The position numbers and the translations under genes are program-made. Shown here piece after piece: positions 1 to 64,000 of a stretch of DNA of 64,000 nucleotides. Positions within the stretch are counted from its first letter, which is position 1. Every line of letters starts with the position of its first letter. This stretch comes from Sediminibacterium sp. (GTDB lineage: Bacteria; Bacteroidota; Bacteroidia; Chitinophagales; Chitinophagaceae). The notes under the pieces are model-generated. The model was not told the DNA's origin and ran no database searches. It saw nothing but the letters and a program-made list of their open reading frames with translations. The stretch is from assembly GCA_017537025.1 (NCBI GenBank), contig JAFWCB010000002.1, forward strand, positions 248,001 through 312,000. Reading direction: 5' to 3'.

Positions 1-33
1 CTTAGTTACTTAGTTTATCTATTTACTAAAAAC
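1..33. repeat. Fragment of an 8-nt periodic word array downstream of htrA
   Basis: The first 33 bases hold CTTAGTTA followed by CTTAGTTT and then degenerate copies, directly after the htrA stop on the minus strand. On the minus strand the word reads AACTAAG, which also occurs at 5213-5219. It looks like the edge of one of the gene-end word arrays described elsewhere in this window, but the rest lies outside the window. Confidence 0.4.
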
Positions 34-1557
34 CTATTCCTCAATTCTCAACGGATAAGTATATCTTCCTTCAAAGCCCGGATAAAATCCGTCGATTCGG
101 ATATTGCCGCTTCTAATTCCCGCTAATGCCTCTTTCAGTTCATCTATATTCTTCACTTCTTTTCCGTTCACTGCAGTTATTACAAAACCATCTTCCATTT
201 TACTCTTACTCAATAAGCCGGAACCTACTTTTTTTACCAATACTCCACCGGCAACATCATTTGCTGCTGCTACTTTTTTGTCTAAGTTAGCCAGTTCGCC
301 ACCTAATTTTTCAATTACACTAACATTCTTTACCACATCGGTATTACCGGCCTTGTTTTTTAAAGTTAGTGTTACCTCATTTTCTTTACCACCTCTTTTA
401 TAAGTAACGGTTACTTTATCGCCCGGTTTGTATCGCGTAAGTTGATCTTGTAGTTCCGACATGTTCGTTACGGGTTGTCCATTGAATTTTGTAATGACAT
501 CTTCCGATTTAATGCCGGCAGCATCAGCAGCACCTCCTTGCGGAACTTCTGTTACAAAGATACCTTCATTGGTTTTCCATTTTGTACCATATCTCTGATC
601 TAGTACTTTCTCATCTGCCTCGCCAATATTTTCAGGGATATAGCTAATGCCAATATATGCGCGTTGTACTCTTCCGTATTTCACTATATCAGTTACTATC
701 TTTTTTACCATATTTACCGGTATGGCATAAGAGTAACCTGCATAAGAACCGGTAGGAGAGGCAATGGCTGAGTTAATACCAATTAATTCTCCATTCGTAT
801 TTACCAGAGCACCACCGCTATTACCAGGATTAACGGCAGCATCTGTTTGAATGAATGATTCGATAGGACTTGCATCTTGCTGACGATTAATGCCGATAGA
901 TCGAGACTTAGCACTGATAATACCGGCTGTAACAGTAACGTCTAATGTAAAGGGATAACCAATAGCCAATACCCATTGTCCGAGTTTAGCTTCATCACTA
1001 TTACCATATACCAAATATGGAAGTGCTTTACCTTCAATTTTAATAACAGCAACATCACTGCTTGCATCTTGTCCGACTAAACTGGCTTTATAGGTTTTTT
1101 TATTTGCCAGCGTAACATTGATCTCATCAGCACCATCCACCACATGATTATTGGTAACAATGTACCCATCTTCGGTTATTAATACACCGCTACCACTGGC
1201 TCTTTGCTCGGGTAAAATGCGGGGACCGCCACCAAAGAAATCACCAAAATCATCACCAAATAAATCACTAAAAGGATTTCGCTGACGTTGCTGATTACTA
1301 GCAACCTGTTTTGCTTTAGTCCGTGTTTTGATATGAACTACCGCCGGAGTGGCGCTTGTTGCAGCAGCAGTAAAATCTACACCACCGACTGCTTTATTGC
1401 TATTTGTGCCGTAGAAACCAGCATAATTAACCGGCAGTTTACCTTGTTCCTGAATACCAGCATTTTGGCGTTCAACAAATTTCCCATAGCCCCAAACACT
1501 GGCTATGGCAGTCGTAGCACTTAGAGCTACAATGGTTAAACCTGTTTTCCAGTTCAT
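34..1557 (-). CDS. htrA: Do/HtrA-family periplasmic serine protease with two PDZ domains
   Basis: Periplasmic protease/chaperone for damaged envelope proteins. A signal anchor lies at residues 4-25. The trypsin-like domain shows the full triad: His138 in TNNHVV, Asp168 in SSDVAVI and Ser247 in NPGNSGGAL. A PDZ domain follows (roughly 310-400) and a second, more divergent one ends the protein (roughly 425-500), the usual Do layout and length. A Gly/Phe/Asp-rich linker near residues 95-112 precedes the protease domain, as in other Bacteroidota homologues. An in-frame TTG lies three codons upstream; I chose the ATG at 1557, which begins MNWKTG, giving 507 residues. Confidence 0.93.
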   Translation of the reverse strand: MNWKTGLTIVALSATTAIASVWGYGKFVERQNAGIQEQGKLPVNYAGFYGTNSNKAVGGVDFTAAATSATPAVVHIKTRTKAKQVASNQQRQRNPFSDLFGDDFGDFFGGGPRILPEQRASGSGVLITEDGYIVTNNHVVDGADEINVTLANKKTYKASLVGQDASSDVAVIKIEGKALPYLVYGNSDEAKLGQWVLAIGYPFTLDVTVTAGIISAKSRSIGINRQQDASPIESFIQTDAAVNPGNSGGALVNTNGELIGINSAIASPTGSYAGYSYAIPVNMVKKIVTDIVKYGRVQRAYIGISYIPENIGEADEKVLDQRYGTKWKTNEGIFVTEVPQGGAADAAGIKSEDVITKFNGQPVTNMSELQDQLTRYKPGDKVTVTYKRGGKENEVTLTLKNKAGNTDVVKNVSVIEKLGGELANLDKKVAAANDVAGGVLVKKVGSGLLSKSKMEDGFVITAVNGKEVKNIDELKEALAGIRSGNIRIDGFYPGFEGRYTYPLRIEE

Positions 1558-1681
1558 ACGATTCAATAGTTATTTTTTAAAATATTTCAAAATATATGCC
1601 TATTCGATAGCAAATAAACGAAGCTGTTTAATTGACAGTTCCCCGATGACACCATTTAACAAATGTTTTTCGATTTGACGG

Positions 1682-2680
1682 TTATAAAGCCTTCAAAAAT
1701 GCCATAGTGTCTACCCCATCGGGGTAATCAAACAAAGATGGGCGCTGCGCCTCGCCAAATGCAAGATAACCTTCTCCTACAATACATTGAATATCTTCTT
1801 TCGGTTCTAGCATGCCCGGTATTTCTGCTCTATCTGTATAGTATTTGTAATGAACCTGACTAACGGGTGAGAAAGGAGAATTGTTCTCTGTGAGAATAAT
1901 GGAATCATTCGTCATGTAATACTTCCCACCCATGATCAACAGGGCCAAATGATAATCATAATTGTGCTTATATTTATGATAATCCATAAAATGCGCATAT
2001 TGCTTCAGTACTTCTAATAAAGGTTTAAAATCGTAGTTTGCAGGTACTATTAACTGGGTAATATTCCGGCAGCCTAATCCAAAATATTGTTGGATATCCG
2101 CCGCTAATGCCGATAGCTGAGCAGCTGTCTCATTTCCACTCAAAACTGCTACAGATGTGCGATTCCTCCGAATGATATGAGGATATTTACCAAAATAATA
2201 ATCAAAATATCTACTCGAATTATTGCTCCCTGTGGCAATATAGGCATCGCAGTTTTTTAACTGATCAGCAAAAGCGATATCGTTTTGTATTGTTACTTCT
2301 CTAGCATATAATTGCTGAACCAGATGCTTGATAAGTATCTCATCTTTAGAAGAGGCTTTTATAACAGCAGTATGTCCTGAAATAAATACGGATAACAGAT
2401 CGTGAAAACCTACCAAAGGAATATTACCGGCCATTACTATTCCGACTGTTTTTGGGGAAGTATTTTCAGCAGACAAGTCATAGGCAGCAGTCCAAGTTTC
2501 TAATACGGAAGGCTTCAAAAAATGAGTAGCGATATTGGAAACGGCTAATTCTATAAACTCAGGTATAAACCATTGATTTTCGCGGTAAGCCCGGTCTTTT
2601 ATGGCTTCCCATGTAGGATCTTTGCTCAACATATATTCCCCAAGTTGGGAAACTAATCGAATTCGTTCTTGTAAAGTCAT
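1682..2680 (-). CDS. LuxC-like acyl-CoA reductase
   Basis: Predicted NADPH-dependent reductase of fatty acyl-CoA (or acyl carrier) thioesters to aldehydes, in the aldehyde dehydrogenase superfamily. Visible marks are the nucleotide-binding stretch VGIVMAGNIPLVGFHD (79-94), the IATGSNNSSRYF loop (148-159) and the catalytic cysteine Cys204 in FGLGCRNITQ. At 332 residues it is shorter than bacterial LuxC (about 480), as in other Bacteroidota members. It diverges from the ferredoxin gene across 59 bp carrying back-to-back promoters. No luciferase or fatty acid reductase partners are present, so the physiological substrate is unknown; wax ester, alkane or aldehyde metabolism are guesses. Confidence 0.82.
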   Translation of the reverse strand: MTLQERIRLVSQLGEYMLSKDPTWEAIKDRAYRENQWFIPEFIELAVSNIATHFLKPSVLETWTAAYDLSAENTSPKTVGIVMAGNIPLVGFHDLLSVFISGHTAVIKASSKDEILIKHLVQQLYAREVTIQNDIAFADQLKNCDAYIATGSNNSSRYFDYYFGKYPHIIRRNRTSVAVLSGNETAAQLSALAADIQQYFGLGCRNITQLIVPANYDFKPLLEVLKQYAHFMDYHKYKHNYDYHLALLIMGGKYYMTNDSIILTENNSPFSPVSQVHYKYYTDRAEIPGMLEPKEDIQCIVGEGYLAFGEAQRPSLFDYPDGVDTMAFLKAL

Positions 2681-2698
2681 TATAGCGCCTTATTTTTG
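2669..2698 (+). promoter_or_regulatory. Bacteroidota-type promoter for the ferredoxin gene
   Basis: TTG at 2669-2671 is followed after 19 nt by TATTTTTG at 2691-2698, a perfect TAnnTTTG -7 box. It lies 41 nt before the ferredoxin ATG; the -33 box is inside the first codons of the divergent acyl-CoA reductase gene. Confidence 0.6.
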
Positions 2699-2704
2699 GA
2701 ACAG

Positions 2705-2712
2705 CAAATGTA
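2705..2712 (-). promoter_or_regulatory. -7 promoter box for the acyl-CoA reductase gene
   Basis: CAAATGTA on the plus strand reads TACATTTG on the minus strand, a perfect TAnnTTTG. It lies 24 nt upstream of the acyl-CoA reductase ATG. A TTTTG is about 15 nt further upstream, slightly closer than ideal. Only six bases separate it from the opposing ferredoxin -7 box. Confidence 0.45.
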
Positions 2713-2739
2713 AATTCACTAATCCAACAAAATAAGACT

Positions 2740-3087
2740 ATGGCTATTAAAATAACAGAAGAATGTATTAATTGCGGAGCCTGCGAGCCCGAGTGTCCTA
2801 ATAATGCCATTTATGAAGGTGGTGTAGAATGGGCGATCGCTGATGGAACCACTATTAAAGGCCCTTTTACCTTAATGGATGGTACTGTAGTTGATAGTGA
2901 TCAGCGTTTTGAGCCTATCAGTGTTGATACTTACTATATTACGCCTAATAAATGTACTGAGTGCCAGGGTTTTCATGAAGAACCTCAGTGTGCGGCTGTT
3001 TGCCCGGTCGATTGTTGTGTTCCCGATGAAATGTACCGTGAAACCGTAGACGAGTTAATGGCGAAAAAGGAAAAAATGCATATATAA
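2740..3087 (+). CDS. 2[4Fe-4S] ferredoxin (YfhL/Alvin type)
   Basis: Small cytosolic electron carrier of 115 residues. The first cluster motif is CINCGACEPECP near residues 10-21. The second has the spacing C-x2-C-x8-C-x3-CP (CTEC then CAAVCP, roughly 69-86), the insertion typical of Allochromatium-type ferredoxins with very low potential clusters. A middle insertion (residues 30-60) is usual in Bacteroidota copies. The redox partner is not evident in the sequence; the divergent acyl-CoA reductase is NAD(P)H-type by family, so a direct partnership is only a possibility. A strong terminator overlaps the stop codon. Confidence 0.93.
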   Translation: MAIKITEECINCGACEPECPNNAIYEGGVEWAIADGTTIKGPFTLMDGTVVDSDQRFEPISVDTYYITPNKCTECQGFHEEPQCAAVCPVDCCVPDEMYRETVDELMAKKEKMHI

Positions 3088-3118
3088 AAGGGAAAAGATT
3101 CCTCACCTTTTCCCTTTT
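3086..3118 (+). terminator. Intrinsic terminator of the ferredoxin gene
   Basis: A 12-bp perfect stem (AAAAGGGAAAAG with CTTTTCCCTTTT) closes a 9-nt loop and ends in TTTT. The left arm overlaps the last base pairs of the TAA stop. Because the arms are A-rich and T-rich at their ends it may also work on the opposite strand. Confidence 0.8.
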
Positions 3119-3233
3119 GGGAGCGGGAAATATCACCCGCTGTAAAATGTTGTCGCCTAGGGCAACAATTATGTGGTAGTAAGGTAGAGCGATCTTTTTG
3201 CAAATGCAAGTTTTTAGCCGGAAATTTTTCAAT

Positions 3234-4217
3234 ATGAAGAAAAAAATTGCCCTCATAACAGGGGGATTGAGTGGAGAAGCACAAATAAGTTATAAGAGTG
3301 CCGTAACAGTCGGAAATAATATCGACCGCACCAAATATGATGTTTTTAAAATCGATATTAATCCAACCGGCTGGTGGTACGAAGCAGCAGATGGTAGCAG
3401 ATCGTCTGTAAATAGGAATGATTTCTCCATTATTGATAATGGAATTACTATAAAGATGGATGCCGTTTTACTTTGTATTCATGGTACCCCGGGAGAGGAT
3501 GGTAAATTGCAAGGCTATTTTGATATGCTGGGTATACGTTATACCAGTTGCGATGCAGCAACTTCAGCACTTACCATGAATAAAAGATATACAGTTGCTG
3601 TTGCAGCTTTTGGAGGCATTCATGTGGCTAAATCCATGCACTTGTTTAGACATACACCTATTGCTGCTGCCGATATACTTACGCATTTACAATTACCTCT
3701 TTTTGTGAAACCAAATAGCGGTGGTAGTAGTATTGGAATGAGTAAAGTTACACAAGCTAACGAACTGGAAGCTGCCCTGCAAAAGGCTTTTAAAGAAGAT
3801 GCGCAAATTTTAATAGAAGAGTTTATCAGTGGAAGAGAATTCACTATTGGTGTATTTAAACAAGCCGGTGTGATTCAGGTATTGCCTATCACAGAAATAA
3901 AAACGCATAATGAATTCTTCGATTTTGAAGCAAAATATCAGGGTAAGAGTGAAGAAACTACGCCTGCTCAAATTGATGATACAATGAGAGAAAGATTATC
4001 TGCTGCGGCAAAAAGGGTGTATGAAATTTTCAATTGCCGTGGAGTGGTGCGTATTGATTTTATCTACGATACCCACACAGGTAAACCCTATATGTTAGAA
4101 GTAAATACGGTGCCCGGGCAATCAGAGGCATCTGTTATTCCGCAGCAGGTAAAAGCGATGGGTATTAGCCTAACTGATTTTTATAGTGCAGTGATAGAGG
4201 AAGCGCTTCGCGTTTAG
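3234..4217 (+). CDS. ddl: D-alanine--D-alanine ligase
   Basis: Cytosolic ATP-grasp enzyme that joins two D-Ala for peptidoglycan precursor synthesis. The N-terminal domain begins KKKIALITGG; the ATP-grasp part shows FVKPNSGGSSIGMSKV, the LIEEFISGREFTIGV block and the C-terminal metal-binding MLEVNTVPGQSEASVIP (Glu and Asn ligands). The 327-residue length fits the family. In-frame TTG (3198) and ATG (3204) codons lie upstream, but the family start is the ATG at 3234. The next gene encodes a PASTA-domain envelope protein, consistent with a cell-wall pair. Confidence 0.93.
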   Translation: MKKKIALITGGLSGEAQISYKSAVTVGNNIDRTKYDVFKIDINPTGWWYEAADGSRSSVNRNDFSIIDNGITIKMDAVLLCIHGTPGEDGKLQGYFDMLGIRYTSCDAATSALTMNKRYTVAVAAFGGIHVAKSMHLFRHTPIAAADILTHLQLPLFVKPNSGGSSIGMSKVTQANELEAALQKAFKEDAQILIEEFISGREFTIGVFKQAGVIQVLPITEIKTHNEFFDFEAKYQGKSEETTPAQIDDTMRERLSAAAKRVYEIFNCRGVVRIDFIYDTHTGKPYMLEVNTVPGQSEASVIPQQVKAMGISLTDFYSAVIEEALRV

Positions 4218-4305
4218 TCGGGAAGTCCGAGAGTCCGTAAGTCGGTTAGAAGAACTTACATGCTATCACTTCCCGACTCACCGACTCCCGGACTCTCCGA
4301 CTAAA
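4213..4305. repeat. 8-nt periodic inverted array (AGTC / GACT words)
   Basis: AGTC begins at 4216, 4224, 4232 and 4240, exactly every 8 nt, with GGGA, CGAG, CGTA and GGTT as the variable parts. After a 24-nt centre GACT begins at 4275, 4283, 4291 and 4299, again every 8 nt. The 33-nt arms (4213-4245 and 4273-4305) match at 28 positions, and four of the five mismatches are A/G differences. The stop codon of ddl is inside the left arm. The element fills the gap between ddl and the PASTA gene. Confidence 0.85.
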
Positions 4306-4339
4306 TTTAAAATTGTACATTCGATTTAAATACACAAAC

Positions 4340-5158
4340 TTGTTCAAATTCATTACCAGTAAACCACTTTGGGTAAATATATTAGCCGGCTTGGGGTTAA
4401 TCATAATTATCGTGCTCTTATTTTTCGTCTCACTCGATTGGTTAACAGGGTATGGACATAAAGAAAAAGTGCCTTCCGTTGTTGGTCAGCATATTATAGC
4501 AGCACAAAAAATCTTAGAGGATAAAGGATTTCAAGTTACTATTCAAGATTCCGTATACATTGATACTGTGGCTAAACAGGCCATTATTCGTCAATCCCCG
4601 GAAGCAGATGCGGAAGTTAAAACAGGGAGAACTATTTATCTTACCGTAAACAGAACCATTCCTCCACAGGTAGAAATGCCTAATTTATCGGGCTTCTCAA
4701 TTCGTAGTGCCGAAATGTATTTACAAAGTTTAGGGTTGAAATTAGGATATGTAACGTATAAGCCAGATATCGCCAGAAATGCAGTACTAGAGCAGCTTTA
4801 TAATAATGCCCCGATCAAGCCGGGTACAAAAATCGCTATTGGTAGTGTGATCAGCTTTGTATTGGGTAGTGGCGTGGGTGGGGGTGATATAGATGTGCCT
4901 GAATTGGTTGGATTAACATTGGGTGAGGCGAAAGCCTATTTAAGCACGGTGAATATTAATTTGGGAGCTGTAGTAGCCAATGGTCCCATAAAAGACTCTT
5001 CTCTGGCATATGTAATAAAGCAAAATCCAAGTTATATTTCCAGTGAAACGGGCCCGAATGGAGAGAAGGTAATAAATAAAATTAAACAGGGTCAAGTAGT
5101 TGATTTGTATATTAGCGATACGGCTCCGGTGAAAGATACGAGTGTGGTTAGGCAGTAA
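4340..5158 (+). CDS. Membrane-anchored PASTA-domain protein without kinase domain
   Basis: Single-pass inner membrane protein with one transmembrane segment near residues 10-40 and three extracytoplasmic PASTA repeats (starting near VPSVVGQH, MPNLSGFS and VPELVGLT). PASTA domains bind peptidoglycan stems in other proteins; here they are not joined to a Ser/Thr kinase or a PBP, the usual Bacteroidota arrangement. No ATG exists near the N-terminus: candidate starts are TTG at 4313 and TTG at 4340. I prefer 4340 because relatives, as I recall them, begin MFKFIT-x-KPLWVN. Location after ddl supports a cell-wall sensing or structural role, not shown directly. Confidence 0.82.
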   Translation: MFKFITSKPLWVNILAGLGLIIIIVLLFFVSLDWLTGYGHKEKVPSVVGQHIIAAQKILEDKGFQVTIQDSVYIDTVAKQAIIRQSPEADAEVKTGRTIYLTVNRTIPPQVEMPNLSGFSIRSAEMYLQSLGLKLGYVTYKPDIARNAVLEQLYNNAPIKPGTKIAIGSVISFVLGSGVGGGDIDVPELVGLTLGEAKAYLSTVNINLGAVVANGPIKDSSLAYVIKQNPSYISSETGPNGEKVINKIKQGQVVDLYISDTAPVKDTSVVRQ

Positions 5159-5235
5159 ACAGTAGGTAGACCGGAGACGATAGACCGGAGCTAGGTATAG
5201 AGGTATATAAGTAACTAAGTAAATATGTAAGTAAA
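5154..5235. repeat. 7-nt periodic word array (single arm)
   Basis: From 5154 six consecutive 7-nt units begin with AG (AGTAAAC, AGTAGGT, AGACCGG, AGACGAT, AGACCGG, AGCTAGG). Periodicity then drifts to about 8 nt with AAGT at 5209 and 5217 and ATGT at 5225. The array starts on the stop codon of the PASTA gene and leads directly into the CTTCCCCC hairpin at 5237. Confidence 0.7.
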
Positions 5236-5236
5236 G

Positions 5237-5273
5237 CTTCCCCCGCCTAGGCGGGGGATTGAGGGGTGGGTTA
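5237..5273. repeat. CTTCCCCC hairpin element, copy 1
   Basis: Bases 5240-5257 form an 18-bp perfect palindrome (CCCCCGCC TA GGCGGGGG). The wider sequence, CTTCCCCC then GGGGATTGAGG then GGTTA, is closely matched at 19799-19834. It may act as a transcription terminator or as an exported structured RNA element; no T-run follows. Confidence 0.7.
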
Positions 5274-5303
5274 TTAAGGGTAAAATAAATAACTAAATAA
5301 ATT

Positions 5304-5615
5304 ATGAAAACGATTACTGTAGAAGAATTAAAAGCCAAAATTGATGCTGGTGAGCCCATTAATTTGGTAGATGTGAGAGAACCACATGAGCATGCCGAAT
5401 TTAATATAGGTGGTTTATTATTGCCACTTGGTAACGTACAAACCATGCAAATAGATGCTATAGAAGATTTGCGCGATCAAACGGTATATGTGTATTGCAG
5501 AAGCGGTAATCGCAGCGGACAAGCATGTTTAATGTTGGATACATTCGGGTTTAAAGACACATATAATGTAGTAGGGGGTATGCTAGCTTGGAAAGAGAAA
5601 TTTCAAGGGCAGTAA
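5304..5615 (+). CDS. Single-domain rhodanese-like sulfurtransferase
   Basis: One rhodanese domain of 103 residues, no signal peptide, so cytosolic. The active-site loop is YCRSGNRSG with the persulfide cysteine near residue 70; the conserved NLVDVREPHEH at 20-30 is present. Such proteins carry sulfane sulfur between partners, and the partner here is unknown. It stands alone between the CTTCCCCC hairpin and the DUF5686 gene. The family also includes phage-shock PspE-type proteins, so the physiological role is open. Confidence 0.88.
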   Translation: MKTITVEELKAKIDAGEPINLVDVREPHEHAEFNIGGLLLPLGNVQTMQIDAIEDLRDQTVYVYCRSGNRSGQACLMLDTFGFKDTYNVVGGMLAWKEKFQGQ

Positions 5616-5649
5616 AATCATTCGTGATTTTAGCAATTTGTTAAAGTTG

Positions 5650-5678
5650 AACCGGATAACAAAATATACGGTTTTTTT
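5650..5678 (+). terminator. Possible weak terminator after the rhodanese gene
   Basis: AACCG at 5650-5654 can pair with CGGTT at 5669-5673, followed by a T-run to 5678. The five-pair stem with a 14-nt loop is weak, so this is tentative. Confidence 0.35.
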
Positions 5679-5723
5679 GTAATGATATCTGAATAGCCTC
5701 TACTCACAGCTAACTCATATCTT

Positions 5724-8177
5724 ATGCAGAAAATATTGTTATCCATTTTTTTTCTTCTTATTTCTCATTTTATTTTCGGTGCCACTATCAGTGGTGAAAT
5801 CCTTTCAGCCAAAGATCAAAAGCCGTTACCTTTTGCTTCTGTTTTAGTGAAAGGAACTACAGTAGGTGTATCGGCCAATGCACAAGGTAAATTCAGCCTA
5901 CAACTGGAGCCGGGAGAATATACCTTGGTTTGTCAGAATGTAGGGTATGCTTCACAAGAAAAAAAGATATGGGTAACTAAAAATAACAGCATCATCAACT
6001 TTGCATTAGAGTCCCGGCAATATGATCTAAAAGACGTAGTGGTGAAATCAGGTGCAGAAGATCCGGCATATGCTATCATTCGAAAAGCCATTGAAAAACG
6101 GAATGAGCATTTGAAAGAAAACCAGAAATTTACTTGTGAGGTATATATAAAGGGGCAATTACAACTAAGAGATTATCCAAAAAAATTTTTAGGTCAGAAA
6201 GTAGACTTTGAAGATGGCGATTCCAGTAAAAGAAAAATGATCTTTTTATCTGAAACGGTTGCCCGTTACTCCAGAGAAAGCGTAGATAAGCAGAAAATAG
6301 AAGTGCTCTCTACAAAAGTGAGTGGGAGCAGTGATGGGTTTGGATTTAGTAGTCCGCAAATAATATCTTTCTACCAAAATACATTGAACTTCCCACGCAG
6401 CTTGAATCCCAGAGGATTTATTTCGCCGTTATCAGATAATGCTTTGGCTTATTATAAATATAAATTTGAAGGCACTTTCTATGAATATGGGAAAGAAATA
6501 AGCCGAATTAAAGTAATACCCAAGAGAAAATTTGAACCCTTATTCTCAGGATATATTCATATCGTAGAAAATGAATGGCGTTTGGAAAGTGTGGATCTGA
6601 AAATATTCAAAGAGCAGCAGATGCAATTGCTCGATACCCTCTCTATTCGTCAGCAATATGTTCCTGCGGGAGAGGGATGGGTTATTAAAAATCAAGTGAT
6701 ATACCCTGCAGGTAAATTCTTTAGCTTCGATTTCTTTGGAAGTTTTGTGCAGGTATATGATAAATTTAATTTGACTCCTGCTTTTGCCAAAAAAGAATTC
6801 AATAATACGATACTCAAGTATTACGACAGCTCCAATAAAAAACCACTGGCTTATTGGGATAGCATTCGACCCCTGCCGCTTTCACCAGAAGAAATAAAGG
6901 ACTATAAAAAGAAAGACAGTTTAGAACAAGCAAGAAAAGATCCGCGTTATTTAGACTCGCTCGATAAAAAAAGAAATAAACTAACTATCGGAGGACTCTT
7001 GTTAACCGGACAATCTATTAGCAATCAAAAAAAGAAAACCTACACTAGTTTCGATCCTCTTTTACAAACACTAAATTATAATACGGTTGAAGGTGCTGTA
7101 GTTCAATTTTCTCCAACAATTCGAAAAGAATTAGAAGGTAGAAAAAACTGGTCGATAACACCTCGTATCCGTTGGGGGATCACCAATCAGCATGTGAATC
7201 CATCGCTTGATTTGGGTTATACTTTCGGGAAAAAATATGTTCAGTCATTAACGCTTTCAGGAGGAAGAAAAGTTTTTCAATTCAATAATGCAGACCCAAT
7301 TTCTGAACGCATAAATTCATTGTATACTTTATATAGTCAAGAAAATTTCATGAAAATTTATGAGGCCGACTATTTAAAACTAGGATATAGTACAGGTATC
7401 GGAAGTGGGTTAAATGTGTCTGCTAATTTTCAATTTCAGAACCGATTGCCATTAGCGAATTTACCCGATGTAGTGTACTGGGGGAAAGATAAAGGAAGAG
7501 CCATTACTCCAAATTATCCATCAGACATCACAAATGTGGCGATGGTTTCGAATAAAGCGTCACTATTAACCATTGGTATTAGTTGGAGGCCGGGCGGTAA
7601 GTATATCGAGTTCCCGGATCGTAAAGTAGCCATCGGCTCTCGCTATCCCACACTATCTGCTTCGCTAACGCAGGGTATTAACGGTTTGCTGGGAAGCAGC
7701 TCCGATTTTACGAAATGGCGTTTTAGTGTTACCGATGAAATGAATCTAAAATTATTCGGTCGTATAAACTACCGATTTAATATGGGAGGATTTTTACATG
7801 CCAACGCTGTTGCACTACCCGATTACCAGCACTTTTTGGGTAACCAAACTATATTTGCCAGCGAGTTTACCAATAGTTTTCAATTAGCCGGTTATTATGA
7901 GTTAAGCAATATATCTAATTTTTATTCCAGTTTTAACATGGAGTATCATTTGAATGGTTTTTTAACCAATAAAATTCCCGGCTTTAAAAAGCTGAATTGG
8001 TTTTTAGTAACAGGTATTAATGCTATCGGGATTAATCAAGGAAAAAATTATAATGAGTATTTTATCGGGTTAGAAAATATATTGAAAGTAATTAGGGTTG
8101 ATTTTGTACAATCCTTTAATGGCAACATTAGTGGAAGTAGAAATGGGCTTCGGATTTCGATTCCGCTGATTCGTTAA
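5724..8177 (+). CDS. DUF5686 outer-membrane protein with carboxypeptidase-like regulatory domain
   Basis: Exported protein of 817 residues. A signal peptide (residues 1-20) is followed by a CarboxypepD_reg-like beta-sandwich (about 21-105: ISGEILSAKDQKPLPFASV and the VSANAQGKFSL turn) and then the long DUF5686 region, whose C-terminal half has alternating beta-strands consistent with an outer-membrane barrel and ends in SIPLIR. The family is restricted to Bacteroidota and has no assigned biochemical function. It looks like a TonB-receptor relative lacking a plug domain. Monocistronic by spacing. Confidence 0.85.
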   Translation: MQKILLSIFFLLISHFIFGATISGEILSAKDQKPLPFASVLVKGTTVGVSANAQGKFSLQLEPGEYTLVCQNVGYASQEKKIWVTKNNSIINFALESRQYDLKDVVVKSGAEDPAYAIIRKAIEKRNEHLKENQKFTCEVYIKGQLQLRDYPKKFLGQKVDFEDGDSSKRKMIFLSETVARYSRESVDKQKIEVLSTKVSGSSDGFGFSSPQIISFYQNTLNFPRSLNPRGFISPLSDNALAYYKYKFEGTFYEYGKEISRIKVIPKRKFEPLFSGYIHIVENEWRLESVDLKIFKEQQMQLLDTLSIRQQYVPAGEGWVIKNQVIYPAGKFFSFDFFGSFVQVYDKFNLTPAFAKKEFNNTILKYYDSSNKKPLAYWDSIRPLPLSPEEIKDYKKKDSLEQARKDPRYLDSLDKKRNKLTIGGLLLTGQSISNQKKKTYTSFDPLLQTLNYNTVEGAVVQFSPTIRKELEGRKNWSITPRIRWGITNQHVNPSLDLGYTFGKKYVQSLTLSGGRKVFQFNNADPISERINSLYTLYSQENFMKIYEADYLKLGYSTGIGSGLNVSANFQFQNRLPLANLPDVVYWGKDKGRAITPNYPSDITNVAMVSNKASLLTIGISWRPGGKYIEFPDRKVAIGSRYPTLSASLTQGINGLLGSSSDFTKWRFSVTDEMNLKLFGRINYRFNMGGFLHANAVALPDYQHFLGNQTIFASEFTNSFQLAGYYELSNISNFYSSFNMEYHLNGFLTNKIPGFKKLNWFLVTGINAIGINQGKNYNEYFIGLENILKVIRVDFVQSFNGNISGSRNGLRISIPLIR

Positions 8178-8189
8178 ATGAGATTATTA

Positions 8190-8197
8190 TATCTTTG
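8190..8197 (+). promoter_or_regulatory. -7 promoter box for trhO
   Basis: TATCTTTG is a perfect TAnnTTTG box, 68 nt before the trhO ATG. No clear -33 TTG is present at the expected distance, so only the -7 element is supported. Confidence 0.4.
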
Positions 8198-8265
8198 TAC
8201 TGTTTGGCTGCCCTGCAAGCAGCTCCGAAAGGAACACCGTTTATCGTTGTCTAAATAAAAAAGAT

Positions 8266-9300
8266 ATGGCTTTATTACACAATCGCGTCTCCGGCAAAGA
8301 GCTGAAGGAGAAAATGTTGGCGGAAACATTTACCCGCACCACTATCAGTTTTTATCGTTATTTTTTTATAGAAAACCCACAGCGGTTTCGGGATGATCTT
8401 TATAAATCCCTCCATGCTATTCAAGTGTTTGGTAGAATTTATGTTGCGCATGAGGGCATTAACGCACAAATTAATGTTCCTGATCATGAGCTAGAAAATT
8501 TTAAAAAAATAATTGATTCCACATCTGGTTTAGAAAATCTACGATTAAATATAGCTGCTGAACAAGGCAAAAGTTTTTGGGTACTGAAAATAAAAGTGCG
8601 AGAAAAAATTGTTGCGGATGGTATTACCGACCCTTCATTTTCCATCGATCAAAGGGGTAAATACGTGAATGCAGCCGAGATGAATCAGTTAATGAATGAT
8701 CCGGAAACAGTTGTAGTAGATATGCGGAATCATTATGAATATGAGGTTGGACATTTCGAAAAAGCGATTGAAATCCCTTCTGATACTTTTCGTGAGCAGT
8801 TGCCAATGGCAGTAGATATGCTGAAAGATAAAAAGGATAAAAAAATCATCATGTATTGTACGGGTGGGATCCGTTGCGAAAAGGCAAGCGCCTACATGCT
8901 ACATAATGGATTTAATAATGTGTTTCATTTAGAAGGTGGTATTATCAATTATGCCAAACAAATTCAAGAAGCCAATATTCCTTCCAAATTCATTGGTAAA
9001 AATTTTGTTTTTGATGATCGATTAGGAGAAAGAATTACGGATGATGTTATTGCGCAATGTCATCAATGTGGTAAACCCTGTGATACGCATACCAACTGTA
9101 AGAATGACGGCTGTCATTTATTATTCATTCAATGCGAATCCTGTGCTACTGCCTTTGAAGGTTGTTGCAGCCAAGAATGTAAAGATACCATTCACCTGCC
9201 CTTAGAGCGACAAACAGCCATTCGGAAGGGAATTGATAAAGGGCAGCAAATTTTTAATAAGAGTATTTCTAGGTTGAGGAGGAGGTTGGGTAGTGTGTAG
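8266..9300 (+). CDS. trhO: tRNA uridine(34) 5-hydroxylase, rhodanese family (TrhO/YceA)
   Basis: Member of the UPF0176 family; E. coli TrhO hydroxylates U34 of certain tRNAs in an oxygen-dependent manner. An N-terminal acylphosphatase-like region (about 20-120, with [10 protein letters not shown]) precedes a rhodanese domain with active-site Cys in [12 protein letters not shown]. The C-terminal region carries a cysteine-rich pattern ([24 protein letters not shown]) that could bind metal; its length of 344 residues is normal. The final residues and stop codon are encoded inside the 7-nt word array shared with the convergent purC. Confidence 0.9.
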
Positions 9301-9365
9301 TGGATAGTGAGTAGTAACTAAATTGATAACTTACTTTTCACTATACACTATGCACTACCCACTAA
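9286..9365. repeat. 7-nt periodic inverted array (TAGT / ACTA words) between trhO and purC
   Basis: TAGT begins at 9291, 9298, 9305 and 9312, then after a short centre ACTA begins at 9340, 9347, 9354 and 9361; every step is exactly 7 nt. The reversed word makes a long imperfect hairpin. The stop codons of both convergent genes lie in the words (trhO TAG 9298-9300, purC TAG at 9348-9350), so the array encodes the C-terminal tips of both proteins. It could serve as a bidirectional terminator. Confidence 0.88.
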
Positions 9366-10274
9366 AAAGTTTTCAATCCTTTGATGAATTTCCGCTTCGG
9401 TTAAATCACTCGGCTCAAATTTTTTGCCGGTTACTCTTTCATACAATTCAATATATCGCCGGCTAATAGTATTTACCCATTCATCAGACATTTCAGGAAC
9501 AGTTTGCCCTTCTTTACCCATAAAATTATTGGCAATAAGCCATTCTCGTACAAATTCCTTGCTTAGTTGTTTTTGCCTTTCTCCGGTTTGTTGGCGCTCC
9601 TCAAATCCATCTGCGTAAAAATAGCGAGATGAATCGGGGGTATGTATTTCATCCATCAAATAAATAGTATCCCCCATTTTCCCAAATTCATATTTGGTAT
9701 CTGCCAATATTAATCCCCTTTCTTTCGCAATCGTTCTCCCTCTCTCAAAAAGGGCTAGTGCATAGGTTTCGAGTTGGTGCCACTCAGATGCGGTAGCTAA
9801 TCCTTGTGCGATGATTTCTTCTTTGGAAATATCTTCATCATGCCCCTCCGCAGCTTTTGTAGAGGGGGTAATAATAGGTTGCGGGAAATAGTCATTTTCT
9901 TTAAGGCCATCCGGCATAGTTATTCCGCATAAAACCCGTTTACCTAACGCATAGGTTCGCCAAGCATGGCCTACTAAATTCCCTCTAACCACCATTTCTA
10001 TCTTAAAAGGGTTACATCTATAACCAACGGATGCCTGTGGTGTAGGGCAATTTATCAGCCAATTAGGACATATATCTTTAGTTTTTTCGAGCATTAGTGC
10101 AGCAATCTGATTGAGTACCTGTCCCTTAAAAGGGATCAGTTTGGGTAGGATTACATCAAAGGCAGAAATACGATTGCTGGCTATCATTACCAGCAGGTTT
10201 TCACCGATACTATACACGTCTCTAACTTTACCCTTATAAAACCCTGATTGCTTTGAAAATAATATATTACTCAT
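9348..10274 (-). CDS. purC: SAICAR synthase (phosphoribosylaminoimidazole-succinocarboxamide synthase)
   Basis: ATP-dependent ligase of de novo purine synthesis, joining CAIR and aspartate. The 308-residue protein is of the longer, yeast-like class. Recognisable blocks include [13 protein letters not shown] (N-terminal glycine-rich loop), [27 protein letters not shown] and the [10 protein letters not shown] / [12 protein letters not shown] active-site segments. The last five residues (LVGSA) fall within the TAGT word array. Monocistronic and convergent with trhO. Confidence 0.95.
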
Positions 10275-10347
10275 GGGTCAAAATTAAATTTTTAGGAAAG
10301 CTTAACAAATATTAATTTGCCATATATTTCAAACAAAAATTGCTATT

Positions 10348-13317
10348 ATGAGAAGATTGCTAACCTGTTTTGGAGCCTTCGTTACGGTTGCTCTATTCAG
10401 CATTTCGGCTATTGCGCAAACAGTTACCTCCGTTTCAGGTACTGTTACCAGCGGAAAATCTAAAGAGTCTCTTTCGGCTGTTTCGGTTTCTGTGAAAGGC
10501 GGTACTGCTGGTACGTATACCGACGATAAGGGTACGTTTAAGTTTTCAACAACACAAAAATTACCATTTACCTTGGTTTTTTCTTCTGTTGGTTATTCTT
10601 CTAAAGAAGTAACCATCAACAGTACGAATCAAAATGTAAGTGTTGAGTTAGAAATTTCTTTCGCTTTGGGGCAGGAAATTGTAGTGTCAGCTTCAAGAGT
10701 TCCTGAAAGAATTTTGGAATCACCGGTATCCATTGAACGTATTAGTAGTGCATCAATTCGTCAGGCACCTGCTGCCAACTACTACGATATGTTAGCCAAT
10801 TTAAAAGGTGTTGACGTAGTTAATGCCAGTTTAACTTTTACAAGTGTTGGTACACGTGGTTTTAACAGCAGTGGTAACACGCGTTTAAACCAAATCGTAG
10901 ATGGAATGGATAACCAAGCCCCCGGTTTAAACTTCTCTGTTGGTAGCGTTATTGGCTTAACAGAGTTAGATGTAGATAATATAGAATTACTGCAAGGAGC
11001 TTCTTCGGCTTTATATGGCCCTGGTGGTACCAACGGTACTGTTTTAATTAACAGTAAAAATCCTTTCAAATACCAAGGATTGAGTTTCCAAATTAAAACT
11101 GGTGTTAACCATGTGGATAGCAAACAACGTCCTCGTGCCCCTTATTATGATTGGAGTGTAAGATGGGCAAAGAAAATTAATGACAGGTTTGCCTATAAAA
11201 TCAATGCCCAATTCTTGCAAGCACAAGACTGGTTGGCCAACAGAAAAAATAACTACTTAAGACCACCACTAAGCACAATGCCTAATGGTCAATTAACAGG
11301 CGGTGATCGATTAACTGATCCCAACTATGATGGTGTGAATGAATATGGTGATGAAACGAATGCTAATTTACAGGGAGCATTCCAGGGAGTAATTGCGGCG
11401 AATCCTTTCTTGGGGGTATTGCCAGTTGGTGCTTTACCTGGTATTACAACTCCTGTACCTATCCCTTCATCTGCAGTGCTAGGCTCTTTTGCGGCAAATC
11501 CTTTATTTGTTTCTAGAACAGGATATGCCGAAAATCAGGTTTTAGATCCTACTACAGTAAACGTTAAATTAAGCGGAGCCTTGCATTATAAAGTCAATGA
11601 TAATATTGAAGCTATTATCGCGGGTCACTGGGGTACTGGTACCTCTGTTTATACAGGTAGTGACCGTTATTCTTTAAAAGATTTGATTATGGGTCAGTAC
11701 AAAGCTGAGCTTCGTTCAAAAAACTGGTATATAAGAGCCTTTACCACTCGTGAAAACTCAGGAAGTTCATTCAATGCAACTATCACTACTCGCTTATTCA
11801 ATGAGGCTTGGAAGCCAAGTGCAACCCAATGGTATCCTCAGTTTGTAGCTGCAACGGTGGGTAGTCAAACTTCTGGTGCTATAGGTACTTATTTAGGTGC
11901 TTTGGGTGCTGCATATGGTGCTGCTTTGGCAGGAGGCGCAACTCCTACTGCTGCGTTGGCTGCTGCTCAAGGAGCTGCTGCAGGTGCTGTTGCAAGTAGC
12001 CAATTAGCAATCCTAAACGCTTCTCGTAGTGTAGCGGATATTGGCAGACCAACCGGCTTTATTGGTAATACCACTATGTTCCAAGGAATTGCTAATACTC
12101 CCATTTCTCAAGGTGGCGGTCTATTCTTAGATAGAACTACTTTAACAGGTGTTGAAGGTCAATATAATCTCACTGATGCCCTAAAACTGCAATCTAATGG
12201 TACAGATGTTTTGATAGGAGGTAACTTCCGTCAATATGCCTTAAATTCTCAGGGTACTTTATTTGCTGATACTGCAGGCAAAATTAAGATCAACGAAGTA
12301 GGTGCTTATTTACAAATTCAACAGAAATTAATAGGCGATCGCTTGAAATTAACTGCTTCTGGTCGCTACGATAAAAATACAAACTTTGCAGGCCGATTTA
12401 CTCCAAGAGTGTCTGCGGTAGTTAAGCTGGCTGAAAACCATAATTTACGTTTCTCCTATCAAACAGCATATCGCTTCCCTACAACTCAAAACCAGTGGAT
12501 CAACCTATTAGTAGGTGGTGATACTCGTTTGATGGGTGGCGTTCCACAATTAAGAGATGGATATAATTTTGCGGGTAACCCTGCTTACACTTTGGCTAGT
12601 GTGCAAGCATTTGGTGCCAGTGTACAAGCCGGTGCCCCTAACCCAGCTCTTTTACAAGTGCAACAGTTTAATGAGTTCAAGCCAGAATCTACTACTTCAT
12701 TCGAAGTAGGTTATAAAGGCTTAATTGCTAAGCGTTTATTGATCGATATTTACGCTTATACTGCTAAATATCAGAATTTCATTTCAGGAGTAACTGTTAT
12801 TCAGCAAAGAGCCGGGTTACCTTCCAGCCCTATTAATTTGTTGCTTGCCAGCAATCGCATTGCCTACAGCATTTCAACCAATGCGCCAGGTGATGTAAAT
12901 GTGAACGGATGGGGTGCTTCCGTTGAATACATGTTACCTAAAAATTTCAACTTTACTGCCAATGTATATTCAGATATAATTGGGGATTTACCAACAGGTT
13001 TTGTGTCTTACTTTAATACGGCAAAATACCGTACTAATATCGGGTTTAATAATACCGGTTTTGGTAAAGACAATCGTTTTGGATTTAACATCATGTATCG
13101 CTGGGTAGATACTTTCTTCTACCAAGGTACTTTTGCTGAAGGTCAGGTTCCATCTTACTCAACAGTAGATGCAGCAGTTAGTTACAAAATACCTTCAACA
13201 AAGTCTTTGATTAAAATCGGTGGTACTAATATCTTTAATAAATACTATGTAAACGGTTTTGGTAATTCCCAAATCGGAGGATTATACTATATCAGCTTTG
13301 GCTGGAACGTATTTTAG
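10348..13317 (+). CDS. TonB-dependent outer-membrane receptor with CarboxypepD_reg domain
   Basis: Exported receptor of 989 residues. Signal peptide 1-23 (cut after AIAQ), carboxypeptidase-like regulatory domain about 30-105, plug domain about 115-235 (ERILESPVSIERIS, the SALYGPGGTNGTVLI stretch) and a 22-strand barrel ending in FGWNVF. No SusD partner follows, so it is not a classic SusCD pair. An unusual Ala/Gly-rich segment lies at about residues 508-560 in an extracellular loop region. Substrate cannot be predicted. A strong terminator follows 22 bp after the stop. Confidence 0.9.
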   Translation: MRRLLTCFGAFVTVALFSISAIAQTVTSVSGTVTSGKSKESLSAVSVSVKGGTAGTYTDDKGTFKFSTTQKLPFTLVFSSVGYSSKEVTINSTNQNVSVELEISFALGQEIVVSASRVPERILESPVSIERISSASIRQAPAANYYDMLANLKGVDVVNASLTFTSVGTRGFNSSGNTRLNQIVDGMDNQAPGLNFSVGSVIGLTELDVDNIELLQGASSALYGPGGTNGTVLINSKNPFKYQGLSFQIKTGVNHVDSKQRPRAPYYDWSVRWAKKINDRFAYKINAQFLQAQDWLANRKNNYLRPPLSTMPNGQLTGGDRLTDPNYDGVNEYGDETNANLQGAFQGVIAANPFLGVLPVGALPGITTPVPIPSSAVLGSFAANPLFVSRTGYAENQVLDPTTVNVKLSGALHYKVNDNIEAIIAGHWGTGTSVYTGSDRYSLKDLIMGQYKAELRSKNWYIRAFTTRENSGSSFNATITTRLFNEAWKPSATQWYPQFVAATVGSQTSGAIGTYLGALGAAYGAALAGGATPTAALAAAQGAAAGAVASSQLAILNASRSVADIGRPTGFIGNTTMFQGIANTPISQGGGLFLDRTTLTGVEGQYNLTDALKLQSNGTDVLIGGNFRQYALNSQGTLFADTAGKIKINEVGAYLQIQQKLIGDRLKLTASGRYDKNTNFAGRFTPRVSAVVKLAENHNLRFSYQTAYRFPTTQNQWINLLVGGDTRLMGGVPQLRDGYNFAGNPAYTLASVQAFGASVQAGAPNPALLQVQQFNEFKPESTTSFEVGYKGLIAKRLLIDIYAYTAKYQNFISGVTVIQQRAGLPSSPINLLLASNRIAYSISTNAPGDVNVNGWGASVEYMLPKNFNFTANVYSDIIGDLPTGFVSYFNTAKYRTNIGFNNTGFGKDNRFGFNIMYRWVDTFFYQGTFAEGQVPSYSTVDAAVSYKIPSTKSLIKIGGTNIFNKYYVNGFGNSQIGGLYYISFGWNVF

Positions 13318-13339
13318 CATAACAGGGATTAGTAAGTAT

Positions 13340-13365
13340 AACCCTTCTGCCATCGCAGAAGGGTT
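13340..13365 (+). terminator. Intrinsic terminator of the TonB receptor gene
   Basis: An 11-bp perfect stem (AACCCTTCTGC / GCAGAAGGGTT) closes a CATC tetraloop, followed by ATTTGTTTTT. The TTTG in this tail is also the -33 box of the next promoter. Confidence 0.88.
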
Positions 13366-13366
13366 A

Positions 13367-13398
13367 TTTGTTTTTATATGCTTTTACAGCTATTTTTG
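13367..13398 (+). promoter_or_regulatory. Bacteroidota promoter for pdhB
   Basis: TTTG at 13367-13370, 20-nt spacer, TATTTTTG at 13391-13398: both boxes perfect. The ATG of pdhB lies 24 nt downstream. Confidence 0.75.
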
Positions 13399-13422
13399 TG
13401 CACATTTTAAAAATAGATAGCC

Positions 13423-14409
13423 ATGCGTTCAATTGCATTTAGAGAAGCCCTAAGAGAAGCCATGAATGAAGAAATGAGAAGAGACGAGAAGGTTTTTCTC
13501 ATGGGAGAAGAAGTGGCGGAATATAATGGCGCTTATAAAGTAAGTCAGGGTATGTTGGCTGAGTTCGGTTCCAAACGCGTAATTGATACCCCAATTTCTG
13601 AACTTGGTTTTGCCGCTGTAGCCGTAGGTGCAGCACAAAATGGGTTGAGGCCGATCGTTGAATTTATGACATGGAATTTCGCAGTGTTGGCGCTGGATCA
13701 AATCTTAAATACAGCTTCGAAAATGTTAGCAATGAGTGGTGGACAAATAGGCTGCCCCATTGTATTTCGTGGTCCGAATGGCAGTGCAGGACAATTAGGT
13801 GCCCAACACTCTACTGCTTTTGAAAGTTATTATGCCAATATTCCAGGTATTAAAGTAGTGTCTCCTTCTAACGGCTACGATGCAAAAGGTTTGTTGAAGC
13901 AAGCTATTCGCTATGAAGAAGATCCGGTTATTTTCATGGAGAGTGAGGTTATGTATGGCGATAAATCAGATGTGCCTGATGAAGAATATTATATTCCGCT
14001 AGGTAAAGCCGATGTAAAAAAGCAGGGTAGGGATGTAACTATTGTTTCTTATAATAAAATGATGAAAGTAGCACTAGGTGCTGCATCAGAGTTGGAGAAA
14101 GAAGGTATTAGCGCAGAAGTAATTGATTTGAGAACTATTCGTCCACTTGATTGGATGACCATTTTAGAAAGTGTTAAAAAAACAAATAGATTAGTAATTG
14201 TAGAAGAGCAATGGCCTTTCGCTTCTATATCATCAGAAATTTCCTATCGTATACAAAAAGAGGGTTTTGATTATTTAGATGCGCCAATTAAAAGAATTAC
14301 AAGTGCAGATGCTCCCATGCACTATGCACCTAATCTTACTGCCTTGGCTATACCCGATATTAGCCGCACCGTTAAACTGGTAAAAGAAGTAATGTATCTG
14401 CAGAAATAA
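13423..14409 (+). CDS. pdhB: Pyruvate dehydrogenase E1 component, beta subunit
   Basis: Thiamine-diphosphate-dependent decarboxylase subunit of the pyruvate dehydrogenase complex. The 328-residue protein shows the transketolase pyrimidine-binding domain (ALREAMNEEMRRD, DTPISELGFAAVAVG with the cofactor-contacting Glu, and HSTAFESYYANIPGIKVV) and the C-terminal transketolase domain (DVTIVSYNKMM, EVIDLRTIRPLD, VEEQWPFASIS). PdhA is not in the window; lpdA begins at the right edge of the window, some 50 kb away. Could in principle be a branched-chain E1 beta, but the sequence resembles PdhB more. Confidence 0.9.
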   Translation: MRSIAFREALREAMNEEMRRDEKVFLMGEEVAEYNGAYKVSQGMLAEFGSKRVIDTPISELGFAAVAVGAAQNGLRPIVEFMTWNFAVLALDQILNTASKMLAMSGGQIGCPIVFRGPNGSAGQLGAQHSTAFESYYANIPGIKVVSPSNGYDAKGLLKQAIRYEEDPVIFMESEVMYGDKSDVPDEEYYIPLGKADVKKQGRDVTIVSYNKMMKVALGAASELEKEGISAEVIDLRTIRPLDWMTILESVKKTNRLVIVEEQWPFASISSEISYRIQKEGFDYLDAPIKRITSADAPMHYAPNLTALAIPDISRTVKLVKEVMYLQK

Positions 14410-14455
14410 ATGGCATATTACGGTTCTGGTATTTCTTTGCATATGTGCGAAGCAT

Positions 14456-16438
14456 TTGGTAGCACAAACAGATACCAGCCTACAGGAAGTAGTTGTGAAT
14501 GCTTTTCAGCAACAAGTAAAATGGAAAGAGGCAACAGCGTCTATTGCAGTAATTTCAACAAAAGAACTAAACAGATTTTCGGTGCCTTCCCTGGTACCTG
14601 TTTTTAATACTGTTGCCGGTGTTCGTATGGAAGAAAGATCACCCGGAAGTTATAGAATTGCTGTCCGCGGCAATTTATTAAGGTCTCCTTTTGGTGTAAG
14701 AAACCTAAAAATTTATTGGAATGGGTTGCCTATTTCTGATGCAACAGGAAATAGCTATTTTAATTTGCTGGATCTTTCACAAATTAATAATATCGAGATC
14801 ACAAAAGGGCCAGCATCGAGTATGTACGGTGCCGGTACTTCGGGAGCCATATTGTTGGAGCAACCACTTTCTTTTGCGCATCAACCTAAACAACAATTTA
14901 CAATCGGTATAGCCGGAGGAAGTTTTAAAACGCAACAACAACAAGCCAGTTGGCAGTATAGTGATTCAAATTTTAGTTCCCATCTTCAGTTTCATCATAT
15001 AGCCTCTGACGGGTATCGCGAGCAAACAGCCATGAACAGAACAGGAGTCAACTGGCAAACCCGTTGGCAGCATCAACATACAATATGGCAAACTCTACTT
15101 TGGTATACCAGGCTGCAATATCAAACACCCGGTGGCTTAACAGCTGCGCAAATGCTCGAAAACCCAACGGCAGCGAGACCTCCCGCGGGTACTATTCCGG
15201 GTGCCGTGCAACAAAAAGCGGGTGTTATTAATGAAACGGTAATGGCTGCCATACAAATGCAACATCAATATAATGAGAAGGTGCAGTTTAAAGGATTTTT
15301 ACAATTGAATAATACAAAATTTGCAAACCCCTTCATCACTAATTATGAGGTGCGTAATGAAAAAAATATCAATGGCGGTTCACAAATTATTATAACTCCG
15401 TTTGCGCAAAAACGTTTATTGCAATGGGTCACAGGTTTTGAATATTTAATTAATGAATCGGGTATTCAAAATTTTCAGAATAATGGAGGGAACAAGGGAG
15501 CTATTACCTCAAATGATATCGTATATAGTACACAGGCTTTTTTGTTTTCGCAACTAAGTGCAACCCTATCAAACGATTTTACCATAAATCTTGGCTTCAG
15601 CACAAACAAGCAGGTGTATGAATACAAAAGATTGAGTGATGTAAATCCTTCCTTCCAAAATAGATCAATCAAAGCGCCTTTTGTACCAAGGCTTTCAGCA
15701 AATTATGCGATTACCAATAGCTTGCATCTATACGGCGTGATTGCGAAAGGCTTTTCCGTTCCCTCCTTGGCAGAAGTAAGGCCATCTGACGGTAATTTTT
15801 ATCCTTTTTTGCAAGCAGAGCAAGGTTGGAATTATGAATTGGGTGTGAAAGGAACACTTTTCCATGAATCATTCACATTCGATATGAATGGATATCGGTT
15901 TTTATTGCACCAGGCTATTGTACGAAAAACAGATGCTGCCGGTGCTGAGTATTTTGTTAATGCCGGAACTGTTTTACAACAAGGTATTGAAGCTAGTGTG
16001 AGGTGGAAAGTGCAACATGATATCAATCTTTTTAGTTCCTTTAGTTATCAACCTTATACATTTCAACAGTATAGCTCCGGTACTAATCAGTACGATGGGA
16101 ATACTGTTACCGGAGTGCCCAATACTATTTGGGTTTCGGGAGCAGATTGGCAGTTACCTCATCAATTTTTATTACACGCTTCTATAAACGCTACCAGTGG
16201 CATACCATTGAACGATGCTAATACTACTTATGCTAAGGCATACCAATTGGTTCAGGCAAAACTGAGTAAAACCATTACAACTGAAAAAAGAAAGTTCACT
16301 TGTTATATAGCAGCAGATAATCTGCTCAATCAATCTTATAGTTTGGGTAATGATATCAATGCTCTTGGGGGGCGTTTTTTCAATCCATCCCCAACCCGAA
16401 ATTTTTACGTCGGAATACATATTACCTTCATCCAATAA
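14456..16438 (+). CDS. TonB-dependent receptor without regulatory domain; 5' end unresolved
   Basis: Outer-membrane receptor with plug (QEVVVNAF, the MYGAGTSGAILLEQPL stretch) and beta-barrel ending NFYVGIHITFIQ; about 660 residues, siderophore/vitamin-like size. The first possible start codon given here, TTG 14456, sits at the signal-peptide end: translating upstream in the same frame gives ITVLVFLCICAKHLVAQ, a convincing signal peptide ending in AQ, but no ATG, GTG or TTG precedes it. The only ATG (14410, touching the pdhB stop) is in another frame. Either a rare start (ATT 14417, CTG 14426) or a one-base indel is involved. Confidence 0.82.
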   Translation: MVAQTDTSLQEVVVNAFQQQVKWKEATASIAVISTKELNRFSVPSLVPVFNTVAGVRMEERSPGSYRIAVRGNLLRSPFGVRNLKIYWNGLPISDATGNSYFNLLDLSQINNIEITKGPASSMYGAGTSGAILLEQPLSFAHQPKQQFTIGIAGGSFKTQQQQASWQYSDSNFSSHLQFHHIASDGYREQTAMNRTGVNWQTRWQHQHTIWQTLLWYTRLQYQTPGGLTAAQMLENPTAARPPAGTIPGAVQQKAGVINETVMAAIQMQHQYNEKVQFKGFLQLNNTKFANPFITNYEVRNEKNINGGSQIIITPFAQKRLLQWVTGFEYLINESGIQNFQNNGGNKGAITSNDIVYSTQAFLFSQLSATLSNDFTINLGFSTNKQVYEYKRLSDVNPSFQNRSIKAPFVPRLSANYAITNSLHLYGVIAKGFSVPSLAEVRPSDGNFYPFLQAEQGWNYELGVKGTLFHESFTFDMNGYRFLLHQAIVRKTDAAGAEYFVNAGTVLQQGIEASVRWKVQHDINLFSSFSYQPYTFQQYSSGTNQYDGNTVTGVPNTIWVSGADWQLPHQFLLHASINATSGIPLNDANTTYAKAYQLVQAKLSKTITTEKRKFTCYIAADNLLNQSYSLGNDINALGGRFFNPSPTRNFYVGIHITFIQ

Positions 16439-16455
16439 ATAACTAATTTCATCCT

Positions 16456-17607
16456 ATGGCAAAAATTTTAATCATCGACGACGAACGGGCAATACGGAAT
16501 GTGTTGAAAGATATATTGACTAACGAAGGCTTTCAAACAGACGAAGCGGCGGATGGGGAAGAGGGGTTCAAAAAAATTACTACTGCCGCTTATGATGCTA
16601 TTCTTTGTGATATCAAAATGCCCAAATTGGATGGCATAGAATTATTGCAAAAACTCAAAGAAGCAGGTAACGATACACCTATTATCATTATTAGTGGTCA
16701 TGGTAATATTGAAACAGCAGTAGATGCGGTTAAAAAAGGTGCCTTCGATTATATTGCAAAGCCACCGGATCTCAATCGATTATTAATTACTATTCGGAAT
16801 GCACTCGATCGTACTTCGTTGGTGCAGGAAACTAAAGTGCTGAAACGTAAGGTGGGTAAGGTTCAGGAGATCATCGGAAATAGTGCGGCTATTCAAAAGA
16901 TAAAAGATACTATCGATAAAGTTGCCCCTACCGATGCACGTGTACTCGTAACTGGTGAGAACGGAAGCGGTAAAGAACTGGTAGCTCGTTGGTTGCACGC
17001 TAATAGTTTACGTAATCAGGCTCCTATCATTGAAGTGAATTGCGCTGCCATACCGGGAGAATTAATCGAAAGCGAATTATTCGGTCATGAAAAAGGCTCT
17101 TTTACTTCAGCCGTAAAACAGCGTATTGGCAAATTTGAACAGGCTAATGGAGGTACTTTATTTTTGGATGAAATAGGCGACATGAGCTTGAGTGCACAGG
17201 CAAAAGTATTGCGCGCTTTACAAGAAGGTAAGATCACAAGGGTAGGTGGGGAGAAAGAAATCGCTGTAGATGTACGGGTTATTGCGGCTACTAATAAAGA
17301 TTTATTGAAAGAAGTAGAAGCCAAGAACTTCCGACTCGATCTCTATCACCGCTTGGGAGTAATATTGATTCAAGTACCCTCTTTAAATGAACGCAGAGAC
17401 GATATTCCTTTATTGGTAGATCATTTCTTAGAAGCTATTGCAGGTGAATACGGACAAGCCAAGAAATCGATCGCACCTAAAGCTATTGAAGGACTGAAGG
17501 CACATAATTGGACCGGTAATATCCGCGAATTACGTAATGTGGTAGAGCGTTTGATCATATTATCGGGCAAAGAAATTACGGCTGAAGATGTGAAAAATTA
17601 CATTTAG
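16456..17607 (+). CDS. NtrC-type response regulator lacking a DNA-binding domain
   Basis: REC receiver domain (1-120) with phospho-acceptor Asp52 in LCDIKMP, then a sigma-54-activator-type AAA+ domain with Walker A GENGSGKE at 167-174 and Walker B GTLFLDEIGD. The sigma-54 contact loop, normally GAFTGA, reads GSFTSA (214-219). The protein ends (383 residues) at GKEITAEDVKNYI, right after the AAA+ lid, with no Fis-type helix-turn-helix. It may therefore act without specific DNA binding or not with sigma-54 at all. No histidine kinase gene is adjacent. Confidence 0.88.
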   Translation: MAKILIIDDERAIRNVLKDILTNEGFQTDEAADGEEGFKKITTAAYDAILCDIKMPKLDGIELLQKLKEAGNDTPIIIISGHGNIETAVDAVKKGAFDYIAKPPDLNRLLITIRNALDRTSLVQETKVLKRKVGKVQEIIGNSAAIQKIKDTIDKVAPTDARVLVTGENGSGKELVARWLHANSLRNQAPIIEVNCAAIPGELIESELFGHEKGSFTSAVKQRIGKFEQANGGTLFLDEIGDMSLSAQAKVLRALQEGKITRVGGEKEIAVDVRVIAATNKDLLKEVEAKNFRLDLYHRLGVILIQVPSLNERRDDIPLLVDHFLEAIAGEYGQAKKSIAPKAIEGLKAHNWTGNIRELRNVVERLIILSGKEITAEDVKNYI

Positions 17608-17630
17608 CAAATTTTTGTATAAATAGCACC

Positions 17631-17638
17631 TATTTTTG
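17631..17638 (+). promoter_or_regulatory. -7 promoter box for lepB
   Basis: TATTTTTG, a perfect TAnnTTTG, 17 nt before the lepB ATG. A -33 TTG at the correct spacing is not clear. Confidence 0.4.
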
Positions 17639-17655
17639 ACGGATAAACAATTTAT

Positions 17656-19164
17656 ATGGGATGGATTATTTTCCTGATTGGAACAGCAGGATGGCATATT
17701 GGAATGTATGGTTTATTTAAAAAGGCAGGCTTAGAACCCTGGAAGGCTTTTATACCCTTTTATAATACCTGGGAAATTGTACGTGTTTCGAATATCAAAA
17801 AATATTGGTTTTGGCTACAATTGATTCCTATTGCCGGACAGTTTATAACCATTTGGATCACAATTATTTTTGTAATGCACTTTAAGAAAGTGAGTTTACT
17901 CGATCATACGGCAACTGTATTATTCCCTTTTATTTATTTCCCTTTTTTAGGGTTTTCGGATAAAACAAAATGGTATGGTGCCGATGCATTAACTCATTAT
18001 CATAAACCTGCTTCTCGCGAATGGATAGATGCGGCTGTTTTTGCAGTGGTAGCTGCTACCCTGATACGCACTTTTGTATTTGAAGCCTATGTTATTCCTA
18101 CGGGTAGCATGGAAAAGAGTTTGCTTATCAACGATTTTTTGTTTGTGAGTAAAACGGCTTATGGTCCACGTATTCCACAAACCCCCATTTCTTTTCCTTT
18201 TGTTCATAATTTATTGCCTTTTTCAGAAACTACGCCTTCCTATATCAAGCAAGTTCAACTACCCTATAAGCGCCTACCTGCGACAAGTGAAATTAAGCGC
18301 AATGATGCAGTAGTATTTAATTTTCCGGCAGGAGATACGATCATTAATTTACCTGAATTCGGCAGTAAGATCACTTATTATGAAGTGTTGAACAGTAGCC
18401 AGTTTAAGGGGGATAGAGAATTATTAAAATCGGAGTATCCATTATTGGTACATCCGATGGATAAAACGGATAATTATATTAAGCGCTGTGTAGCTATGCC
18501 CGGAGATACTCTTCAAGTTAAAAATGCAGAACTATTTATTAATGGTAAGCCTGCCTATGTAGCCCCCGGTGCACAAACAGAATATATTGCTGTAACTAAT
18601 GGCACCGGTTTTACAGATGAATTTTTGAAAGATGAATTAGGTATCGATCCTGTTGAGTCTGATGGTCAATTCGGACCGGGACCGGAAAAGAATAGTTATG
18701 TTTTTAACATGACAGCCGACGAAGCGGCTAAAGTAAAAAAACTTCCCAATGTAATTTCACTTACAAAATATGTAGATAACCACGTAGGTATTGTATTCCC
18801 GAATGATGAAGCTAATTATCCCTGGACTATTGATAATTATGGACCATTAATAGTGCCAAAACAAGGAGTTGCTATTACCCTTACACCTAATAATATTTCT
18901 ATTTATCGCAGACTAATTACGGTGTATGAGCATAATAGTTTAGAGGAGAAGAATGGGCAATTTACTATCAATGGTAAGCAAACAAATAGTTTTACTCCCA
19001 AGTATAATTATTATTGGATGATGGGGGATAATAGGCATAGAAGTCAGGATAGTAGATTTTGGGGCTTTGTTCCCGAAACAAATATTGTAGGTAAGGCATC
19101 CTTAATTTGGTTTAGTTGGAATAAGGGGCCGCGTTGGAACCGAATTTTCAAGGTTATAAAATAA
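17656..19164 (+). CDS. lepB: Signal peptidase I with N-terminal DUF5684-like membrane domain
   Basis: Inner-membrane peptidase removing signal peptides from Sec/Tat substrates. Three hydrophobic segments within the first 100 residues form a DUF5684-like extension (KAGLEPWKAFIPFYNTW), followed by a further membrane anchor and the catalytic domain: nucleophile Ser151 in PTGSMEKSLL, general base Lys276 in DNYIKRCVAMPGD, and the late GDNRHRSQDSRFWGFVP box. At 502 residues it is about twice the E. coli catalytic core because of the extension and an insertion at 285-420, both usual in Bacteroidota. Confidence 0.92.
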   Translation: MGWIIFLIGTAGWHIGMYGLFKKAGLEPWKAFIPFYNTWEIVRVSNIKKYWFWLQLIPIAGQFITIWITIIFVMHFKKVSLLDHTATVLFPFIYFPFLGFSDKTKWYGADALTHYHKPASREWIDAAVFAVVAATLIRTFVFEAYVIPTGSMEKSLLINDFLFVSKTAYGPRIPQTPISFPFVHNLLPFSETTPSYIKQVQLPYKRLPATSEIKRNDAVVFNFPAGDTIINLPEFGSKITYYEVLNSSQFKGDRELLKSEYPLLVHPMDKTDNYIKRCVAMPGDTLQVKNAELFINGKPAYVAPGAQTEYIAVTNGTGFTDEFLKDELGIDPVESDGQFGPGPEKNSYVFNMTADEAAKVKKLPNVISLTKYVDNHVGIVFPNDEANYPWTIDNYGPLIVPKQGVAITLTPNNISIYRRLITVYEHNSLEEKNGQFTINGKQTNSFTPKYNYYWMMGDNRHRSQDSRFWGFVPETNIVGKASLIWFSWNKGPRWNRIFKVIK

Positions 19165-19188
19165 GTTGTATCTTTAATTGCCGAAGGG

Positions 19189-19219
19189 GTCCTCTCATGT
19201 ATCATGAGGGGACTTTTTT
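19189..19219 (+). terminator. Intrinsic terminator of lepB
   Basis: GTCCTCTCATG pairs with CATGAGGGGAC (11 positions, one T-G) around a TAT loop, followed by six T residues. Confidence 0.85.
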
Positions 19220-19237
19220 GTCTAAATAGGTTTGAGT

Positions 19238-19723
19238 ATGAAGCAGAAAGAAGTTCAGTTCAGTTATGAGATTTATGCCGGAATCAAGAGTTTAGAAAAG
19301 GCAGATGCCGAGCTGCTGCAAGCAGCGAGGGATATTACGAAGAATGCGTATGCGCCCTATTCTAATTTTCAGGTAGGAGCAGTAGCCAAGTTGGCTGATG
19401 GATCGTTGGTAAATGGAACCAATCAGGAAAATGCCAGTTTCCCGGCAGGCCTTTGTGCCGAGCGGGTATTGGTATCGGCTGCCAGTTCCTTTCATCCCGG
19501 CAAAGCCATAGAAGTGATGGCCATAAGTTATCATAATTTGAATGGAGAGAGTAAGCATCCGATTTCACCTTGTGGTGTGTGCCGGCAAACATTGGTGGAG
19601 TTCGAGCGCCGCCAAAAAAAGCCTATCCGATTAATTTTGGGGGGTCTTCAAGGCAAAATATTTGTAATACCCCAGGCGTCCTTATTAATGCCATTGAGTT
19701 TTACGAGTGAAGATTTGAGGTGA
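19238..19723 (+). CDS. cdd: Cytidine deaminase
   Basis: Zinc enzyme deaminating (deoxy)cytidine in pyrimidine salvage. The motif CAERVL carries one zinc-ligand Cys and the catalytic Glu; PCGVCRQ supplies the two other zinc cysteines, the arrangement of homotetrameric cytidine deaminases. The 161-residue length is slightly longer than the usual 130-140 because of an N-terminal extension (about 25 residues). An in-frame TTG lies two codons upstream of the ATG chosen at 19238. The gene is followed by a 388-bp non-coding stretch. Confidence 0.92.
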   Translation: MKQKEVQFSYEIYAGIKSLEKADAELLQAARDITKNAYAPYSNFQVGAVAKLADGSLVNGTNQENASFPAGLCAERVLVSAASSFHPGKAIEVMAISYHNLNGESKHPISPCGVCRQTLVEFERRQKKPIRLILGGLQGKIFVIPQASLLMPLSFTSEDLR

Positions 19724-19726
19724 GGA

Positions 19727-19766
19727 AAGGAGATAGGTTATAGGTGATAGGTGAATGGTGAAAGGG
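19727..19766. repeat. 7-nt periodic word array (GG core)
   Basis: GG occurs at 19729, 19736, 19743, 19750, 19757 and 19764, exactly every 7 nt, with words GATAGGT, TATAGGT, GATAGGT, GAATGGT. No reverse-complement arm follows. A 14-nt piece of it, ATAGGTTATAGGTG, recurs in reverse complement at 62187-62200. Confidence 0.75.
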
Positions 19767-19798
19767 TGTAAGCTCTAGGGAATAAGGTAAAAGCTTCA

Positions 19799-19834
19799 CT
19801 TCCCCCTCCTCGGAGGGGACAAAGGAGTAGGTTA
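19799..19834. repeat. CTTCCCCC hairpin element, copy 2
   Basis: CTTCCCCCTCCTCGGAGGGG followed by ACAAAGGAGTAGGTTA matches the element at 5237-5273. In the stem one G-C pair of copy 1 is T-A here, a compensatory change, which suggests that pairing is conserved. As in copy 1, it follows a word array at a gene 3' end. Confidence 0.65.
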
Positions 19835-19876
19835 ATTGTATCTGGATCGTAGGGTAAATCGTTTAGTAAAGCTTTA

Positions 19877-19893
19877 CGACTCCGAAGGAGTCG
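19877..19893. repeat. Short perfect hairpin
   Basis: CGACTCC and GGAGTCG form a 7-bp stem around GAA. No T-run follows; role unknown. Confidence 0.5.
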
Positions 19894-20045
19894 AATAATT
19901 ATAGTCCTGCTGTAATTGGATTTATTATTTTAGAGAATTAGCAAGTTGCTAATATTTAAGTGTTGAGGGTAATGTTAGCAACACTCTAAAAGCCGACAGT
20001 TTCCACCTAAAATTTTGACTAAACAAAAAATTATTTGAAAATAAA

Positions 20046-20081
20046 TTTGAGAAACCAAAAAGTTGCACATATATTTGCAAC
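20046..20081 (+). promoter_or_regulatory. Promoter with overlapping candidate ArsR operator
   Basis: TTTG at 20046-20049, 20-nt spacer, TATATTTG at 20070-20077, both boxes perfect. A perfect inverted repeat GTTGCA-N8-TGCAAC spans 20062-20081 and covers the -7 box. The next gene encodes an ArsR-type repressor, so autoregulation by steric block is a reasonable inference. Confidence 0.7.
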
Positions 20082-20111
20082 CGATTAGTTTCATTAAAAC
20101 AAATAAACAGC

Positions 20112-20423
20112 ATGCGAAGGGATATTTTTCAAGCAATTGCCGACCCAACAAGGCGAGCAATTATTACTTTAATAGCATTACAGGCAATGACACCTAATGC
20201 TATAGCCGACAATTTTAATATTACCCGACAAGCTATTTCAAAACATTTACGCATTTTAACAGAATGTGAAATTGTAAAACAAGAGCAACAAGGCAGAGAA
20301 ATCTATTACTCACTTGAGATAAAAAAAATGAAAGAAATAGATAAATGGCTTGAGCAATTTAGGAAGATATGGGAGACTCGATTTAATCAGTTAGATAATT
20401 TATTAAAAACAAATAAAAAATAA
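20112..20423 (+). CDS. ArsR/SmtB-family winged-helix transcriptional regulator
   Basis: Small dimeric DNA-binding repressor of 103 residues. The winged helix is clear: [14 protein letters not shown], recognition helix [13 protein letters not shown] and wing [10 protein letters not shown]. It has no cysteine pair typical of metal sensors, and it precedes an SRPBCC gene by 3 nt, the well-known metal-independent ArsR-SRPBCC pairing. It heads a likely three-gene operon through 21518 and probably controls its own promoter through the inverted repeat at 20062-20081. Confidence 0.9.
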
Positions 20424-20426
20424 AAG

Positions 20427-20921
20427 ATGAGCAATTTACAATTCGACTTTACAGTTGATAAATCAACCAAAACTGTATTTATAAAAAGACAATTTGAAGC
20501 TGAACAATCTTTAGTTTGGGACGCTTTTACTAAGCAAGAAATACTTGACCAATGGTGGGCTCCAAAGCCCTATACATCAAAAACAGTAAAAATGGATTTT
20601 AAAGTTGGTGGTAGAAGATTTTATGCAATGGTAAGTGCTGATGGAAAAGAAATAGGTTGGCATATACAAGACTATACTTCAATTAGCCCAAAAACTAACT
20701 TTAAATTTTTAAGTGCCTTTGCAGACAAAGATGAAAACCCTTTTTTGCCAGGCTCAAATTGGGATTTAACTTTTTCTGAAAGTAACGGCATAACAGAAGT
20801 CAATATTTCTATTTACAATGACTCCCTTGAACGAATGGAAAAAATGATTGAAATGGGCTTCAAAGAAGGGTTTACTGCAACATTAAATGAATTAACGAAT
20901 TTATTAGAAACTTTACAATAG
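20427..20921 (+). CDS. SRPBCC-domain protein (AHSA1 / START-like)
   Basis: Single-domain cytosolic ligand-binding protein of 164 residues. Features are the N-terminal strand [21 protein letters not shown], the [20 protein letters not shown] block and the C-terminal helix ([22 protein letters not shown]). Proteins of this family hold hydrophobic ligands in a deep cavity; no catalytic residues can be named. The 3-nt gap from the ArsR gene and 6-nt gap to the VOC gene indicate one operon. Confidence 0.9.
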
Positions 20922-20927
20922 TAGAAT

Positions 20928-21518
20928 ATGCATAAATTAATATTTCGTACTGCTGTTTTTTTTATTTTGTCAACTTCTTGCTTAGATCAAAATAAATCAA
21001 AAAATGCAGATAATTCGATCATTGCAAATGACACTATTATGAATAAAAAAGTGATCCAACAAAAAATAACTCCTTGCCTTTGGGTTGAAACAAAAGATGC
21101 AAAAGCAGTTGCGGATTACTATTTATCAATATTTAAAGATGGTAAGTTAAAGGAACATCGCAAACATAAAAATCCGCAAGAAGCGGGTGGAGGAGATTTT
21201 GAAACAGCCATTATAGATATTGCAGGTATGGAATTAAATATTCTCGCTGCCGGCCCTTTCTTTAAATTTAACGAATCTGTTTCCTTCGTAATCAATTGTA
21301 AGGATCAGGCAGAAGTCGATTACTATTGGAATGCACTAACAGTGAACGGTGGTCAAGAAAGCTCATGTGGTTGGTGTAAAGATAAATATGGCTTATCCTG
21401 GCAGATAGTTCCTGTTGAATATTTTGATCTCATTAATAGCAATGATCCTGATGTTCGTGAAAAAGCAATCAGAAATACGTTTAAGCAGAAGAAATTGATT
21501 CTTTCAGAACTTAAATAA
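20928..21518 (+). CDS. PhnB-like VOC-domain lipoprotein
   Basis: The C-terminal 150 residues are a PhnB/3-demethylubiquinone-methyltransferase-like VOC domain (ITPCLWVETKDAKAVADYYLSIF, CGWCKDKYGLSWQIVP). What is odd is the N-terminus: MHKLIFRTAVFFILSTSC is a lipoprotein signal ending in a lipobox-like LSTSC, followed by an Asn/Lys-rich linker. Relatives are usually cytosolic and start near MNKKVIQQKITP, which exists here as an internal ATG (about 21039). Either the protein is exported and lipidated or the true start is internal. Function unknown. Confidence 0.8.
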   Translation: MHKLIFRTAVFFILSTSCLDQNKSKNADNSIIANDTIMNKKVIQQKITPCLWVETKDAKAVADYYLSIFKDGKLKEHRKHKNPQEAGGGDFETAIIDIAGMELNILAAGPFFKFNESVSFVINCKDQAEVDYYWNALTVNGGQESSCGWCKDKYGLSWQIVPVEYFDLINSNDPDVREKAIRNTFKQKKLILSELK

Positions 21519-21774
21519 GATTGAAAAAAATACGTATAACAATGTACACACAAAAGTTGGGCTTTTGTAATTTGGCTTTAGTCCCGATTTGGCGGATGGA
21601 ATAATCCTGCAACTGCGTGATACTACTATCAGCTAATATCGGACTTAACCGAATTCTATTTAACTTTTTGTTATTATCTTCATCATCAGTTTATTAATCA
21701 GCAGCGGCTCCGAGCTGGACATTATAAAATAACAGTACTACAGCAAGCTATTGCTTTTGCTACAATAACTCAAA

Positions 21775-22632
21775 ATGAATTCAGAGCTCTGGTATTTGGA
21801 TGGGAAAAGTGAAATTATCAATGATCTGAACGTTTTCTTCAAACGATCAGGTAAAGGGCAGTCATTATTTTGTATTCATGGCTTTCCTTCTTCCTCCTGG
21901 GATTTTGAAGCATTATGGCCCGCATTAACAGAACGATTTGACGTGATAGCCCATGACCTGATCGGCCTCGGGAAGTCGGCTAAACCCAACAGATCTTTAA
22001 GCATCAGTTTACAGGCTGACATAATTGAAGGATTAGCAATTAAAAAAGGAATCAGTGAGGCTCATATTTTAGCTCATGATTTAGGAGATACGGTTGCACA
22101 AGAGCTTCTTGCACGTCAATTTGAAAAAACCTCAAAAATTAATTGGCTCTCATGTGTTTTTCTAAATGGTGGATTATTTCCAGAAACGCATCATGCCTTT
22201 TTCGTTCAGAAGCTATTATTATCCCCTTTGGGATTTGTGATAGCTAAATTTATGTCTGAAAACTCATTGAAAAAAAACTTAGTTAAAGTTTTCAGCAAAA
22301 CTCATCCCCCAACAAATGAATTCATACATGAAACTTGGAAATTAACATCAGAAAATAATGGCATATTAATGCTTCCAAGGCTTATTCAATATATAAATGA
22401 ACGAAAGGTTAACCGAGAACGTTGGGTCAGACCATTGATAAACAGAGTTGTTCCACTACGACTGATAAACGGAATTGAAGACCCCATTTCTGGTAAACAT
22501 GCAGCAGATCGTTTTGCCGAATTAGTTCCTAATGCAGATATCGTGCTTCTGCAAAATTGTGGACATTATCCTCATGTAGAAATGCCTATGGAAGTTTTAA
22601 AAGCCTTTTTTGATTTTCATGCTTATAAATAA
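21775..22632 (+). CDS. Alpha/beta hydrolase resembling MEST/PEG1
   Basis: Hydrolase fold of 285 residues: oxyanion HGFPSSSW, nucleophile elbow AHDLGDTVAQELL with Asp (not Ser) at the nucleophile position, acid in GIEDPISG and catalytic His in CGHYPHVE. Asp at the elbow groups it with haloalkane dehalogenases and epoxide hydrolases. From memory, the segments GDTVAQELL, NGGLFPETH and LIQYINERK match the eukaryotic imprinted protein MEST/PEG1 unusually well. No signal peptide. Substrate unknown. It is separated by 256 bp from the preceding operon. Confidence 0.85.
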   Translation: MNSELWYLDGKSEIINDLNVFFKRSGKGQSLFCIHGFPSSSWDFEALWPALTERFDVIAHDLIGLGKSAKPNRSLSISLQADIIEGLAIKKGISEAHILAHDLGDTVAQELLARQFEKTSKINWLSCVFLNGGLFPETHHAFFVQKLLLSPLGFVIAKFMSENSLKKNLVKVFSKTHPPTNEFIHETWKLTSENNGILMLPRLIQYINERKVNRERWVRPLINRVVPLRLINGIEDPISGKHAADRFAELVPNADIVLLQNCGHYPHVEMPMEVLKAFFDFHAYK

Positions 22633-22731
22633 TAACTACTCATATAAGCTGTTATCCCGCCTTGACTAGATGACGCGGATTTAGTAATTTTACCTTGTAG
22701 GTTTCTTAAGTTTAAGTATTTTCTTTTGTAG

Positions 22732-23136
22732 ATGCATAAGATGAAAAACATTATATCTTATATCTTACTGACTTGTTTAATAATAAGTTGTAAAAAAGAT
22801 AATAACACTGGTTTTTCTGGCACATTCATAGGAACATTTACAGTTAAGTACACTAATAACATAACCTTTACCAGTACTACAACAGTTGTATTTTTCGGGA
22901 ATGGACAATTTACTTGCACAGGGAATGCAAATTTTATTCCCGCTGGTGGTTCTGGAAAATTTATAAAAACAGATAGTAAGATAAGTTTTAAAGATGAAAA
23001 TTTTTGGACAGTAAATTTCGATGGGAATCTGATTTTAAATGGCGACTACGACTTTTATTTTGATGGAAAGAACTTAAAACTAACCGCTACAAAAAATAAT
23101 GTAGGTCTGTATGAGTATAATTTAAGTAAGCAATAA
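22732..23136 (+). CDS. Small hypothetical lipoprotein
   Basis: Lipoprotein signal peptide MKNIISYILLTCLIISC, then KKDNN and about 110 residues rich in beta-strand pattern (FTSTTTVVFFGNGQFTCTG, LILNGDYDFYFDGKNLKLTA), similar in style to lipocalin-like Bacteroidota lipoproteins. No family can be named. A second ATG at 22741 is an equally likely start. The nearby gene at 25577 encodes a protein of similar size and layout. Confidence 0.7.
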   Translation: MHKMKNIISYILLTCLIISCKKDNNTGFSGTFIGTFTVKYTNNITFTSTTTVVFFGNGQFTCTGNANFIPAGGSGKFIKTDSKISFKDENFWTVNFDGNLILNGDYDFYFDGKNLKLTATKNNVGLYEYNLSKQ

Positions 23137-23277
23137 TTCAGTTTTGTATACTTATGCCCTCTTATCGTATTATTTTCGCAAAAACGTTAATGGATCTAGA
23201 TAAATTGTTCAGTATGATTGCGAGCTACTTTGTATTTTACTTCTTAACTTCAGCAGATATATAATAATTCTCACATA

Positions 23278-24294
23278 ATGAAAATTAACCTGTTAATTTT
23301 ATTATCGATAATCGTAACTAATTCTTTTTCTCAAGTTTCCAAGCCGCTGCCTGTAATTGATATGCACCTGCATGCATTGAGAGCCGATGATCAGGGGCCT
23401 CCTCCATTAAAAATGGGTTTACCATTCGATAATTTTGGGGCGCATGATCCAAAGAATGATTATGGTGAAACATTTATGCAAGCCCTAAAATCAGGGCAAT
23501 GGTCTAAAAGGTCTACTAGTTCGCCACTAACCGATGATTCGCTAAGAGCCCAAACCATAAAAGCCATAAGAGACAATAATGTATATGCTATTACCAGCGG
23601 TAATATCAATGTAGTTCGAAAATGGCATAGCGAAGAACCTAAAAGAATCAGCAACGCCGTGTATTGGGATTTTGGCATTGCGAAACGAAATAAATTAAAT
23701 GTAGACTCACTAGCCAAACTATTTAAATCGGGTGAGTTTAGCGTTTTTGGAGAAGTAGCCATACAGTATGAAGGCTATTCACCCAGCGATTCTGCTTTTG
23801 AACCTTATTTGAAAATGGCGGAAGCATTAGATATACCGGTTGGGGTTCATATAGGTCCTGGTCCGCCCGGCGTCATTTATTTGGGACTCAAAAAATACCG
23901 GGCATCGTTGCATAGCGCATTTGTATTGGAAGAAGCACTGGTAAGGCATCCTAAACTAAGGCTGTATGCGATGCATGCCGGATGGCCATTGATCGACGAT
24001 TTATTGGCTACACTATATGCACATCCACAGTTATATGTCGACTTAGGCATTATTAGTTATGATATTACGGATAAGGAATTTTATTTCTACCTGGAAAGAA
24101 TCGTAAATGCAGGATTTGGTAAACGTATTATGTTTGGATCCGATAATATGGTTTGGCCGGAAACAATACCATTTGCTATCGAAAGAATTAATAAAGCAAC
24201 ATTTCTAACAACAGATCAAAAGCGCGATATCTTATTTAATAACGCAGCAAGATTTCTAAGACTTTCACCAGAACAAATTAAATCGATGTATTAA
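23278..24294 (+). CDS. Exported amidohydrolase-superfamily protein
   Basis: Signal peptide 1-19 (cut after SFSQ) and a TIM-barrel metal-dependent hydrolase of the amidohydrolase-2 (COG2159) group. Metal-binding positions visible are DMHLHA near residue 29, GVHIG near 196, MHAGWP near 234 and the late FGSDNMVWPE Asp. Family members include decarboxylases and lactonases; substrate cannot be told. Periplasmic location is unusual for this group. Followed 22 bp later by the DUF2177-DUF1295 pair on the same strand. Confidence 0.85.
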   Translation: MKINLLILLSIIVTNSFSQVSKPLPVIDMHLHALRADDQGPPPLKMGLPFDNFGAHDPKNDYGETFMQALKSGQWSKRSTSSPLTDDSLRAQTIKAIRDNNVYAITSGNINVVRKWHSEEPKRISNAVYWDFGIAKRNKLNVDSLAKLFKSGEFSVFGEVAIQYEGYSPSDSAFEPYLKMAEALDIPVGVHIGPGPPGVIYLGLKKYRASLHSAFVLEEALVRHPKLRLYAMHAGWPLIDDLLATLYAHPQLYVDLGIISYDITDKEFYFYLERIVNAGFGKRIMFGSDNMVWPETIPFAIERINKATFLTTDQKRDILFNNAARFLRLSPEQIKSMY

Positions 24295-24316
24295 AATCAC
24301 CTCTAAAATATTGGTC

Positions 24317-24724
24317 ATGCCTTTCTCCAAACTACTACTCAGTTACTTACTTACTTTTATTGTGTTTTTGGTTATTGATTTAACCTGGCTTGGATTTATT
24401 GCTAAAGACTTATACCGAAAGTATTTGGGAGGATTTTTATCGGAACAGGTAAACTGGACGGCAGCCATTATTTTTTATTTCCTTTTCATTATTGGTATTT
24501 TTATTTTCACCATTTTGCCTGCAGTAGAAAAAAATTCATTGACATCTGCAATACTACTCGGTGCGCTATTCGGTTTTTTTACCTACGCTACCTATGATCT
24601 TACCAATCTGGCAACCCTCAAAGGCTGGCCACTGAAAATTGTTTTCATTGATATCACCTGGGGTACTATTTTAACGGCATTGGTGAGCACAGCAGGTTTT
24701 TATATTGTTAAATACTTTCGCTAG
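24317..24724 (+). CDS. DUF2177 family membrane protein
   Basis: Integral membrane protein of 135 residues with four predicted transmembrane helices. Family signatures seen are FLVIDLTWLGFIAKDLYRKYLGG at the start, FGFFTYATYDLTNLATLKGWP and the DITWGTILTALVS C-terminus. Function unknown. In Proteobacteria, as I recall, this family occurs beside DUF1295 and cyclopropane-synthase-like genes in photo-oxidative stress clusters; here it abuts a DUF1295 gene with zero intergenic bases. An in-frame TTG lies two codons upstream of the chosen ATG. Confidence 0.85.
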   Translation: MPFSKLLLSYLLTFIVFLVIDLTWLGFIAKDLYRKYLGGFLSEQVNWTAAIIFYFLFIIGIFIFTILPAVEKNSLTSAILLGALFGFFTYATYDLTNLATLKGWPLKIVFIDITWGTILTALVSTAGFYIVKYFR

Positions 24725-25498
24725 ATGATTACAGCCATCATGCATATTGCTATACTGGTGCTTGTATATGTGAGTAGTTGGTTTGTTATTTCCCTGATCA
24801 AAAAAAGAAATGATGTAGCCGATATTGCGTGGGGCTTGGGTTTCGTAGTAATAGCCGGTTACTGCTTTATAAGTTATGCATCCGGTCCGGTTTCCTTACT
24901 GGTATATGTGCTCATATCTATATGGGGTATTCGCTTGGCACTCCATATTGCCATGAGAAGCAAGGGCAAGCCGGAAGATTTCAGGTATAGAAAATGGCGG
25001 GAAGACTGGGGTCGTTCGTTTATTATTCGCTCTTATGGGCAGATATATATTTTGCAAGGATGTTTTATGCTTATCATAGCCATACCCATCATCATTGCTG
25101 GTATTTCACCTGTGCTGGCATTTAATGCATATACTTATTGGGGGTTTATTATTTGGTTGATTGGTTTTGGTTTTGAAGCGGTAGGCGATTATCAGCTGAT
25201 GATATTCATCAAGCATAAAAAAAGCAAATCCGATATCATGCAAACGGGCTTATGGAAGTATACCAGGCATCCAAATTATTTTGGTGAAGTAATGCTATGG
25301 TGGGGAATCTTCATCATTGTGCTACCTTTCCATAATGGATTATGGGCCATTATAAGCCCCATTACCATAAGTTATTTATTGCTCTATGTCTCTGGTATCC
25401 CTATGCTCGAAGCCAAATACAAAAACAACGAACAGTTTCAGGAGTACAAAAAACGAACAAGTGCCTTTTTCCCGATGATACCGAAAAATAACAGCTAA
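24725..25498 (+). CDS. DUF1295 family membrane protein (steroid 5-alpha-reductase-like fold)
   Basis: Membrane protein of 257 residues with six to seven helices. The C-terminal half has the hallmark [21 protein letters not shown] and the ending [22 protein letters not shown] shared with isoprenylcysteine methyltransferase/5-alpha-reductase folds. Proteins of this type use S-adenosylmethionine or NADPH to modify lipids. The start follows the DUF2177 stop without a gap, so the two are translationally linked. A lipid-modifying role is likely, the substrate unknown. Confidence 0.87.
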
Positions 25499-25576
25499 AG
25501 CCGAGGTTTATAAGTTCCGTAAAAAACTTAAATTTATTGTAAATTACATGTAACATATGGCCCAATATCGAGATAT

Positions 25577-25978
25577 ATGAAAAAAATGAGCCTCTATATT
25601 TTTCTGTCTATTATATGTGCTTGCAAAAAAGATTCTTCACAACAGCCAATAGTTGGGGAATGGGTTTGGTATTTAAATCGTACTAATAACCCTTATTATA
25701 ATACCACACCGCAGAGTACCGGTATTACTGAAATTTTAAAAATTCAAGCAAACGGCGAATATAACGTATTGATAAATAATCAAATTGAAAATACAGGAAC
25801 TTATAAACTAACATATGAAGTTGCTAACAACGGGTCAATAGTTAATAAAATCTTATATACTAATCAACGTATTATTGACTCTGTTGAATATTACGTTATA
25901 CAAAATGATACACTCAGATTTTCGTGGGGTTTAATTGGATCAGTTGGGTCTAGATCTAGATTTTATAAAAGGAAATAA
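25577..25978 (+). CDS. Small hypothetical lipoprotein
   Basis: Signal MKKMSLYIFLSIICAC with lipobox-like ICAC, then KKDSS and a 110-residue beta-rich domain (PIVGEWVWYLNRT, LKIQANGEYNVLINNQI, YYVIQNDTLRFSWG) typical of lipocalin-like small lipoproteins. No named family. It converges on the crtY-blh gene with 22 bp between the stops. Confidence 0.72.
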   Translation: MKKMSLYIFLSIICACKKDSSQQPIVGEWVWYLNRTNNPYYNTTPQSTGITEILKIQANGEYNVLINNQIENTGTYKLTYEVANNGSIVNKILYTNQRIIDSVEYYVIQNDTLRFSWGLIGSVGSRSRFYKRK

Positions 25979-26000
25979 TTTCAAATAGAAATGCTTATTG

Positions 26001-28013
26001 CTAAATATTTTTTTTATAAAAAATATGCATAGAAAAAATATGGGGTATGCTCATGCAGGATAATAGGATAAAGAAAAAGCCAAAGAATTGATTACTATAA
26101 AAAAAGGCTATGGTTGCAAAAAGTAGAATAGCCCCTAGTGTAAAAGGACCTGCTTTTTTAAAAAGTGCTAAGCTTTTCATACTAAGGTTTTCTTGTAGAA
26201 ATTTCCATCCATGTAAACTATGCTGAAAGCAGAAATAAATGCCAAAACTTAACATAATTGGTAACTTACTAGTTATCAATAAGTAGCTGATGGTAATAAG
26301 CATGGGTATCGATCGATGCTTATAAGCAAGGACCAAGCTTAGGAGAAGTGGGGTGAATTGCGAAAAATATAATAAATAGCTACTGGATGAAATGGATGAT
26401 TTGGGCAATAGTAAATGGGGGATCTGATTCAAAACATATACTGTTTCTTGAAAATGAAAAACTAAGATTAACAGCAGTACACAAAGCCCCCATAGTAGTG
26501 TGGCGAAGCTATTTTTTATGTGCCAAGCTGTGTAATCTGCTTGTCCGAAATGCCAAGCTGAAAATAAGATAAATCCAATTAAAGCTACGGTTGGTGCTAT
26601 CCACCAAAGTAAAGCAAATAGAAGCCCTTTTCCAATATATGTTGCAACGAATTGAAGAAGCGATTTTGAAGTAGTTATTTTTTTTTCTGTGAGATGATCG
26701 ATAGCTCCATGTGATAATCCAAATGTGAGAAATATAGCTGCTAATATCCCCCAAACTACACTTGTATATTCAAATCTGATAAGTAGTAAACTGAGTAACG
26801 AAAAAACAAGGGCAAGTACAGTAGGAGAAATATGTTTGTTACAATGCCAAATATCTTTTAGGGCTGCAGAAAGAAAAAGATTGATCGGTAACTTTGAAAA
26901 GATTATTGCTTCTTCCTTTATTGATGTACGCTCATCTAAAAACAATAATACTTTATGAATTGAAATATTATTAAATAAAGATTGAAAAATTGGTTTTCCT
27001 TTTTCCGGTTTCTCTTCTAAAATTTTTAATAATAGCCTATCATAAAAAAGGTATCTGTTTTTTTTACTTTTTCTATGGTAGTATATTTCTTCTTTTAGAG
27101 ACCTCGTAATGGCTATCGCATCTTCTACCATCGATTTAAAAGCATATCCCGTACTTGGTTTTAGCATTCCGCCTCTTGCTCCGGTATATATCCAATTTTC
27201 ATCCTGCAAAGGATTATTTAAAGAGGAAGTTGACATAGGAATTACTCCTTTTTCAACTTCGAGGGTTGTATAATTAATATTTTTTTTATTCAGGTATTCC
27301 TTTAATAGGATATTGGCTTCCGCTTCAGTGATGATCTCCTCGCTAAAACGGGTGAGTTCTACTAAAGCATGACACTGAGAGAATGGTAATACATAAATAA
27401 ATTGGCAAGTACTCATTTGATCTATTTCAAAATCCATTAATATGGCTGTTGATGGATCAAAATCGTTTTCGGTGGATTCAATTTTCCATCCTATAAAAGA
27501 TTGCCATAAATGACTTTGATTTCTTTGAGGATCTGCAAACTGTGGAGGCCTACTATCAAATACAGTATGAGCTAACAAAACTTGAGTTTCCAATGTAAAA
27601 ATAAATTTGTCAGCATTTTTTTCAGGGAATCTTTTATAAGGTTCAGTTATAATTTTGAGGTCATAATGATTGAGAATTGTTTGAGCTTGCTTATATAAGG
27701 AACCTCCCGGTATATGTGCATATTCTAAAGGCGTAATGGATTCTGAGGATTTATTATTTACGATTAAATTTTTCCATGCATTTGTAATACTATCATCTAA
27801 GCCAAGCTCTTTCATCTCTGTTTGAGTTCCCCAAAAGCAATATGTTTTTTTTAGAAGCGCGGTATGATCCGGATCAATGATGGCAATTTTTTTATTTGCG
27901 AGAAGCTGCTGCTTATGCATTTGTATCAATAACAAAGAGTTGGCAGCACCTAATCCCAGAAAAAGGTAGTCTATTGTTTGAATTTTCGTAGCAAATAAAT
28001 TTTCGGCGAGCAT
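26001..28013 (-). CDS. Lycopene beta-cyclase fused to Blh beta-carotene 15,15'-dioxygenase
   Basis: One 670-residue chain with two complete enzymes. Residues 1 to about 384 are a CrtY-type lycopene cyclase: dinucleotide-binding DYLFLGLGAANS, TYCFWGT, WQSFIGWKIE, and GARGGMLKPSTGYAFKSM. Residues about 395-670 are a polytopic Brp/Blh dioxygenase with all expected iron-ligand histidines: FGLSHGAIDH (His435, His440), AWHFGQAD (His488), CFQHSLHGW (His598, His601) and SIPHIFSMH (His658, His663). The first converts lycopene to beta-carotene; the second cleaves it to two retinals. Both parts are full length, with a junction of roughly ten residues (around base 26846). It follows the rhodopsin gene on the same strand by 99 bp. 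Start ATG at 28013; an in-frame TTG is adjacent upstream. Confidence 0.93.
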   Translation of the reverse strand: MLAENLFATKIQTIDYLFLGLGAANSLLLIQMHKQQLLANKKIAIIDPDHTALLKKTYCFWGTQTEMKELGLDDSITNAWKNLIVNNKSSESITPLEYAHIPGGSLYKQAQTILNHYDLKIITEPYKRFPEKNADKFIFTLETQVLLAHTVFDSRPPQFADPQRNQSHLWQSFIGWKIESTENDFDPSTAILMDFEIDQMSTCQFIYVLPFSQCHALVELTRFSEEIITEAEANILLKEYLNKKNINYTTLEVEKGVIPMSTSSLNNPLQDENWIYTGARGGMLKPSTGYAFKSMVEDAIAITRSLKEEIYYHRKSKKNRYLFYDRLLLKILEEKPEKGKPIFQSLFNNISIHKVLLFLDERTSIKEEAIIFSKLPINLFLSAALKDIWHCNKHISPTVLALVFSLLSLLLIRFEYTSVVWGILAAIFLTFGLSHGAIDHLTEKKITTSKSLLQFVATYIGKGLLFALLWWIAPTVALIGFILFSAWHFGQADYTAWHIKNSFATLLWGLCVLLLILVFHFQETVYVLNQIPHLLLPKSSISSSSYLLYFSQFTPLLLSLVLAYKHRSIPMLITISYLLITSKLPIMLSFGIYFCFQHSLHGWKFLQENLSMKSLALFKKAGPFTLGAILLFATIAFFYSNQFFGFFFILLSCMSIPHIFSMHIFYKKNI

Positions 28014-28055
28014 CAAATATAAAAGTTTGAAGAAATGAGTAACCTACTATAAACC

Positions 28056-28090
28056 AAAGGATGATACCCTATGGCAAAGTATCATCCTTT
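28056..28090 (-). terminator. Hairpin between rhodopsin and crtY-blh (terminator or attenuator)
   Basis: A 12-bp perfect stem (AAAGGATGATAC / GTATCATCCTTT) with an 11-nt loop lies 23 bp after the rhodopsin stop. On the minus strand it is followed by GGTTTATAG, a poor T-run, so partial read-through into crtY-blh is plausible. Confidence 0.65.
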
Positions 28091-28112
28091 AGTTATGTTA
28101 AGTAAAACCTGA

Positions 28113-28832
28113 TTAATTATCTGCGTTTCTACTTAAAGCATAAATAACTAACCCAAACCCTATTTTATTGATGGCATCAGCAATGTTATAAACAATATCC
28201 ATTGCATGAGAAGCAGCTGCAGGGTCTGCAACTAATTGCACGCCGAATAGACCGCCTGGTGTACCTAAAATATACCCTAATGGATAAATAGCCCAGCCAA
28301 CTAATACAAACCAAGCAAGAATACGAGTAGCTTTTGCTACTTGAGTACCGGCTGTATGAGCAAGCTTCGCAACTTCACCAAACCAAATTAAATATACAAT
28401 ATAGAAATAGGCGATACCTGAAATGACACCCCAAAGTACGCTGTGTGCGCGATCTAGTGTTTCTCCAAAGTAGCCTGTTACAAGCATTATTAAAGAAGCG
28501 AAGATCAACTTCCAAAGTAATCCGATCTTAGCTCCCGCTTTTTTTGTAATCAAATAAAACTCAACACACATTAAGGGTACTGTAAGAATCCAGTCTACAT
28601 AGCGGAAAAATGTGGGTGATTCGCCTGTTTCCAGATTGTAACCCCTCATGTAGTAGTAGTGAACTGCTGCAATGAAGGTAATAAGTCCAGAAACCAAAAC
28701 TGATGTGCGCCATTTTTGAGAAGTGTTATTCAACTCAAAAAAGAAAAAAACTGAGGCAGCCATCATGGCCATAGTTCCGATAAAGAACGTGAAAGCAACG
28801 TAATTGTCGCTTGCAATTTTTAAATGCTCCAT
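28113..28832 (-). CDS. Proteorhodopsin-type light-driven proton pump
   Basis: Seven-helix retinal protein of 239 residues. By recalled alignment to green proteorhodopsin: His58 (His75), proton acceptor Asp80 (Asp97) and Thr84 in RYVDWILTVPL, proton donor Glu91 (Glu108), and Lys223 in INKIGFGL for the retinal Schiff base. The DTE motif indicates an outward proton pump. Met88 occupies the spectral tuning site (Leu105), the usual green-tuned Bacteroidota residue. Gly135 in VLWGVISG occupies the place of Phe152, matching the glycine fenestration of carotenoid-binding xanthorhodopsins. I use ATG 28832 (MEHLKI); an upstream in-frame TTG at 28871 adds 13 unlikely residues. Retinal would come from the next gene. 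Confidence 0.96.
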   Translation of the reverse strand: MEHLKIASDNYVAFTFFIGTMAMMAASVFFFFELNNTSQKWRTSVLVSGLITFIAAVHYYYMRGYNLETGESPTFFRYVDWILTVPLMCVEFYLITKKAGAKIGLLWKLIFASLIMLVTGYFGETLDRAHSVLWGVISGIAYFYIVYLIWFGEVAKLAHTAGTQVAKATRILAWFVLVGWAIYPLGYILGTPGGLFGVQLVADPAAASHAMDIVYNIADAINKIGFGLVIYALSRNADN

Positions 28833-28844
28833 TTTTTTGTGTTT

Positions 28845-28865
28845 AATGTTATTTAATGAAACATT
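28845..28865. promoter_or_regulatory. Repeats in the rhodopsin leader
   Basis: Just upstream of the rhodopsin ATG, AATGTT (28845-28850) and AACATT (28860-28865) form an inverted repeat, and TTTAATG occurs at 28842 and 28852, a 10-bp spaced direct repeat. No canonical TAnnTTTG is seen for the rhodopsin in this 271-bp divergent region, so regulation may use another sigma factor; this is speculative. Confidence 0.3.
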
Positions 28866-29103
28866 AGACAAAAACCAGATTAAAATTGTTTATAAATTTT
28901 TAATTTTTTTTTAACACATCATATTTTTTTCTATTTCGAAGGTGATTTACGGCTCTGTATTAGTAGGATCTACAATAAAAAATTGATAAAACTAAATGGT
29001 TTACAAATTGTTATATATAGCATAATTCTTATTGGATAATCTGTTCAAGTAAAAAAAATAGTTTACCCAATTTATTAAACAAACTAAACATCATTATTTC
29101 AAT

Positions 29104-29733
29104 ATGATTTACGAACAGAATGATATTATTCAATTAGAAACCAGATATAGGGCCAACTTCATCAATTCCTTGGGTGGATTTAAAAGCGTTACACTTATTG
29201 GTACCAAAAGTGTTCAAGGGAACGACAATCTTGCCATTTTTAGCAGTTTATTTCATTTAGGTGCTAATCCGGCATTATGTGGTATCATTATTAGGCCAAA
29301 TGAGGAAAAACAAAATACATTGGGCAATATTGTTACAACCGGATTCTATACGATCAATCATATCGCACCCTCTTTTTTTAAAAAAGCGCACCAGTGTAGT
29401 GCTAAATATGAAGAAGGGGTCAGTGAGTTTAAAGAAGTAGGCTTAGAACCGGAATATATGGAAGGTATCGCAGCTCCTTTTGTAAAAGAAAGTCATATTA
29501 AGTTCGGGTGTGAGCTTGTTCAAAAAATTGATATTGAATGGAATGGTACTTATTTGATTATTGGAAAGATAATTAAAATAGTGGTGCCGGATGAATATAT
29601 AGCTGTTGATGGTTTTATAGATCTGGGAAAGGCACAAACCATTACTTGTAGTGGATTGGATAGTTATCATAGTACGCTACCACTAGCTAGATTATCCTAC
29701 GCGAAAGTAGATGAAGCAGTAAGAGAAATATAA
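29104..29733 (+). CDS. Flavin reductase-like protein (FMN-binding split barrel)
   Basis: Cytosolic split-barrel flavoprotein of 209 residues. The family shows in FKSVTLIGTKSVQGNDNLAIFSS near 25-45, the GIIIRPNEEKQNTLGNIVTTGFYTINH core and the late VDGFIDLGKAQTITCSGLDSYH. Such proteins reduce FMN for a partner oxygenase or use it directly; none is adjacent. It diverges from the rhodopsin and its stop overlaps the next start as TAATG, indicating translational coupling. Confidence 0.88.
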   Translation: MIYEQNDIIQLETRYRANFINSLGGFKSVTLIGTKSVQGNDNLAIFSSLFHLGANPALCGIIIRPNEEKQNTLGNIVTTGFYTINHIAPSFFKKAHQCSAKYEEGVSEFKEVGLEPEYMEGIAAPFVKESHIKFGCELVQKIDIEWNGTYLIIGKIIKIVVPDEYIAVDGFIDLGKAQTITCSGLDSYHSTLPLARLSYAKVDEAVREI

Positions 29734-30455
29734 TGATGCAAACATTTTTAAAATCGTATTGGAAAGATATTGTAATGGTAAATTACGAAGTGCCAAAACA
29801 GTTACTACTGCCATATTTGCCATTCGGTACTGAACTCGACGACTTTGAGGGTAAATATTATATTAGTTTGGTGGGATTTCAATTTTTAAAATCCTCCATT
29901 TTTAGAGTTCCTATTCCTTTTTTCGGATCTTTCGATGAAGTGAATCTCAGGTTCTATGTAAAAAGAAAAGTAGGTGAGGAGATAAGAAGAGGAGTTGTAT
30001 TTATTAGTGAAATAGTGCCTTATCGAATTGTTGCTTTTTTAGCGAATACACTATACAAAGAACACTATAGCTATGCTAAAATGAGTTCAGATATTTTTAT
30101 TCAAAATACTGAAAAAGCAATATGGTATCGTTGGCAGAAAAATAAAATAGTATTCTCAATCAAAGCGGTATTTGAAAATGAAGAAACAGAAATGCTTAAA
30201 AATTCACATGAAGCATTCATTTATGAGCATTATTATGGCTATACTAAATTGAATGATTCCCAAACATGGGAATACAGAGTGAATCATGGATCTTGGAATA
30301 CCAATAAATTAGTTAATTATCAAATAGTTTGTGATTTCAAGTTACTGTATGGCGAAACTTTTGCTTTTTTGAATGATCAAAAACCTCATTCCGTATACAA
30401 TGCAGTAGGCTCAGCCGTGAGTATAGATTGGGAAATAAATAAGATCAAAGCCTAG
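29733..30455 (+). CDS. DUF2071 (YqjF-like) protein
   Basis: Cytosolic protein of 240 residues with the DUF2071 pattern: WKDIVMVNYEVPKQLLLPYLPFG near the start, YYISLVGFQF, VNLRFYVKR and HYSYAKMSS. No catalytic residues are known for the family. Its start ATG overlaps the stop of the flavin reductase gene (TAATG), and its TAG stop overlaps the convergent sterol desaturase stop in the shared tetranucleotide CTAG. Confidence 0.85.
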   Translation: MMQTFLKSYWKDIVMVNYEVPKQLLLPYLPFGTELDDFEGKYYISLVGFQFLKSSIFRVPIPFFGSFDEVNLRFYVKRKVGEEIRRGVVFISEIVPYRIVAFLANTLYKEHYSYAKMSSDIFIQNTEKAIWYRWQKNKIVFSIKAVFENEETEMLKNSHEAFIYEHYYGYTKLNDSQTWEYRVNHGSWNTNKLVNYQIVCDFKLLYGETFAFLNDQKPHSVYNAVGSAVSIDWEINKIKA

Positions 30456-31696
30456 CGCTTTCCCTGCTTCGAAAAATAAATAGAACCTATCAAACTTGCT
30501 ATTAAGTATATGCCAACGATATAAGGAGCCGCACTCAATATCTTCCCTGCACCAAACCAATCTTTAGTAAGATAAATCAAGTAAAAGCCGGCAACCGATT
30601 TTACTAATTCCCAGACCCATGCAGTTGGGCTACCATCCATTAACTCTGTTAAAGCATATACATATATAAAAACAAATCCGCCATAATAAAACATAGCAGG
30701 GCTGCCAACATTTGCAATATTGCCAAATAGATAGCTTATGAAAACCAATAATAGCAACATCTGTATCCATACCCATACACTAAAAACAGTTGTACTTTTC
30801 GTATCGAACTTTTGATAGCTATAGGGGTCATTAATTTTATACACAGGAAACTGCTCAGCAACATCGGCAGGTCGCCAACCGGTTGGCATAAACCAAATCC
30901 GAAATTTATCAGCCCAATTTTTTGTATGCCAGGCATCTTTCATCATAAGACCCATATGCATAAAATTAATTTTTATGGGGTTCCAGGTTTGTACCGGACG
31001 GGTTATACCATAAACGGGCTTCACTGTTGGTAATTCTTCCTGATAAGTACCAAACCATTTATCCCAGAAAATAAAAATTTGTCCGTAATTCTTATCCAAG
31101 TACTCCGGATTCAAAGCATGGTGCACACGATGATGAGAAGGTGTTACAATGATTTTTTCTAACCAGCCCATTTTATCAATATGTTGTGTATGATACCAGA
31201 ACTGTGCAAATAAATGTAATGGAGCAACGATAGCAATTACGTTTGTAGGCACGCCTAACAATGCGGCAGGTAATAAAAAAATGGTGAAGACTTTTACAAT
31301 GGTTGAGATACTTTGTCTCAATGCACAAGCTAAATTAAAATCCTCACTGCTATGATGTATGATATGGCTATTCCAGAAAAAATTAATTTCATGATCTATT
31401 CTATGTACTAAATAACCGGTGAGGTCTAAAGCAAAGAATGCGATAATAAAAACAGCTATAGAAGATTGTATGCTGAATATAGCCCAATGATTCACCATCC
31501 AATCATAACTCAGTACGGCAATACTCAAACCCAAAACATCTTTGGTAACATTGGTTACGCCGGAACTCAGACTTGAGATCATGTCCATTGTACGAACAGT
31601 ATCATTGCCTTTACGCCACCCCCACCATTTTTCAAATAGTACAAGGAGTAAAAAAATAGGCATGGCAATCAGTAAAATTTTTCCGTATGCTTCCAT
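30452..31696 (-). CDS. Sterol desaturase/fatty acid hydroxylase family membrane protein
   Basis: Integral membrane di-iron protein of 414 residues. Histidine clusters match the family: HRIDH (98-102), HIIHH (111-115), HTQH (169-172) and HHRVHH (188-193). Helices flank these, and a C-terminal extension (about 300-414) adds three or four more. The family hydroxylates or desaturates lipids or sterols. It is too long and lacks the short layout of beta-carotene hydroxylase CrtZ, so a carotenoid role is not claimed despite the neighbouring retinal locus. Confidence 0.88.
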   Translation of the reverse strand: MEAYGKILLIAMPIFLLLVLFEKWWGWRKGNDTVRTMDMISSLSSGVTNVTKDVLGLSIAVLSYDWMVNHWAIFSIQSSIAVFIIAFFALDLTGYLVHRIDHEINFFWNSHIIHHSSEDFNLACALRQSISTIVKVFTIFLLPAALLGVPTNVIAIVAPLHLFAQFWYHTQHIDKMGWLEKIIVTPSHHRVHHALNPEYLDKNYGQIFIFWDKWFGTYQEELPTVKPVYGITRPVQTWNPIKINFMHMGLMMKDAWHTKNWADKFRIWFMPTGWRPADVAEQFPVYKINDPYSYQKFDTKSTTVFSVWVWIQMLLLLVFISYLFGNIANVGSPAMFYYGGFVFIYVYALTELMDGSPTAWVWELVKSVAGFYLIYLTKDWFGAGKILSAAPYIVGIYLIASLIGSIYFSKQGKR

Positions 31697-31751
31697 GGTA
31701 ATATTTAGATTTTAAAGTTAGGAATAGTTTACTTTGCTACAAATTTGAAAT

Positions 31752-33005
31752 ATGCAGGTAACCATTGCCGGAGGAGGAATTATAGGGTTAAGCAGCGCTT
31801 GGTATTTAAGCGAGCAGGGGCATAACGTGAGGGTAATCGATCAAACCGATATGCGCAATAACTGCTCCTATGGCAATGCCGGCTATGTTTGTCCGAGCCA
31901 CTTTGTACCCCTTGCCACACCGGGTATTGTAAAACAAGGCCTGAAATGGATGTGGAATTCGAAAAGCCCCTTCTATGTGCGACCCCGATTAGATATTCAT
32001 TTAATTCGCTGGGGCTTACAGTTCATGAAAATTGCAACCCCCGAACACGTGGAAAAATCCGCTATTCCGTTAAGAGATATAGCCATACTCAGTAAAAAAA
32101 TGTATGAGGAGTGGACACGCCTTCCCCAGTTTGCTTTTAGTTATGAACATAAAGGCTTACTGGAAATATTTCAAACCGATGCCGGGGCTGAAAAGGGCGT
32201 ACATCTCTATGGAAAAGCGCAAGAATTGGAATTAAACGATACCGAATTATTGAATTATGAGCAGCTACAGGCACTAGAACCACAAACAAGACTAAATGCT
32301 AAAGGAGCTGTTTTCTTTAGATGTGATGCGCATCTTTATCCTAATAAACTCATGCAACAATTAATTGCTGCATTAGAAGCAAAGGGGGTTGAAATAATTC
32401 GGGAAGAAAAAATAATTGGTTTTGAAACCAAGAGTAAACAAATTACAAAAGTCAAAACCAATAAACAGGTTTACGATACCGATACCTTTGTGCTGGCATC
32501 CGGTTCTTGGAGTAGGGAAATGGCAGCTCAATTGAATATTCGTATTCCCTTAATGCCCGGTAGAGGCTATTCGGTAACGCTGGAGGATTCCTCTTATAAA
32601 ATTAATTATCCGGCAGTATTGGTTGAAGGAAGGGCTGCACTTACGCCGATGGATGGTAATAAAATTCGCTTTGGTGGTACGATGGAAATTACTTCTACCT
32701 CTACTCCGCCAAGGATTAATAGAGTGGAAGGCTTGTTGCAAGCTGTGAAAAAGTTTTATCCTGAATTTGATATAGCAGTACCACCCATTGAAAAAGTATG
32801 GTATGGATTCCGACCTTGTTCTGCCGACGGTCTCCCTTATTTAGGTAAGTCACGTAAATGGGATAATCTGGTAATGGCAACTGGTCACTCTATGTTGGGA
32901 TTAAGCTTGGGGGCAGGTACCGGTAAGTTGGTGAGTGAAATATTACACGAGCAACCGCTCTCCATGGATATTGCGCCGTTCAACCCAGATAGGTTCGATA
33001 GATAG
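31752..33005 (+). CDS. dadA: FAD-dependent D-amino-acid dehydrogenase
   Basis: DAO-family flavoenzyme of 417 residues. The N-terminal Rossmann motif is VTIAGGGIIGLSSAWYLSEQG; the NCSYGNAGYVCPSHFVPLATPG stretch follows the typical DadA pattern and the C-terminal TGHSMLGLSLGAGTGKLVSE closes the FAD site. It oxidises D-amino acids to keto acids, feeding electrons to the respiratory chain. No alanine racemase is adjacent. Hydroxyproline-type DAO oxidases are the main alternative within the family. Confidence 0.88.
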   Translation: MQVTIAGGGIIGLSSAWYLSEQGHNVRVIDQTDMRNNCSYGNAGYVCPSHFVPLATPGIVKQGLKWMWNSKSPFYVRPRLDIHLIRWGLQFMKIATPEHVEKSAIPLRDIAILSKKMYEEWTRLPQFAFSYEHKGLLEIFQTDAGAEKGVHLYGKAQELELNDTELLNYEQLQALEPQTRLNAKGAVFFRCDAHLYPNKLMQQLIAALEAKGVEIIREEKIIGFETKSKQITKVKTNKQVYDTDTFVLASGSWSREMAAQLNIRIPLMPGRGYSVTLEDSSYKINYPAVLVEGRAALTPMDGNKIRFGGTMEITSTSTPPRINRVEGLLQAVKKFYPEFDIAVPPIEKVWYGFRPCSADGLPYLGKSRKWDNLVMATGHSMLGLSLGAGTGKLVSEILHEQPLSMDIAPFNPDRFDR

Positions 33006-33039
33006 TAATGGCTTTTGAAATTATGTACCTTTACACTTT

Positions 33040-34665
33040 ATGCACTGTAGTACAACTTATTTACCATACGCGGCAACGCATGCTTTCTCTTCTTTAGTAA
33101 CTGATTATTTAGCACAAGTACCTGCTATTACTGCTTTTCAACTACATGCACCTACCTATGAGGGTATTTCAGCAGCTATCGAAACCAGAAAAAAATACCT
33201 TGTTAATCGAAAGTTATTGGTAAATGCCTTACACAAACAATATACAGGATTATCAGTATCGGATCAGGTAGCCAATAATATCGAATTATTATTAGCAGAA
33301 AATACATTTACCATTACAACGGCTCACCAACCCAATATTTTTACCGGCCCACTTTATTTTATATATAAGATTTTACATACTGTAAAACTTTGTGAGGAGT
33401 TGAAAGAAAAATTTCCGTCAGAAAATTTTGTGCCGATTTATTATATGGGTAGTGAAGATGCCGATTTAGAAGAGCTTGGTTTTATTAATGCAGGGGATCA
33501 ACACTTAATTTGGGAAACCAAGCAAGAAGGTGCAGTTGGCAGAATGAAGGTTGATAAGCCTTTGCTTAAAATACTGGGAGACTTGGAAAGGCAGATAGCC
33601 GTTCTACCTCATGGTACAGCATGGATAACCCTATTAAGAAACTGCTATACGGAGGGTAAAACAATCCAGCAAGCTACTTTAGAATTGGTAAATGAATTAT
33701 TTGGTAAATATGGAGTAGTAGTAGTAATCCCTGATAATGCAGAACTTAAGTCATTATTTAGGTTAACCGTAGAAAAGGAATTGGTAGAAAAATTTTCTGA
33801 ATCTATTGTCGCAGAAACTACGCTTGAGTTAGCTAAGCATTATAAAGTACAGGCTGCCGGCAGACCCATCAATTTGTTTTATCTGATAGATGATAAGCGG
33901 GAAAGGATTGAGGTTGAAGGAGAAAGGGATAAGGAGGAAGGTATAAGGTATAAGGTGAAAGGTTTAGGGTTGAGTTTTACACAGGAAGAAATATTGAAGG
34001 AATTGTATGAGCACCCTGAACGATTCAGTGCAAATGTTATTTTACGGGGGGTATTTCAAGGAACCATATTACCAGATATTGCATTTATTGGGGGTGGGGG
34101 CGAACTGGCATATTGGCTAGAGCTAAAAAATGTTTTTGCAGCAGCAGGCGTACCTTATCCTGTGCTTATTTTGAGAAATTCTTTTGTTTTCATAGAACCG
34201 TTGGTTAATGAACGTATTCAAAAACAACATTTAAGCGATAATGATTTATTTGAAACGGAATTAACACTCATCAATGCTTTAGTTACAAAAAATACAAAGC
34301 AGCAACTTCGTTTGTCTGAGCAAATAGAGCAGGTGAAATTGCAATACCAATTTATACAAATGCTAGCAGCGGGCGTGGATAAGAGTTTAGTAGAACATGC
34401 AAAATCCTTGGAAGCCAGAACTGTTAAGCTTTTAGCAGGATTAGAGAAAAAAATATTTAGAGCCGAGAAGAGAAAATATGAAACAGATATTCAGCAAATT
34501 CAATTTATAAAGAAATCACTCTTCCCTGCAAATAGTTTGCAAGAGCGTCATCAGAATATAGCGTTATTCTATGCTAAGTATGGCCCCGGTTTCATAGATA
34601 GTATTTATAAAGCTTCAACAGGCTTAGCACAGGAATTTTGTGTGGTTAAGTATATTGGTAAGTAA
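33040..34665 (+). CDS. bshC: Bacillithiol biosynthesis cysteine-adding enzyme BshC
   Basis: Putative cysteine ligase completing bacillithiol, the low-molecular-weight thiol of Firmicutes and many Bacteroidota. Signatures: ITTAHQPNIFTGPLYFIYK, VPIYYMGSEDADLEELGF and ERFSANVILRG. The 541-residue length is close to the family norm. Around residues 288-311 (EVEGERDKEEGIRYKVKG) the coding DNA is a perfect 7-nt periodic array and the charged loop appears about ten residues longer than in relatives I remember. The stop codon sits in a hairpin shared with the convergent PBP gene. Confidence 0.92.
   Translation: MHCSTTYLPYAATHAFSSLVTDYLAQVPAITAFQLHAPTYEGISAAIETRKKYLVNRKLLVNALHKQYTGLSVSDQVANNIELLLAENTFTITTAHQPNIFTGPLYFIYKILHTVKLCEELKEKFPSENFVPIYYMGSEDADLEELGFINAGDQHLIWETKQEGAVGRMKVDKPLLKILGDLERQIAVLPHGTAWITLLRNCYTEGKTIQQATLELVNELFGKYGVVVVIPDNAELKSLFRLTVEKELVEKFSESIVAETTLELAKHYKVQAAGRPINLFYLIDDKRERIEVEGERDKEEGIRYKVKGLGLSFTQEEILKELYEHPERFSANVILRGVFQGTILPDIAFIGGGGELAYWLELKNVFAAAGVPYPVLILRNSFVFIEPLVNERIQKQHLSDNDLFETELTLINALVTKNTKQQLRLSEQIEQVKLQYQFIQMLAAGVDKSLVEHAKSLEARTVKLLAGLEKKIFRAEKRKYETDIQQIQFIKKSLFPANSLQERHQNIALFYAKYGPGFIDSIYKASTGLAQEFCVVKYIGK
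33903..33972. repeat. 7-nt periodic word array inside bshC
   Basis: AAGG begins at 33903, 33917, 33924, 33931, 33938, 33945, 33952 and 33959, with GAGG at 33910 and AGGG at 33966: ten consecutive 7-nt units. Seven is not a multiple of three, so the translation repeats only every 21 nt, yet no stop codon occurs in frame. The same kind of array otherwise occurs between genes. Confidence 0.9.
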
Positions 34666-34684
34666 ATAGGTAACTATTTACTTA
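34659..34684. terminator. Hairpin shared by the bshC and PBP stop codons
   Basis: An 11-bp perfect stem (TAAGTAAATAG / CTATTTACTTA) closes a GTAA loop. The stop codons of the convergent genes (34663-34665 and 34678-34680) both lie in the stem. Likely a bidirectional terminator, although no long T-run follows. Confidence 0.6.
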
Positions 34685-37113
34685 TTTCCTCCCGGTTTTT
34701 TCGGCGGTGGCATTACCACTTTGGGTTTCTCTTCCGGCTTATTATTAGCAGGTGAAGGTGTAATAGGCTTTTTGGCGTCTTTTTGATCTTTGGTATCCTT
34801 TGTATCAGCAGGTTTTTTGGGTACCGCTATAATATCTGATTCAGCCCCTATTTCTTCTGTTTTAGTATTACCGGAAATCTCATAATCATTAGAAGTGCCG
34901 GTACCCATATCTTCACCCTCTCCCCCTAATACCGGCGTAGTGCCATTAATATAATCAATGATGATATCATTACTCAATACATCGGGTTTTACAAAAGTTA
35001 ATTTGGTATCAATACCGCAATTCGGATCATTAGCTGCTTTGTTAAAGAAATAGGCCCATATTGGCATAGCAGCGCGACCACCTTCCCCATTTTTGCTATC
35101 AAAACGAATAAAGCGATCATCACAACCAACCCAACCTCCTGCTAGGTATTGTGGGGTATAACCAATAAACCAGGCATCACTATTATCGTTTGTAGTACCA
35201 GTTTTTCCGGCCATCTCCATGCCTGCGGGAGGATCGTATGACCAGATGCCTGCACCTGTGCCATGGGTAAGCACCCCTTGCATCATTTTAATAACTGAAT
35301 AAGAAGTAACATCGTTTATCACTTCTTTACGTAATGGTGAGAAAGTGGCTAATACATTACCATTTCTATCTTCAATACGAGTAATATACATGGGTTTTGT
35401 ATTAAAACCTCTTCCCGGAAACATGCTATAACCTTGCATCATTTCATATAATGAAATTTCCGCAGCTCCCAATGCTAAAGAAGGATAAGGGTTTATTTTT
35501 GAAGTGAACTCGCATTTTTTAAGGAACTCTACAAAACGTTTGGCACTGTTATTAGCCGTATTATCTAATTGTTTTAAAATATAAGCGGATGCGCAATTAC
35601 GTGATTTTGCTAAGGCTATTGCCATTGGGATAGTGGCCCCTGTGCAAGTTTTGGAGGTATTGGGTACCAAGCCATAACTTCCAAAACTCTGTTGCACATC
35701 TTCAACCATGGAATTAGGGGTGAGTCCGGCTTCTTCAATGGCTAAACTATATAATAAGGGTTTAATAGTAGAACCTACTTGTCGCTTCGTATTAATATTG
35801 GCATGATCATATTTGAAAGTCTTGAAATCAATACCTCCAACCCATGCCTTTACTTGTCCGTTAAGCGGATCCATAACCATGAAACTAGCTTGTAACATTT
35901 GTCTGTGATACTTGATAGAGTCATAAGGAGTCATCAAAGTATCTTTATGTCTGTTTTTGTTCCAAGCGAATACCCGCATAGGTATTTTTTGATAGAAGGT
36001 TTTTTTTGTTTCTTCATCGCTGAGGCCTTCTTTCTTTAAATTTCGCCAACGATCACTTTGCTTCATGGCCGATTCAAGAATATTCTCAAAACCTTTCCAT
36101 ACTGTACCTTTCTTGATATTGTCTTGCATATCTAGTAACTTTTGCATATTGGGGATATGCTTGGCTACAGACTCTTCGGCGTATTGTTGCATACGCGGAC
36201 TGATTGTAGTGTATATTTTTAAGCCATCTCTATATAAATTATAATTATCGCCATTGTTTTTCTTATTTTCCTTGCACCATTTTTTCATTTCCTCCCCTAA
36301 TATCATCCTGAAATAAGGACCCAGGCCTGTTGTTTCATCCAGTTTTTTGTAGCTTAATTGCATAGGTTGCCGCTTTAAGGCATCTGCTTCTTTTGCGTCT
36401 AAATAATTATTGCGAACCATTTGATTCAACACAGTATTTCTTCTATCCAAAGAAAGTTTGGGGTTTCGCATTGGATTGTAAAGTGTAGCACCTTTTAACA
36501 TAGCCACCAATACAGCGGCTTCTTCTACATTTAATCGATCCGGTTCTTTTTGGAAAAATGTTTTAGCAGCATTTCGTATTCCAAATACATTATCGCTATA
36601 GGCTACTGTATTTAAATAGAGTGTAAGGATTTCTTCTTTGGTGAAATTTCTTTCCAGCTTAATTGCGATAATGCACTCTTTTATTTTTTGTAGTCCACGC
36701 AAAATAAAATTTTTGGTGCTCCAGTTTTCTGTAAATAAATTTTTAGCGGTTTGCATAGTAATGGTACTGGCACCACCCTCACTGCCTAAGAAAACAAAAG
36801 CACGGGTAAGAGAGCGGGCATCAATGCCACTATGCTCATAAAACCTTTCATCTTCAGTAGCCACCAATGCGTTGATTACATGTTTGCTAATGTCTTTGTA
36901 TTGTACATTGATACGATCTTCAATATAGTATTTACCCATGAGGGTACCATCTTCCGCATAAACCTGACTAGCTAATGAGGCTGTAGGGTTTTCAATATCT
37001 TCCAGATCGGGCATACTGCCTATCCATCCGAAATTGAGCATTAGTAAGAGAATGATTACAAAAGCAAATCCGCCAAAAAATATCTTCCAGAATATGCGTA
37101 CCGACTTCGTCAT
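34678..37113 (-). CDS. Bifunctional class A penicillin-binding protein
   Basis: Inner-membrane peptidoglycan synthase of 811 residues. One N-terminal helix (about 8-30) is followed by a GT51 glycosyltransferase domain (ATEDERFYEHSGID, GASTITMQTAKNL, KEEILTLYLN) and a transpeptidase domain with the three penicillin-binding motifs STIK, SRN and KTGTT. The last 70 residues are a low-complexity Lys/Pro/Asp-rich tail, common in Bacteroidota members. The gene is monocistronic; together with ddl, MurQ and the PASTA protein it gives the window a cell-wall flavour. Confidence 0.93.
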   Translation of the reverse strand: MTKSVRIFWKIFFGGFAFVIILLLMLNFGWIGSMPDLEDIENPTASLASQVYAEDGTLMGKYYIEDRINVQYKDISKHVINALVATEDERFYEHSGIDARSLTRAFVFLGSEGGASTITMQTAKNLFTENWSTKNFILRGLQKIKECIIAIKLERNFTKEEILTLYLNTVAYSDNVFGIRNAAKTFFQKEPDRLNVEEAAVLVAMLKGATLYNPMRNPKLSLDRRNTVLNQMVRNNYLDAKEADALKRQPMQLSYKKLDETTGLGPYFRMILGEEMKKWCKENKKNNGDNYNLYRDGLKIYTTISPRMQQYAEESVAKHIPNMQKLLDMQDNIKKGTVWKGFENILESAMKQSDRWRNLKKEGLSDEETKKTFYQKIPMRVFAWNKNRHKDTLMTPYDSIKYHRQMLQASFMVMDPLNGQVKAWVGGIDFKTFKYDHANINTKRQVGSTIKPLLYSLAIEEAGLTPNSMVEDVQQSFGSYGLVPNTSKTCTGATIPMAIALAKSRNCASAYILKQLDNTANNSAKRFVEFLKKCEFTSKINPYPSLALGAAEISLYEMMQGYSMFPGRGFNTKPMYITRIEDRNGNVLATFSPLRKEVINDVTSYSVIKMMQGVLTHGTGAGIWSYDPPAGMEMAGKTGTTNDNSDAWFIGYTPQYLAGGWVGCDDRFIRFDSKNGEGGRAAMPIWAYFFNKAANDPNCGIDTKLTFVKPDVLSNDIIIDYINGTTPVLGGEGEDMGTGTSNDYEISGNTKTEEIGAESDIIAVPKKPADTKDTKDQKDAKKPITPSPANNKPEEKPKVVMPPPKKPGGNK

Positions 37114-37197
37114 ATAGAATAATAATAGGTCTTTATTAAAGTTAGTATTTAGGCACTAAAACTAAAGAAGAGATTTGGCTTAAATGCGATTATTTGG

Positions 37198-40110
37198 TTA
37201 AAATTTATCTGGGAATAATGTATGCAGCCAAGCTTCATAGGCTCCGGTATCTTTTTTCTTTCTCAATAAAGCCATATTAGCGGTGCTAATGATATAAAAA
37301 CGGTATTTATCAGCATCCAGCCAAGGAATAATTCTTTGCGAAGCAATTGGTTTAGTTTGGTCTACATAAGTAGTAGCTTCAGCAGCATTTATAAAGGGCC
37401 CTATTAATAGATACTGGGTACTATCATTTACGGATATTAACTCAATAGGAATTCTTTTCGGGTAGAAACGTTCTTGGTTAAAACGGTTGAACGCATTTCT
37501 TCCTTCAGATCCATAAATAGGGTCTACCCGTTTTAGTGAAACCACCACATACTGGGTATCGGATGCATTAAAAATATATTGGTCAGTAGGAGGCGCTACT
37601 GCAGGTATAATAGCGGGAATTGCTGGTGCGATATTTTTTAATACCTTATTCGTAGGGTTAGCTATGCTATCTTTTTTTGAGGTTGGAATTTTAGTGGTAT
37701 TGGTTTCGTTGAGTTCTACATTCCTAGTAGGTATTTCTACCGGCTTATCTATCTGTAAATTGGTTAAGTAATCTTCGATTTCTTTTCTTCTATTCAGTGC
37801 GTCAATCATGGCTTTGGCTTTTTTGGCCATTTCTGTACTGCTAAAATTGGTAGCTAATTGTTGTAACCGTTGAATAGCAGTACTATCGTCTTTTTGTTTG
37901 ATATAGTAAATAGATTCTATAAAAAGTAATTGGGGAGTCCAATAGGTTTTACCGTATTGTTTATCGGCTGCCAGTTTTCTTTGTTTGGCTTCTTCAAATT
38001 GGCCGGATATAAAACGTTCATAGATATCTTGATAAATTTGCTCTTCTTTACTTAACTTTTTTGTAGGCTCTTTATAATATTGAGCAGTGTATTGGCTATT
38101 GGGATAGAATGATTCTAATTCCTTTCTTTTTTCGGAGGCTTTTTCGGGTTCATTATTTTTTTCATAGGCTTGTGTTAGCTGGTATAATAGCTTATCGTCT
38201 AAGCCCCCTTCAGGAAAACGTTTTTGCAATTCTTCATAGCAAGCAATAGCGGCCGGATAATCGCGTAAATAATACTGAAAGGTATAACCGTTTCCACTAA
38301 GTGCTTCTCTAATTTTTTTGTTGGATGCGGTAATTTGTGAAGTACTTATAGGTAAGTTATTGAATAAGGATTCATAAGAAATATCTGCTTTAGTATCTGT
38401 TGGGGTGGTAGTGGTGGTTGTAGGAACTACATCATTAAGTGGAATATTTACATTCAATGATCTGTCTACAGCCGATTGGCGTCTCCAGTTATCAATATTG
38501 GGCCTGGTTCCCCAGCGATTTTGGAATTCGTTTATTCCTTTTGTTTTTAAGGTATTATTGAGGAAATAAAATTCCCCGGTAGTTGGTTGAAACAAATCGA
38601 CAGGAGCAGCTGCTGCAAAGGGATTACCAAAACTAGGCTCATTGGTAGGCTCTTTAATACCTCTTTCTTTACGCAGTTTTTTTAGTAGGGCTGTGATATA
38701 TTTTTCTCTTTCAATACTTGGCAAAGAGGCAATTTTTTGTAAGCTGTCTTCTTTTTGTATAAGTCTTATATTCTCAATGATTGTATTGAGTTTATCTTTT
38801 CTGCTAGTAACTACCTGTTGTTCGGCCGGTTTTAAATAAGGAAGCTGAACACTATCATAAAAGGCTCCAGCAGAAGGATAGTTCTTCATATTATAGTAAA
38901 CATCTGCCAATAAATAAAAGCTTTTGTGTTGTTGGGAGGGGTTATTGTCGTTATTAGCTAAACTTTTAAGTAATAGTTTTTCTGCTGCCTGTTCATTCTT
39001 TCTGCTATGCTCGAGTGTAGCAGCCGTATAATATAAAATATCCCAATATGCTGCATATTTATCCTTACGCGCCATTTGCAGAATCTGGGTTAAATTTTCT
39101 TGTAATGCATTTGCTTCCTTACCTGCCAATAAACGAACAATATTAAGTCGGGCATAAATTTCCATTACAGGATCGGTAGTATGATCAATGGTTTTTTTAT
39201 ACCAACTGATAGCTGCGGAATCTTTCTGTACTTTTTCATATAATTGGGCGGTTAAATATTCCCACCTGGCCCTACTAAATTTATCGGGGGCATTAGATAG
39301 GGATTGCTGGATATAGAAAGCGGCGCTATCGTATTTGGCTTCTTTATAATTAAGATAGGCTTCCATTTCGTACCAGTCTGTTCGTAAGCGTGCCGGGAAA
39401 TTTTTATCTGCCCTGATTAATTCCAATAATCCCGCCGCTTCTGTATTTTTTCCTTGCTCAATATAGTTTCTTGCTTGTAGTAAAAAGCTTTCATTTCGGG
39501 CGGGAGGGTTAGCAGAAATTTTTTGCCAAATGTTTCTTTTTTCATCACTGGTAATACTAAAAATACCATTTGTATTGGAGGTATTGCTACCTATCGGAAT
39601 ATCATAACCACCATCTTTTGGAGCATAGGCATAATTGATAAACTGAAATACAAAACTAGCCGAATCAAAATTTTTTCTATGTAGATAAGCATTCCCTAAC
39701 AATAAGTATAATCTATCTACCCAATCGCTTCTTAAATCATGCAACAAAATTCCCGCGGTACACTTGTAAATAATCGAGTCTATCTGTTGTTTGGCTGTTT
39801 CATCTAAACTGTAATTATAAAATGAAAGCAGGGTGGTATAGTCGTCTTTATATTGTTCTTTTGCCTTCGAGATGATATCGTTTAATCGGTTATTAGCATT
39901 GAAGTAATAGTTGAATCTGGTAACTGTATTATTGTAAAGCCTTTTTGGGATGGAAAATTTTTTATCGGTTCCTTTCTCAGCCGGGAGTGCTCGATTCTGG
40001 TATTTTTCGGGCTTTTTTAGGTTTAAGTCGGTAGAAACCTGAGCGATAAGGGAGCTATACATGCTCAACCCGAACCCTAATAATATAGCTATGTGTTTTT
40101 TGCGATACAT
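37198..40110 (-). CDS. PorW/SprE-like TPR protein (type IX secretion accessory)
   Basis: Exported protein of 970 residues from the ATG at 40110 (signal peptide MYRKKHIAILLGF, cut after LIAQ). It consists of many TPR-like helical repeats. The blocks FNYYFNANNRLNDII and EFYFLNN / EFQNRWGTRPNIDNWRR match what I recall of PorW/SprE, needed for gliding and type IX secretion. Unlike PorW of Porphyromonas there is no lipobox. The C-terminal 100 residues resemble a SPOR-like tail (STQYLLIGPFINAAEATTYV). A GTG further upstream (40176) overlaps the divergent gene and is unlikely. Confidence 0.75.
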   Translation of the reverse strand: MYRKKHIAILLGFGLSMYSSLIAQVSTDLNLKKPEKYQNRALPAEKGTDKKFSIPKRLYNNTVTRFNYYFNANNRLNDIISKAKEQYKDDYTTLLSFYNYSLDETAKQQIDSIIYKCTAGILLHDLRSDWVDRLYLLLGNAYLHRKNFDSASFVFQFINYAYAPKDGGYDIPIGSNTSNTNGIFSITSDEKRNIWQKISANPPARNESFLLQARNYIEQGKNTEAAGLLELIRADKNFPARLRTDWYEMEAYLNYKEAKYDSAAFYIQQSLSNAPDKFSRARWEYLTAQLYEKVQKDSAAISWYKKTIDHTTDPVMEIYARLNIVRLLAGKEANALQENLTQILQMARKDKYAAYWDILYYTAATLEHSRKNEQAAEKLLLKSLANNDNNPSQQHKSFYLLADVYYNMKNYPSAGAFYDSVQLPYLKPAEQQVVTSRKDKLNTIIENIRLIQKEDSLQKIASLPSIEREKYITALLKKLRKERGIKEPTNEPSFGNPFAAAAPVDLFQPTTGEFYFLNNTLKTKGINEFQNRWGTRPNIDNWRRQSAVDRSLNVNIPLNDVVPTTTTTTPTDTKADISYESLFNNLPISTSQITASNKKIREALSGNGYTFQYYLRDYPAAIACYEELQKRFPEGGLDDKLLYQLTQAYEKNNEPEKASEKRKELESFYPNSQYTAQYYKEPTKKLSKEEQIYQDIYERFISGQFEEAKQRKLAADKQYGKTYWTPQLLFIESIYYIKQKDDSTAIQRLQQLATNFSSTEMAKKAKAMIDALNRRKEIEDYLTNLQIDKPVEIPTRNVELNETNTTKIPTSKKDSIANPTNKVLKNIAPAIPAIIPAVAPPTDQYIFNASDTQYVVVSLKRVDPIYGSEGRNAFNRFNQERFYPKRIPIELISVNDSTQYLLIGPFINAAEATTYVDQTKPIASQRIIPWLDADKYRFYIISTANMALLRKKKDTGAYEAWLHTLFPDKF

Positions 40111-40160
40111 ATAACACTTAAAAATACAGGTATTCATTACCTTTAACAAGTTTTTATACC

Positions 40161-40559
40161 ATGGATAAATTAACACCGGCCAATACTTTTAAGCGACTTC
40201 GAAATACCTACCGACTCGTTGTGATGAACGATGATACCTACGAGGAGGTTATAACATTTCGATTGTCGCGCTTAAGTGTATATATCGGACTGAGTGCCAT
40301 TTTTGTTCTGTTAGTAGGTTTAACCATTGCTCTTATTGCTTTTTCTCCTTTAAAATATTATATACCGGGCTATGGTACCAAAGAGAGTAGAACGGCATTA
40401 CAACTCTTGAAAATTCGTACCGATTCTTTGGAACAGGAAATAAGATACAAAGAACAATACATGAATGGTGTTAAAAAAGTGTTATCGGGTAATATTACAC
40501 CTGCTCAATTAGATACTTTACCATTAAAAGAACCTAAAACGGAGCAGTCTAATTATTAA
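40161..40559 (+). CDS. Membrane anchor of an M23-type peptidase without the peptidase domain
   Basis: Protein of 132 residues: a cytosolic stretch (YRLVVMNDDTYEEVITFRLS), one transmembrane helix (about 38-62), PLKYYIPGYGT and a short coiled coil. This is the N-terminal module that Bacteroidota M23 murein peptidases normally carry before the catalytic domain; here the protein stops about 150 residues too early and no HxH or HxxxD motifs exist downstream. It may be a degenerate or regulatory derivative. Genes at 40570 and 40949 follow closely on the same strand. Confidence 0.75.
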   Translation: MDKLTPANTFKRLRNTYRLVVMNDDTYEEVITFRLSRLSVYIGLSAIFVLLVGLTIALIAFSPLKYYIPGYGTKESRTALQLLKIRTDSLEQEIRYKEQYMNGVKKVLSGNITPAQLDTLPLKEPKTEQSNY

Positions 40560-40569
40560 TAGATATTGG

Positions 40570-40944
40570 ATGATCAAGAAATTACAACCTGCATTTATCG
40601 TTTCTGCTTTAGTAATTGTAATCGCTATTTTATTAATAACAAAAACTTTTCTCACAGCCATTGATGGGAGAGTCGTACTCGTTGCCAATCTTTTACTAAC
40701 TGCCATTTTAATATGGAATGTTTGGAGAAATTTTAGAGCAAGTGATGATAAAAATCCTCATGTTATGGTGCGCGGCGTTATGAGTGGGGTAGTATTAAAG
40801 TTGTTTGTGTTGGGAGGTGCTGCTTTTATTTATTTGTATGCTGCCGGGGCTAATAGAAATACGAACGCTTTGTTTGTAAGTATGGCTCTGTACATAGTTT
40901 ATACCTGGCTGGAAGTTCGCATTATTACAAGCCAAAAAAAATAA
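40570..40944 (+). CDS. Small four-helix membrane protein
   Basis: Protein of 124 residues with four predicted membrane helices and short loops. The layout and the ending YTWLEVRIITSQKK recall AtpI-like proteins, but no ATP synthase genes are near and the similarity is only suggestive. It is 10 bp after the preceding gene and 4 bp before the SprT-like gene, so the three probably share a transcript. Confidence 0.7.
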   Translation: MIKKLQPAFIVSALVIVIAILLITKTFLTAIDGRVVLVANLLLTAILIWNVWRNFRASDDKNPHVMVRGVMSGVVLKLFVLGGAAFIYLYAAGANRNTNALFVSMALYIVYTWLEVRIITSQKK

Positions 40945-40948
40945 AGGG

Positions 40949-41584
40949 ATGGCTAATAAAACCGAGCATCCAATGCAGGAGCTTAGTAAGTTTTTACCGG
41001 AAGGTAGTTTTGATCCGGTGGTACAATATCTTCATCAATATAAAGTACATCTTACTGTTTCCAAAGCCCGCAAATCGGTATTAGGTGATTACAGACATGC
41101 TATTCAGGGAAATAATCATAGAATAAGCGTTAATGGTAATTTGAATGTGTACGAGTTTCTAATAACCTTATTACACGAGTTGGCGCACTTACTCACATTT
41201 GAGCAATATGGACCCCGAGTGGCGGCACATGGTAAAGAATGGAAAACGTGTTATAGCCGCTTACTAAGCCATTTTATTTCTTTACAAATTTTTCCGCCTG
41301 ATATAGAAAAAGAATTAAAGATATCTATGAAAGCACCCGCAGCAACTGCAAACGGGGAAGTAGCTTTAATGCAGGTACTACGTGCATACAATAAAAATGC
41401 ACCATCCGGGAAAACCTTATTATCGAATTTACCGGAAGGTGCTTTATTTAAACTGGATTCAGGAAAAATTTTCCGTAAAGGGCAACTCCGTAGAAAGCGT
41501 TATGAATGTATAGAGCTTAGAACCGGAGCTGTTTATACTGTGAGTGGATTGGCGGAAGTACAGCTGGTGATAATTAAGAATTAG
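40949..41584 (+). CDS. SprT-like zinc metalloprotease-fold protein
   Basis: Protein of 211 residues with HELAHLL (zinc ligands His and His, catalytic Glu) and a third His in AAHGKEWK. This is the SprT/Spartan fold; bacterial members are poorly characterised and lack signal peptides. The C-terminal half (LFKLDSGKIFRKGQLRRKRYEC) resembles the zinc-ribbon region of the family but lacks the cysteine set. Its stop lies in the AAYT word array that also holds the end of sucC. Confidence 0.85.
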   Translation: MANKTEHPMQELSKFLPEGSFDPVVQYLHQYKVHLTVSKARKSVLGDYRHAIQGNNHRISVNGNLNVYEFLITLLHELAHLLTFEQYGPRVAAHGKEWKTCYSRLLSHFISLQIFPPDIEKELKISMKAPAATANGEVALMQVLRAYNKNAPSGKTLLSNLPEGALFKLDSGKIFRKGQLRRKRYECIELRTGAVYTVSGLAEVQLVIIKN

Positions 41585-41645
41585 GAATTAAGAATTAATA
41601 ACTCATAACTCATAATTCTTAATTCCTAATTCCTAATTCATAACT
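41572..41645. repeat. 7-nt periodic inverted array (AATT / AACT words) between sprT-like gene and sucC
   Basis: AATT or AACT begins at 41572, 41579, 41586, 41593, 41600, 41607, 41614, 41621, 41628, 41635 and 41642: eleven units with perfect 7-nt spacing right through the centre. The left words are AATTAAG/AATTAGG and the right words AATTCTT/AATTCCT, their reverse complements, so the array folds into a long hairpin. It lies between convergent genes and probably ends transcription from both sides. Confidence 0.92.
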
Positions 41646-41650
41646 CTCCC

Positions 41651-42862
41651 TTAAGCTACTGCTTTCTTCACCAAATCCGCTGCTTCACTCAATTGAATGG
41701 CTGATTGTACTTTTAATCCGCTTTCATCAATCAATTTTTTTGCTTCAACGGCATTAGTTCCTTGTAAGCGAACAATGATAGGGATATTAATATTGCCTAA
41801 TTTATTATACGCCTCAATAACACCGGCTGCAACACGATCACATCGAACAATACCTCCAAAAATATTGATCAGAATGGCTTTTACATTAGGGTCTTTCATG
41901 ATAATGCGGAACCCTGCTTCAACGGTTTGTGCATTGGCTGTGCCGCCTACATCGAGGAAGTTGGCCGGCTCACCACCACTTAATTTAATCATATCCATCG
42001 TTGCCATAGCTAATCCTGCACCATTTACCATACAACCTACATTACCATCCAATTTAACGAAGTTGAGATTGTATTGTCCGGCTTCTACTTCTGTAGGATC
42101 TTCTTCTGTAACATCGCGTAATGCAGCTACATCGGGTTTACGCATAAGAGCATTATCGTCGATGTTCATCTTACAATCTACTGCTATGATTTTCTCGTCG
42201 CTCGTTTTGAAAAGTGGATTAATTTCTAACATCGCACAGTCTAACCCAACATAAGCATTATATAAATTAGTTACAAATTTCACACAATTCTTAAAAGCTT
42301 CACCGCTCAAGCCAAGATTAAAGGCAATTTTGCGGGCTTGAGAACCCTGTAAGCCACCGCCCGGATGAACCCATTCTTTAAAGATCTTATCGGGCGTGTG
42401 ATGAGCTACTTCTTCAATATCCATTCCGCCCTCTGTGCTATACATGATAACATTCATGCCTTTAGCTCTGTCTAATAAAATCGAAAGATAAAACTCTTTT
42501 GTAGGGTTGGGGCCACTGTAGTAAACATCTTGAGCTACTAAAATCTTGTTCACTTTTTTGCCTGAAGGCCCGGTTTGTATTGTAACAAGGGTTCCACCTA
42601 ATATATTTTTGGCAATATTCGCAATATCTTCTGCACTTTTTGCAACGGCTACCCCACGCTGCTCGGTACCTTCTATTTTCCCTTTTCCGCGGCCACCGGC
42701 ATGAATTTGAGCCTTAACAACAGCGAAATTATTGCCTGTTTGTGTTTTTATTTGGCGATAAGCCTCCTCGGCCGCCATTACGGTATCCACCGCAATCCCT
42801 TCCTGGGTTGGAACATTGTATTTTTTGAGTAATTCCTTTGCTTGATACTCATGTAAATTCAT
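41651..42862 (-). CDS. sucC: Succinate--CoA ligase [ADP-forming] subunit beta
   Basis: TCA-cycle enzyme subunit making ATP from succinyl-CoA. ATP-grasp domain 1-230 (MNLHEYQAKELLKKYNVPTQ, KAQIHAGGRGKGKI with the ATP-binding loop) and a C-terminal CoA-ligase domain (GNVGCMVNGAGLAMATMD, FGGIVRCDRVAAG, VRLQGTNAVEAK). 403 residues from ATG 42862; an in-frame TTG three codons upstream was not used. SucD is not in the window. Confidence 0.95.
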   Translation of the reverse strand: MNLHEYQAKELLKKYNVPTQEGIAVDTVMAAEEAYRQIKTQTGNNFAVVKAQIHAGGRGKGKIEGTEQRGVAVAKSAEDIANIAKNILGGTLVTIQTGPSGKKVNKILVAQDVYYSGPNPTKEFYLSILLDRAKGMNVIMYSTEGGMDIEEVAHHTPDKIFKEWVHPGGGLQGSQARKIAFNLGLSGEAFKNCVKFVTNLYNAYVGLDCAMLEINPLFKTSDEKIIAVDCKMNIDDNALMRKPDVAALRDVTEEDPTEVEAGQYNLNFVKLDGNVGCMVNGAGLAMATMDMIKLSGGEPANFLDVGGTANAQTVEAGFRIIMKDPNVKAILINIFGGIVRCDRVAAGVIEAYNKLGNINIPIIVRLQGTNAVEAKKLIDESGLKVQSAIQLSEAADLVKKAVA

Positions 42863-42922
42863 ATGGAACAATTTTTGCGAAGATATGTTAAACCTACATT
42901 CAGAATTAATACTTTATTATTA

Positions 42923-42951
42923 TTGTTGTAACATTAATTATCCTAATTTTA
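42923..42951 (+). promoter_or_regulatory. Candidate promoter for the YceI-family gene
   Basis: TTG at 42923-42925, 18-nt spacer, TAATTTTA at 42944-42951 (one mismatch to TAnnTTTG), 21 nt before the ATG. Confidence 0.4.
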
Positions 42952-42972
42952 TCATCTAAAAAAAGAAAAAAC

Positions 42973-43548
42973 ATGAAAAAATTGCTTTTTGCATTAGCCG
43001 GAACAGCGCTAGTAGCCGGTTTATACTCATTTACCAGCGTAAACAGTACTAAAGACGTTGTATCGTATACTGTAAATGCAGAAAAAAGTCGGGTAGACTG
43101 GGTTGGATCTAAAAAGAATGATTACCACACAGGCTATTTTGTAGTAAAAAGTGGTTCTTTACAGGTTGATGGTGGTAAATTAAAAGGTGGCGAGTTTGTA
43201 ATTGATTTGGCTAACTTAAAAGTAACAGATCCGGGTGGTGGCGACAGACTAACCGGTCACCTTAAGACTGCCGATTTCTTTGATGTAGCAAAATTTGGAG
43301 AAGCTACTTATAAAATTACTAATGTAAATTATACCAGTGAGAATAATGCTGTTATTTCCGGTGTATTGAACCTAAAAGGAGCTAGTGTACCTGTAACCTT
43401 TAATGCATCTGTTCGTGGTGCAGATGATAAAGGATTTTTTGGAGAAGCATTTTTTAGTTTAGACAGAACTTTATTTGGTATTAACTATGGTATTGGTAAT
43501 GTTGCTAAAGAAGTACAAATTGCTGTGCACTTATTTGCTACCAAATAA
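42973..43548 (+). CDS. YceI-family periplasmic lipid-binding protein
   Basis: Exported lipocalin-like protein of 191 residues. Signal-like hydrophobic N-terminus (MKKLLFALAGTALVAGLYSF) then the YceI domain: VDWVGSKKNDYHTGYF, GGEFVIDLANLKVTDP, LTGHLKTADFFDVAKF and a C-terminal RTLFGINYG. Relatives bind polyisoprenoids or amides in a long barrel. Followed by a strong terminator. Confidence 0.92.
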   Translation: MKKLLFALAGTALVAGLYSFTSVNSTKDVVSYTVNAEKSRVDWVGSKKNDYHTGYFVVKSGSLQVDGGKLKGGEFVIDLANLKVTDPGGGDRLTGHLKTADFFDVAKFGEATYKITNVNYTSENNAVISGVLNLKGASVPVTFNASVRGADDKGFFGEAFFSLDRTLFGINYGIGNVAKEVQIAVHLFATK

Positions 43549-43567
43549 TAATCATCAATATATTTTT

Positions 43568-43596
43568 AAAAGCGCTTCCTAATGGAGCGCTTTTTT
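43568..43596 (+). terminator. Intrinsic terminator of the YceI-family gene
   Basis: A 9-bp perfect stem (AAAAGCGCT / AGCGCTTTT) with loop TCCTAATGG, continued by more T residues. Confidence 0.87.
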
Positions 43597-43656
43597 ATTT
43601 TTACAAGCAGGCAGTATTGGTTTTCTTGCTACATTTAATATCCAATATGTTATTTT

Positions 43657-44982
43657 ATGAAAAAGCTAGTATTACTGTTGGCATACTCCGTTTCCACAAT
43701 GCTTGCTTTCACGCAGTCATTAGATGAGGGATATTTGCAATTTAAAAACACAGCTTCATTCATTAGTACTCGCGACTCTGTTTTATTTAGTGTTGTGGAT
43801 CTGTCGAGTAAAATACCTGATGGTAGTATTATCAGAGTTGATTGGTTAGACGAAAATGGCAGACTACTGGATTATAAGTTGATACCGCTTACGGCAGGTA
43901 AAGTTTGTAGTGCTTTTGCGAATGAACAAATTAGCAGAGGACCTACTTTACTAAGAGCTTATTTTTATGAAAATGGAAGGCCTATGCATACCGCTAGAAC
44001 TATCATTTATATAGGAGGAAAAATAAATGCTTTAACCATACCTGAAAACCTGCAACCTACCATTATCAATGCCCCATTTAAAAAAGTTGATAAAACCTTT
44101 AGCGTTGCCTATTTTATCAGAGAAAAATACCGATCAACTAGTATTCAATATCAATTAGTGAATAAAGATGGAGAACTGGAAATTATTGATGGTATCGACC
44201 GTATTAATGATTCCCTTTTCCGGATAAAAGATATTGATTTTACAGGAAGAGGTTCCATACGTTTTTTTGTAAATGCAGAAAGTGAGCTCCGAGACTATGA
44301 TAATTTTAAAATTGAATCTATAGAGCCTATTGGCTCTATTGCTTGGGGTTCCGATGATATCAGTAAAAAACTGATGTCTTTTGTAAAAGAACAATTAATA
44401 AAAGAATCTACTTGGACTAAAAAAGTAAACGGAGAAGCGCAAGTAACACAGTACACTAAAAATGGGTTACCGGAAGTAATTGTGGAATCGGTAAGAAAGG
44501 GTCGGATACAAGAGCTAAGGGATCGTTATATTCAAAACGGAATGTTTAGAAACTCTAATAGCACAACTGTGAGTGTAATAGACGACCCAACAGCAACTGT
44601 AAATATATCTTTACGTGATTACATATTAATGAAATTTCCTTTTATAAGGTGGGTAGATGAAGAAATGCGCTATCGAAACGGAAATATAGAGTTCTATTTA
44701 GATGAAACCACAATTGATGACATCAGTAATATTAGTATTAGAGATGTAGCTATTATTCATTTTATTAAAGGGTCAGTTAAAGGGTTGAATACAATTCCAC
44801 CTCCATTACCTATTACAAAAAGCCCTGGTTCTACTGGTAAAAGAACTAACAAATTTGGTGAATCTGGTAATACTGGCGTAATTGTTATATACACCAATAA
44901 AGGCGATACAAAAGAATTGGATCTAAAAAGGAAGGTTGTAACCTTACCTATTATTGGAATGGAGGCAAGCCGGTGTAACTAG
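43657..44982 (+). CDS. Exported hypothetical protein with TonB-plug-like tail
   Basis: Signal peptide about 1-19 (LAFTQ) and 420 residues with no family I can name. The N-terminal half has beta-sandwich features similar to MG2-like domains of Bacteroidota TonB-receptor relatives (FISTRDSVLFSVVDLSS, LLRAYFYENG). The C-terminal part, from IRDVAIIHFIKGSV to GVIVIYTNKGD, resembles the end of a receptor plug domain without any barrel. Its TAG stop directly touches the TAA stop of the convergent DinB gene. Confidence 0.72.
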   Translation: MKKLVLLLAYSVSTMLAFTQSLDEGYLQFKNTASFISTRDSVLFSVVDLSSKIPDGSIIRVDWLDENGRLLDYKLIPLTAGKVCSAFANEQISRGPTLLRAYFYENGRPMHTARTIIYIGGKINALTIPENLQPTIINAPFKKVDKTFSVAYFIREKYRSTSIQYQLVNKDGELEIIDGIDRINDSLFRIKDIDFTGRGSIRFFVNAESELRDYDNFKIESIEPIGSIAWGSDDISKKLMSFVKEQLIKESTWTKKVNGEAQVTQYTKNGLPEVIVESVRKGRIQELRDRYIQNGMFRNSNSTTVSVIDDPTATVNISLRDYILMKFPFIRWVDEEMRYRNGNIEFYLDETTIDDISNISIRDVAIIHFIKGSVKGLNTIPPPLPITKSPGSTGKRTNKFGESGNTGVIVIYTNKGDTKELDLKRKVVTLPIIGMEASRCN

Positions 44983-45492
44983 TTATAAGTAGCGTTCTTC
45001 TACAATGGTTTTATGATGCAAGATATGACCAAAAATAATGTAGCCTAAAGCATTTGCTGTTGTGGTTTTGTTACTTGCGGTACCAGCATTATTCAGCTGC
45101 TCCTCTGTTAAGGACTGAATTAAAAGATCGGTACTTTTCCTTAAAGCAATAAATTCTTCTTTCAATGAAATAAAACTTCTTTTGGAGGCCTCTGCAGATG
45201 CAGCGTAAGCATCTTCAGCAAAACCAGGAAGTGGCGTTTGTTCGCCTCTGGCAATACAGAGTAAACGGTAACTCATAATGCGCTCTGTATCTATAACATG
45301 TTGGAGTAAATCTTTGATTGTCCATTTACCCGGAGCGTATGCATAATTTCCCTTTTCTTCGGGAATGTTTACAAAGAAATAGGTGAGTGGGTGGGAATAA
45401 GTTGTAACAGCAGTCTGTAAATCATTAGCATCTACTAAATTGATGTATCTGCCGAAATAAGCCGGGTAATCGTTAATGTGAGGTTTTGACAC
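44983..45492 (-). CDS. DinB-family putative metalloenzyme
   Basis: Four-helix bundle protein of 169 residues. Candidate metal ligands are His in LLQHVIDTERIMSYRLL and two His near the end in IFGHILHHKTIVEERYL, the usual DinB/YfiT triad. Some members are mycothiol- or bacillithiol-dependent transferases, so given bshC in this genome a thiol-transferase role is possible but unproven. It follows the S8 protease gene by 3 bp and probably shares its transcript. Confidence 0.87.
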   Translation of the reverse strand: MSKPHINDYPAYFGRYINLVDANDLQTAVTTYSHPLTYFFVNIPEEKGNYAYAPGKWTIKDLLQHVIDTERIMSYRLLCIARGEQTPLPGFAEDAYAASAEASKRSFISLKEEFIALRKSTDLLIQSLTEEQLNNAGTASNKTTTANALGYIIFGHILHHKTIVEERYL

Positions 45493-45495
45493 TTA

Positions 45496-47160
45496 TTATT
45501 TTTTTGAAATAGTTTTTTGAGATGAAGTACGGTGAAAATCATTCGCCAGCCTAATAGCATTATATGCGTTAATGATACCCCCCGTTTTACTTAAACTGCT
45601 GAAAGATATTTCTTTTTCTTCACCTTTTGTATTAGGTAATATACTTTTCAACGTAGGGTCCGGGATACTCACTGATTGCTCAATTATCTTTTTAACATCA
45701 ACAGCGGTAAGATTTGGATAGTAAGAACGAATAAGCGCAGCTAACCCCGAAACAATGGGAGCTGCCATACTGGTACCTTTTAAATTGCCATATTGATTTT
45801 TCCCCGGTAGGGTAGAATAGATTTTTACACCCGGTGCAAACACATCCACTTCTTTTTCTCCATAATTACTAAAATCCGCAGCCATACTACCACCTATACG
45901 ATCATCTCCGCTGGCGCCAACAGTAATAAAATTAGGTGCTTTTATTTTCCATGGTTTTAGCCAAGGGTTGGGATAATTAGGTTCTATATCGATATTTTCA
46001 GATTCATTACCTGCCGCATGTATCAACAGCACATCTTTATCCATAGCATATTTTACGGCACTGTCTACCCATCTTTTTTCAGGTGAAAAAGATTTTCCAA
46101 AACTCATATTAATTATTTTGGCACCATTATCCACTGCATATCGGATGGCTAAAGCCACGTCTTTATCATACTCATCTCCATCGGGTACAACCCTTAAAAT
46201 CATCAATTTTACAGCATCAGCCACACCATCTATACCAATACCATTATTTCTTTCTGCACCAATAATACCGGTAACATGGGTACCATGCATGGGTCCATAT
46301 CCCATTACATCATTATTCCCATAAAATTTATCTGCAAAGTTGAAATAATCGTCGCCAATAATCTCAGGACGCAAATTTTGAGGTGCTTTTTCCTTTGATT
46401 CAAAAGCTGTTTTCTTCCCCTCAATATATTCATCTAACTCGTTCAATACCGTTACATTTTTTTCTTCGGTGTCGATACCCATCATTTTCATGCAGGTTAA
46501 ATATCCTAGCTTGGCTTCTTTTCCTGTTTTAGTAATAGGCTCAAATTTTTCTAATTTCTCACAAGTATATTCTTCACAACCCAGTTCTTGTCTTAATATT
46601 TTATCATGACGCTTTATCGCTTTTGCTGTAATTTCAATCATCATCACTTCCATTTGTTCTTCTGTACTGAAGTTTAACTGCGATGCTGCCCGCTTCCACA
46701 TACTATAAATTTCTTTATCTGCGGCAGATAGCAGCGATGTATCGATAGATTTCCCTAAGAAACGATCTTTCCAACGATGATATACACGAGCCCTTTCGTC
46801 GGAGGCTTTGCGTAAAATTTTGCCATCCCTTCCCCCTAAAAAATTCCATCCATACACATCATCTATATATCCATTCTTATCATCGTCTATTCCATTACCG
46901 GGAATCTCTTTAGGGTTATGCCATAGTACATTTTTCAAATCCTCATGTGCGGTATCTACCCCTGAATCCAAAACAGCCACAATCACAGGTTGTGGCGTTT
47001 TATTTTTTTCTTTTAGAAAACTATAAGCTTTATTGAGACTGATACCGTAGAATTTATCCATTTGATAATCCATCAAATGCCAGCCACGGGGAATATCAGT
47101 TTGTGCAAAAGAGCAATAGCATGAAACCAGCAAATAAATAAGTAATGCACCGCGCATCAT
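45496..47160 (-). CDS. Exported S8-family subtilisin-like serine protease
   Basis: Secreted protease of 554 residues: signal peptide about 1-20 (SCYCSFAQ), triad Asp65 (AVLDSGVD), His295 (MHGTHVTG), Ser464 (GTSMAAP), oxyanion Asn in HAAGNESENI. About 230 residues separate Asp from His, far more than in subtilisin; the insertion (about 105-285) is helical and charged with several Cys. There is no obvious propeptide or C-terminal sorting domain. An in-frame TTG two codons upstream of the ATG was ignored. Confidence 0.92.
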   Translation of the reverse strand: MMRGALLIYLLVSCYCSFAQTDIPRGWHLMDYQMDKFYGISLNKAYSFLKEKNKTPQPVIVAVLDSGVDTAHEDLKNVLWHNPKEIPGNGIDDDKNGYIDDVYGWNFLGGRDGKILRKASDERARVYHRWKDRFLGKSIDTSLLSAADKEIYSMWKRAASQLNFSTEEQMEVMMIEITAKAIKRHDKILRQELGCEEYTCEKLEKFEPITKTGKEAKLGYLTCMKMMGIDTEEKNVTVLNELDEYIEGKKTAFESKEKAPQNLRPEIIGDDYFNFADKFYGNNDVMGYGPMHGTHVTGIIGAERNNGIGIDGVADAVKLMILRVVPDGDEYDKDVALAIRYAVDNGAKIINMSFGKSFSPEKRWVDSAVKYAMDKDVLLIHAAGNESENIDIEPNYPNPWLKPWKIKAPNFITVGASGDDRIGGSMAADFSNYGEKEVDVFAPGVKIYSTLPGKNQYGNLKGTSMAAPIVSGLAALIRSYYPNLTAVDVKKIIEQSVSIPDPTLKSILPNTKGEEKEISFSSLSKTGGIINAYNAIRLANDFHRTSSQKTISKK

Positions 47161-47243
47161 TGGCAAGTAGATTTTATCTCAGTCCACAAATTTGCGGTTT
47201 CTACTCCAAAAAAAGCACAATAGCTAGTATTTTTAGGAAAATC

Positions 47244-48245
47244 TTATACTCCTATCGCCTCATGTAGATATTGTTTCTCTTCTTTAAAGGCTGCTCTTGG
47301 CTTCAGTCCCAGTAGCGAAAACATGGCATTATCTTCATCGAAAGAAGGATTAGGAGTAGTTAAGAGTTTATCGCCGGCAAAAATGGAGTTAGCGCCCGCC
47401 AAAAAGCAAAGTGCCTGCTCTGAAACACTCATATCAGTTCGGCCTGCACTTAAACGCACCATGGTTTTAGGCATCAAAATACGCGCGGTAGCAATCATCC
47501 GAACCATATCCCAGATATCTACTTTTTTATTATGGGCAAGGGGTGTACCGGCAATCGGTACCAAGGCATTAATAGGCACACTCTCCGGATGCTCAGGCAT
47601 AGTAGCTAAAGTATGCAGCATTTTTATCCTGTCGGCATGTGTTTCTCCCAAACCGATAATACCGCCGCAACATACGGTAACGCCTGCTTTCCGCACATTA
47701 TCCAATGTTTCCAAACGATCATTATAAGTACGCGTTGTGATGATCTCACTATAATGCTCTTTGCTGGTATCGAGATTATGATTATAAGCATATAATCCTG
47801 CATCTGCCAATTTTTTAGCTTGATCTTCTGTAAGCATACCCAACGTGCAGCAAACCTCCATCCCCAATTCATTCACCCCTTTTACCATATCCAGTACCCG
47901 ATCAAAATCTTTATTATCCCTTACTTCCCGCCAAGCGGCACCCATGCAAAAACGAGTACTACCTGCATCTTTTGCTTTTTGTGCATATTCCAATACTTGC
48001 TCCTTCTTCATTAAAGCTTGTACATCTACACCTGTTGTATAACGGGCTGCTTGTGGACAATAAGCACAGTCTTCGCTACAACCACCGGTTTTAATACTTA
48101 ATAAAGTACATACCTGTACTTCGGCTGTATCATTAAATTCCCGATGAATGGCAGCAGCTTTGAAAACAAGTTCTAATAAGGGTTCAAGATAAATAGCTTC
48201 AACCTCTGTAAGTGAGTAGTTATTGCGAATGGCAGCAGTATTCAT
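47244..48245 (-). CDS. bioB: Biotin synthase
   Basis: Radical-SAM enzyme inserting sulfur into dethiobiotin. The SAM cluster motif is CSEDCAYC, and auxiliary [2Fe-2S] ligands are visible in CMGAAWR, CCTLGM and VRLSAGR. Length of about 333 residues matches. Starts: ATG 48245 ([12 protein letters not shown]) or 48251; a more upstream ATG (48281) would overlap rluD by 28 nt. No other biotin genes are adjacent. It follows rluD at a short distance on the same strand. Confidence 0.95.
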
Positions 48246-48253
48246 ATGCATAG

Positions 48254-49294
48254 TTATGAGGCAAATATATACTTTCTCCATTTTTCCATCACCATTTGCA
48301 TATCTGATGGTAGCGGAGATTCAAAAAAAAGTTCTTTCCCGCTTCGCGGATGAATAAAACCAAGCGTATGTGCGTGTAAGGCGCAGCGCGGACAAACAGC
48401 GAAACAATTTTCAACAAACTGTTTATACTTTGTGTAGATCGTACCTTTCAAAATTTTATCACCTCCATATTCCCAATCATTGAAGAGGGTATGACCGATA
48501 TATTTCATGTGCACCCTAATTTGATGCGTTCTTCCGGTTTCTAAGGTACATTGAACTAAGGTGGTATAATTAAAACGCTCCACCACTTTATAATGTGTAA
48601 TGGCATGTTTACCTGTTTCTCCATCGGGGTAAGCATCAAACATTTTTCGATGCTGTTTATGCCGGGCAATATGTGCATTGATAGTTCCTTCTTCTTGCTC
48701 CACATTTCCCCAAACCAAAGCGAGGTAATTTCTTTTTACCGTATGGTTAAAAAACTGTTTGGCTAAATGCGCAGCAGCTTCAGGGGTTTTCGCAAGTACT
48801 ATAAGTCCGGTGGTATTTTTATCAATACGATGTACCAATCCATAACGAGGTAAAGATTCTTCTGTAATATCCGGCTGTTGTTGTTTTAAATGATACGCAA
48901 CCCCATTGAGTAAAGTGCCACTAAAATTACCTACCCCGGGGTGTACCACCATATTGGCAGGTTTATTAATCACCATTACATCGGCGTCTTCATACACAAT
49001 ATCTAACGGAATATTTTCTTCTTTGAGCTGAGTATGATCGGGATTTACAAGGCTCATCAGCACAATTTCATCACCCGGCTTAATTTTATAATTGCTCTTT
49101 ACGGGTTTACCATTCACGGTTAGAAAGCCCGCTTCTATGCCTTGTTGTATTTTATTACGGGTTGAGCCTTCCATATGCATTTGCACCCATTTATCGATAC
49201 GATAAGGTTCTTGTCCCTTATCTACCGTAAAGGTTTTGCGTTCATACAGTTCCTCTAACTGTTCATCCATTACCAGTTCTTCGTGGGTTTGCAT
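48254..49294 (-). CDS. rluD: RluA/RluD-family 23S rRNA pseudouridine synthase
   Basis: S4 RNA-binding domain (about 25-90: [20 protein letters not shown]) and pseudouridine synthase domain with catalytic Asp in [15 protein letters not shown]. 346 residues from the ATG 49294. A longer in-frame reading to 49438 would overlap the divergent lipB gene by about 100 bp and is rejected. Confidence 0.92.
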
Positions 49295-49328
49295 AGGGCA
49301 AAGGTAAGAGATGCATGGCATTAGCATG

Positions 49329-49336
49329 TATCTTTG
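49329..49336 (+). promoter_or_regulatory. -7 box almost touching the lipB start
   Basis: TATCTTTG, a perfect TAnnTTTG, ends 4 nt before the ATG at 49341. Transcription would begin at or next to the start codon, suggesting a leaderless or very short-leader message. No clear -33 box. Confidence 0.4.
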
Positions 49337-49340
49337 CATT

Positions 49341-50057
49341 ATGGTGGAAAGGGTTTTATTCGAAGATTTAGGAATGCGCAGGTACAAAGAAGTGTGGGAG
49401 TACCAGGAACTTTTATTGAAAAAAAATACCGATATCAAGTTGGCATTTCGATATAAGGATGGCGTTGATATTGCTACCCTGCCTACGGTTCATCATTTAT
49501 TATTTGTGGAGCACCCTCCCGTATATACATTGGGTAAGAATGGCAAAGAATCACATGTATTGATTTCGGAAGAGCAAATGAAAGAACGAGGTATCGATTA
49601 TTTTCATATTAACCGGGGAGGTGATATTACTTTTCATGGTCCCCAACAATTGGTAGGCTACCCCATATTGGATTTAGAAAAATTCAAAACCGATTTAGGT
49701 TGGTATTTGCGCACGCTGGAAGAAGTTATTATCATTACGATGGCGGAATACGGTTTGCGGGGAGAGCGAAGCGCCGGAGAAACAGGCGTATGGCTAGATG
49801 CACACGTGAAGGGGAGAGAAAGAAAAATTTGTGCTATGGGTATTAAATGCAGCCGTTGGATTACGATGCATGGGTTTGCTTTTAATATCAATACGGATTT
49901 AGATTATTTTAAAAATATTATTCCTTGCGGAATAGAAAATAAAGCTGTTACTTCCTTAGAAAAAGAGTTAGGTAAAAGGGTGGATATGGATGAGGTTAAA
50001 TATCGGGTAAAGAAGAATTTTGAGAAGTTGTTTGGATGTAAGTTATATGGGGTTTAA
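49341..50057 (+). CDS. lipB: Octanoyltransferase (lipoate-protein ligase B)
   Basis: Transfers octanoyl groups from ACP to lipoyl domains, the first step of lipoate synthesis needed by pyruvate dehydrogenase (PdhB and LpdA are also in this window). Motifs: INRGGDITFHGPQQLVGYPILDL, the catalytic Lys in AMGIKCSRWITMHGFA and the catalytic Cys in IIPCGIENKAVTSL. 238 residues from ATG 49341; a further ATG at 49311 adds ten residues. Its TAA stop overlaps the convergent TPR gene stop in TTAA. Confidence 0.93.
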   Translation: MVERVLFEDLGMRRYKEVWEYQELLLKKNTDIKLAFRYKDGVDIATLPTVHHLLFVEHPPVYTLGKNGKESHVLISEEQMKERGIDYFHINRGGDITFHGPQQLVGYPILDLEKFKTDLGWYLRTLEEVIIITMAEYGLRGERSAGETGVWLDAHVKGRERKICAMGIKCSRWITMHGFAFNINTDLDYFKNIIPCGIENKAVTSLEKELGKRVDMDEVKYRVKKNFEKLFGCKLYGV

Positions 50058-51814
50058 TTAGAAGATTCTTTTTTCAGGTTCTTTATAATATCCAATTGTT
50101 TTCTGGTAGTAATAAAATGGATGGCTTTATGCTCCAGCCAATGATGCAGTGGTAATAGTCCGGCAATAAGAATTACTTTGATGCCCAATACTTTCCAAGG
50201 CTCTCCATGTGTTACATGATGTATCCAAGTATCAGCTAATAGGGTTATAAATTCAAATAAGAATATAAAGGAAATAAAACCAAGGGCTCTCACCCATCTT
50301 ATGGGTACGCTGAGTACACCAAAAACAATCAAAAGGCTGAATAAAGTAAATATGGCAATCATAATACCCATATATTGCCAATTATGTCGCTTAATTGTTG
50401 CTTCTTCCTCTTCTTTGGCTAATCGTTCGGCTCTTTTATTTGCATTTTCAATTTCCAAAAATAATACATCTTTAGCCTTGCTCTTTTCATCTATCTGTTT
50501 TTGTAGTTGGTCTCTCAAACTACTGAAATAAAAAGCCCTTTTAAAGTCCCCTAATTTTTGAAAGCAGCTATCTAAATAAGTTACTGCCTTTATGGTGTAT
50601 GTATTGTTCTTCAAACTATCTGCTTGTTGTTTGGCAAAACTGAGTACCTGGATAGCATTCGGGTATTGAGCGATATCGTACAAATGAATACCATACTTTA
50701 CATTAAAATCCAACTGCTGAAGATAACTGGCTTTTGTTTGTATGGGTAGTTTGGCTTTATTGTAATAGTAAGATGCAGAGTCATACATTTTTAATTCATG
50801 GTAGGTATTCCCTAACCCATAGTCAATGATATAGTCGAAGCCAGATTGTATAAATAAGTTAACAATATCGGGGTTATTTTTTAGGTAGGTAATTCCTGTA
50901 TATTTCTCATCACTCTCTAAAATAGTATTCAAAATACCAATTTTCGATTGTGTTTTCATGGTGCTGTTTTTTACACTATCGGCTAGTTTCCCCATCTCTT
51001 CATAAATTCCTTTTGCAGCTACATGCTTTTTTGCTTCTCTATAATTAGTACCAATTTTATCTAAAATCTGAAATTGGTAGTCTATATTTTTTTCTTGCCG
51101 ATAATGATCAAGTAGCTTATATAAATAATCAGCAGCCTTATCATAGTTCTCAATAGTTGAGTAAAAACTAATTAATGAGCCATACACTTTATAGATTTGA
51201 TTTTTTGTTTGTTGATCTTTTGATTTCTCAGCCAGTTCTTGTGCAGCTAAATAATTTTTAAAAGCCTTAATTTTTTCATCATAATACAATTGGTTATCAC
51301 CATACTTAAGATAGGCTATGATTTTTAATGAATCAGTATTGCTTTCATTAGCAATTTCTAGCGCTTCTTGATTAAAACCTAATGCCTCATTTTTCTTGCC
51401 TAAATACAAATGAGATAAAGCTGCTGCTTCTAATGAGTATATTTTTTCTTTGAAGGAGATACCTTCATCTTTTGATAGTTGTAATCCTTCCAGCGCAAAA
51501 TCATTGGCTTTTTGATATTTATTTTTATCTCTACTATAATAGAGATAAACGCTAGATGCAATTCGTCTTGCTTTTACCATTGCATTTCTATCTCTGCTTT
51601 GCTCGGCTAAAAAAATACTTTTGTCAATATATTTTTTAAGAAGATCCGGATAAAACATGTAAGCTTTTTCACTGATATCAGCTACTAGATTTAGTTTAGC
51701 GTCGATATCAGTCGTATCATTGAATTTTTTCTCTAATGCTTTTATGGTAGCATCCGGTTGAGCATGTATGGAACAAAAAAGGAATAGGCAGAAGAAAATG
51801 AAAATACTTTTCAT
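50054..51814 (-). CDS. Exported TPR protein with C-terminal membrane domain
   Basis: 586 residues: signal peptide (cut near SIHAQ), about 400 residues of TPR repeats, a coiled coil (about 435-470: KSKAKDVLFLEIENANKRAERLAKEE is its core region) and three or four transmembrane helices ending in a short Lys-rich tail. The layout equals the sensor half of Bacteroidota TPR-coiled-coil histidine kinases, but the kinase domain is absent. A role as partner or membrane sensor is inference. Confidence 0.75.
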   Translation of the reverse strand: MKSIFIFFCLFLFCSIHAQPDATIKALEKKFNDTTDIDAKLNLVADISEKAYMFYPDLLKKYIDKSIFLAEQSRDRNAMVKARRIASSVYLYYSRDKNKYQKANDFALEGLQLSKDEGISFKEKIYSLEAAALSHLYLGKKNEALGFNQEALEIANESNTDSLKIIAYLKYGDNQLYYDEKIKAFKNYLAAQELAEKSKDQQTKNQIYKVYGSLISFYSTIENYDKAADYLYKLLDHYRQEKNIDYQFQILDKIGTNYREAKKHVAAKGIYEEMGKLADSVKNSTMKTQSKIGILNTILESDEKYTGITYLKNNPDIVNLFIQSGFDYIIDYGLGNTYHELKMYDSASYYYNKAKLPIQTKASYLQQLDFNVKYGIHLYDIAQYPNAIQVLSFAKQQADSLKNNTYTIKAVTYLDSCFQKLGDFKRAFYFSSLRDQLQKQIDEKSKAKDVLFLEIENANKRAERLAKEEEEATIKRHNWQYMGIMIAIFTLFSLLIVFGVLSVPIRWVRALGFISFIFLFEFITLLADTWIHHVTHGEPWKVLGIKVILIAGLLPLHHWLEHKAIHFITTRKQLDIIKNLKKESSN

Positions 51815-51905
51815 ATACGCAATATAGTAGATATTACATATAATTTGTCTTCGATACTAAATCTCATAGATTTATTTTATCTTTAATACACCTCAAACAC
51901 CCAAT

Positions 51906-52004
51906 ATGAAACCTGTAAAAACTATTTATAATATTGCTGCTGTAAAGCCCAATATTGTATTTGTTTTGATGCCGGCATGGGGTGGAATCATTTCTTACGT
52001 ATAA
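51906..52004 (+). CDS. Possible 32-residue small ORF
   Basis: ATG at 51906 opens MKPVKTIYNIAAV and ends at a TAA at 52002-52004, within the 210-bp gap before the VOC gene. It may be a small peptide gene, a leader or a remnant; there is no homology that I recognise. Confidence 0.25.
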   Translation: MKPVKTIYNIAAVKPNIVFVLMPAWGGIISYV

Positions 52005-52024
52005 AATCAGAAAATAGCTAAGGC

Positions 52025-52864
52025 ATGAGTAAACAATTATATCCTTGTATTTGGTTTGATGGTAATGCACAAGTCGCGGCAAACTTATACACTACCTTAT
52101 TCGCCAATAGTAAAATAAATGTAGATAACGGAATGGTAGTAGACTTTGAAATATGCGGGAAAAAAGTCATTGGTTTAAATGGCGGTCCCATGTTCAAAGT
52201 GAATCCGTCTATTTCTTTCTTTATAAAACATGCCGATAAAAATCGAATTCAAACTATTTGGGATGCTTTAGCTGAGGGAGGAACCGTATTAATGGCATTG
52301 AATGAATATCCATGGAGTGCCTATTATGGCTGGATTCAGGATATATATGGGGTAAGTTGGCAGTTAATGCTTGAGCCGGCAATTATTGGAGATGAACAAT
52401 TCACTCCGAGCTTATTATTTACTAATCATGTATTGGGAAAGGCTGAAGAAGCGGTTGATTTTTATGTATCTATTTTTGAAGGCTCCGCTAAAAAAAGTGT
52501 ATTCCATTATCCGGAAGGGAATCCATTAGCAGGTAAATTGATGTATGGTGAATGTATAATTGGGTCTAGCCAATTTATTGCCATGGAGGGCCCGGGAGAT
52601 CATAACTATATTTTTAACGAAGGTGTTTCTATTGTAGTTAACTGTGATACCCAGGATGAAATTGATTTTTATTGGGATAAATTATTAACAAATGGCGGTA
52701 AAGAATCGATGTGTGGTTGGCTAAAGGATCAGTATGGTGTTTCCTGGCAGGTAGTTCCAAGCCAATTACCTCAATTAATGGCCGATCCGGTAAAAGGGCA
52801 AAAAGTAGTTGAAGCCTTCATGAAAATGAAGAAGTTTGATTTAGAGGTACTACTTGCCATTTAA
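52025..52864 (+). CDS. Tandem PhnB-like VOC protein
   Basis: Cytosolic protein of 279 residues with two VOC (glyoxalase/bleomycin-resistance fold) domains: 1-125 (LYPCIWFDGNAQVAANLYTTLF, YGVSWQLM) and 135-275 (TPSLLFTNHVLGKAEEAVDFY, CGWLKDQYGVSWQVVPS). The second half is close to the VOC domain of the lipoprotein at 20928. Function of PhnB-like VOC proteins is not settled. A 7-nt word array begins on its stop codon. Confidence 0.9.
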   Translation: MSKQLYPCIWFDGNAQVAANLYTTLFANSKINVDNGMVVDFEICGKKVIGLNGGPMFKVNPSISFFIKHADKNRIQTIWDALAEGGTVLMALNEYPWSAYYGWIQDIYGVSWQLMLEPAIIGDEQFTPSLLFTNHVLGKAEEAVDFYVSIFEGSAKKSVFHYPEGNPLAGKLMYGECIIGSSQFIAMEGPGDHNYIFNEGVSIVVNCDTQDEIDFYWDKLLTNGGKESMCGWLKDQYGVSWQVVPSQLPQLMADPVKGQKVVEAFMKMKKFDLEVLLAI

Positions 52865-52923
52865 ATCTTCAATCTACAACCTGTTTTCCTAATTGTAGAT
52901 TCCAGATTGAAGATTGTAGATTA
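52864..52923. repeat. 7-nt periodic inverted array (AATC / GATT words)
   Basis: AATC begins at 52864 and 52871 and AACC at 52878; on the other side AATT at 52891 and GATT at 52898, 52905, 52912 and 52919, each step 7 nt. The words AATCTTC, AATCTAC recur as GAAGATT, GTAGATT. It fills the space between convergent genes and contains bases of both stop codons. Confidence 0.85.
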
Positions 52924-54090
52924 AATCACCCCTTCCTCTCTTAGTTCCCTAACTGCTTCATACAATACGTCTAAGTCTTCTTGTGTATTGAAAGCTTGTA
53001 TAGAGTAACGCAAATACACATCATTACCATGGCGCATCACGGGTATTTCTATTTTGTACTTATCAAAAAATAAATCGTGTAGTGCTTCCGGGGTCATTGT
53101 TTTTACTTGTATGGGAATACTAAATAGCTGTACCAGAAAATCTTCATGTATGGGCGAAATGGGTGTAGCCCCAACTACATCACAAAATTTTTGAGCATTA
53201 TTATGGGTGATTTTCCTACATTCCTTGGCTACTTCCTGCCAATTATTTTTCTTCATAAAATCGATAGCAGTAGGGATGGTACAAAAAGCAGAATAATCAC
53301 GTGTGCCTTGTGTTTGGTGATAATCTAAAAATCGGGAGTGGGATGGGAAGGCGCTATTATATCCCCAACTTACCACTAAAGGATCAAATTTATCTTGCAG
53401 CTCTTTTCGCACATAAAGAAAAGAACTCCCTTTGGGGGTCATCATCCATTTGTGACAAGCACCAGTATAAATATCCACCCCAATTTCTGTAAGGTTAACG
53501 GGAATTTGTCCGGGTGCATGAGCCCCATCCACAAAACTGAGTATGCCCAGCTCTTTGGCTTTCTTACAAATCTCTTCAACAGGTAGGCGTAATGCAGTTG
53601 AACTGGTAATATGACTGAGGAAAATCAATTTTGTTTTAGGAGTGACTCCTTTAAAAAATTCTTCTATAAAAAACTCTTTAGTTGTTAACGGTAATGTAAC
53701 GGGCTGTTGTTTATAGATAGCACCTACTTTATCACAATAATACTTCCAGGTACGGTCGCAGGCGCCATATTCTAAATTAGTAGTCAGTATTTCATCGCCC
53801 TTACTTAACCCGAAACTTTTTGCTACAATATTAACGGCATAAGACGGATTTGTAACATATACCACATCATCAGCTGGGCAATGTAAATACTCGCCCAATG
53901 CTTCTCGTGATTGTTGTAAATAGCTCAGCCCGTTTTTTACGATAAAAAGTACGGGCTCTTGTTCAAGTTCTAATTGATATTGTTGATAACGTTCAAAAAT
54001 AGGGCGTGGACAAGCCCCGAAAGATCCAAAATTTAGAAAGCGAATATCTGAACGAAGTAGGAACTGGTTACGTAATTCTTGTGTAATCAT
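52921..54090 (-). CDS. Class V aminotransferase (isopenicillin N epimerase-like)
   Basis: PLP enzyme of 389 residues. The PLP lysine is in TGACHKWMMTPKGSSFLYV and the aspartate binding the pyridine nitrogen in SFVDGAHAPGQIP. Closest family type is isopenicillin N epimerase/cysteine-desulfurase-like, in which substrates vary widely, so none is claimed. An in-frame TTG two codons upstream of ATG 54090 was not used. It diverges from the ABC ATPase gene. Confidence 0.88.
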   Translation of the reverse strand: MITQELRNQFLLRSDIRFLNFGSFGACPRPIFERYQQYQLELEQEPVLFIVKNGLSYLQQSREALGEYLHCPADDVVYVTNPSYAVNIVAKSFGLSKGDEILTTNLEYGACDRTWKYYCDKVGAIYKQQPVTLPLTTKEFFIEEFFKGVTPKTKLIFLSHITSSTALRLPVEEICKKAKELGILSFVDGAHAPGQIPVNLTEIGVDIYTGACHKWMMTPKGSSFLYVRKELQDKFDPLVVSWGYNSAFPSHSRFLDYHQTQGTRDYSAFCTIPTAIDFMKKNNWQEVAKECRKITHNNAQKFCDVVGATPISPIHEDFLVQLFSIPIQVKTMTPEALHDLFFDKYKIEIPVMRHGNDVYLRYSIQAFNTQEDLDVLYEAVRELREEGVI

Positions 54091-54124
54091 CCTCAAATGT
54101 AAGGATAGGAAAGTATATTTACGG

Positions 54125-55090
54125 ATGCTTTTGTTAAGTGTTCAAAATCTTTCATTTAAAGAGCAGGGTAGAACTGCGATTGATAATATTTCCTTCGACC
54201 AACTTCCTCTGCAACGCATCGCTATTGCAGGCGAAACAGGTTCCGGGAAAACCAGTCTGTTGAAAATGATAGCGGGATTATTACAACCAACCAGTGGAGC
54301 TATTTTTTTAAATAATGAAAGGGTAGTAGGTCCTGATGAACAGTTACTCCCAGGAAATCCGGGTATTGCTTTTTTGTCGCAGTATTTTGAGTTAAGAAAT
54401 AATTACAAGGTAAAGGATTGGTTGGCGATGGCAAATAAACTTACCCCATCATCTGCTATGCAGGTATATAAAGTTTGTAGGGTAGATCATCTATTAGAAA
54501 GGAAAAATGAAGCTTTATCCGGAGGAGAAAAGCAGAGAATTGCACTAGCTCGACTATTAACTACTGCTCCCAAGTTATTATTATTAGATGAGCCTTTTTC
54601 AAATTTAGATAGAATGCATAAGCAATTGATAAAAACGGTTATTCATGAAATTGGACAGAAATTGAATACGAGCTGTATATTGGTTTCGCATGATGTGGGT
54701 GATTTATTGTCGTGGGCTGATTTGCTCTTGATTATGAAGGATGGAAAAATAATTCAGCAAGGTACTCCCCGGGAATTATATTACTATCCTTCGAACGAGT
54801 ATATAGCGGGATTATTAGGAGATTATAATTTGATAGATTTAGGAAAGTATCCTTTTTTCAAAAAAATGTTTATCAGGGAAATGCCGGAGAAAAAAATAAT
54901 GGTACGTCCGGAGCAAATTCAGGTTTCTGCAGATTCAAATTTTGGGATTCCTGCTATAATAGAGCATATTAATTTTCATGGCAGTTATTTTGAATTATTG
55001 CTCAACATAAACGGTATAAACATTATCTGTTATTCCGCTAGCGGGAAATATAATATCGGCGATCAAATTTCAATATCAATCAATCTTTGA
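54125..55090 (+). CDS. Orphan ABC transporter ATP-binding protein (PotA-like, with TOBE-like tail)
   Basis: ATPase of 321 residues: Walker A GETGSGKT, Q-loop FLSQYFELR, signature LSGGEKQRIA, Walker B LLLLDEPFSNLD and switch His in LVSHDVGD. The C-terminal third (MVRPEQIQVSA, beta-rich) is a TOBE-like regulatory domain, as in PotA/CysA importers. No permease or binding protein is adjacent, so the transported substrate is unknown. Confidence 0.85.
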   Translation: MLLLSVQNLSFKEQGRTAIDNISFDQLPLQRIAIAGETGSGKTSLLKMIAGLLQPTSGAIFLNNERVVGPDEQLLPGNPGIAFLSQYFELRNNYKVKDWLAMANKLTPSSAMQVYKVCRVDHLLERKNEALSGGEKQRIALARLLTTAPKLLLLDEPFSNLDRMHKQLIKTVIHEIGQKLNTSCILVSHDVGDLLSWADLLLIMKDGKIIQQGTPRELYYYPSNEYIAGLLGDYNLIDLGKYPFFKKMFIREMPEKKIMVRPEQIQVSADSNFGIPAIIEHINFHGSYFELLLNINGINIICYSASGKYNIGDQISISINL

Positions 55091-55098
55091 TGCCTAGG

Positions 55099-56490
55099 TT
55101 AATTAGCTTTCTTGAAGAATACCCTTCTTGCTCGAGAAATGGAAATATAATATCCTTCTATTTTATTCTTTTTCCGAATAAACTCGATGGTCATACCCGG
55201 ATATTCGAATACATCTTTTTTTACCGGGGAAATAGTTCGTATCAAATCTGGTTTTATTTGTAATAATAGGCTCCCATTTTTATAACTAATAGTTACACCG
55301 CTATTAGCTTCTATAGAATGATAAACCCCAACGTATTGGGCTTGAGTTGCTGAATCCGGACGATACGCTGTTTTTGTATTATTTACATCAGTTTTAGCTG
55401 TCGTGGTTTTTGTACTAGGCTTCCCTGTAAAAACTTCTTCTAATTGCCTGGGTATACCGCTAAAACTCCCGTCTGCATTATTACTTAACCATGCAATATT
55501 TAGATTGAGTGTAGGAAAGTAATCAAGATTTGCTCTATATCCGGCTGTTGCACCACTATGAGAAATTCGTGGAATACCATTTATTGAATCGATGAATAAA
55601 CCTACTGCATAATTATTGTATCCTCCATTATTGAGGGGCACCAATGAAATCTGTTGCTGAAATAATGGGGCAGTACCTAATTTATTATTTGTGTAGAAAT
55701 TATTCCATTTTAATAAATCTTCTGTTGTGGTAATGAGTCCGCCGTTTCCATAAGCATTTTCGTTGGGCATATTGGTAGCGTATATAGCACCGTATTTACT
55801 ATAAGCTGTTGCGCGGTTAGGAACAACCCGCGTATAATCATCTCGCCATTCCGTATTCGTCATACCGGCGGGAATAAATATATATTTTTTCGTAAATGCA
55901 GATAGCTCTAATCCTGTGATTCGTTTTACGATCAATGCTTGCAGGTTATAGTTCGAATTGCTATAAATAAATTCATCTCCCGGAATATTGTTGAGTGTTT
56001 TCTGCGCAGCGATAATCACTAATACATCTTCATTACTGTAAGCTTTTGTACCTCTTGGCCATCCTGCTATTTCTGCAATAGATCCCCAATCTTTTAATCC
56101 ACTCGTATGGTGTAAGAGATGTGAAACGGTGATAGTATGGCCGTAATCCGGTATTTCAGGAAAATACTTCCGAATATCATCCTGTAGTGAAAGTTTTCCT
56201 TCTTGGGATAATAAGAGAATAGCTGCTGCAGTAAATTGTTTTGAAACAGAACCTGCCTCCAGTTTAGATTGTAGTGTAAGTGGTGCATTATATTCTAGAT
56301 TCGCCAAACCTTTTGCAGACTCAAATATGATTTTATTATTACGAGTAATACTTACCTGTGCGCCCGGTATATTATCGGTATAGCTACTCATGATTTTATG
56401 GAGTATTTCCAAGGTATCATTACTTAGTTGTGCATGTATGATGCTACTGAATAAGAGGCCGGTAATGACTAAAATTTTTTTATAAAACAT
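55099..56490 (-). CDS. Exported serine hydrolase of the beta-lactamase/class C PBP family
   Basis: 463 residues with signal peptide (IIHAQ). Catalytic motifs are SVSK (nucleophile Ser, Lys) near 80, the YSNSNYN block and HSGATAGYR in place of KTG. The last 100 residues form a separate lipocalin-like domain. Members include D-amino-acid peptidases and esterases; a beta-lactam role is not indicated. ATG 56490 is one base after the stop of the upstream gene; ATG 56502 would overlap it by 11 nt. Confidence 0.87.
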   Translation of the reverse strand: MFYKKILVITGLLFSSIIHAQLSNDTLEILHKIMSSYTDNIPGAQVSITRNNKIIFESAKGLANLEYNAPLTLQSKLEAGSVSKQFTAAAILLLSQEGKLSLQDDIRKYFPEIPDYGHTITVSHLLHHTSGLKDWGSIAEIAGWPRGTKAYSNEDVLVIIAAQKTLNNIPGDEFIYSNSNYNLQALIVKRITGLELSAFTKKYIFIPAGMTNTEWRDDYTRVVPNRATAYSKYGAIYATNMPNENAYGNGGLITTTEDLLKWNNFYTNNKLGTAPLFQQQISLVPLNNGGYNNYAVGLFIDSINGIPRISHSGATAGYRANLDYFPTLNLNIAWLSNNADGSFSGIPRQLEEVFTGKPSTKTTTAKTDVNNTKTAYRPDSATQAQYVGVYHSIEANSGVTISYKNGSLLLQIKPDLIRTISPVKKDVFEYPGMTIEFIRKKNKIEGYYISISRARRVFFKKAN

Positions 56491-56491
56491 A

Positions 56492-57343
56492 TTATACCAC
56501 ATATTTATTTAAGAAATCGATTGTTCTTTGCCAGGCTAATTTAGCTGCTGCTTCATTATAGCGCGTGGGGGCTGTATCGTTGTGAAATGCATGATTCACG
56601 CCTTCGTAAACATACAATTCATACTTAATACTATTTTGTTTCAAGGCTGCTTCATAAGCGGGAATGCCGGCGTTCACTCGCTCATCTAAACCGCCATAAT
56701 GAAGTTGCACAGCTGCTTTTATTTGTGCCACTTGTGCAGCTTCCGGCTGTCTGCCATAAAAAGCAACCGCAGCTTTTAAGGTAGGTATGCTTACTGCTAA
56801 GCTATTAGCCATAGCGCCACCCCAGCAAAAACCTACACATCCTGTTTTGCCATTTGAATCTTTTCTGCCGGCTCCATATTCAACGGCTTTAATAAAATTT
56901 TGTAAACTCTCTTCGGGCTTTAAGGTTTGAAATTTAGCCCTGAGCTCGTCATCATTTTTTGGTAATTCGCCTAATGGAGAAAGTATATTAGGAGCTATGG
57001 CTAAAAAGCCAGCCTGTGCTGCTCTCCGAGCCACATCTTCAATATGTGCGTTTAATCCTCTATTCTCATGAATAATGATGATGGTTGCATATTTTTTGTT
57101 GGGCTTTGGCCTGGACACATACGCACTCATGGTTCCATTTACTCCCGGGTACGTTATTGTTTCCGTAAATAAATCTATATCCGATGTAATAGCTGCATGA
57201 GCCCCATTTACTTCAATCATGGGTAAGATACTCATCGCGGCAGTTAAGCTTCCGGTAAGTATGGTCAGGCGTTTTATGAACTCATTTCTGGTCAGTGGTT
57301 TATGGGTGTACTCATCATATAGGTCTATAATAGCTTGTTCCAT
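56492..57343 (-). CDS. Dienelactone hydrolase family protein
   Basis: Alpha/beta hydrolase of 283 residues. Nucleophile Cys in GFCWGG, acid in LDERVNAG and His in VNHAFHND form the Cys-Asp-His triad of dienelactone hydrolases. The N-terminal 50 residues (LTILTGSLTAAMSILPMI preceded by NEFIKR) look like a membrane anchor or a degenerate export signal. The gene lies in a run of minus-strand genes with small gaps. Substrate unknown. Confidence 0.88.
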   Translation of the reverse strand: MEQAIIDLYDEYTHKPLTRNEFIKRLTILTGSLTAAMSILPMIEVNGAHAAITSDIDLFTETITYPGVNGTMSAYVSRPKPNKKYATIIIIHENRGLNAHIEDVARRAAQAGFLAIAPNILSPLGELPKNDDELRAKFQTLKPEESLQNFIKAVEYGAGRKDSNGKTGCVGFCWGGAMANSLAVSIPTLKAAVAFYGRQPEAAQVAQIKAAVQLHYGGLDERVNAGIPAYEAALKQNSIKYELYVYEGVNHAFHNDTAPTRYNEAAAKLAWQRTIDFLNKYVV

Positions 57344-57353
57344 AAAATTGTAT

Positions 57354-57920
57354 TTATAAGGTTATACGTTTACTTAATTGTTCATCAATTTTTTTGAATA
57401 GATGATAAGGTTTGTATACGCGCCAATCGGGCAACTCCATCAGTTCTATATAATAGTTTAATTTTTTCTTTTTAAAATCGTACTGTGTGGCTTCAGGCAT
57501 ATTCAATGCCACTACCCATCCATTTTCTTCACTCAGCTCTTCATACCATTCCTGATAATATTCTTTATCACTACTATGGAAGTTAAGTACATTTTCAGTA
57601 ATCAAAATATATTTGGTAATATGCTGCTGAAAAAGTAGGTCTAATACTTCTCTTTTTAGCTCCATAATATCATTTTCAATAGCATCGTTCCATTCTCCGA
57701 TCATTTCGATGATGGCAAAATTCAATTCATAATCTACATATATGATCTTTAGGTAGAGTGTTCGGCTGCCAAAGTCGTCCCATTGTGGATGAATATAATA
57801 GTTGTAAACTGTTTGTGAGTATTCAAACTCGCTGTAAGTTCTGCCGTAGAAGGGAGACCGTGGATCTTCCTCTGCTATATAAATATGCCGCCAGTTATAA
57901 AAGGGTTCGAGAGTGTGCAC
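57354..57920 (-). CDS. Conserved-looking hypothetical protein
   Basis: 188 residues without signal peptide or membrane helix, acidic and rich in Tyr and Trp (FYNWRHIYIAEEDPRSPFYG, YYQEWYEELSEENGW). I do not recognise a family; it reads as a genuine gene because of normal codon use and its place 10 bp before the dienelactone hydrolase gene. Its start is followed upstream by the TAGT/ACTA word array. Confidence 0.7.
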   Translation of the reverse strand: MHTLEPFYNWRHIYIAEEDPRSPFYGRTYSEFEYSQTVYNYYIHPQWDDFGSRTLYLKIIYVDYELNFAIIEMIGEWNDAIENDIMELKREVLDLLFQQHITKYILITENVLNFHSSDKEYYQEWYEELSEENGWVVALNMPEATQYDFKKKKLNYYIELMELPDWRVYKPYHLFKKIDEQLSKRITL

Positions 57921-57924
57921 TTGA

Positions 57925-58030
57925 TAGTTGTTAGTGAGTAGTGATTAGTGTGTAGTAAAAATAATAAAAAATCACCCACTACCCACTATACACTTTACAC
58001 TACCCACTATACACTAAATACTATCCACTG
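57925..58030. repeat. 7-nt periodic inverted array (TAGT / ACTA words) between murQ and the hypothetical gene
   Basis: TAGT begins at 57925, 57932, 57939, 57946 and 57953; then ACTA (once ACTT, once ACTG) begins at 57978, 57985, 57992, 57999, 58006, 58013, 58020 and 58027, all in 7-nt steps. The words are those used at 9291-9364, 48 kb away. The murQ stop (58014-58016) is inside the array, which therefore encodes the last residues of MurQ. Confidence 0.9.
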
Positions 58031-58826
58031 CTTTCTTTACGGATCCATGTTTTAAGAGTAGGTCTTTCGCTTTTTCATAATCGTTGATGGCTAATTTATC
58101 CATTACCATTTTTACGCCACGATCAACAAGTTTCACATTGCTTAGCTGCATGTTTACCATCTTATTATCTTCAACTCTACCTAATTGAATCATAATAGAA
58201 GTTGAAATCATATTTAAAACCAATTTTTGTGCAGTACCACTTTTCATTCGGGTACTACCGGTAACAAACTCCGGACCTACTACAACTTCTACCGGGAAAT
58301 CTGCAGCTGCAGATACAGGTGAGTTAGGGTTGCAACTAATACTGCCTGTAATAATACCTCGCTTTCTACATTCTTCTAATGCGCCTATAACATAGGGTGT
58401 TGTGCCGCTTGCTGCAAGACCTACTACCACATCTTTATCACTAATGAAATGTTTTTCCAAATCGGCCCAACCTTCTTCTGTACTGTCTTCTGCAAATTCA
58501 ACAGCTTGTGTAATGGCTTTATCACCACCGGCAATTAAGCCAATAACCAAACCGTATGGAACGCCAAATGTAGGCGGACATTCACTCGCATCAACAATAC
58601 CCAATCTTCCGCTGGTTCCTGCACCAATATAAAATAGTCTTCCTCCGGCCAGCATCTTATCGCTGATGGCGGCCACCAGTTTTTCAATTTGTGGTATAGC
58701 TTTCTCTACAGCATCAGGAACTGTTTTGTCTTCTTTATTGATATTGGTAAGCAATTCATGAATCGACATTTGCTCGAGATGGCGGTATAGTGATGGTTGT
58801 TCGGTAACTTTAATAAATGACTGCAT
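58014..58826 (-). CDS. murQ: N-acetylmuramic acid 6-phosphate etherase
   Basis: Cytosolic lyase cleaving the lactyl ether of MurNAc-6-phosphate to GlcNAc-6-phosphate, for recycling of cell-wall sugars. SIS-domain features: GGRLFYIGAGTSGRLGIVDASECPPTFG and EVVVGPEFVTGSTRMKSGTAQK. 270 residues from ATG 58826; an in-frame TTG at 58850 would overlap the kinase gene. It is 7 bp downstream of a BadF-type sugar kinase, so the pair likely turns imported MurNAc into GlcNAc-6-phosphate. The final residues lie in a word array. Confidence 0.93.
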   Translation of the reverse strand: MQSFIKVTEQPSLYRHLEQMSIHELLTNINKEDKTVPDAVEKAIPQIEKLVAAISDKMLAGGRLFYIGAGTSGRLGIVDASECPPTFGVPYGLVIGLIAGGDKAITQAVEFAEDSTEEGWADLEKHFISDKDVVVGLAASGTTPYVIGALEECRKRGIITGSISCNPNSPVSAAADFPVEVVVGPEFVTGSTRMKSGTAQKLVLNMISTSIMIQLGRVEDNKMVNMQLSNVKLVDRGVKMVMDKLAINDYEKAKDLLLKHGSVKKAVDSI

Positions 58827-58833
58827 AGGTGGT

Positions 58834-59685
58834 TTATTGGTGATAAGCAATAAGTCCGGACATAGGTGTTTTTAATACTTTTCCGAGTTCTAATTCATAA
58901 CTATTACACAGATCTTTAAGTACATCTTTGAAAGCAAAAGCAATACTGCCTGTAAAATGGATGGGGCTAGTCCAACTTTCTTTGTATTTATATAAGTGTG
59001 TAAAATAAAAATCATTCAGTCCGTCTTCAATAATATTCTCAATCATAAAATGCCCTCTATTTTCTGCCAAAAAAATGGCAAATGAGGCTAAGTATCTATT
59101 GGGTAGAGGTTTCTTATATACATTGTCGAGAATACTCGCATGTGTTTCATGAAATCTCTTTTCGAAGCGCGCCGATAAGTCTTCATCAAAAGTTTTGTAG
59201 AGATAGTATTGAATAACTTTTTTTCCTAAGTATGCACCACTACCTTCATCTCCAAGTACATAGCCTAAACCCGGACTATTCTTCTTTATTTTTTTTCCAT
59301 CATAGTAGCAGGAGTTCGATCCTGTTCCTAGAATACAAGCAATTCCTTTTGATGATCCGCAAAGCGCTCGTGCAGCCCCCATCAAATCGTGCTGTACCTC
59401 AATATTGGTTGTAGGAAATAATTTTTTAAAAATTTTTTTTACAATGATGATATTGGTGGGGTTACTTAATCCGGTGCCATAAAAAAATAATGAGGACGGA
59501 ATCTTATCTTTGAGTTTTGGAAGAAGCGTTTTGCGTAAAATTTGCTCCATATCGTCTTTACCAACAAAATAGGGACTAATAGCTTGTGTGTAAATGGTTT
59601 TTTTCTTGCCCTTTTCATACAGGCACCATTCACATTTGGTAGATCCGCTATCAGCAATAAGAATGGCAGGCATGGTGTGGCTCAT
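58834..59685 (-). CDS. BadF/BcrD-type N-acetyl-amino-sugar kinase
   Basis: 283-residue ASKHA-fold kinase: phosphate loop LIADSGSTKCEW near 8-19, second phosphate motif ACILGTGSNSCYYDGK and PGLGYVLGDEGSGAYLG. This group contains GlcNAc kinases and MurK, which phosphorylates both MurNAc and GlcNAc. Operon with murQ suggests MurNAc or GlcNAc as substrate; which cannot be told from sequence. A second ATG at 59673 (MPAILIADSG) may be the true start. Confidence 0.88.
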   Translation of the reverse strand: MSHTMPAILIADSGSTKCEWCLYEKGKKKTIYTQAISPYFVGKDDMEQILRKTLLPKLKDKIPSSLFFYGTGLSNPTNIIIVKKIFKKLFPTTNIEVQHDLMGAARALCGSSKGIACILGTGSNSCYYDGKKIKKNSPGLGYVLGDEGSGAYLGKKVIQYYLYKTFDEDLSARFEKRFHETHASILDNVYKKPLPNRYLASFAIFLAENRGHFMIENIIEDGLNDFYFTHLYKYKESWTSPIHFTGSIAFAFKDVLKDLCNSYELELGKVLKTPMSGLIAYHQ

Positions 59686-59771
59686 GTTATTATTGGTGCA
59701 ACTTACGCATAAAGCTGCAAAATTTCATCCTTTTTAATGCAGATATTTGCATTTTTAGATATTTTAATATT

Positions 59772-61352
59772 ATGAGCTCAAAAAAAATACAAGTTTGGTT
59801 GCCTTTAGCATTTGCGGGAATTATGGTTATAGGGATGGTTATCGGATTTCAACTCAAAGAGAAAACTATGTCTTCGAGTTTTCTTTCTTTTTCCAACAGA
59901 TCTACCATACAAGAATTAAGTGATTTAATAAAAAGCAGGTATGTAGATCAAATTGCTTTGGATAGTATAAATGGAATCGTTGCAACGGATTTATTGCAGA
60001 AACTAGATCCTCATTCTATATATATTCCACGTGAAGAGTTGTTGGCTGTGAATGAAGAAATGGCGGGTAATTTTCAAGGTATCGGAATTGAATTTAGGTT
60101 GATAAACGACACTGTAAATGTTATGAGTGTGTTGAGTGGTGGCCCTGCAGATAAAGCGGGTATGCTTGTAGGAGATAAACTTCTTTCCGTTAATGATAGT
60201 ACACTTATTGCAGGTGTTAAAATTGATGGATTAGGGGTGCGGAAGCTATTTAGAGGCGAAACAGGGACAAGTGTAAAAATTAAATTTAAAAGGGGAAATA
60301 TATTGCAAACCCTTGTGGTAACACGCGGTGTGATACCCGTATCTAGTATTGATGCCGCCTATATGATTACAGACACTATTGGGTATATACGCATTAATAA
60401 ATTTGCAGAGAGAACCTATGAGGAGTTTATGCAGGCGCTAGAAAAACTTCAAGCTGTAAAAATGAAAAGCTTAATTATAGATTTACGAGGCAATGGTGGA
60501 GGATTAATGAAGGAAGCTGTAGATATTGCTGATGAATTTTTAGGAGAAGATAAATTAATCGTTTATACCGAGGGGGAACATTCACCACGTATTTCATATA
60601 CCAGTAAGCGCCCCGGTTTATTTGAAACAGGTAAGTTAGCCGTGCTTATCGATGAAACCGCTGCATCGGCCAGTGAAGTCTTAGCGGGTGCGTTACAAGA
60701 TTGGGATAGAGCTACGATTATCGGGAGAAGATCTTTTGGGAAAGGATTGGTGCAACAACAGTTTCAATTGAGTAATGGGGCGGCGGTTCGATTAACCGTT
60801 GCAAGATATTATACGCCATTAGGAAGGAATATTCAGAAGCCATACAATAAAGGGTATGCGGCTTACCAATATGAACTGGAGCAACGTTTCCACACCGATA
60901 GTAGTAAACAAAATGATACATCAAATAAAAAAATATATATAACGCCGAAGGGTAAAAAACTTTATGGGGGAGGGGGTATTACACCTGATAGTGCAATTCC
61001 CATAGATAGTATTTTTTTTAATAAGAAGCTGATCCCACTCTTTGCCTCTGGAATCATTAATAATGTAGCTTATAATTACTTTGTAAATAGGAAGTCTTTT
61101 TTTGATAGTTTTAAGGAGCCGAAGACGATGTTAACCGGTTTTATGGTAGGAGATGCTGAAGTGCGGCTTATAGAAACTGAGGCTAAAAGGCAAAATATAA
61201 AATGGGAGTCCTTAACAAATGATGAAAAATTATTTATCACTAATCGGTTTAAAGCATTGATTTTCAGGCAAAAATGGCATACTGAGGGATATTATAAGGT
61301 GCTCAATGAAACCGATAAAATGGTGCAAAAAGCATTGATAACGGTTCATTAA
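59772..61352 (+). CDS. C-terminal processing (S41) periplasmic protease with PDZ domain
   Basis: 526 residues: signal anchor 8-27, N-terminal helical region, PDZ (about 95-175, FQGIGIEFRL), and tail-specific protease domain with Ser299 (TAASASEVL) and Lys324 (SFGKGLVQQ), 25 residues apart as in Prc. It cleaves envelope proteins near the C-terminus. A C-terminal extension of about 140 residues follows the core. No adjacent partner. Confidence 0.9.
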   Translation: MSSKKIQVWLPLAFAGIMVIGMVIGFQLKEKTMSSSFLSFSNRSTIQELSDLIKSRYVDQIALDSINGIVATDLLQKLDPHSIYIPREELLAVNEEMAGNFQGIGIEFRLINDTVNVMSVLSGGPADKAGMLVGDKLLSVNDSTLIAGVKIDGLGVRKLFRGETGTSVKIKFKRGNILQTLVVTRGVIPVSSIDAAYMITDTIGYIRINKFAERTYEEFMQALEKLQAVKMKSLIIDLRGNGGGLMKEAVDIADEFLGEDKLIVYTEGEHSPRISYTSKRPGLFETGKLAVLIDETAASASEVLAGALQDWDRATIIGRRSFGKGLVQQQFQLSNGAAVRLTVARYYTPLGRNIQKPYNKGYAAYQYELEQRFHTDSSKQNDTSNKKIYITPKGKKLYGGGGITPDSAIPIDSIFFNKKLIPLFASGIINNVAYNYFVNRKSFFDSFKEPKTMLTGFMVGDAEVRLIETEAKRQNIKWESLTNDEKLFITNRFKALIFRQKWHTEGYYKVLNETDKMVQKALITVH

Positions 61353-61450
61353 TACCAACTTGTTTGTATATATACAATATTTTGTGTAAATTGCCGTTGC
61401 GGCAAGACCAAAATATATAATTTTATACTGCCGTACAACCTAACACCCCG

Positions 61451-61681
61451 ATGATGGATCTGAAGATCTACATACTAAGAGGCAGAAAACTCATTAGAGG
61501 GCCTTATACTTTAGATACAATAAAGCATAAGACTCTTACTTATAATGATTTGGTATGGTATCAAGGTTTGCCCGATTGGACAAGAGTAGAACAAGTAGAA
61601 GAGGTAAAGCATTTAGCGATTGAAGAAAACGCTCGCACCGAAAATAGAATTTTAAAAAAAGTAAAAAGTATTTTAGGTTAG
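61451..61681 (+). CDS. GYF_2-domain small protein
   Basis: 76 residues. The domain is visible as IRGPYTLDTIKHKTLTYNDLVWYQGLPDWTRVEQV, a GYF_2 (DUF4339) unit that reads RGPY-x-L and W-x2-x2-PDWT. Normally these domains sit on larger proteins with membrane segments; here it is alone with a short helical tail. Binding partner unknown. Followed by a very strong terminator. Confidence 0.8.
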   Translation: MMDLKIYILRGRKLIRGPYTLDTIKHKTLTYNDLVWYQGLPDWTRVEQVEEVKHLAIEENARTENRILKKVKSILG

Positions 61682-61691
61682 TAATAGAATC

Positions 61692-61736
61692 AAAAGCCCC
61701 AACCCCAAAAGTATTTTTGGGGTTGGGGCTTTTTTT
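61692..61736 (+). terminator. Strong intrinsic terminator after the GYF_2 gene
   Basis: A 19-bp perfect stem (AAAAGCCCCAACCCCAAAA and its complement) with a GTAT loop, ending in seven T residues. The A-rich left arm also makes it a possible terminator on the other strand. Confidence 0.92.
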
Positions 61737-61805
61737 GAGCGTACATTTTGTTGATTAATTTTTACTAACCCTTCTTGTGATGCCACATATTTGAATTACT
61801 TTGAA

Positions 61806-61964
61806 TTAAATAAGTGCTTCAATGTATTTTCTTGATTTAATGCCAGTTGACGTAAACTTAGCGTGCCCAATATTATGTTCATAAAGTCTTCGTTCTAGGT
61901 CAATGTAGGCACCAACATAGTATTTGTTAAGTTTTTCCGAGTAAATAATATAGAGATATGGCAT
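61806..61964 (-). pseudogene. Internally deleted GIY-YIG endonuclease-like gene
   Basis: The ORF reads MPYLYIIYSEKLNKYYVG (the GIY-YIG-type start), then ERRLYEHNIGHAKFTSTG, and then jumps to KSRKYIEALI, which is the usual C-terminal end of the small Bacteroidota GIY-YIG proteins. The 35-40 residues normally between are missing, in frame. Only 52 residues remain against about 90. It starts 31 nt after the end of the tRNA-Lys terminator stem. Possibly a remnant; such small GIY-YIG genes often neighbour tRNAs in this phylum. Confidence 0.6.
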
Positions 61965-61966
61965 AA

Positions 61967-61995
61967 AATAAAAACCCCAACTATAAAAGTCGGGG
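61967..61995 (-). terminator. Terminator of tRNA-Lys
   Basis: On the minus strand CCCCGACT pairs with AGTTGGGG (one G-T pair) around TTTAT, followed by TTTTTATTTT. Confidence 0.8.
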
Positions 61996-62003
61996 CTTTG
62001 AAG

Positions 62004-62076
62004 TGATCCCGCTGGGACTCGAACCCAGGACCCATACATTAAAAGTGTATTGCTCTACCAACTGAGCTACGGAATC
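62004..62076 (-). tRNA. tRNA-Lys (anticodon TTT)
   Basis: Read on the minus strand: acceptor GATTCCG pairs with CGGGATC (one T-G), D-loop AGCTCAGTTGGTAGAGC, anticodon stem ATACA/TGTAT with loop CTTTTAA (anticodon TTT), T-loop GGTTCGAGTCC, discriminator A. CCA is not encoded. 73 nt. A terminator follows and a GIY-YIG remnant lies downstream. Confidence 0.95.
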
Positions 62077-62173
62077 TTAATCCTATAGATGATGTAGGAT
62101 TTTGTTTCGGGTTGCAAAAATAGCGCAAATGAAACTGCTACCAAAATTTTATTCATTTTTTTTCTTGAACTTA

Positions 62174-62203
62174 TTCACCCACAACCCACCTATAACCTAT
62201 TTT
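62174..62203. repeat. Short 7-nt word array fragment
   Basis: CACCCAC and AACCCAC occur 7 nt apart (ACCC at 62177 and 62184) and ACCT at 62188 and 62195. The segment ending the fragment is the reverse complement of ATAGGTTATAGGTG found at 19732-19746. It lies 22 bp before the SDR start. Confidence 0.5.
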
Positions 62204-62224
62204 TGTTTTAAATAATAATCACGG

Positions 62225-63031
62225 ATGAATCATTTCCATAATAAAATAGTAGTAATTACCGGAGGTTCCGACGGTATAGGGAAAGCATTGGTTGATGCAT
62301 TTTTGCAACAAGGAGCTAAAGTAGCAACCTGCGGACGTAACTACGATAAATTATATCAATTACAATCTTTATACACGGGTAAACCTTTGCTTATTCATAC
62401 AGCAGATGTGAGTAAAGAGCAAGATTGTGTACTTTTTATTGAAGCCGTAATTAAAGCATTTGGAACCATTGATATCTTAATTAATAATGCCGGTATTTCT
62501 ATGCGATCTCTTGTAAGTGAGGTTTCATTAGAAACTATTCGTAAAGTGATGGATATTAATTTTTGGGGAACAGTTTATTGCACCAAACTAGCACTTCCTT
62601 ATATCTTGAACAATAAGGGTACTGTAGTAGGTGTTTCTTCTATTGCAGGTTATAGAGGCTTGCCCGGAAGAAGTGGATATTCGGCTTCTAAATTTGCAGT
62701 GAATGGATGGCTTGAAGCGTTACGCACCGAACTACTTAATACCGGTACAAATGTTATGTGGGTTTGTCCGGGTTTTACAACTTCTAATATCAGGAATGTA
62801 GCCTTGAATAAAAATGGCGATTCGCATGGCGAATCGCCGATGGATGAAGGTAATATGATGAGTGCTGAAGAATGTGCATCGCATATATTAACTGCTATTT
62901 CGAAAAGAAAACGTACGCTCGTACTTACGTATACAGGTAAAAGAACCGTTTTTTTAAACAGATTTTTTCCGTCAATAGCCGATAAACTAGTTCGTAATTT
63001 TTTCTTTAAAAATGGAGAGCTGGTGAAATAA
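62225..63031 (+). CDS. Short-chain dehydrogenase/reductase
   Basis: 268-residue SDR. Cofactor-binding TGGSDGIGKALV near 12, NNAG near 90, catalytic Ser in SSIAGYRGLPGRSGYSASKFA together with YxxxK. The C-terminal tail is longer than in classic SDRs and ends in a basic FFFKNGELVK; membrane association is possible. Substrate unknown. The SAM hydrolase gene starts 29 bp downstream on the same strand. Confidence 0.9.
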   Translation: MNHFHNKIVVITGGSDGIGKALVDAFLQQGAKVATCGRNYDKLYQLQSLYTGKPLLIHTADVSKEQDCVLFIEAVIKAFGTIDILINNAGISMRSLVSEVSLETIRKVMDINFWGTVYCTKLALPYILNNKGTVVGVSSIAGYRGLPGRSGYSASKFAVNGWLEALRTELLNTGTNVMWVCPGFTTSNIRNVALNKNGDSHGESPMDEGNMMSAEECASHILTAISKRKRTLVLTYTGKRTVFLNRFFPSIADKLVRNFFFKNGELVK

Positions 63032-63060
63032 CCAACCTGCATTTTTCGTTAAGAAACGGC

Positions 63061-63882
63061 ATGCCCATCCTTACGTTGACAACTGATATCGGCCAGCGAG
63101 ATTATATCGTAGGTGCTATTAAAGGTCAGTTTGTTAAATTAATGCCCTCCCTCAATACAGTTGATATCACGCATTATTTATCTCAAACAAATCTTCCCGT
63201 TGCTGCGTATACTTGCTACAATGCCTTTAAATACTATCCGGAAAAAACCTATCATCTAGTACTCATCAATGTATTCGAATCTTCTCTCGACTATTTCTTA
63301 ATTGCCCAGGTAAATGAGCAATATATCATTTGCGCAGATAATGGACTTATAACCATGATGTTGGGTAAACGCCCCGATGAAGTTGTGCGCATACCCGTAT
63401 CCAGAAATAGTACTTTACTAACCATGACCCAGGATATTGCCGCCTCTGTTTTTAAATTGGAAGAATATGGCAAACTCTCCACCATAGGTGCGCCCGCCAC
63501 ACAAATTGTAGAGAAATATCCGCTACGTCCAACAGCGGGCCCGGATTGGATAGAAGGACAAATTCTCTTCATTGATAATTTTGAGAATGTAATAATTAAT
63601 ATTACCCGACAGGATTTTGAAGAACATAGAAAGGGTAGAAGCTTCCGCATCATGTTCCAGCGGAATGAATCCATAGAAAAGCTTAGTAGTAACTATGCTG
63701 CCGTTCCGGAACACGAAAAAATTGCCTGGTTTAACTCGGCCGGATATCTCGAAATCTCACTCAGAAACGGTAATATGGCCGGTCTTTTCGGCCTTCAGGG
63801 CTATAATGAACAGATGCAGCAATCGGGCGTAGCAGCCGGAAATAAATGGTTTTATCAAACCATACGGATTTTTTTTGAATAG
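63061..63882 (+). CDS. SAM hydrolase (SAM hydroxide adenosyltransferase, DUF62 family)
   Basis: 273-residue homologue of fluorinase/chlorinase that in most bacteria hydrolyses S-adenosylmethionine to adenosine and methionine. Motifs: LTTDIGQRDYIVGAIKG (N-terminal), ADNGLITMMLG and FNSAGYLEISLRNG with the purine-binding stretch IDNFENVIINI. I do not see a reason to expect halogenation. Neighbours give no clear pathway link. Confidence 0.9.
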   Translation: MPILTLTTDIGQRDYIVGAIKGQFVKLMPSLNTVDITHYLSQTNLPVAAYTCYNAFKYYPEKTYHLVLINVFESSLDYFLIAQVNEQYIICADNGLITMMLGKRPDEVVRIPVSRNSTLLTMTQDIAASVFKLEEYGKLSTIGAPATQIVEKYPLRPTAGPDWIEGQILFIDNFENVIINITRQDFEEHRKGRSFRIMFQRNESIEKLSSNYAAVPEHEKIAWFNSAGYLEISLRNGNMAGLFGLQGYNEQMQQSGVAAGNKWFYQTIRIFFE

Positions 63883-63904
63883 CCACCAATAGCCAGTATT
63901 TTCG
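63874..63904 (+). promoter_or_regulatory. Promoter for lpdA
   Basis: TTTG at 63874-63877 (last codons of the SAM hydrolase gene), 19-nt spacer, TATTTTCG at 63897-63904 (one mismatch). The ATG lies 44 nt downstream. Confidence 0.6.
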
Positions 63905-63948
63905 CATCCGCATTTACATTATTCATCCTTCAATTAATTCCATTTATC

Positions 63949-64000
63949 ATGGCATACGACGTGATTGTTTTAGGTAGTGGTCCGGGTGGTTATCCTGCTG
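63949..64000 (+). CDS. lpdA: Dihydrolipoyl dehydrogenase, N-terminal fragment cut by the window edge
   Basis: ATG at 63949 opens MAYDVIVLGSGPGGYPA, the FAD-binding GxGxxG start of E3 lipoamide dehydrogenases. Only 17 codons are in the window. With pdhB (13423) and lipB (49341) it belongs to the lipoate-dependent dehydrogenase system. Confidence 0.85.
   Translation, partial: MAYDVIVLGSGPGGYPA

Follow-up and report, generated by a model that had tools for sequence, protein, structure and literature searches.

A predicted bifunctional CrtY-Blh fusion beside a proteorhodopsin-type gene represents a conserved family in Bacteroidota

The window analysed here is a 64,000-nucleotide stretch of Sediminibacterium sp. 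(contig JAFWCB010000002.1, assembly GCA_017537025.1), whose minus strand carries a type-1 rhodopsin gene and, starting 99 nt after the rhodopsin stop codon, a gene in which a lycopene cyclase and a beta-carotene dioxygenase share a single reading frame. The features of the locus, in window coordinates, are the following:

28113..28832, minus strand: type-1 rhodopsin gene, 239 aa, ATG at 28832 (an upstream TTG is given in the list of open reading frames), PF01036 with E 7.2e-43
28052..28094, minus strand: hairpin in the gap that separates the two genes, with a stem of 20 bp
26001..28013, minus strand: CrtY-Blh fusion gene, 670 aa, ATG at 28013, stop at 26001-26003, with full-length fused relatives
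26880..27971, minus strand: CrtY-type lycopene cyclase domain, residues 15-378, PF05834 with E 5.3e-42
26826..26879, minus strand: junction, residues 379-396, leading from the last cyclase helix to the first membrane helix
26022..26732, minus strand: Blh/Brp beta-carotene 15,15'-dioxygenase domain, residues 428-664, a multi-helix membrane domain, PF15461

Elsewhere in the window, part of a long ORF at 33040-34665 (about residues 286-310) is charged and resembles a repeat; it may be an inserted repeat that is translated.

The first-pass annotation had described an uninterrupted 670-codon frame joining CrtY to Blh beside a rhodopsin, with the junction near base 26846. ORF, Pfam and NCBIfam analyses confirm the frame and place it on the minus strand, the PF01036 gene immediately precedes it in the same orientation, and base 26846 is correctly placed, at about residue 390. 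Both domains are recovered well above their Pfam cut-offs, the cyclase with 144.7 bits (cut-off 23.4) and the dioxygenase with 112.4 bits (E 3.8e-32, cut-off 28), and the chain scores 124.3 bits on the Brp/Blh subfamily model TIGR03753, exceeding its cut-off of 95.25. The cyclase half misses the cut-off of the NCBIfam CrtY equivalog TIGR01789 (64.2 versus 215.2 bits); since the CrtY encoded in the pigment cluster of the same genome also falls below it, with 49.2 bits, this model seems not to cover the present CrtY branch. Pfam returned PF05834 and PF15461 only and NCBIfam the cyclase and Blh only, with no CrtYc/d-type cyclase, CrtI or CrtB domain in the chain. A bifunctional CrtY-Blh chain beside a rhodopsin is thus, as a prediction from sequence, well supported.

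Across 52 fusions, 39 columns of the cyclase half, including E219, show no variation, and G20 and G22 are likewise present in all 52; we take G20 and G22 to be nucleotide-binding glycines and E219 to be the conserved acidic residue of CrtY-type cyclases. The earlier claim that all CrtY motifs are present goes a little too far, as the window copy has T51 (K in 49/52 fusions) and K55 (D in 50/52). Residues 51-55 correspond to window positions 27849-27863 on the minus strand, and the nearest relative, G072, likewise lacks D55. Concerning the dioxygenase half, seven histidines had been put forward as conserved, and an alignment of Blh sequences (84 rows from fusions and 26 from unfused genes), with near-duplicates left in, separates them into two groups. 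H435, H488, H598 and H658 are general, being found in 84/84 fused rows (83 for residue 658, with one gap) and in 26/26 unfused ones, while the other three are not: residue 440 is a histidine in 78/84 fused and 10/26 unfused rows, residue 663 in 41/84 and 11/26, and residue 601 in just 4 of 52 fusions. H520, absent from the original list, is conserved in 82/84 fused and 18/26 unfused rows. Both halves are under purifying selection, with dN/dS values of 0.09-0.27 for the cyclase and 0.08-0.39 for the Blh half in 19 pairs of related fusions, none of which includes the copy of the window (20 non-overlapping pairs were drawn, and the twentieth was saturated).

An AlphaFold2 model built on an alignment of 52 fusions depicts the protein as a confident single piece (mean pLDDT 91.6, pTM 0.79). 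Across the junction, 10-residue pLDDT means range from 84 to 97 and two helices are modelled at residues 377-394 and 397-413, so that no disordered linker is predicted between the cyclase and dioxygenase halves. The spacing between F380 and H435 is nearly constant, with 51-60 residues in the 52 fusions. In a Foldseek search, flavoproteins, FAD-dependent geranylgeranyl reductases among them, are the top-ranking solved structures and match the front half; the 50 matches inspected out of 1215 are all, by title, flavoproteins or FAD enzymes, and none of these 50 matches the Blh half. A phmmer search with E up to 1 returned no solved relative of the chain. The charges of the loops mostly favour a cytoplasmic location of the cyclase tail and of the C-terminus, although the loop 437-448, expected to be cytoplasmic, is net negative and speaks against that topology.

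The N-terminus of the neighbouring rhodopsin, counted from the ATG at 28832, is shared with its relatives. Its best solved matches, 9jov and 9jou, are titled "Proteorhodopsin", and the D, T and E residues of its helix C align with those of proteorhodopsins, residues that we take to be of the proton-pump type. On the PF01036 match and these helix-C residues, the neighbour is assigned as proteorhodopsin-type and is predicted to be a proton pump. The association extends well beyond the window: the available sequence of 44 of 80 loci includes a rhodopsin (upstream in the same orientation in 34, downstream in 8 and divergent in 2), and that of the other 36 shows none, of which 14 have more than 5 kb on both flanks and 22 have shorter flanks. 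In 50 of the genomes carrying these loci, which were chosen rather than drawn at random and whose completeness is not given, a search of the whole genome found a rhodopsin in 47, versus 27 of 198 genomes sampled from the phylum, some fusion carriers being among these; in the remaining 3 of the 50, again with completeness not given, no rhodopsin was found.

The gap between the two genes (28014-28112) has a fold z-score of -5.68. A strong hairpin, defined by a stem of at least 9 bp with 3 GC, occurs at the rhodopsin-fusion gap in 34 of 37 fusion loci versus 11 of 120 other same-strand gaps there, and in 2.6% of 1300 shuffles. Strong hairpins also occur in this place in 7/7 unfused crtY-blh operons with an upstream rhodopsin and in 18/21 rhodopsin-blh pairs. 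A T-rich tail follows the hairpin in 18 of the 37 fusion loci, and the copy of the window has 3 T in 9 positions; this tail is not T-rich, and the terminator scan does not list the hairpin of the window. Scanning 25700-29300 gave no excess of either signal, with 12 sigma-70 matches against 16.6 in shuffles and 3 terminators against 2.3. The hairpin may be read from sequence as an attenuator, a leaky terminator or a processing site, the likeliest reading being a leaky terminator or processing site that would let the rhodopsin outnumber the enzyme. In Dokdonia, in which the genes are unfused, crtY and blh are weakly expressed according to the available excerpt of PMC3587595.

The fusion is a conserved family and not a one-off. 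In a scan of named genomes, both domains lie in one frame in 80 of 80 loci, these being the best 80 of 202 relatives; the figure is a lower bound, and 4 of the 80 frames reach the edge of the available sequence. The fused homologues are 33-46% identical to the copy of the window. Nearly all the loci come from metagenome-assembled genomes with titles that are mostly of Bacteroidota, with a few placeholder-like ones (one Streptomyces griseus), and titles mentioning pond, LacPavin, TMED and FRAM18 suggest that the carriers live in lakes, ponds and the sea. Within the family of the window, a Blh above the cut-off was detected in 37 of the 394 genomes searched, and the gene is fused in 4 of them (G000, which is the genome of the window, G072, G017 and G115), while in the other 33 it is not, in agreement with the earlier statement that crtY and blh are usually separate. 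A phylum sample yielded a one-frame fusion in 5 of 395 genomes (G000, G590, G606, G700 and G431). Pattern matches in viral contigs came to 49 stretches, none of them confirmed. Both joined enzymes and their genomic context are known, and the fusion is commoner than the first-pass annotation had assumed. Also in the phylum sample, crtY and blh share a frame at locus L148 of genome G511 and are separated by a single TGA; the rhodopsin of this genome is on another contig.

Phylogenies indicate that the fusions are essentially one clade in Bacteroidota, with one Blh-only gene nested in it. In the CrtY tree of 45 dereplicated rows, they form a single clade with an SH-aLRT support of 98, which rises to 100 in a tree of 52 rows with fewer outgroups. 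In the Blh tree, the clade comprises the fusions and the Blh-only gene L055 (support 99), and a more careful Blh tree, with 21 fusions among 38 rows, recovers the same grouping with 100/98. In the latter, L055, which is accompanied by a rhodopsin in genome G056, is sister to the fusions of G017 and G115 (100/99). Genome G056 has no CrtY above the cut-off and carries a CrtYcd-type cyclase; since L055 nests within the fusion clade and this other cyclase is present, loss of the cyclase half is the simplest account of this gene. Forcing the Blh halves of the fusions into one group that leaves out L055 gave a borderline p-AU of 0.045, and an independent fusion in the lineage of G017 may have taken place. 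A local re-fusion in the family of the window is not supported, given that the window copy is nested within the fusion clade at large. In the CrtY tree, the CrtY of the unfused rhodopsin-crtY-blh operon L149 (genome G533) branches as the sister of the fusions as a whole (98), whereas the Blh of this operon is on a long branch and is not sister to them in the Blh trees.

Unfused crtY-blh pairs, found in several other families, reveal how near the two genes already stand. In 17 of 26 such pairs, a candidate blh start lies between 1 base before and 6 bases after the crtY stop; 7 more overlap by 10-34 bases and 2 start 13-23 bases further on, the candidate starts being unproven and mostly ATG, with a few GTG or TTG. 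As the blh start is so close to the crtY stop in those 17 pairs, little change separates coupled genes from a fused one, and the arrangement points to translational coupling as the putative state that preceded it.

Most of the carriers searched have a further lycopene cyclase. Among the 50 genomes searched whole, the fusion is the sole Blh found in 49 and one has a second Blh; a second strong stand-alone CrtY (above 100 bits) occurs in 4 and a CrtYcd-type cyclase in 37, with no overlap between the two sets, so that another cyclase of either type is present in 41 and the fusion is the only one of these two types in 9. An argument that the fusion is active because it is the sole cyclase, advanced for G017 and G115 on the CrtY type, was discarded, as G017 has a CrtYcd-type cyclase. 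The genome of the window has its own pigment cluster (L197, G000:C19:403000-420000), with the other CrtY (PF05834) at its end. It includes a CrtID-type desaturase, a phytoene/squalene synthase-family protein (CrtB), a NUDIX protein, CrtD, a CruF-like hydratase and a 160-aa CrtZ-like ORF. At its head stand an ECF sigma factor and a MerR-B12 regulator, the latter presumably a light sensor like CarH.

The 160-aa ORF (L197:7319-7798, minus strand) has no Pfam match at E 0.001 and chance-level ones only at E up to 5, no NCBIfam match and, for the one homologue tested, no solved relative; we name it CrtZ-like on its histidine motifs, and published clusters of like order also make it a candidate CrtZ. 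Across 21 chosen pigment-cyclase regions (18 CrtYcd regions of the 50 genomes, together with those of G072, G017 and the genome of the window), a CrtZ-like ORF lies near the second cyclase in 18 and a CruF-like gene in 14. Retinal requires an unhydroxylated ring, and a separate fused cyclase-dioxygenase would therefore protect its supply; in the 7 regions with no CruF-like gene, such insulation could accordingly rest on CrtZ alone. The effect of such neighbours is documented in the available excerpts of two studies: in Escherichia coli, crtY of Nonlabens spongiae alone leads to beta-carotene, and crtY with cruF leads mainly to the monocyclic 1'-hydroxy-gamma-carotene (PMC11855829), and Algoriphagus strains with homology-predicted cruF-crtD-crtYcd-crtZ genes make the monocyclic flexixanthin (PMC10784355).

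The explanation that we favour, and regard as highly probable, is that the fusion is a dedicated lycopene-to-retinal enzyme that stands apart from the pigment pathway and originated by the joining of coupled crtY and blh genes. Judging from the families of the two halves, the FAD-dependent cytoplasmic cyclase half would close both rings of lycopene to give beta-carotene, which the iron-dependent membrane half would split with oxygen into two retinals, and this retinal would feed the rhodopsin encoded just upstream. The fusion would then constitute a retinal branch separate from the pigment pathway, in which the hydroxylase-like and hydratase-like neighbours of the pigment cyclase would divert beta-carotene or its precursor. 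In its favour are the Pfam scores of both domains, the clade formed by the fusions, the low dN/dS of both halves, the association with rhodopsin, the fusion being the sole Blh found in 49 of 50 genomes, the second cyclase in 41 of them with its CrtZ-like and CruF-like neighbours, the Nonlabens spongiae result, the confident one-piece model and most of the loop charges. Against it weigh the shortfall of the cyclase half on TIGR01789 (shared by the pigment-cluster CrtY), the altered residues 51 and 55 of the window copy, the apparent dispensability of the cyclase half in G056, the genomes and loci in which no rhodopsin was found, the 7 regions with no CruF-like gene and the net negative loop 437-448. 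Beyond the activities themselves, we infer effects on substrate flow, on insulation or channelling, and on expression level; the fixed 1:1 ratio put forward in the first-pass annotation is likewise putative. The boldest form of this idea applies to cells in which the pigment pathway turns carotenoids into monocyclic xanthophylls by hydration and hydroxylation. There the fusion would act as a natural metabolic insulator that completes both ring closure and cleavage ahead of any attack by CruF or CrtZ, so that a scarce enzyme behind a transcription attenuator supplies an abundant rhodopsin; this is held tentatively, with somewhat less than even confidence.

The insulating role, and not the enzymatic activities, is contested by a simpler account, in which the fusion is bifunctional but has no physical effect, being a remnant of gene coupling that holds expression fixed and releases beta-carotene to the membrane with neither channelling nor insulation. 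This account is a serious possibility that falls somewhat short of probable: it is consistent with the abutting or overlapping starts of the unfused pairs (17 of 26, and 7 more), with the presence of such pairs in several other families and with the one lineage that apparently reverted to Blh alone, whereas the persistence of the fused form over the deep divergence noted above and the near-constant F380-H435 distance argue against it. If instead the Blh half alone worked, the cyclase half being dead or regulatory and the second cyclase providing beta-carotene, the other cyclases in 41 of the 50 genomes, the apparent loss in G056 and the altered residues 51 and 55 would be easily accommodated; this is nevertheless unlikely in view of the low dN/dS of the cyclase half (in pairs that leave aside the window copy), its 39 invariant columns and the 9 genomes in which a search for both types revealed no further cyclase. 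It is very unlikely that the substrates are monocyclic or hydroxylated carotenoids, with another apocarotenoid produced besides or instead of retinal: the CruF-like, CrtD and CrtZ-like genes of the genome's own pigment cluster, and similar ones in other carriers, would suit such a scheme, and against it stand the Brp/Blh subfamily score and the strong association with rhodopsin, which uses retinal. Lastly, a sequencing or assembly artefact, for which nothing was found in favour, has a negligible probability and is rejected because the independent copies from other records, the best 80 of 202 relatives, are all fused, with no stop or frameshift at the junction and with a conserved junction length.

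Rhodopsin function depends on the supply of retinal, and the dedicated lycopene-to-retinal enzyme, if true, would account for the second lycopene cyclase retained in many carriers and would offer a ready single-chain part for engineering. As both fused and unfused homologues exist, the fusion would be a clean natural case for the study of substrate hand-over between membrane enzymes. Moreover, gene surveys that presume separate crtY and blh can misread genomes with the fusion.

With respect to known systems, searches of open-licence PubMed Central showed no bacterial CrtY-Blh fusion among the papers listed and the excerpts consulted, which is weak evidence that none has been described; the earlier remark that no such fusion had been described holds to this extent, and its object is not private to the genome of the window, given at least 80 named loci. 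Excerpts of PMC2668756, PMC12710018 and PMC13043013 mention blh with no CrtY-Blh fusion, and in that of Klassen 2010 (PMC2889829), fungal CrtYcd is fused to phytoene synthase and no CrtY-Blh type is seen. The nearest known case, in the accessible part of PMC10016063, is the four-enzyme CrtI-CrtB-CrtYc/d-Blh fusion of the protist Thecamonas trahens, which likewise combines a lycopene cyclase with a C-terminal Blh in one polypeptide, but which belongs to a eukaryote, employs a CrtYc/d-type cyclase instead of CrtY and includes CrtI and CrtB. In the marine flavobacterium Dokdonia (excerpt of PMC3587595), the stand-alone Brp/Blh beside proteorhodopsin similarly makes retinal, while crtY is a separate gene. 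The CrtY of Nonlabens spongiae (excerpt of PMC11855829) and the CrtY on contig G000:C19 of the genome of the window are cyclases of the same CrtY type, but they are unfused and lie among CruF, CrtD, CrtZ or similar genes. Closest in composition are the separate neighbouring crtY-blh genes of Bacteroidota (L007, L021 and L149, with an upstream rhodopsin, and others), which share the families and the gene order of the fusion and differ from it in encoding two proteins; in most of the 26 pairs, the crtY stop either overlaps the blh start or is separated from it by a few bases.
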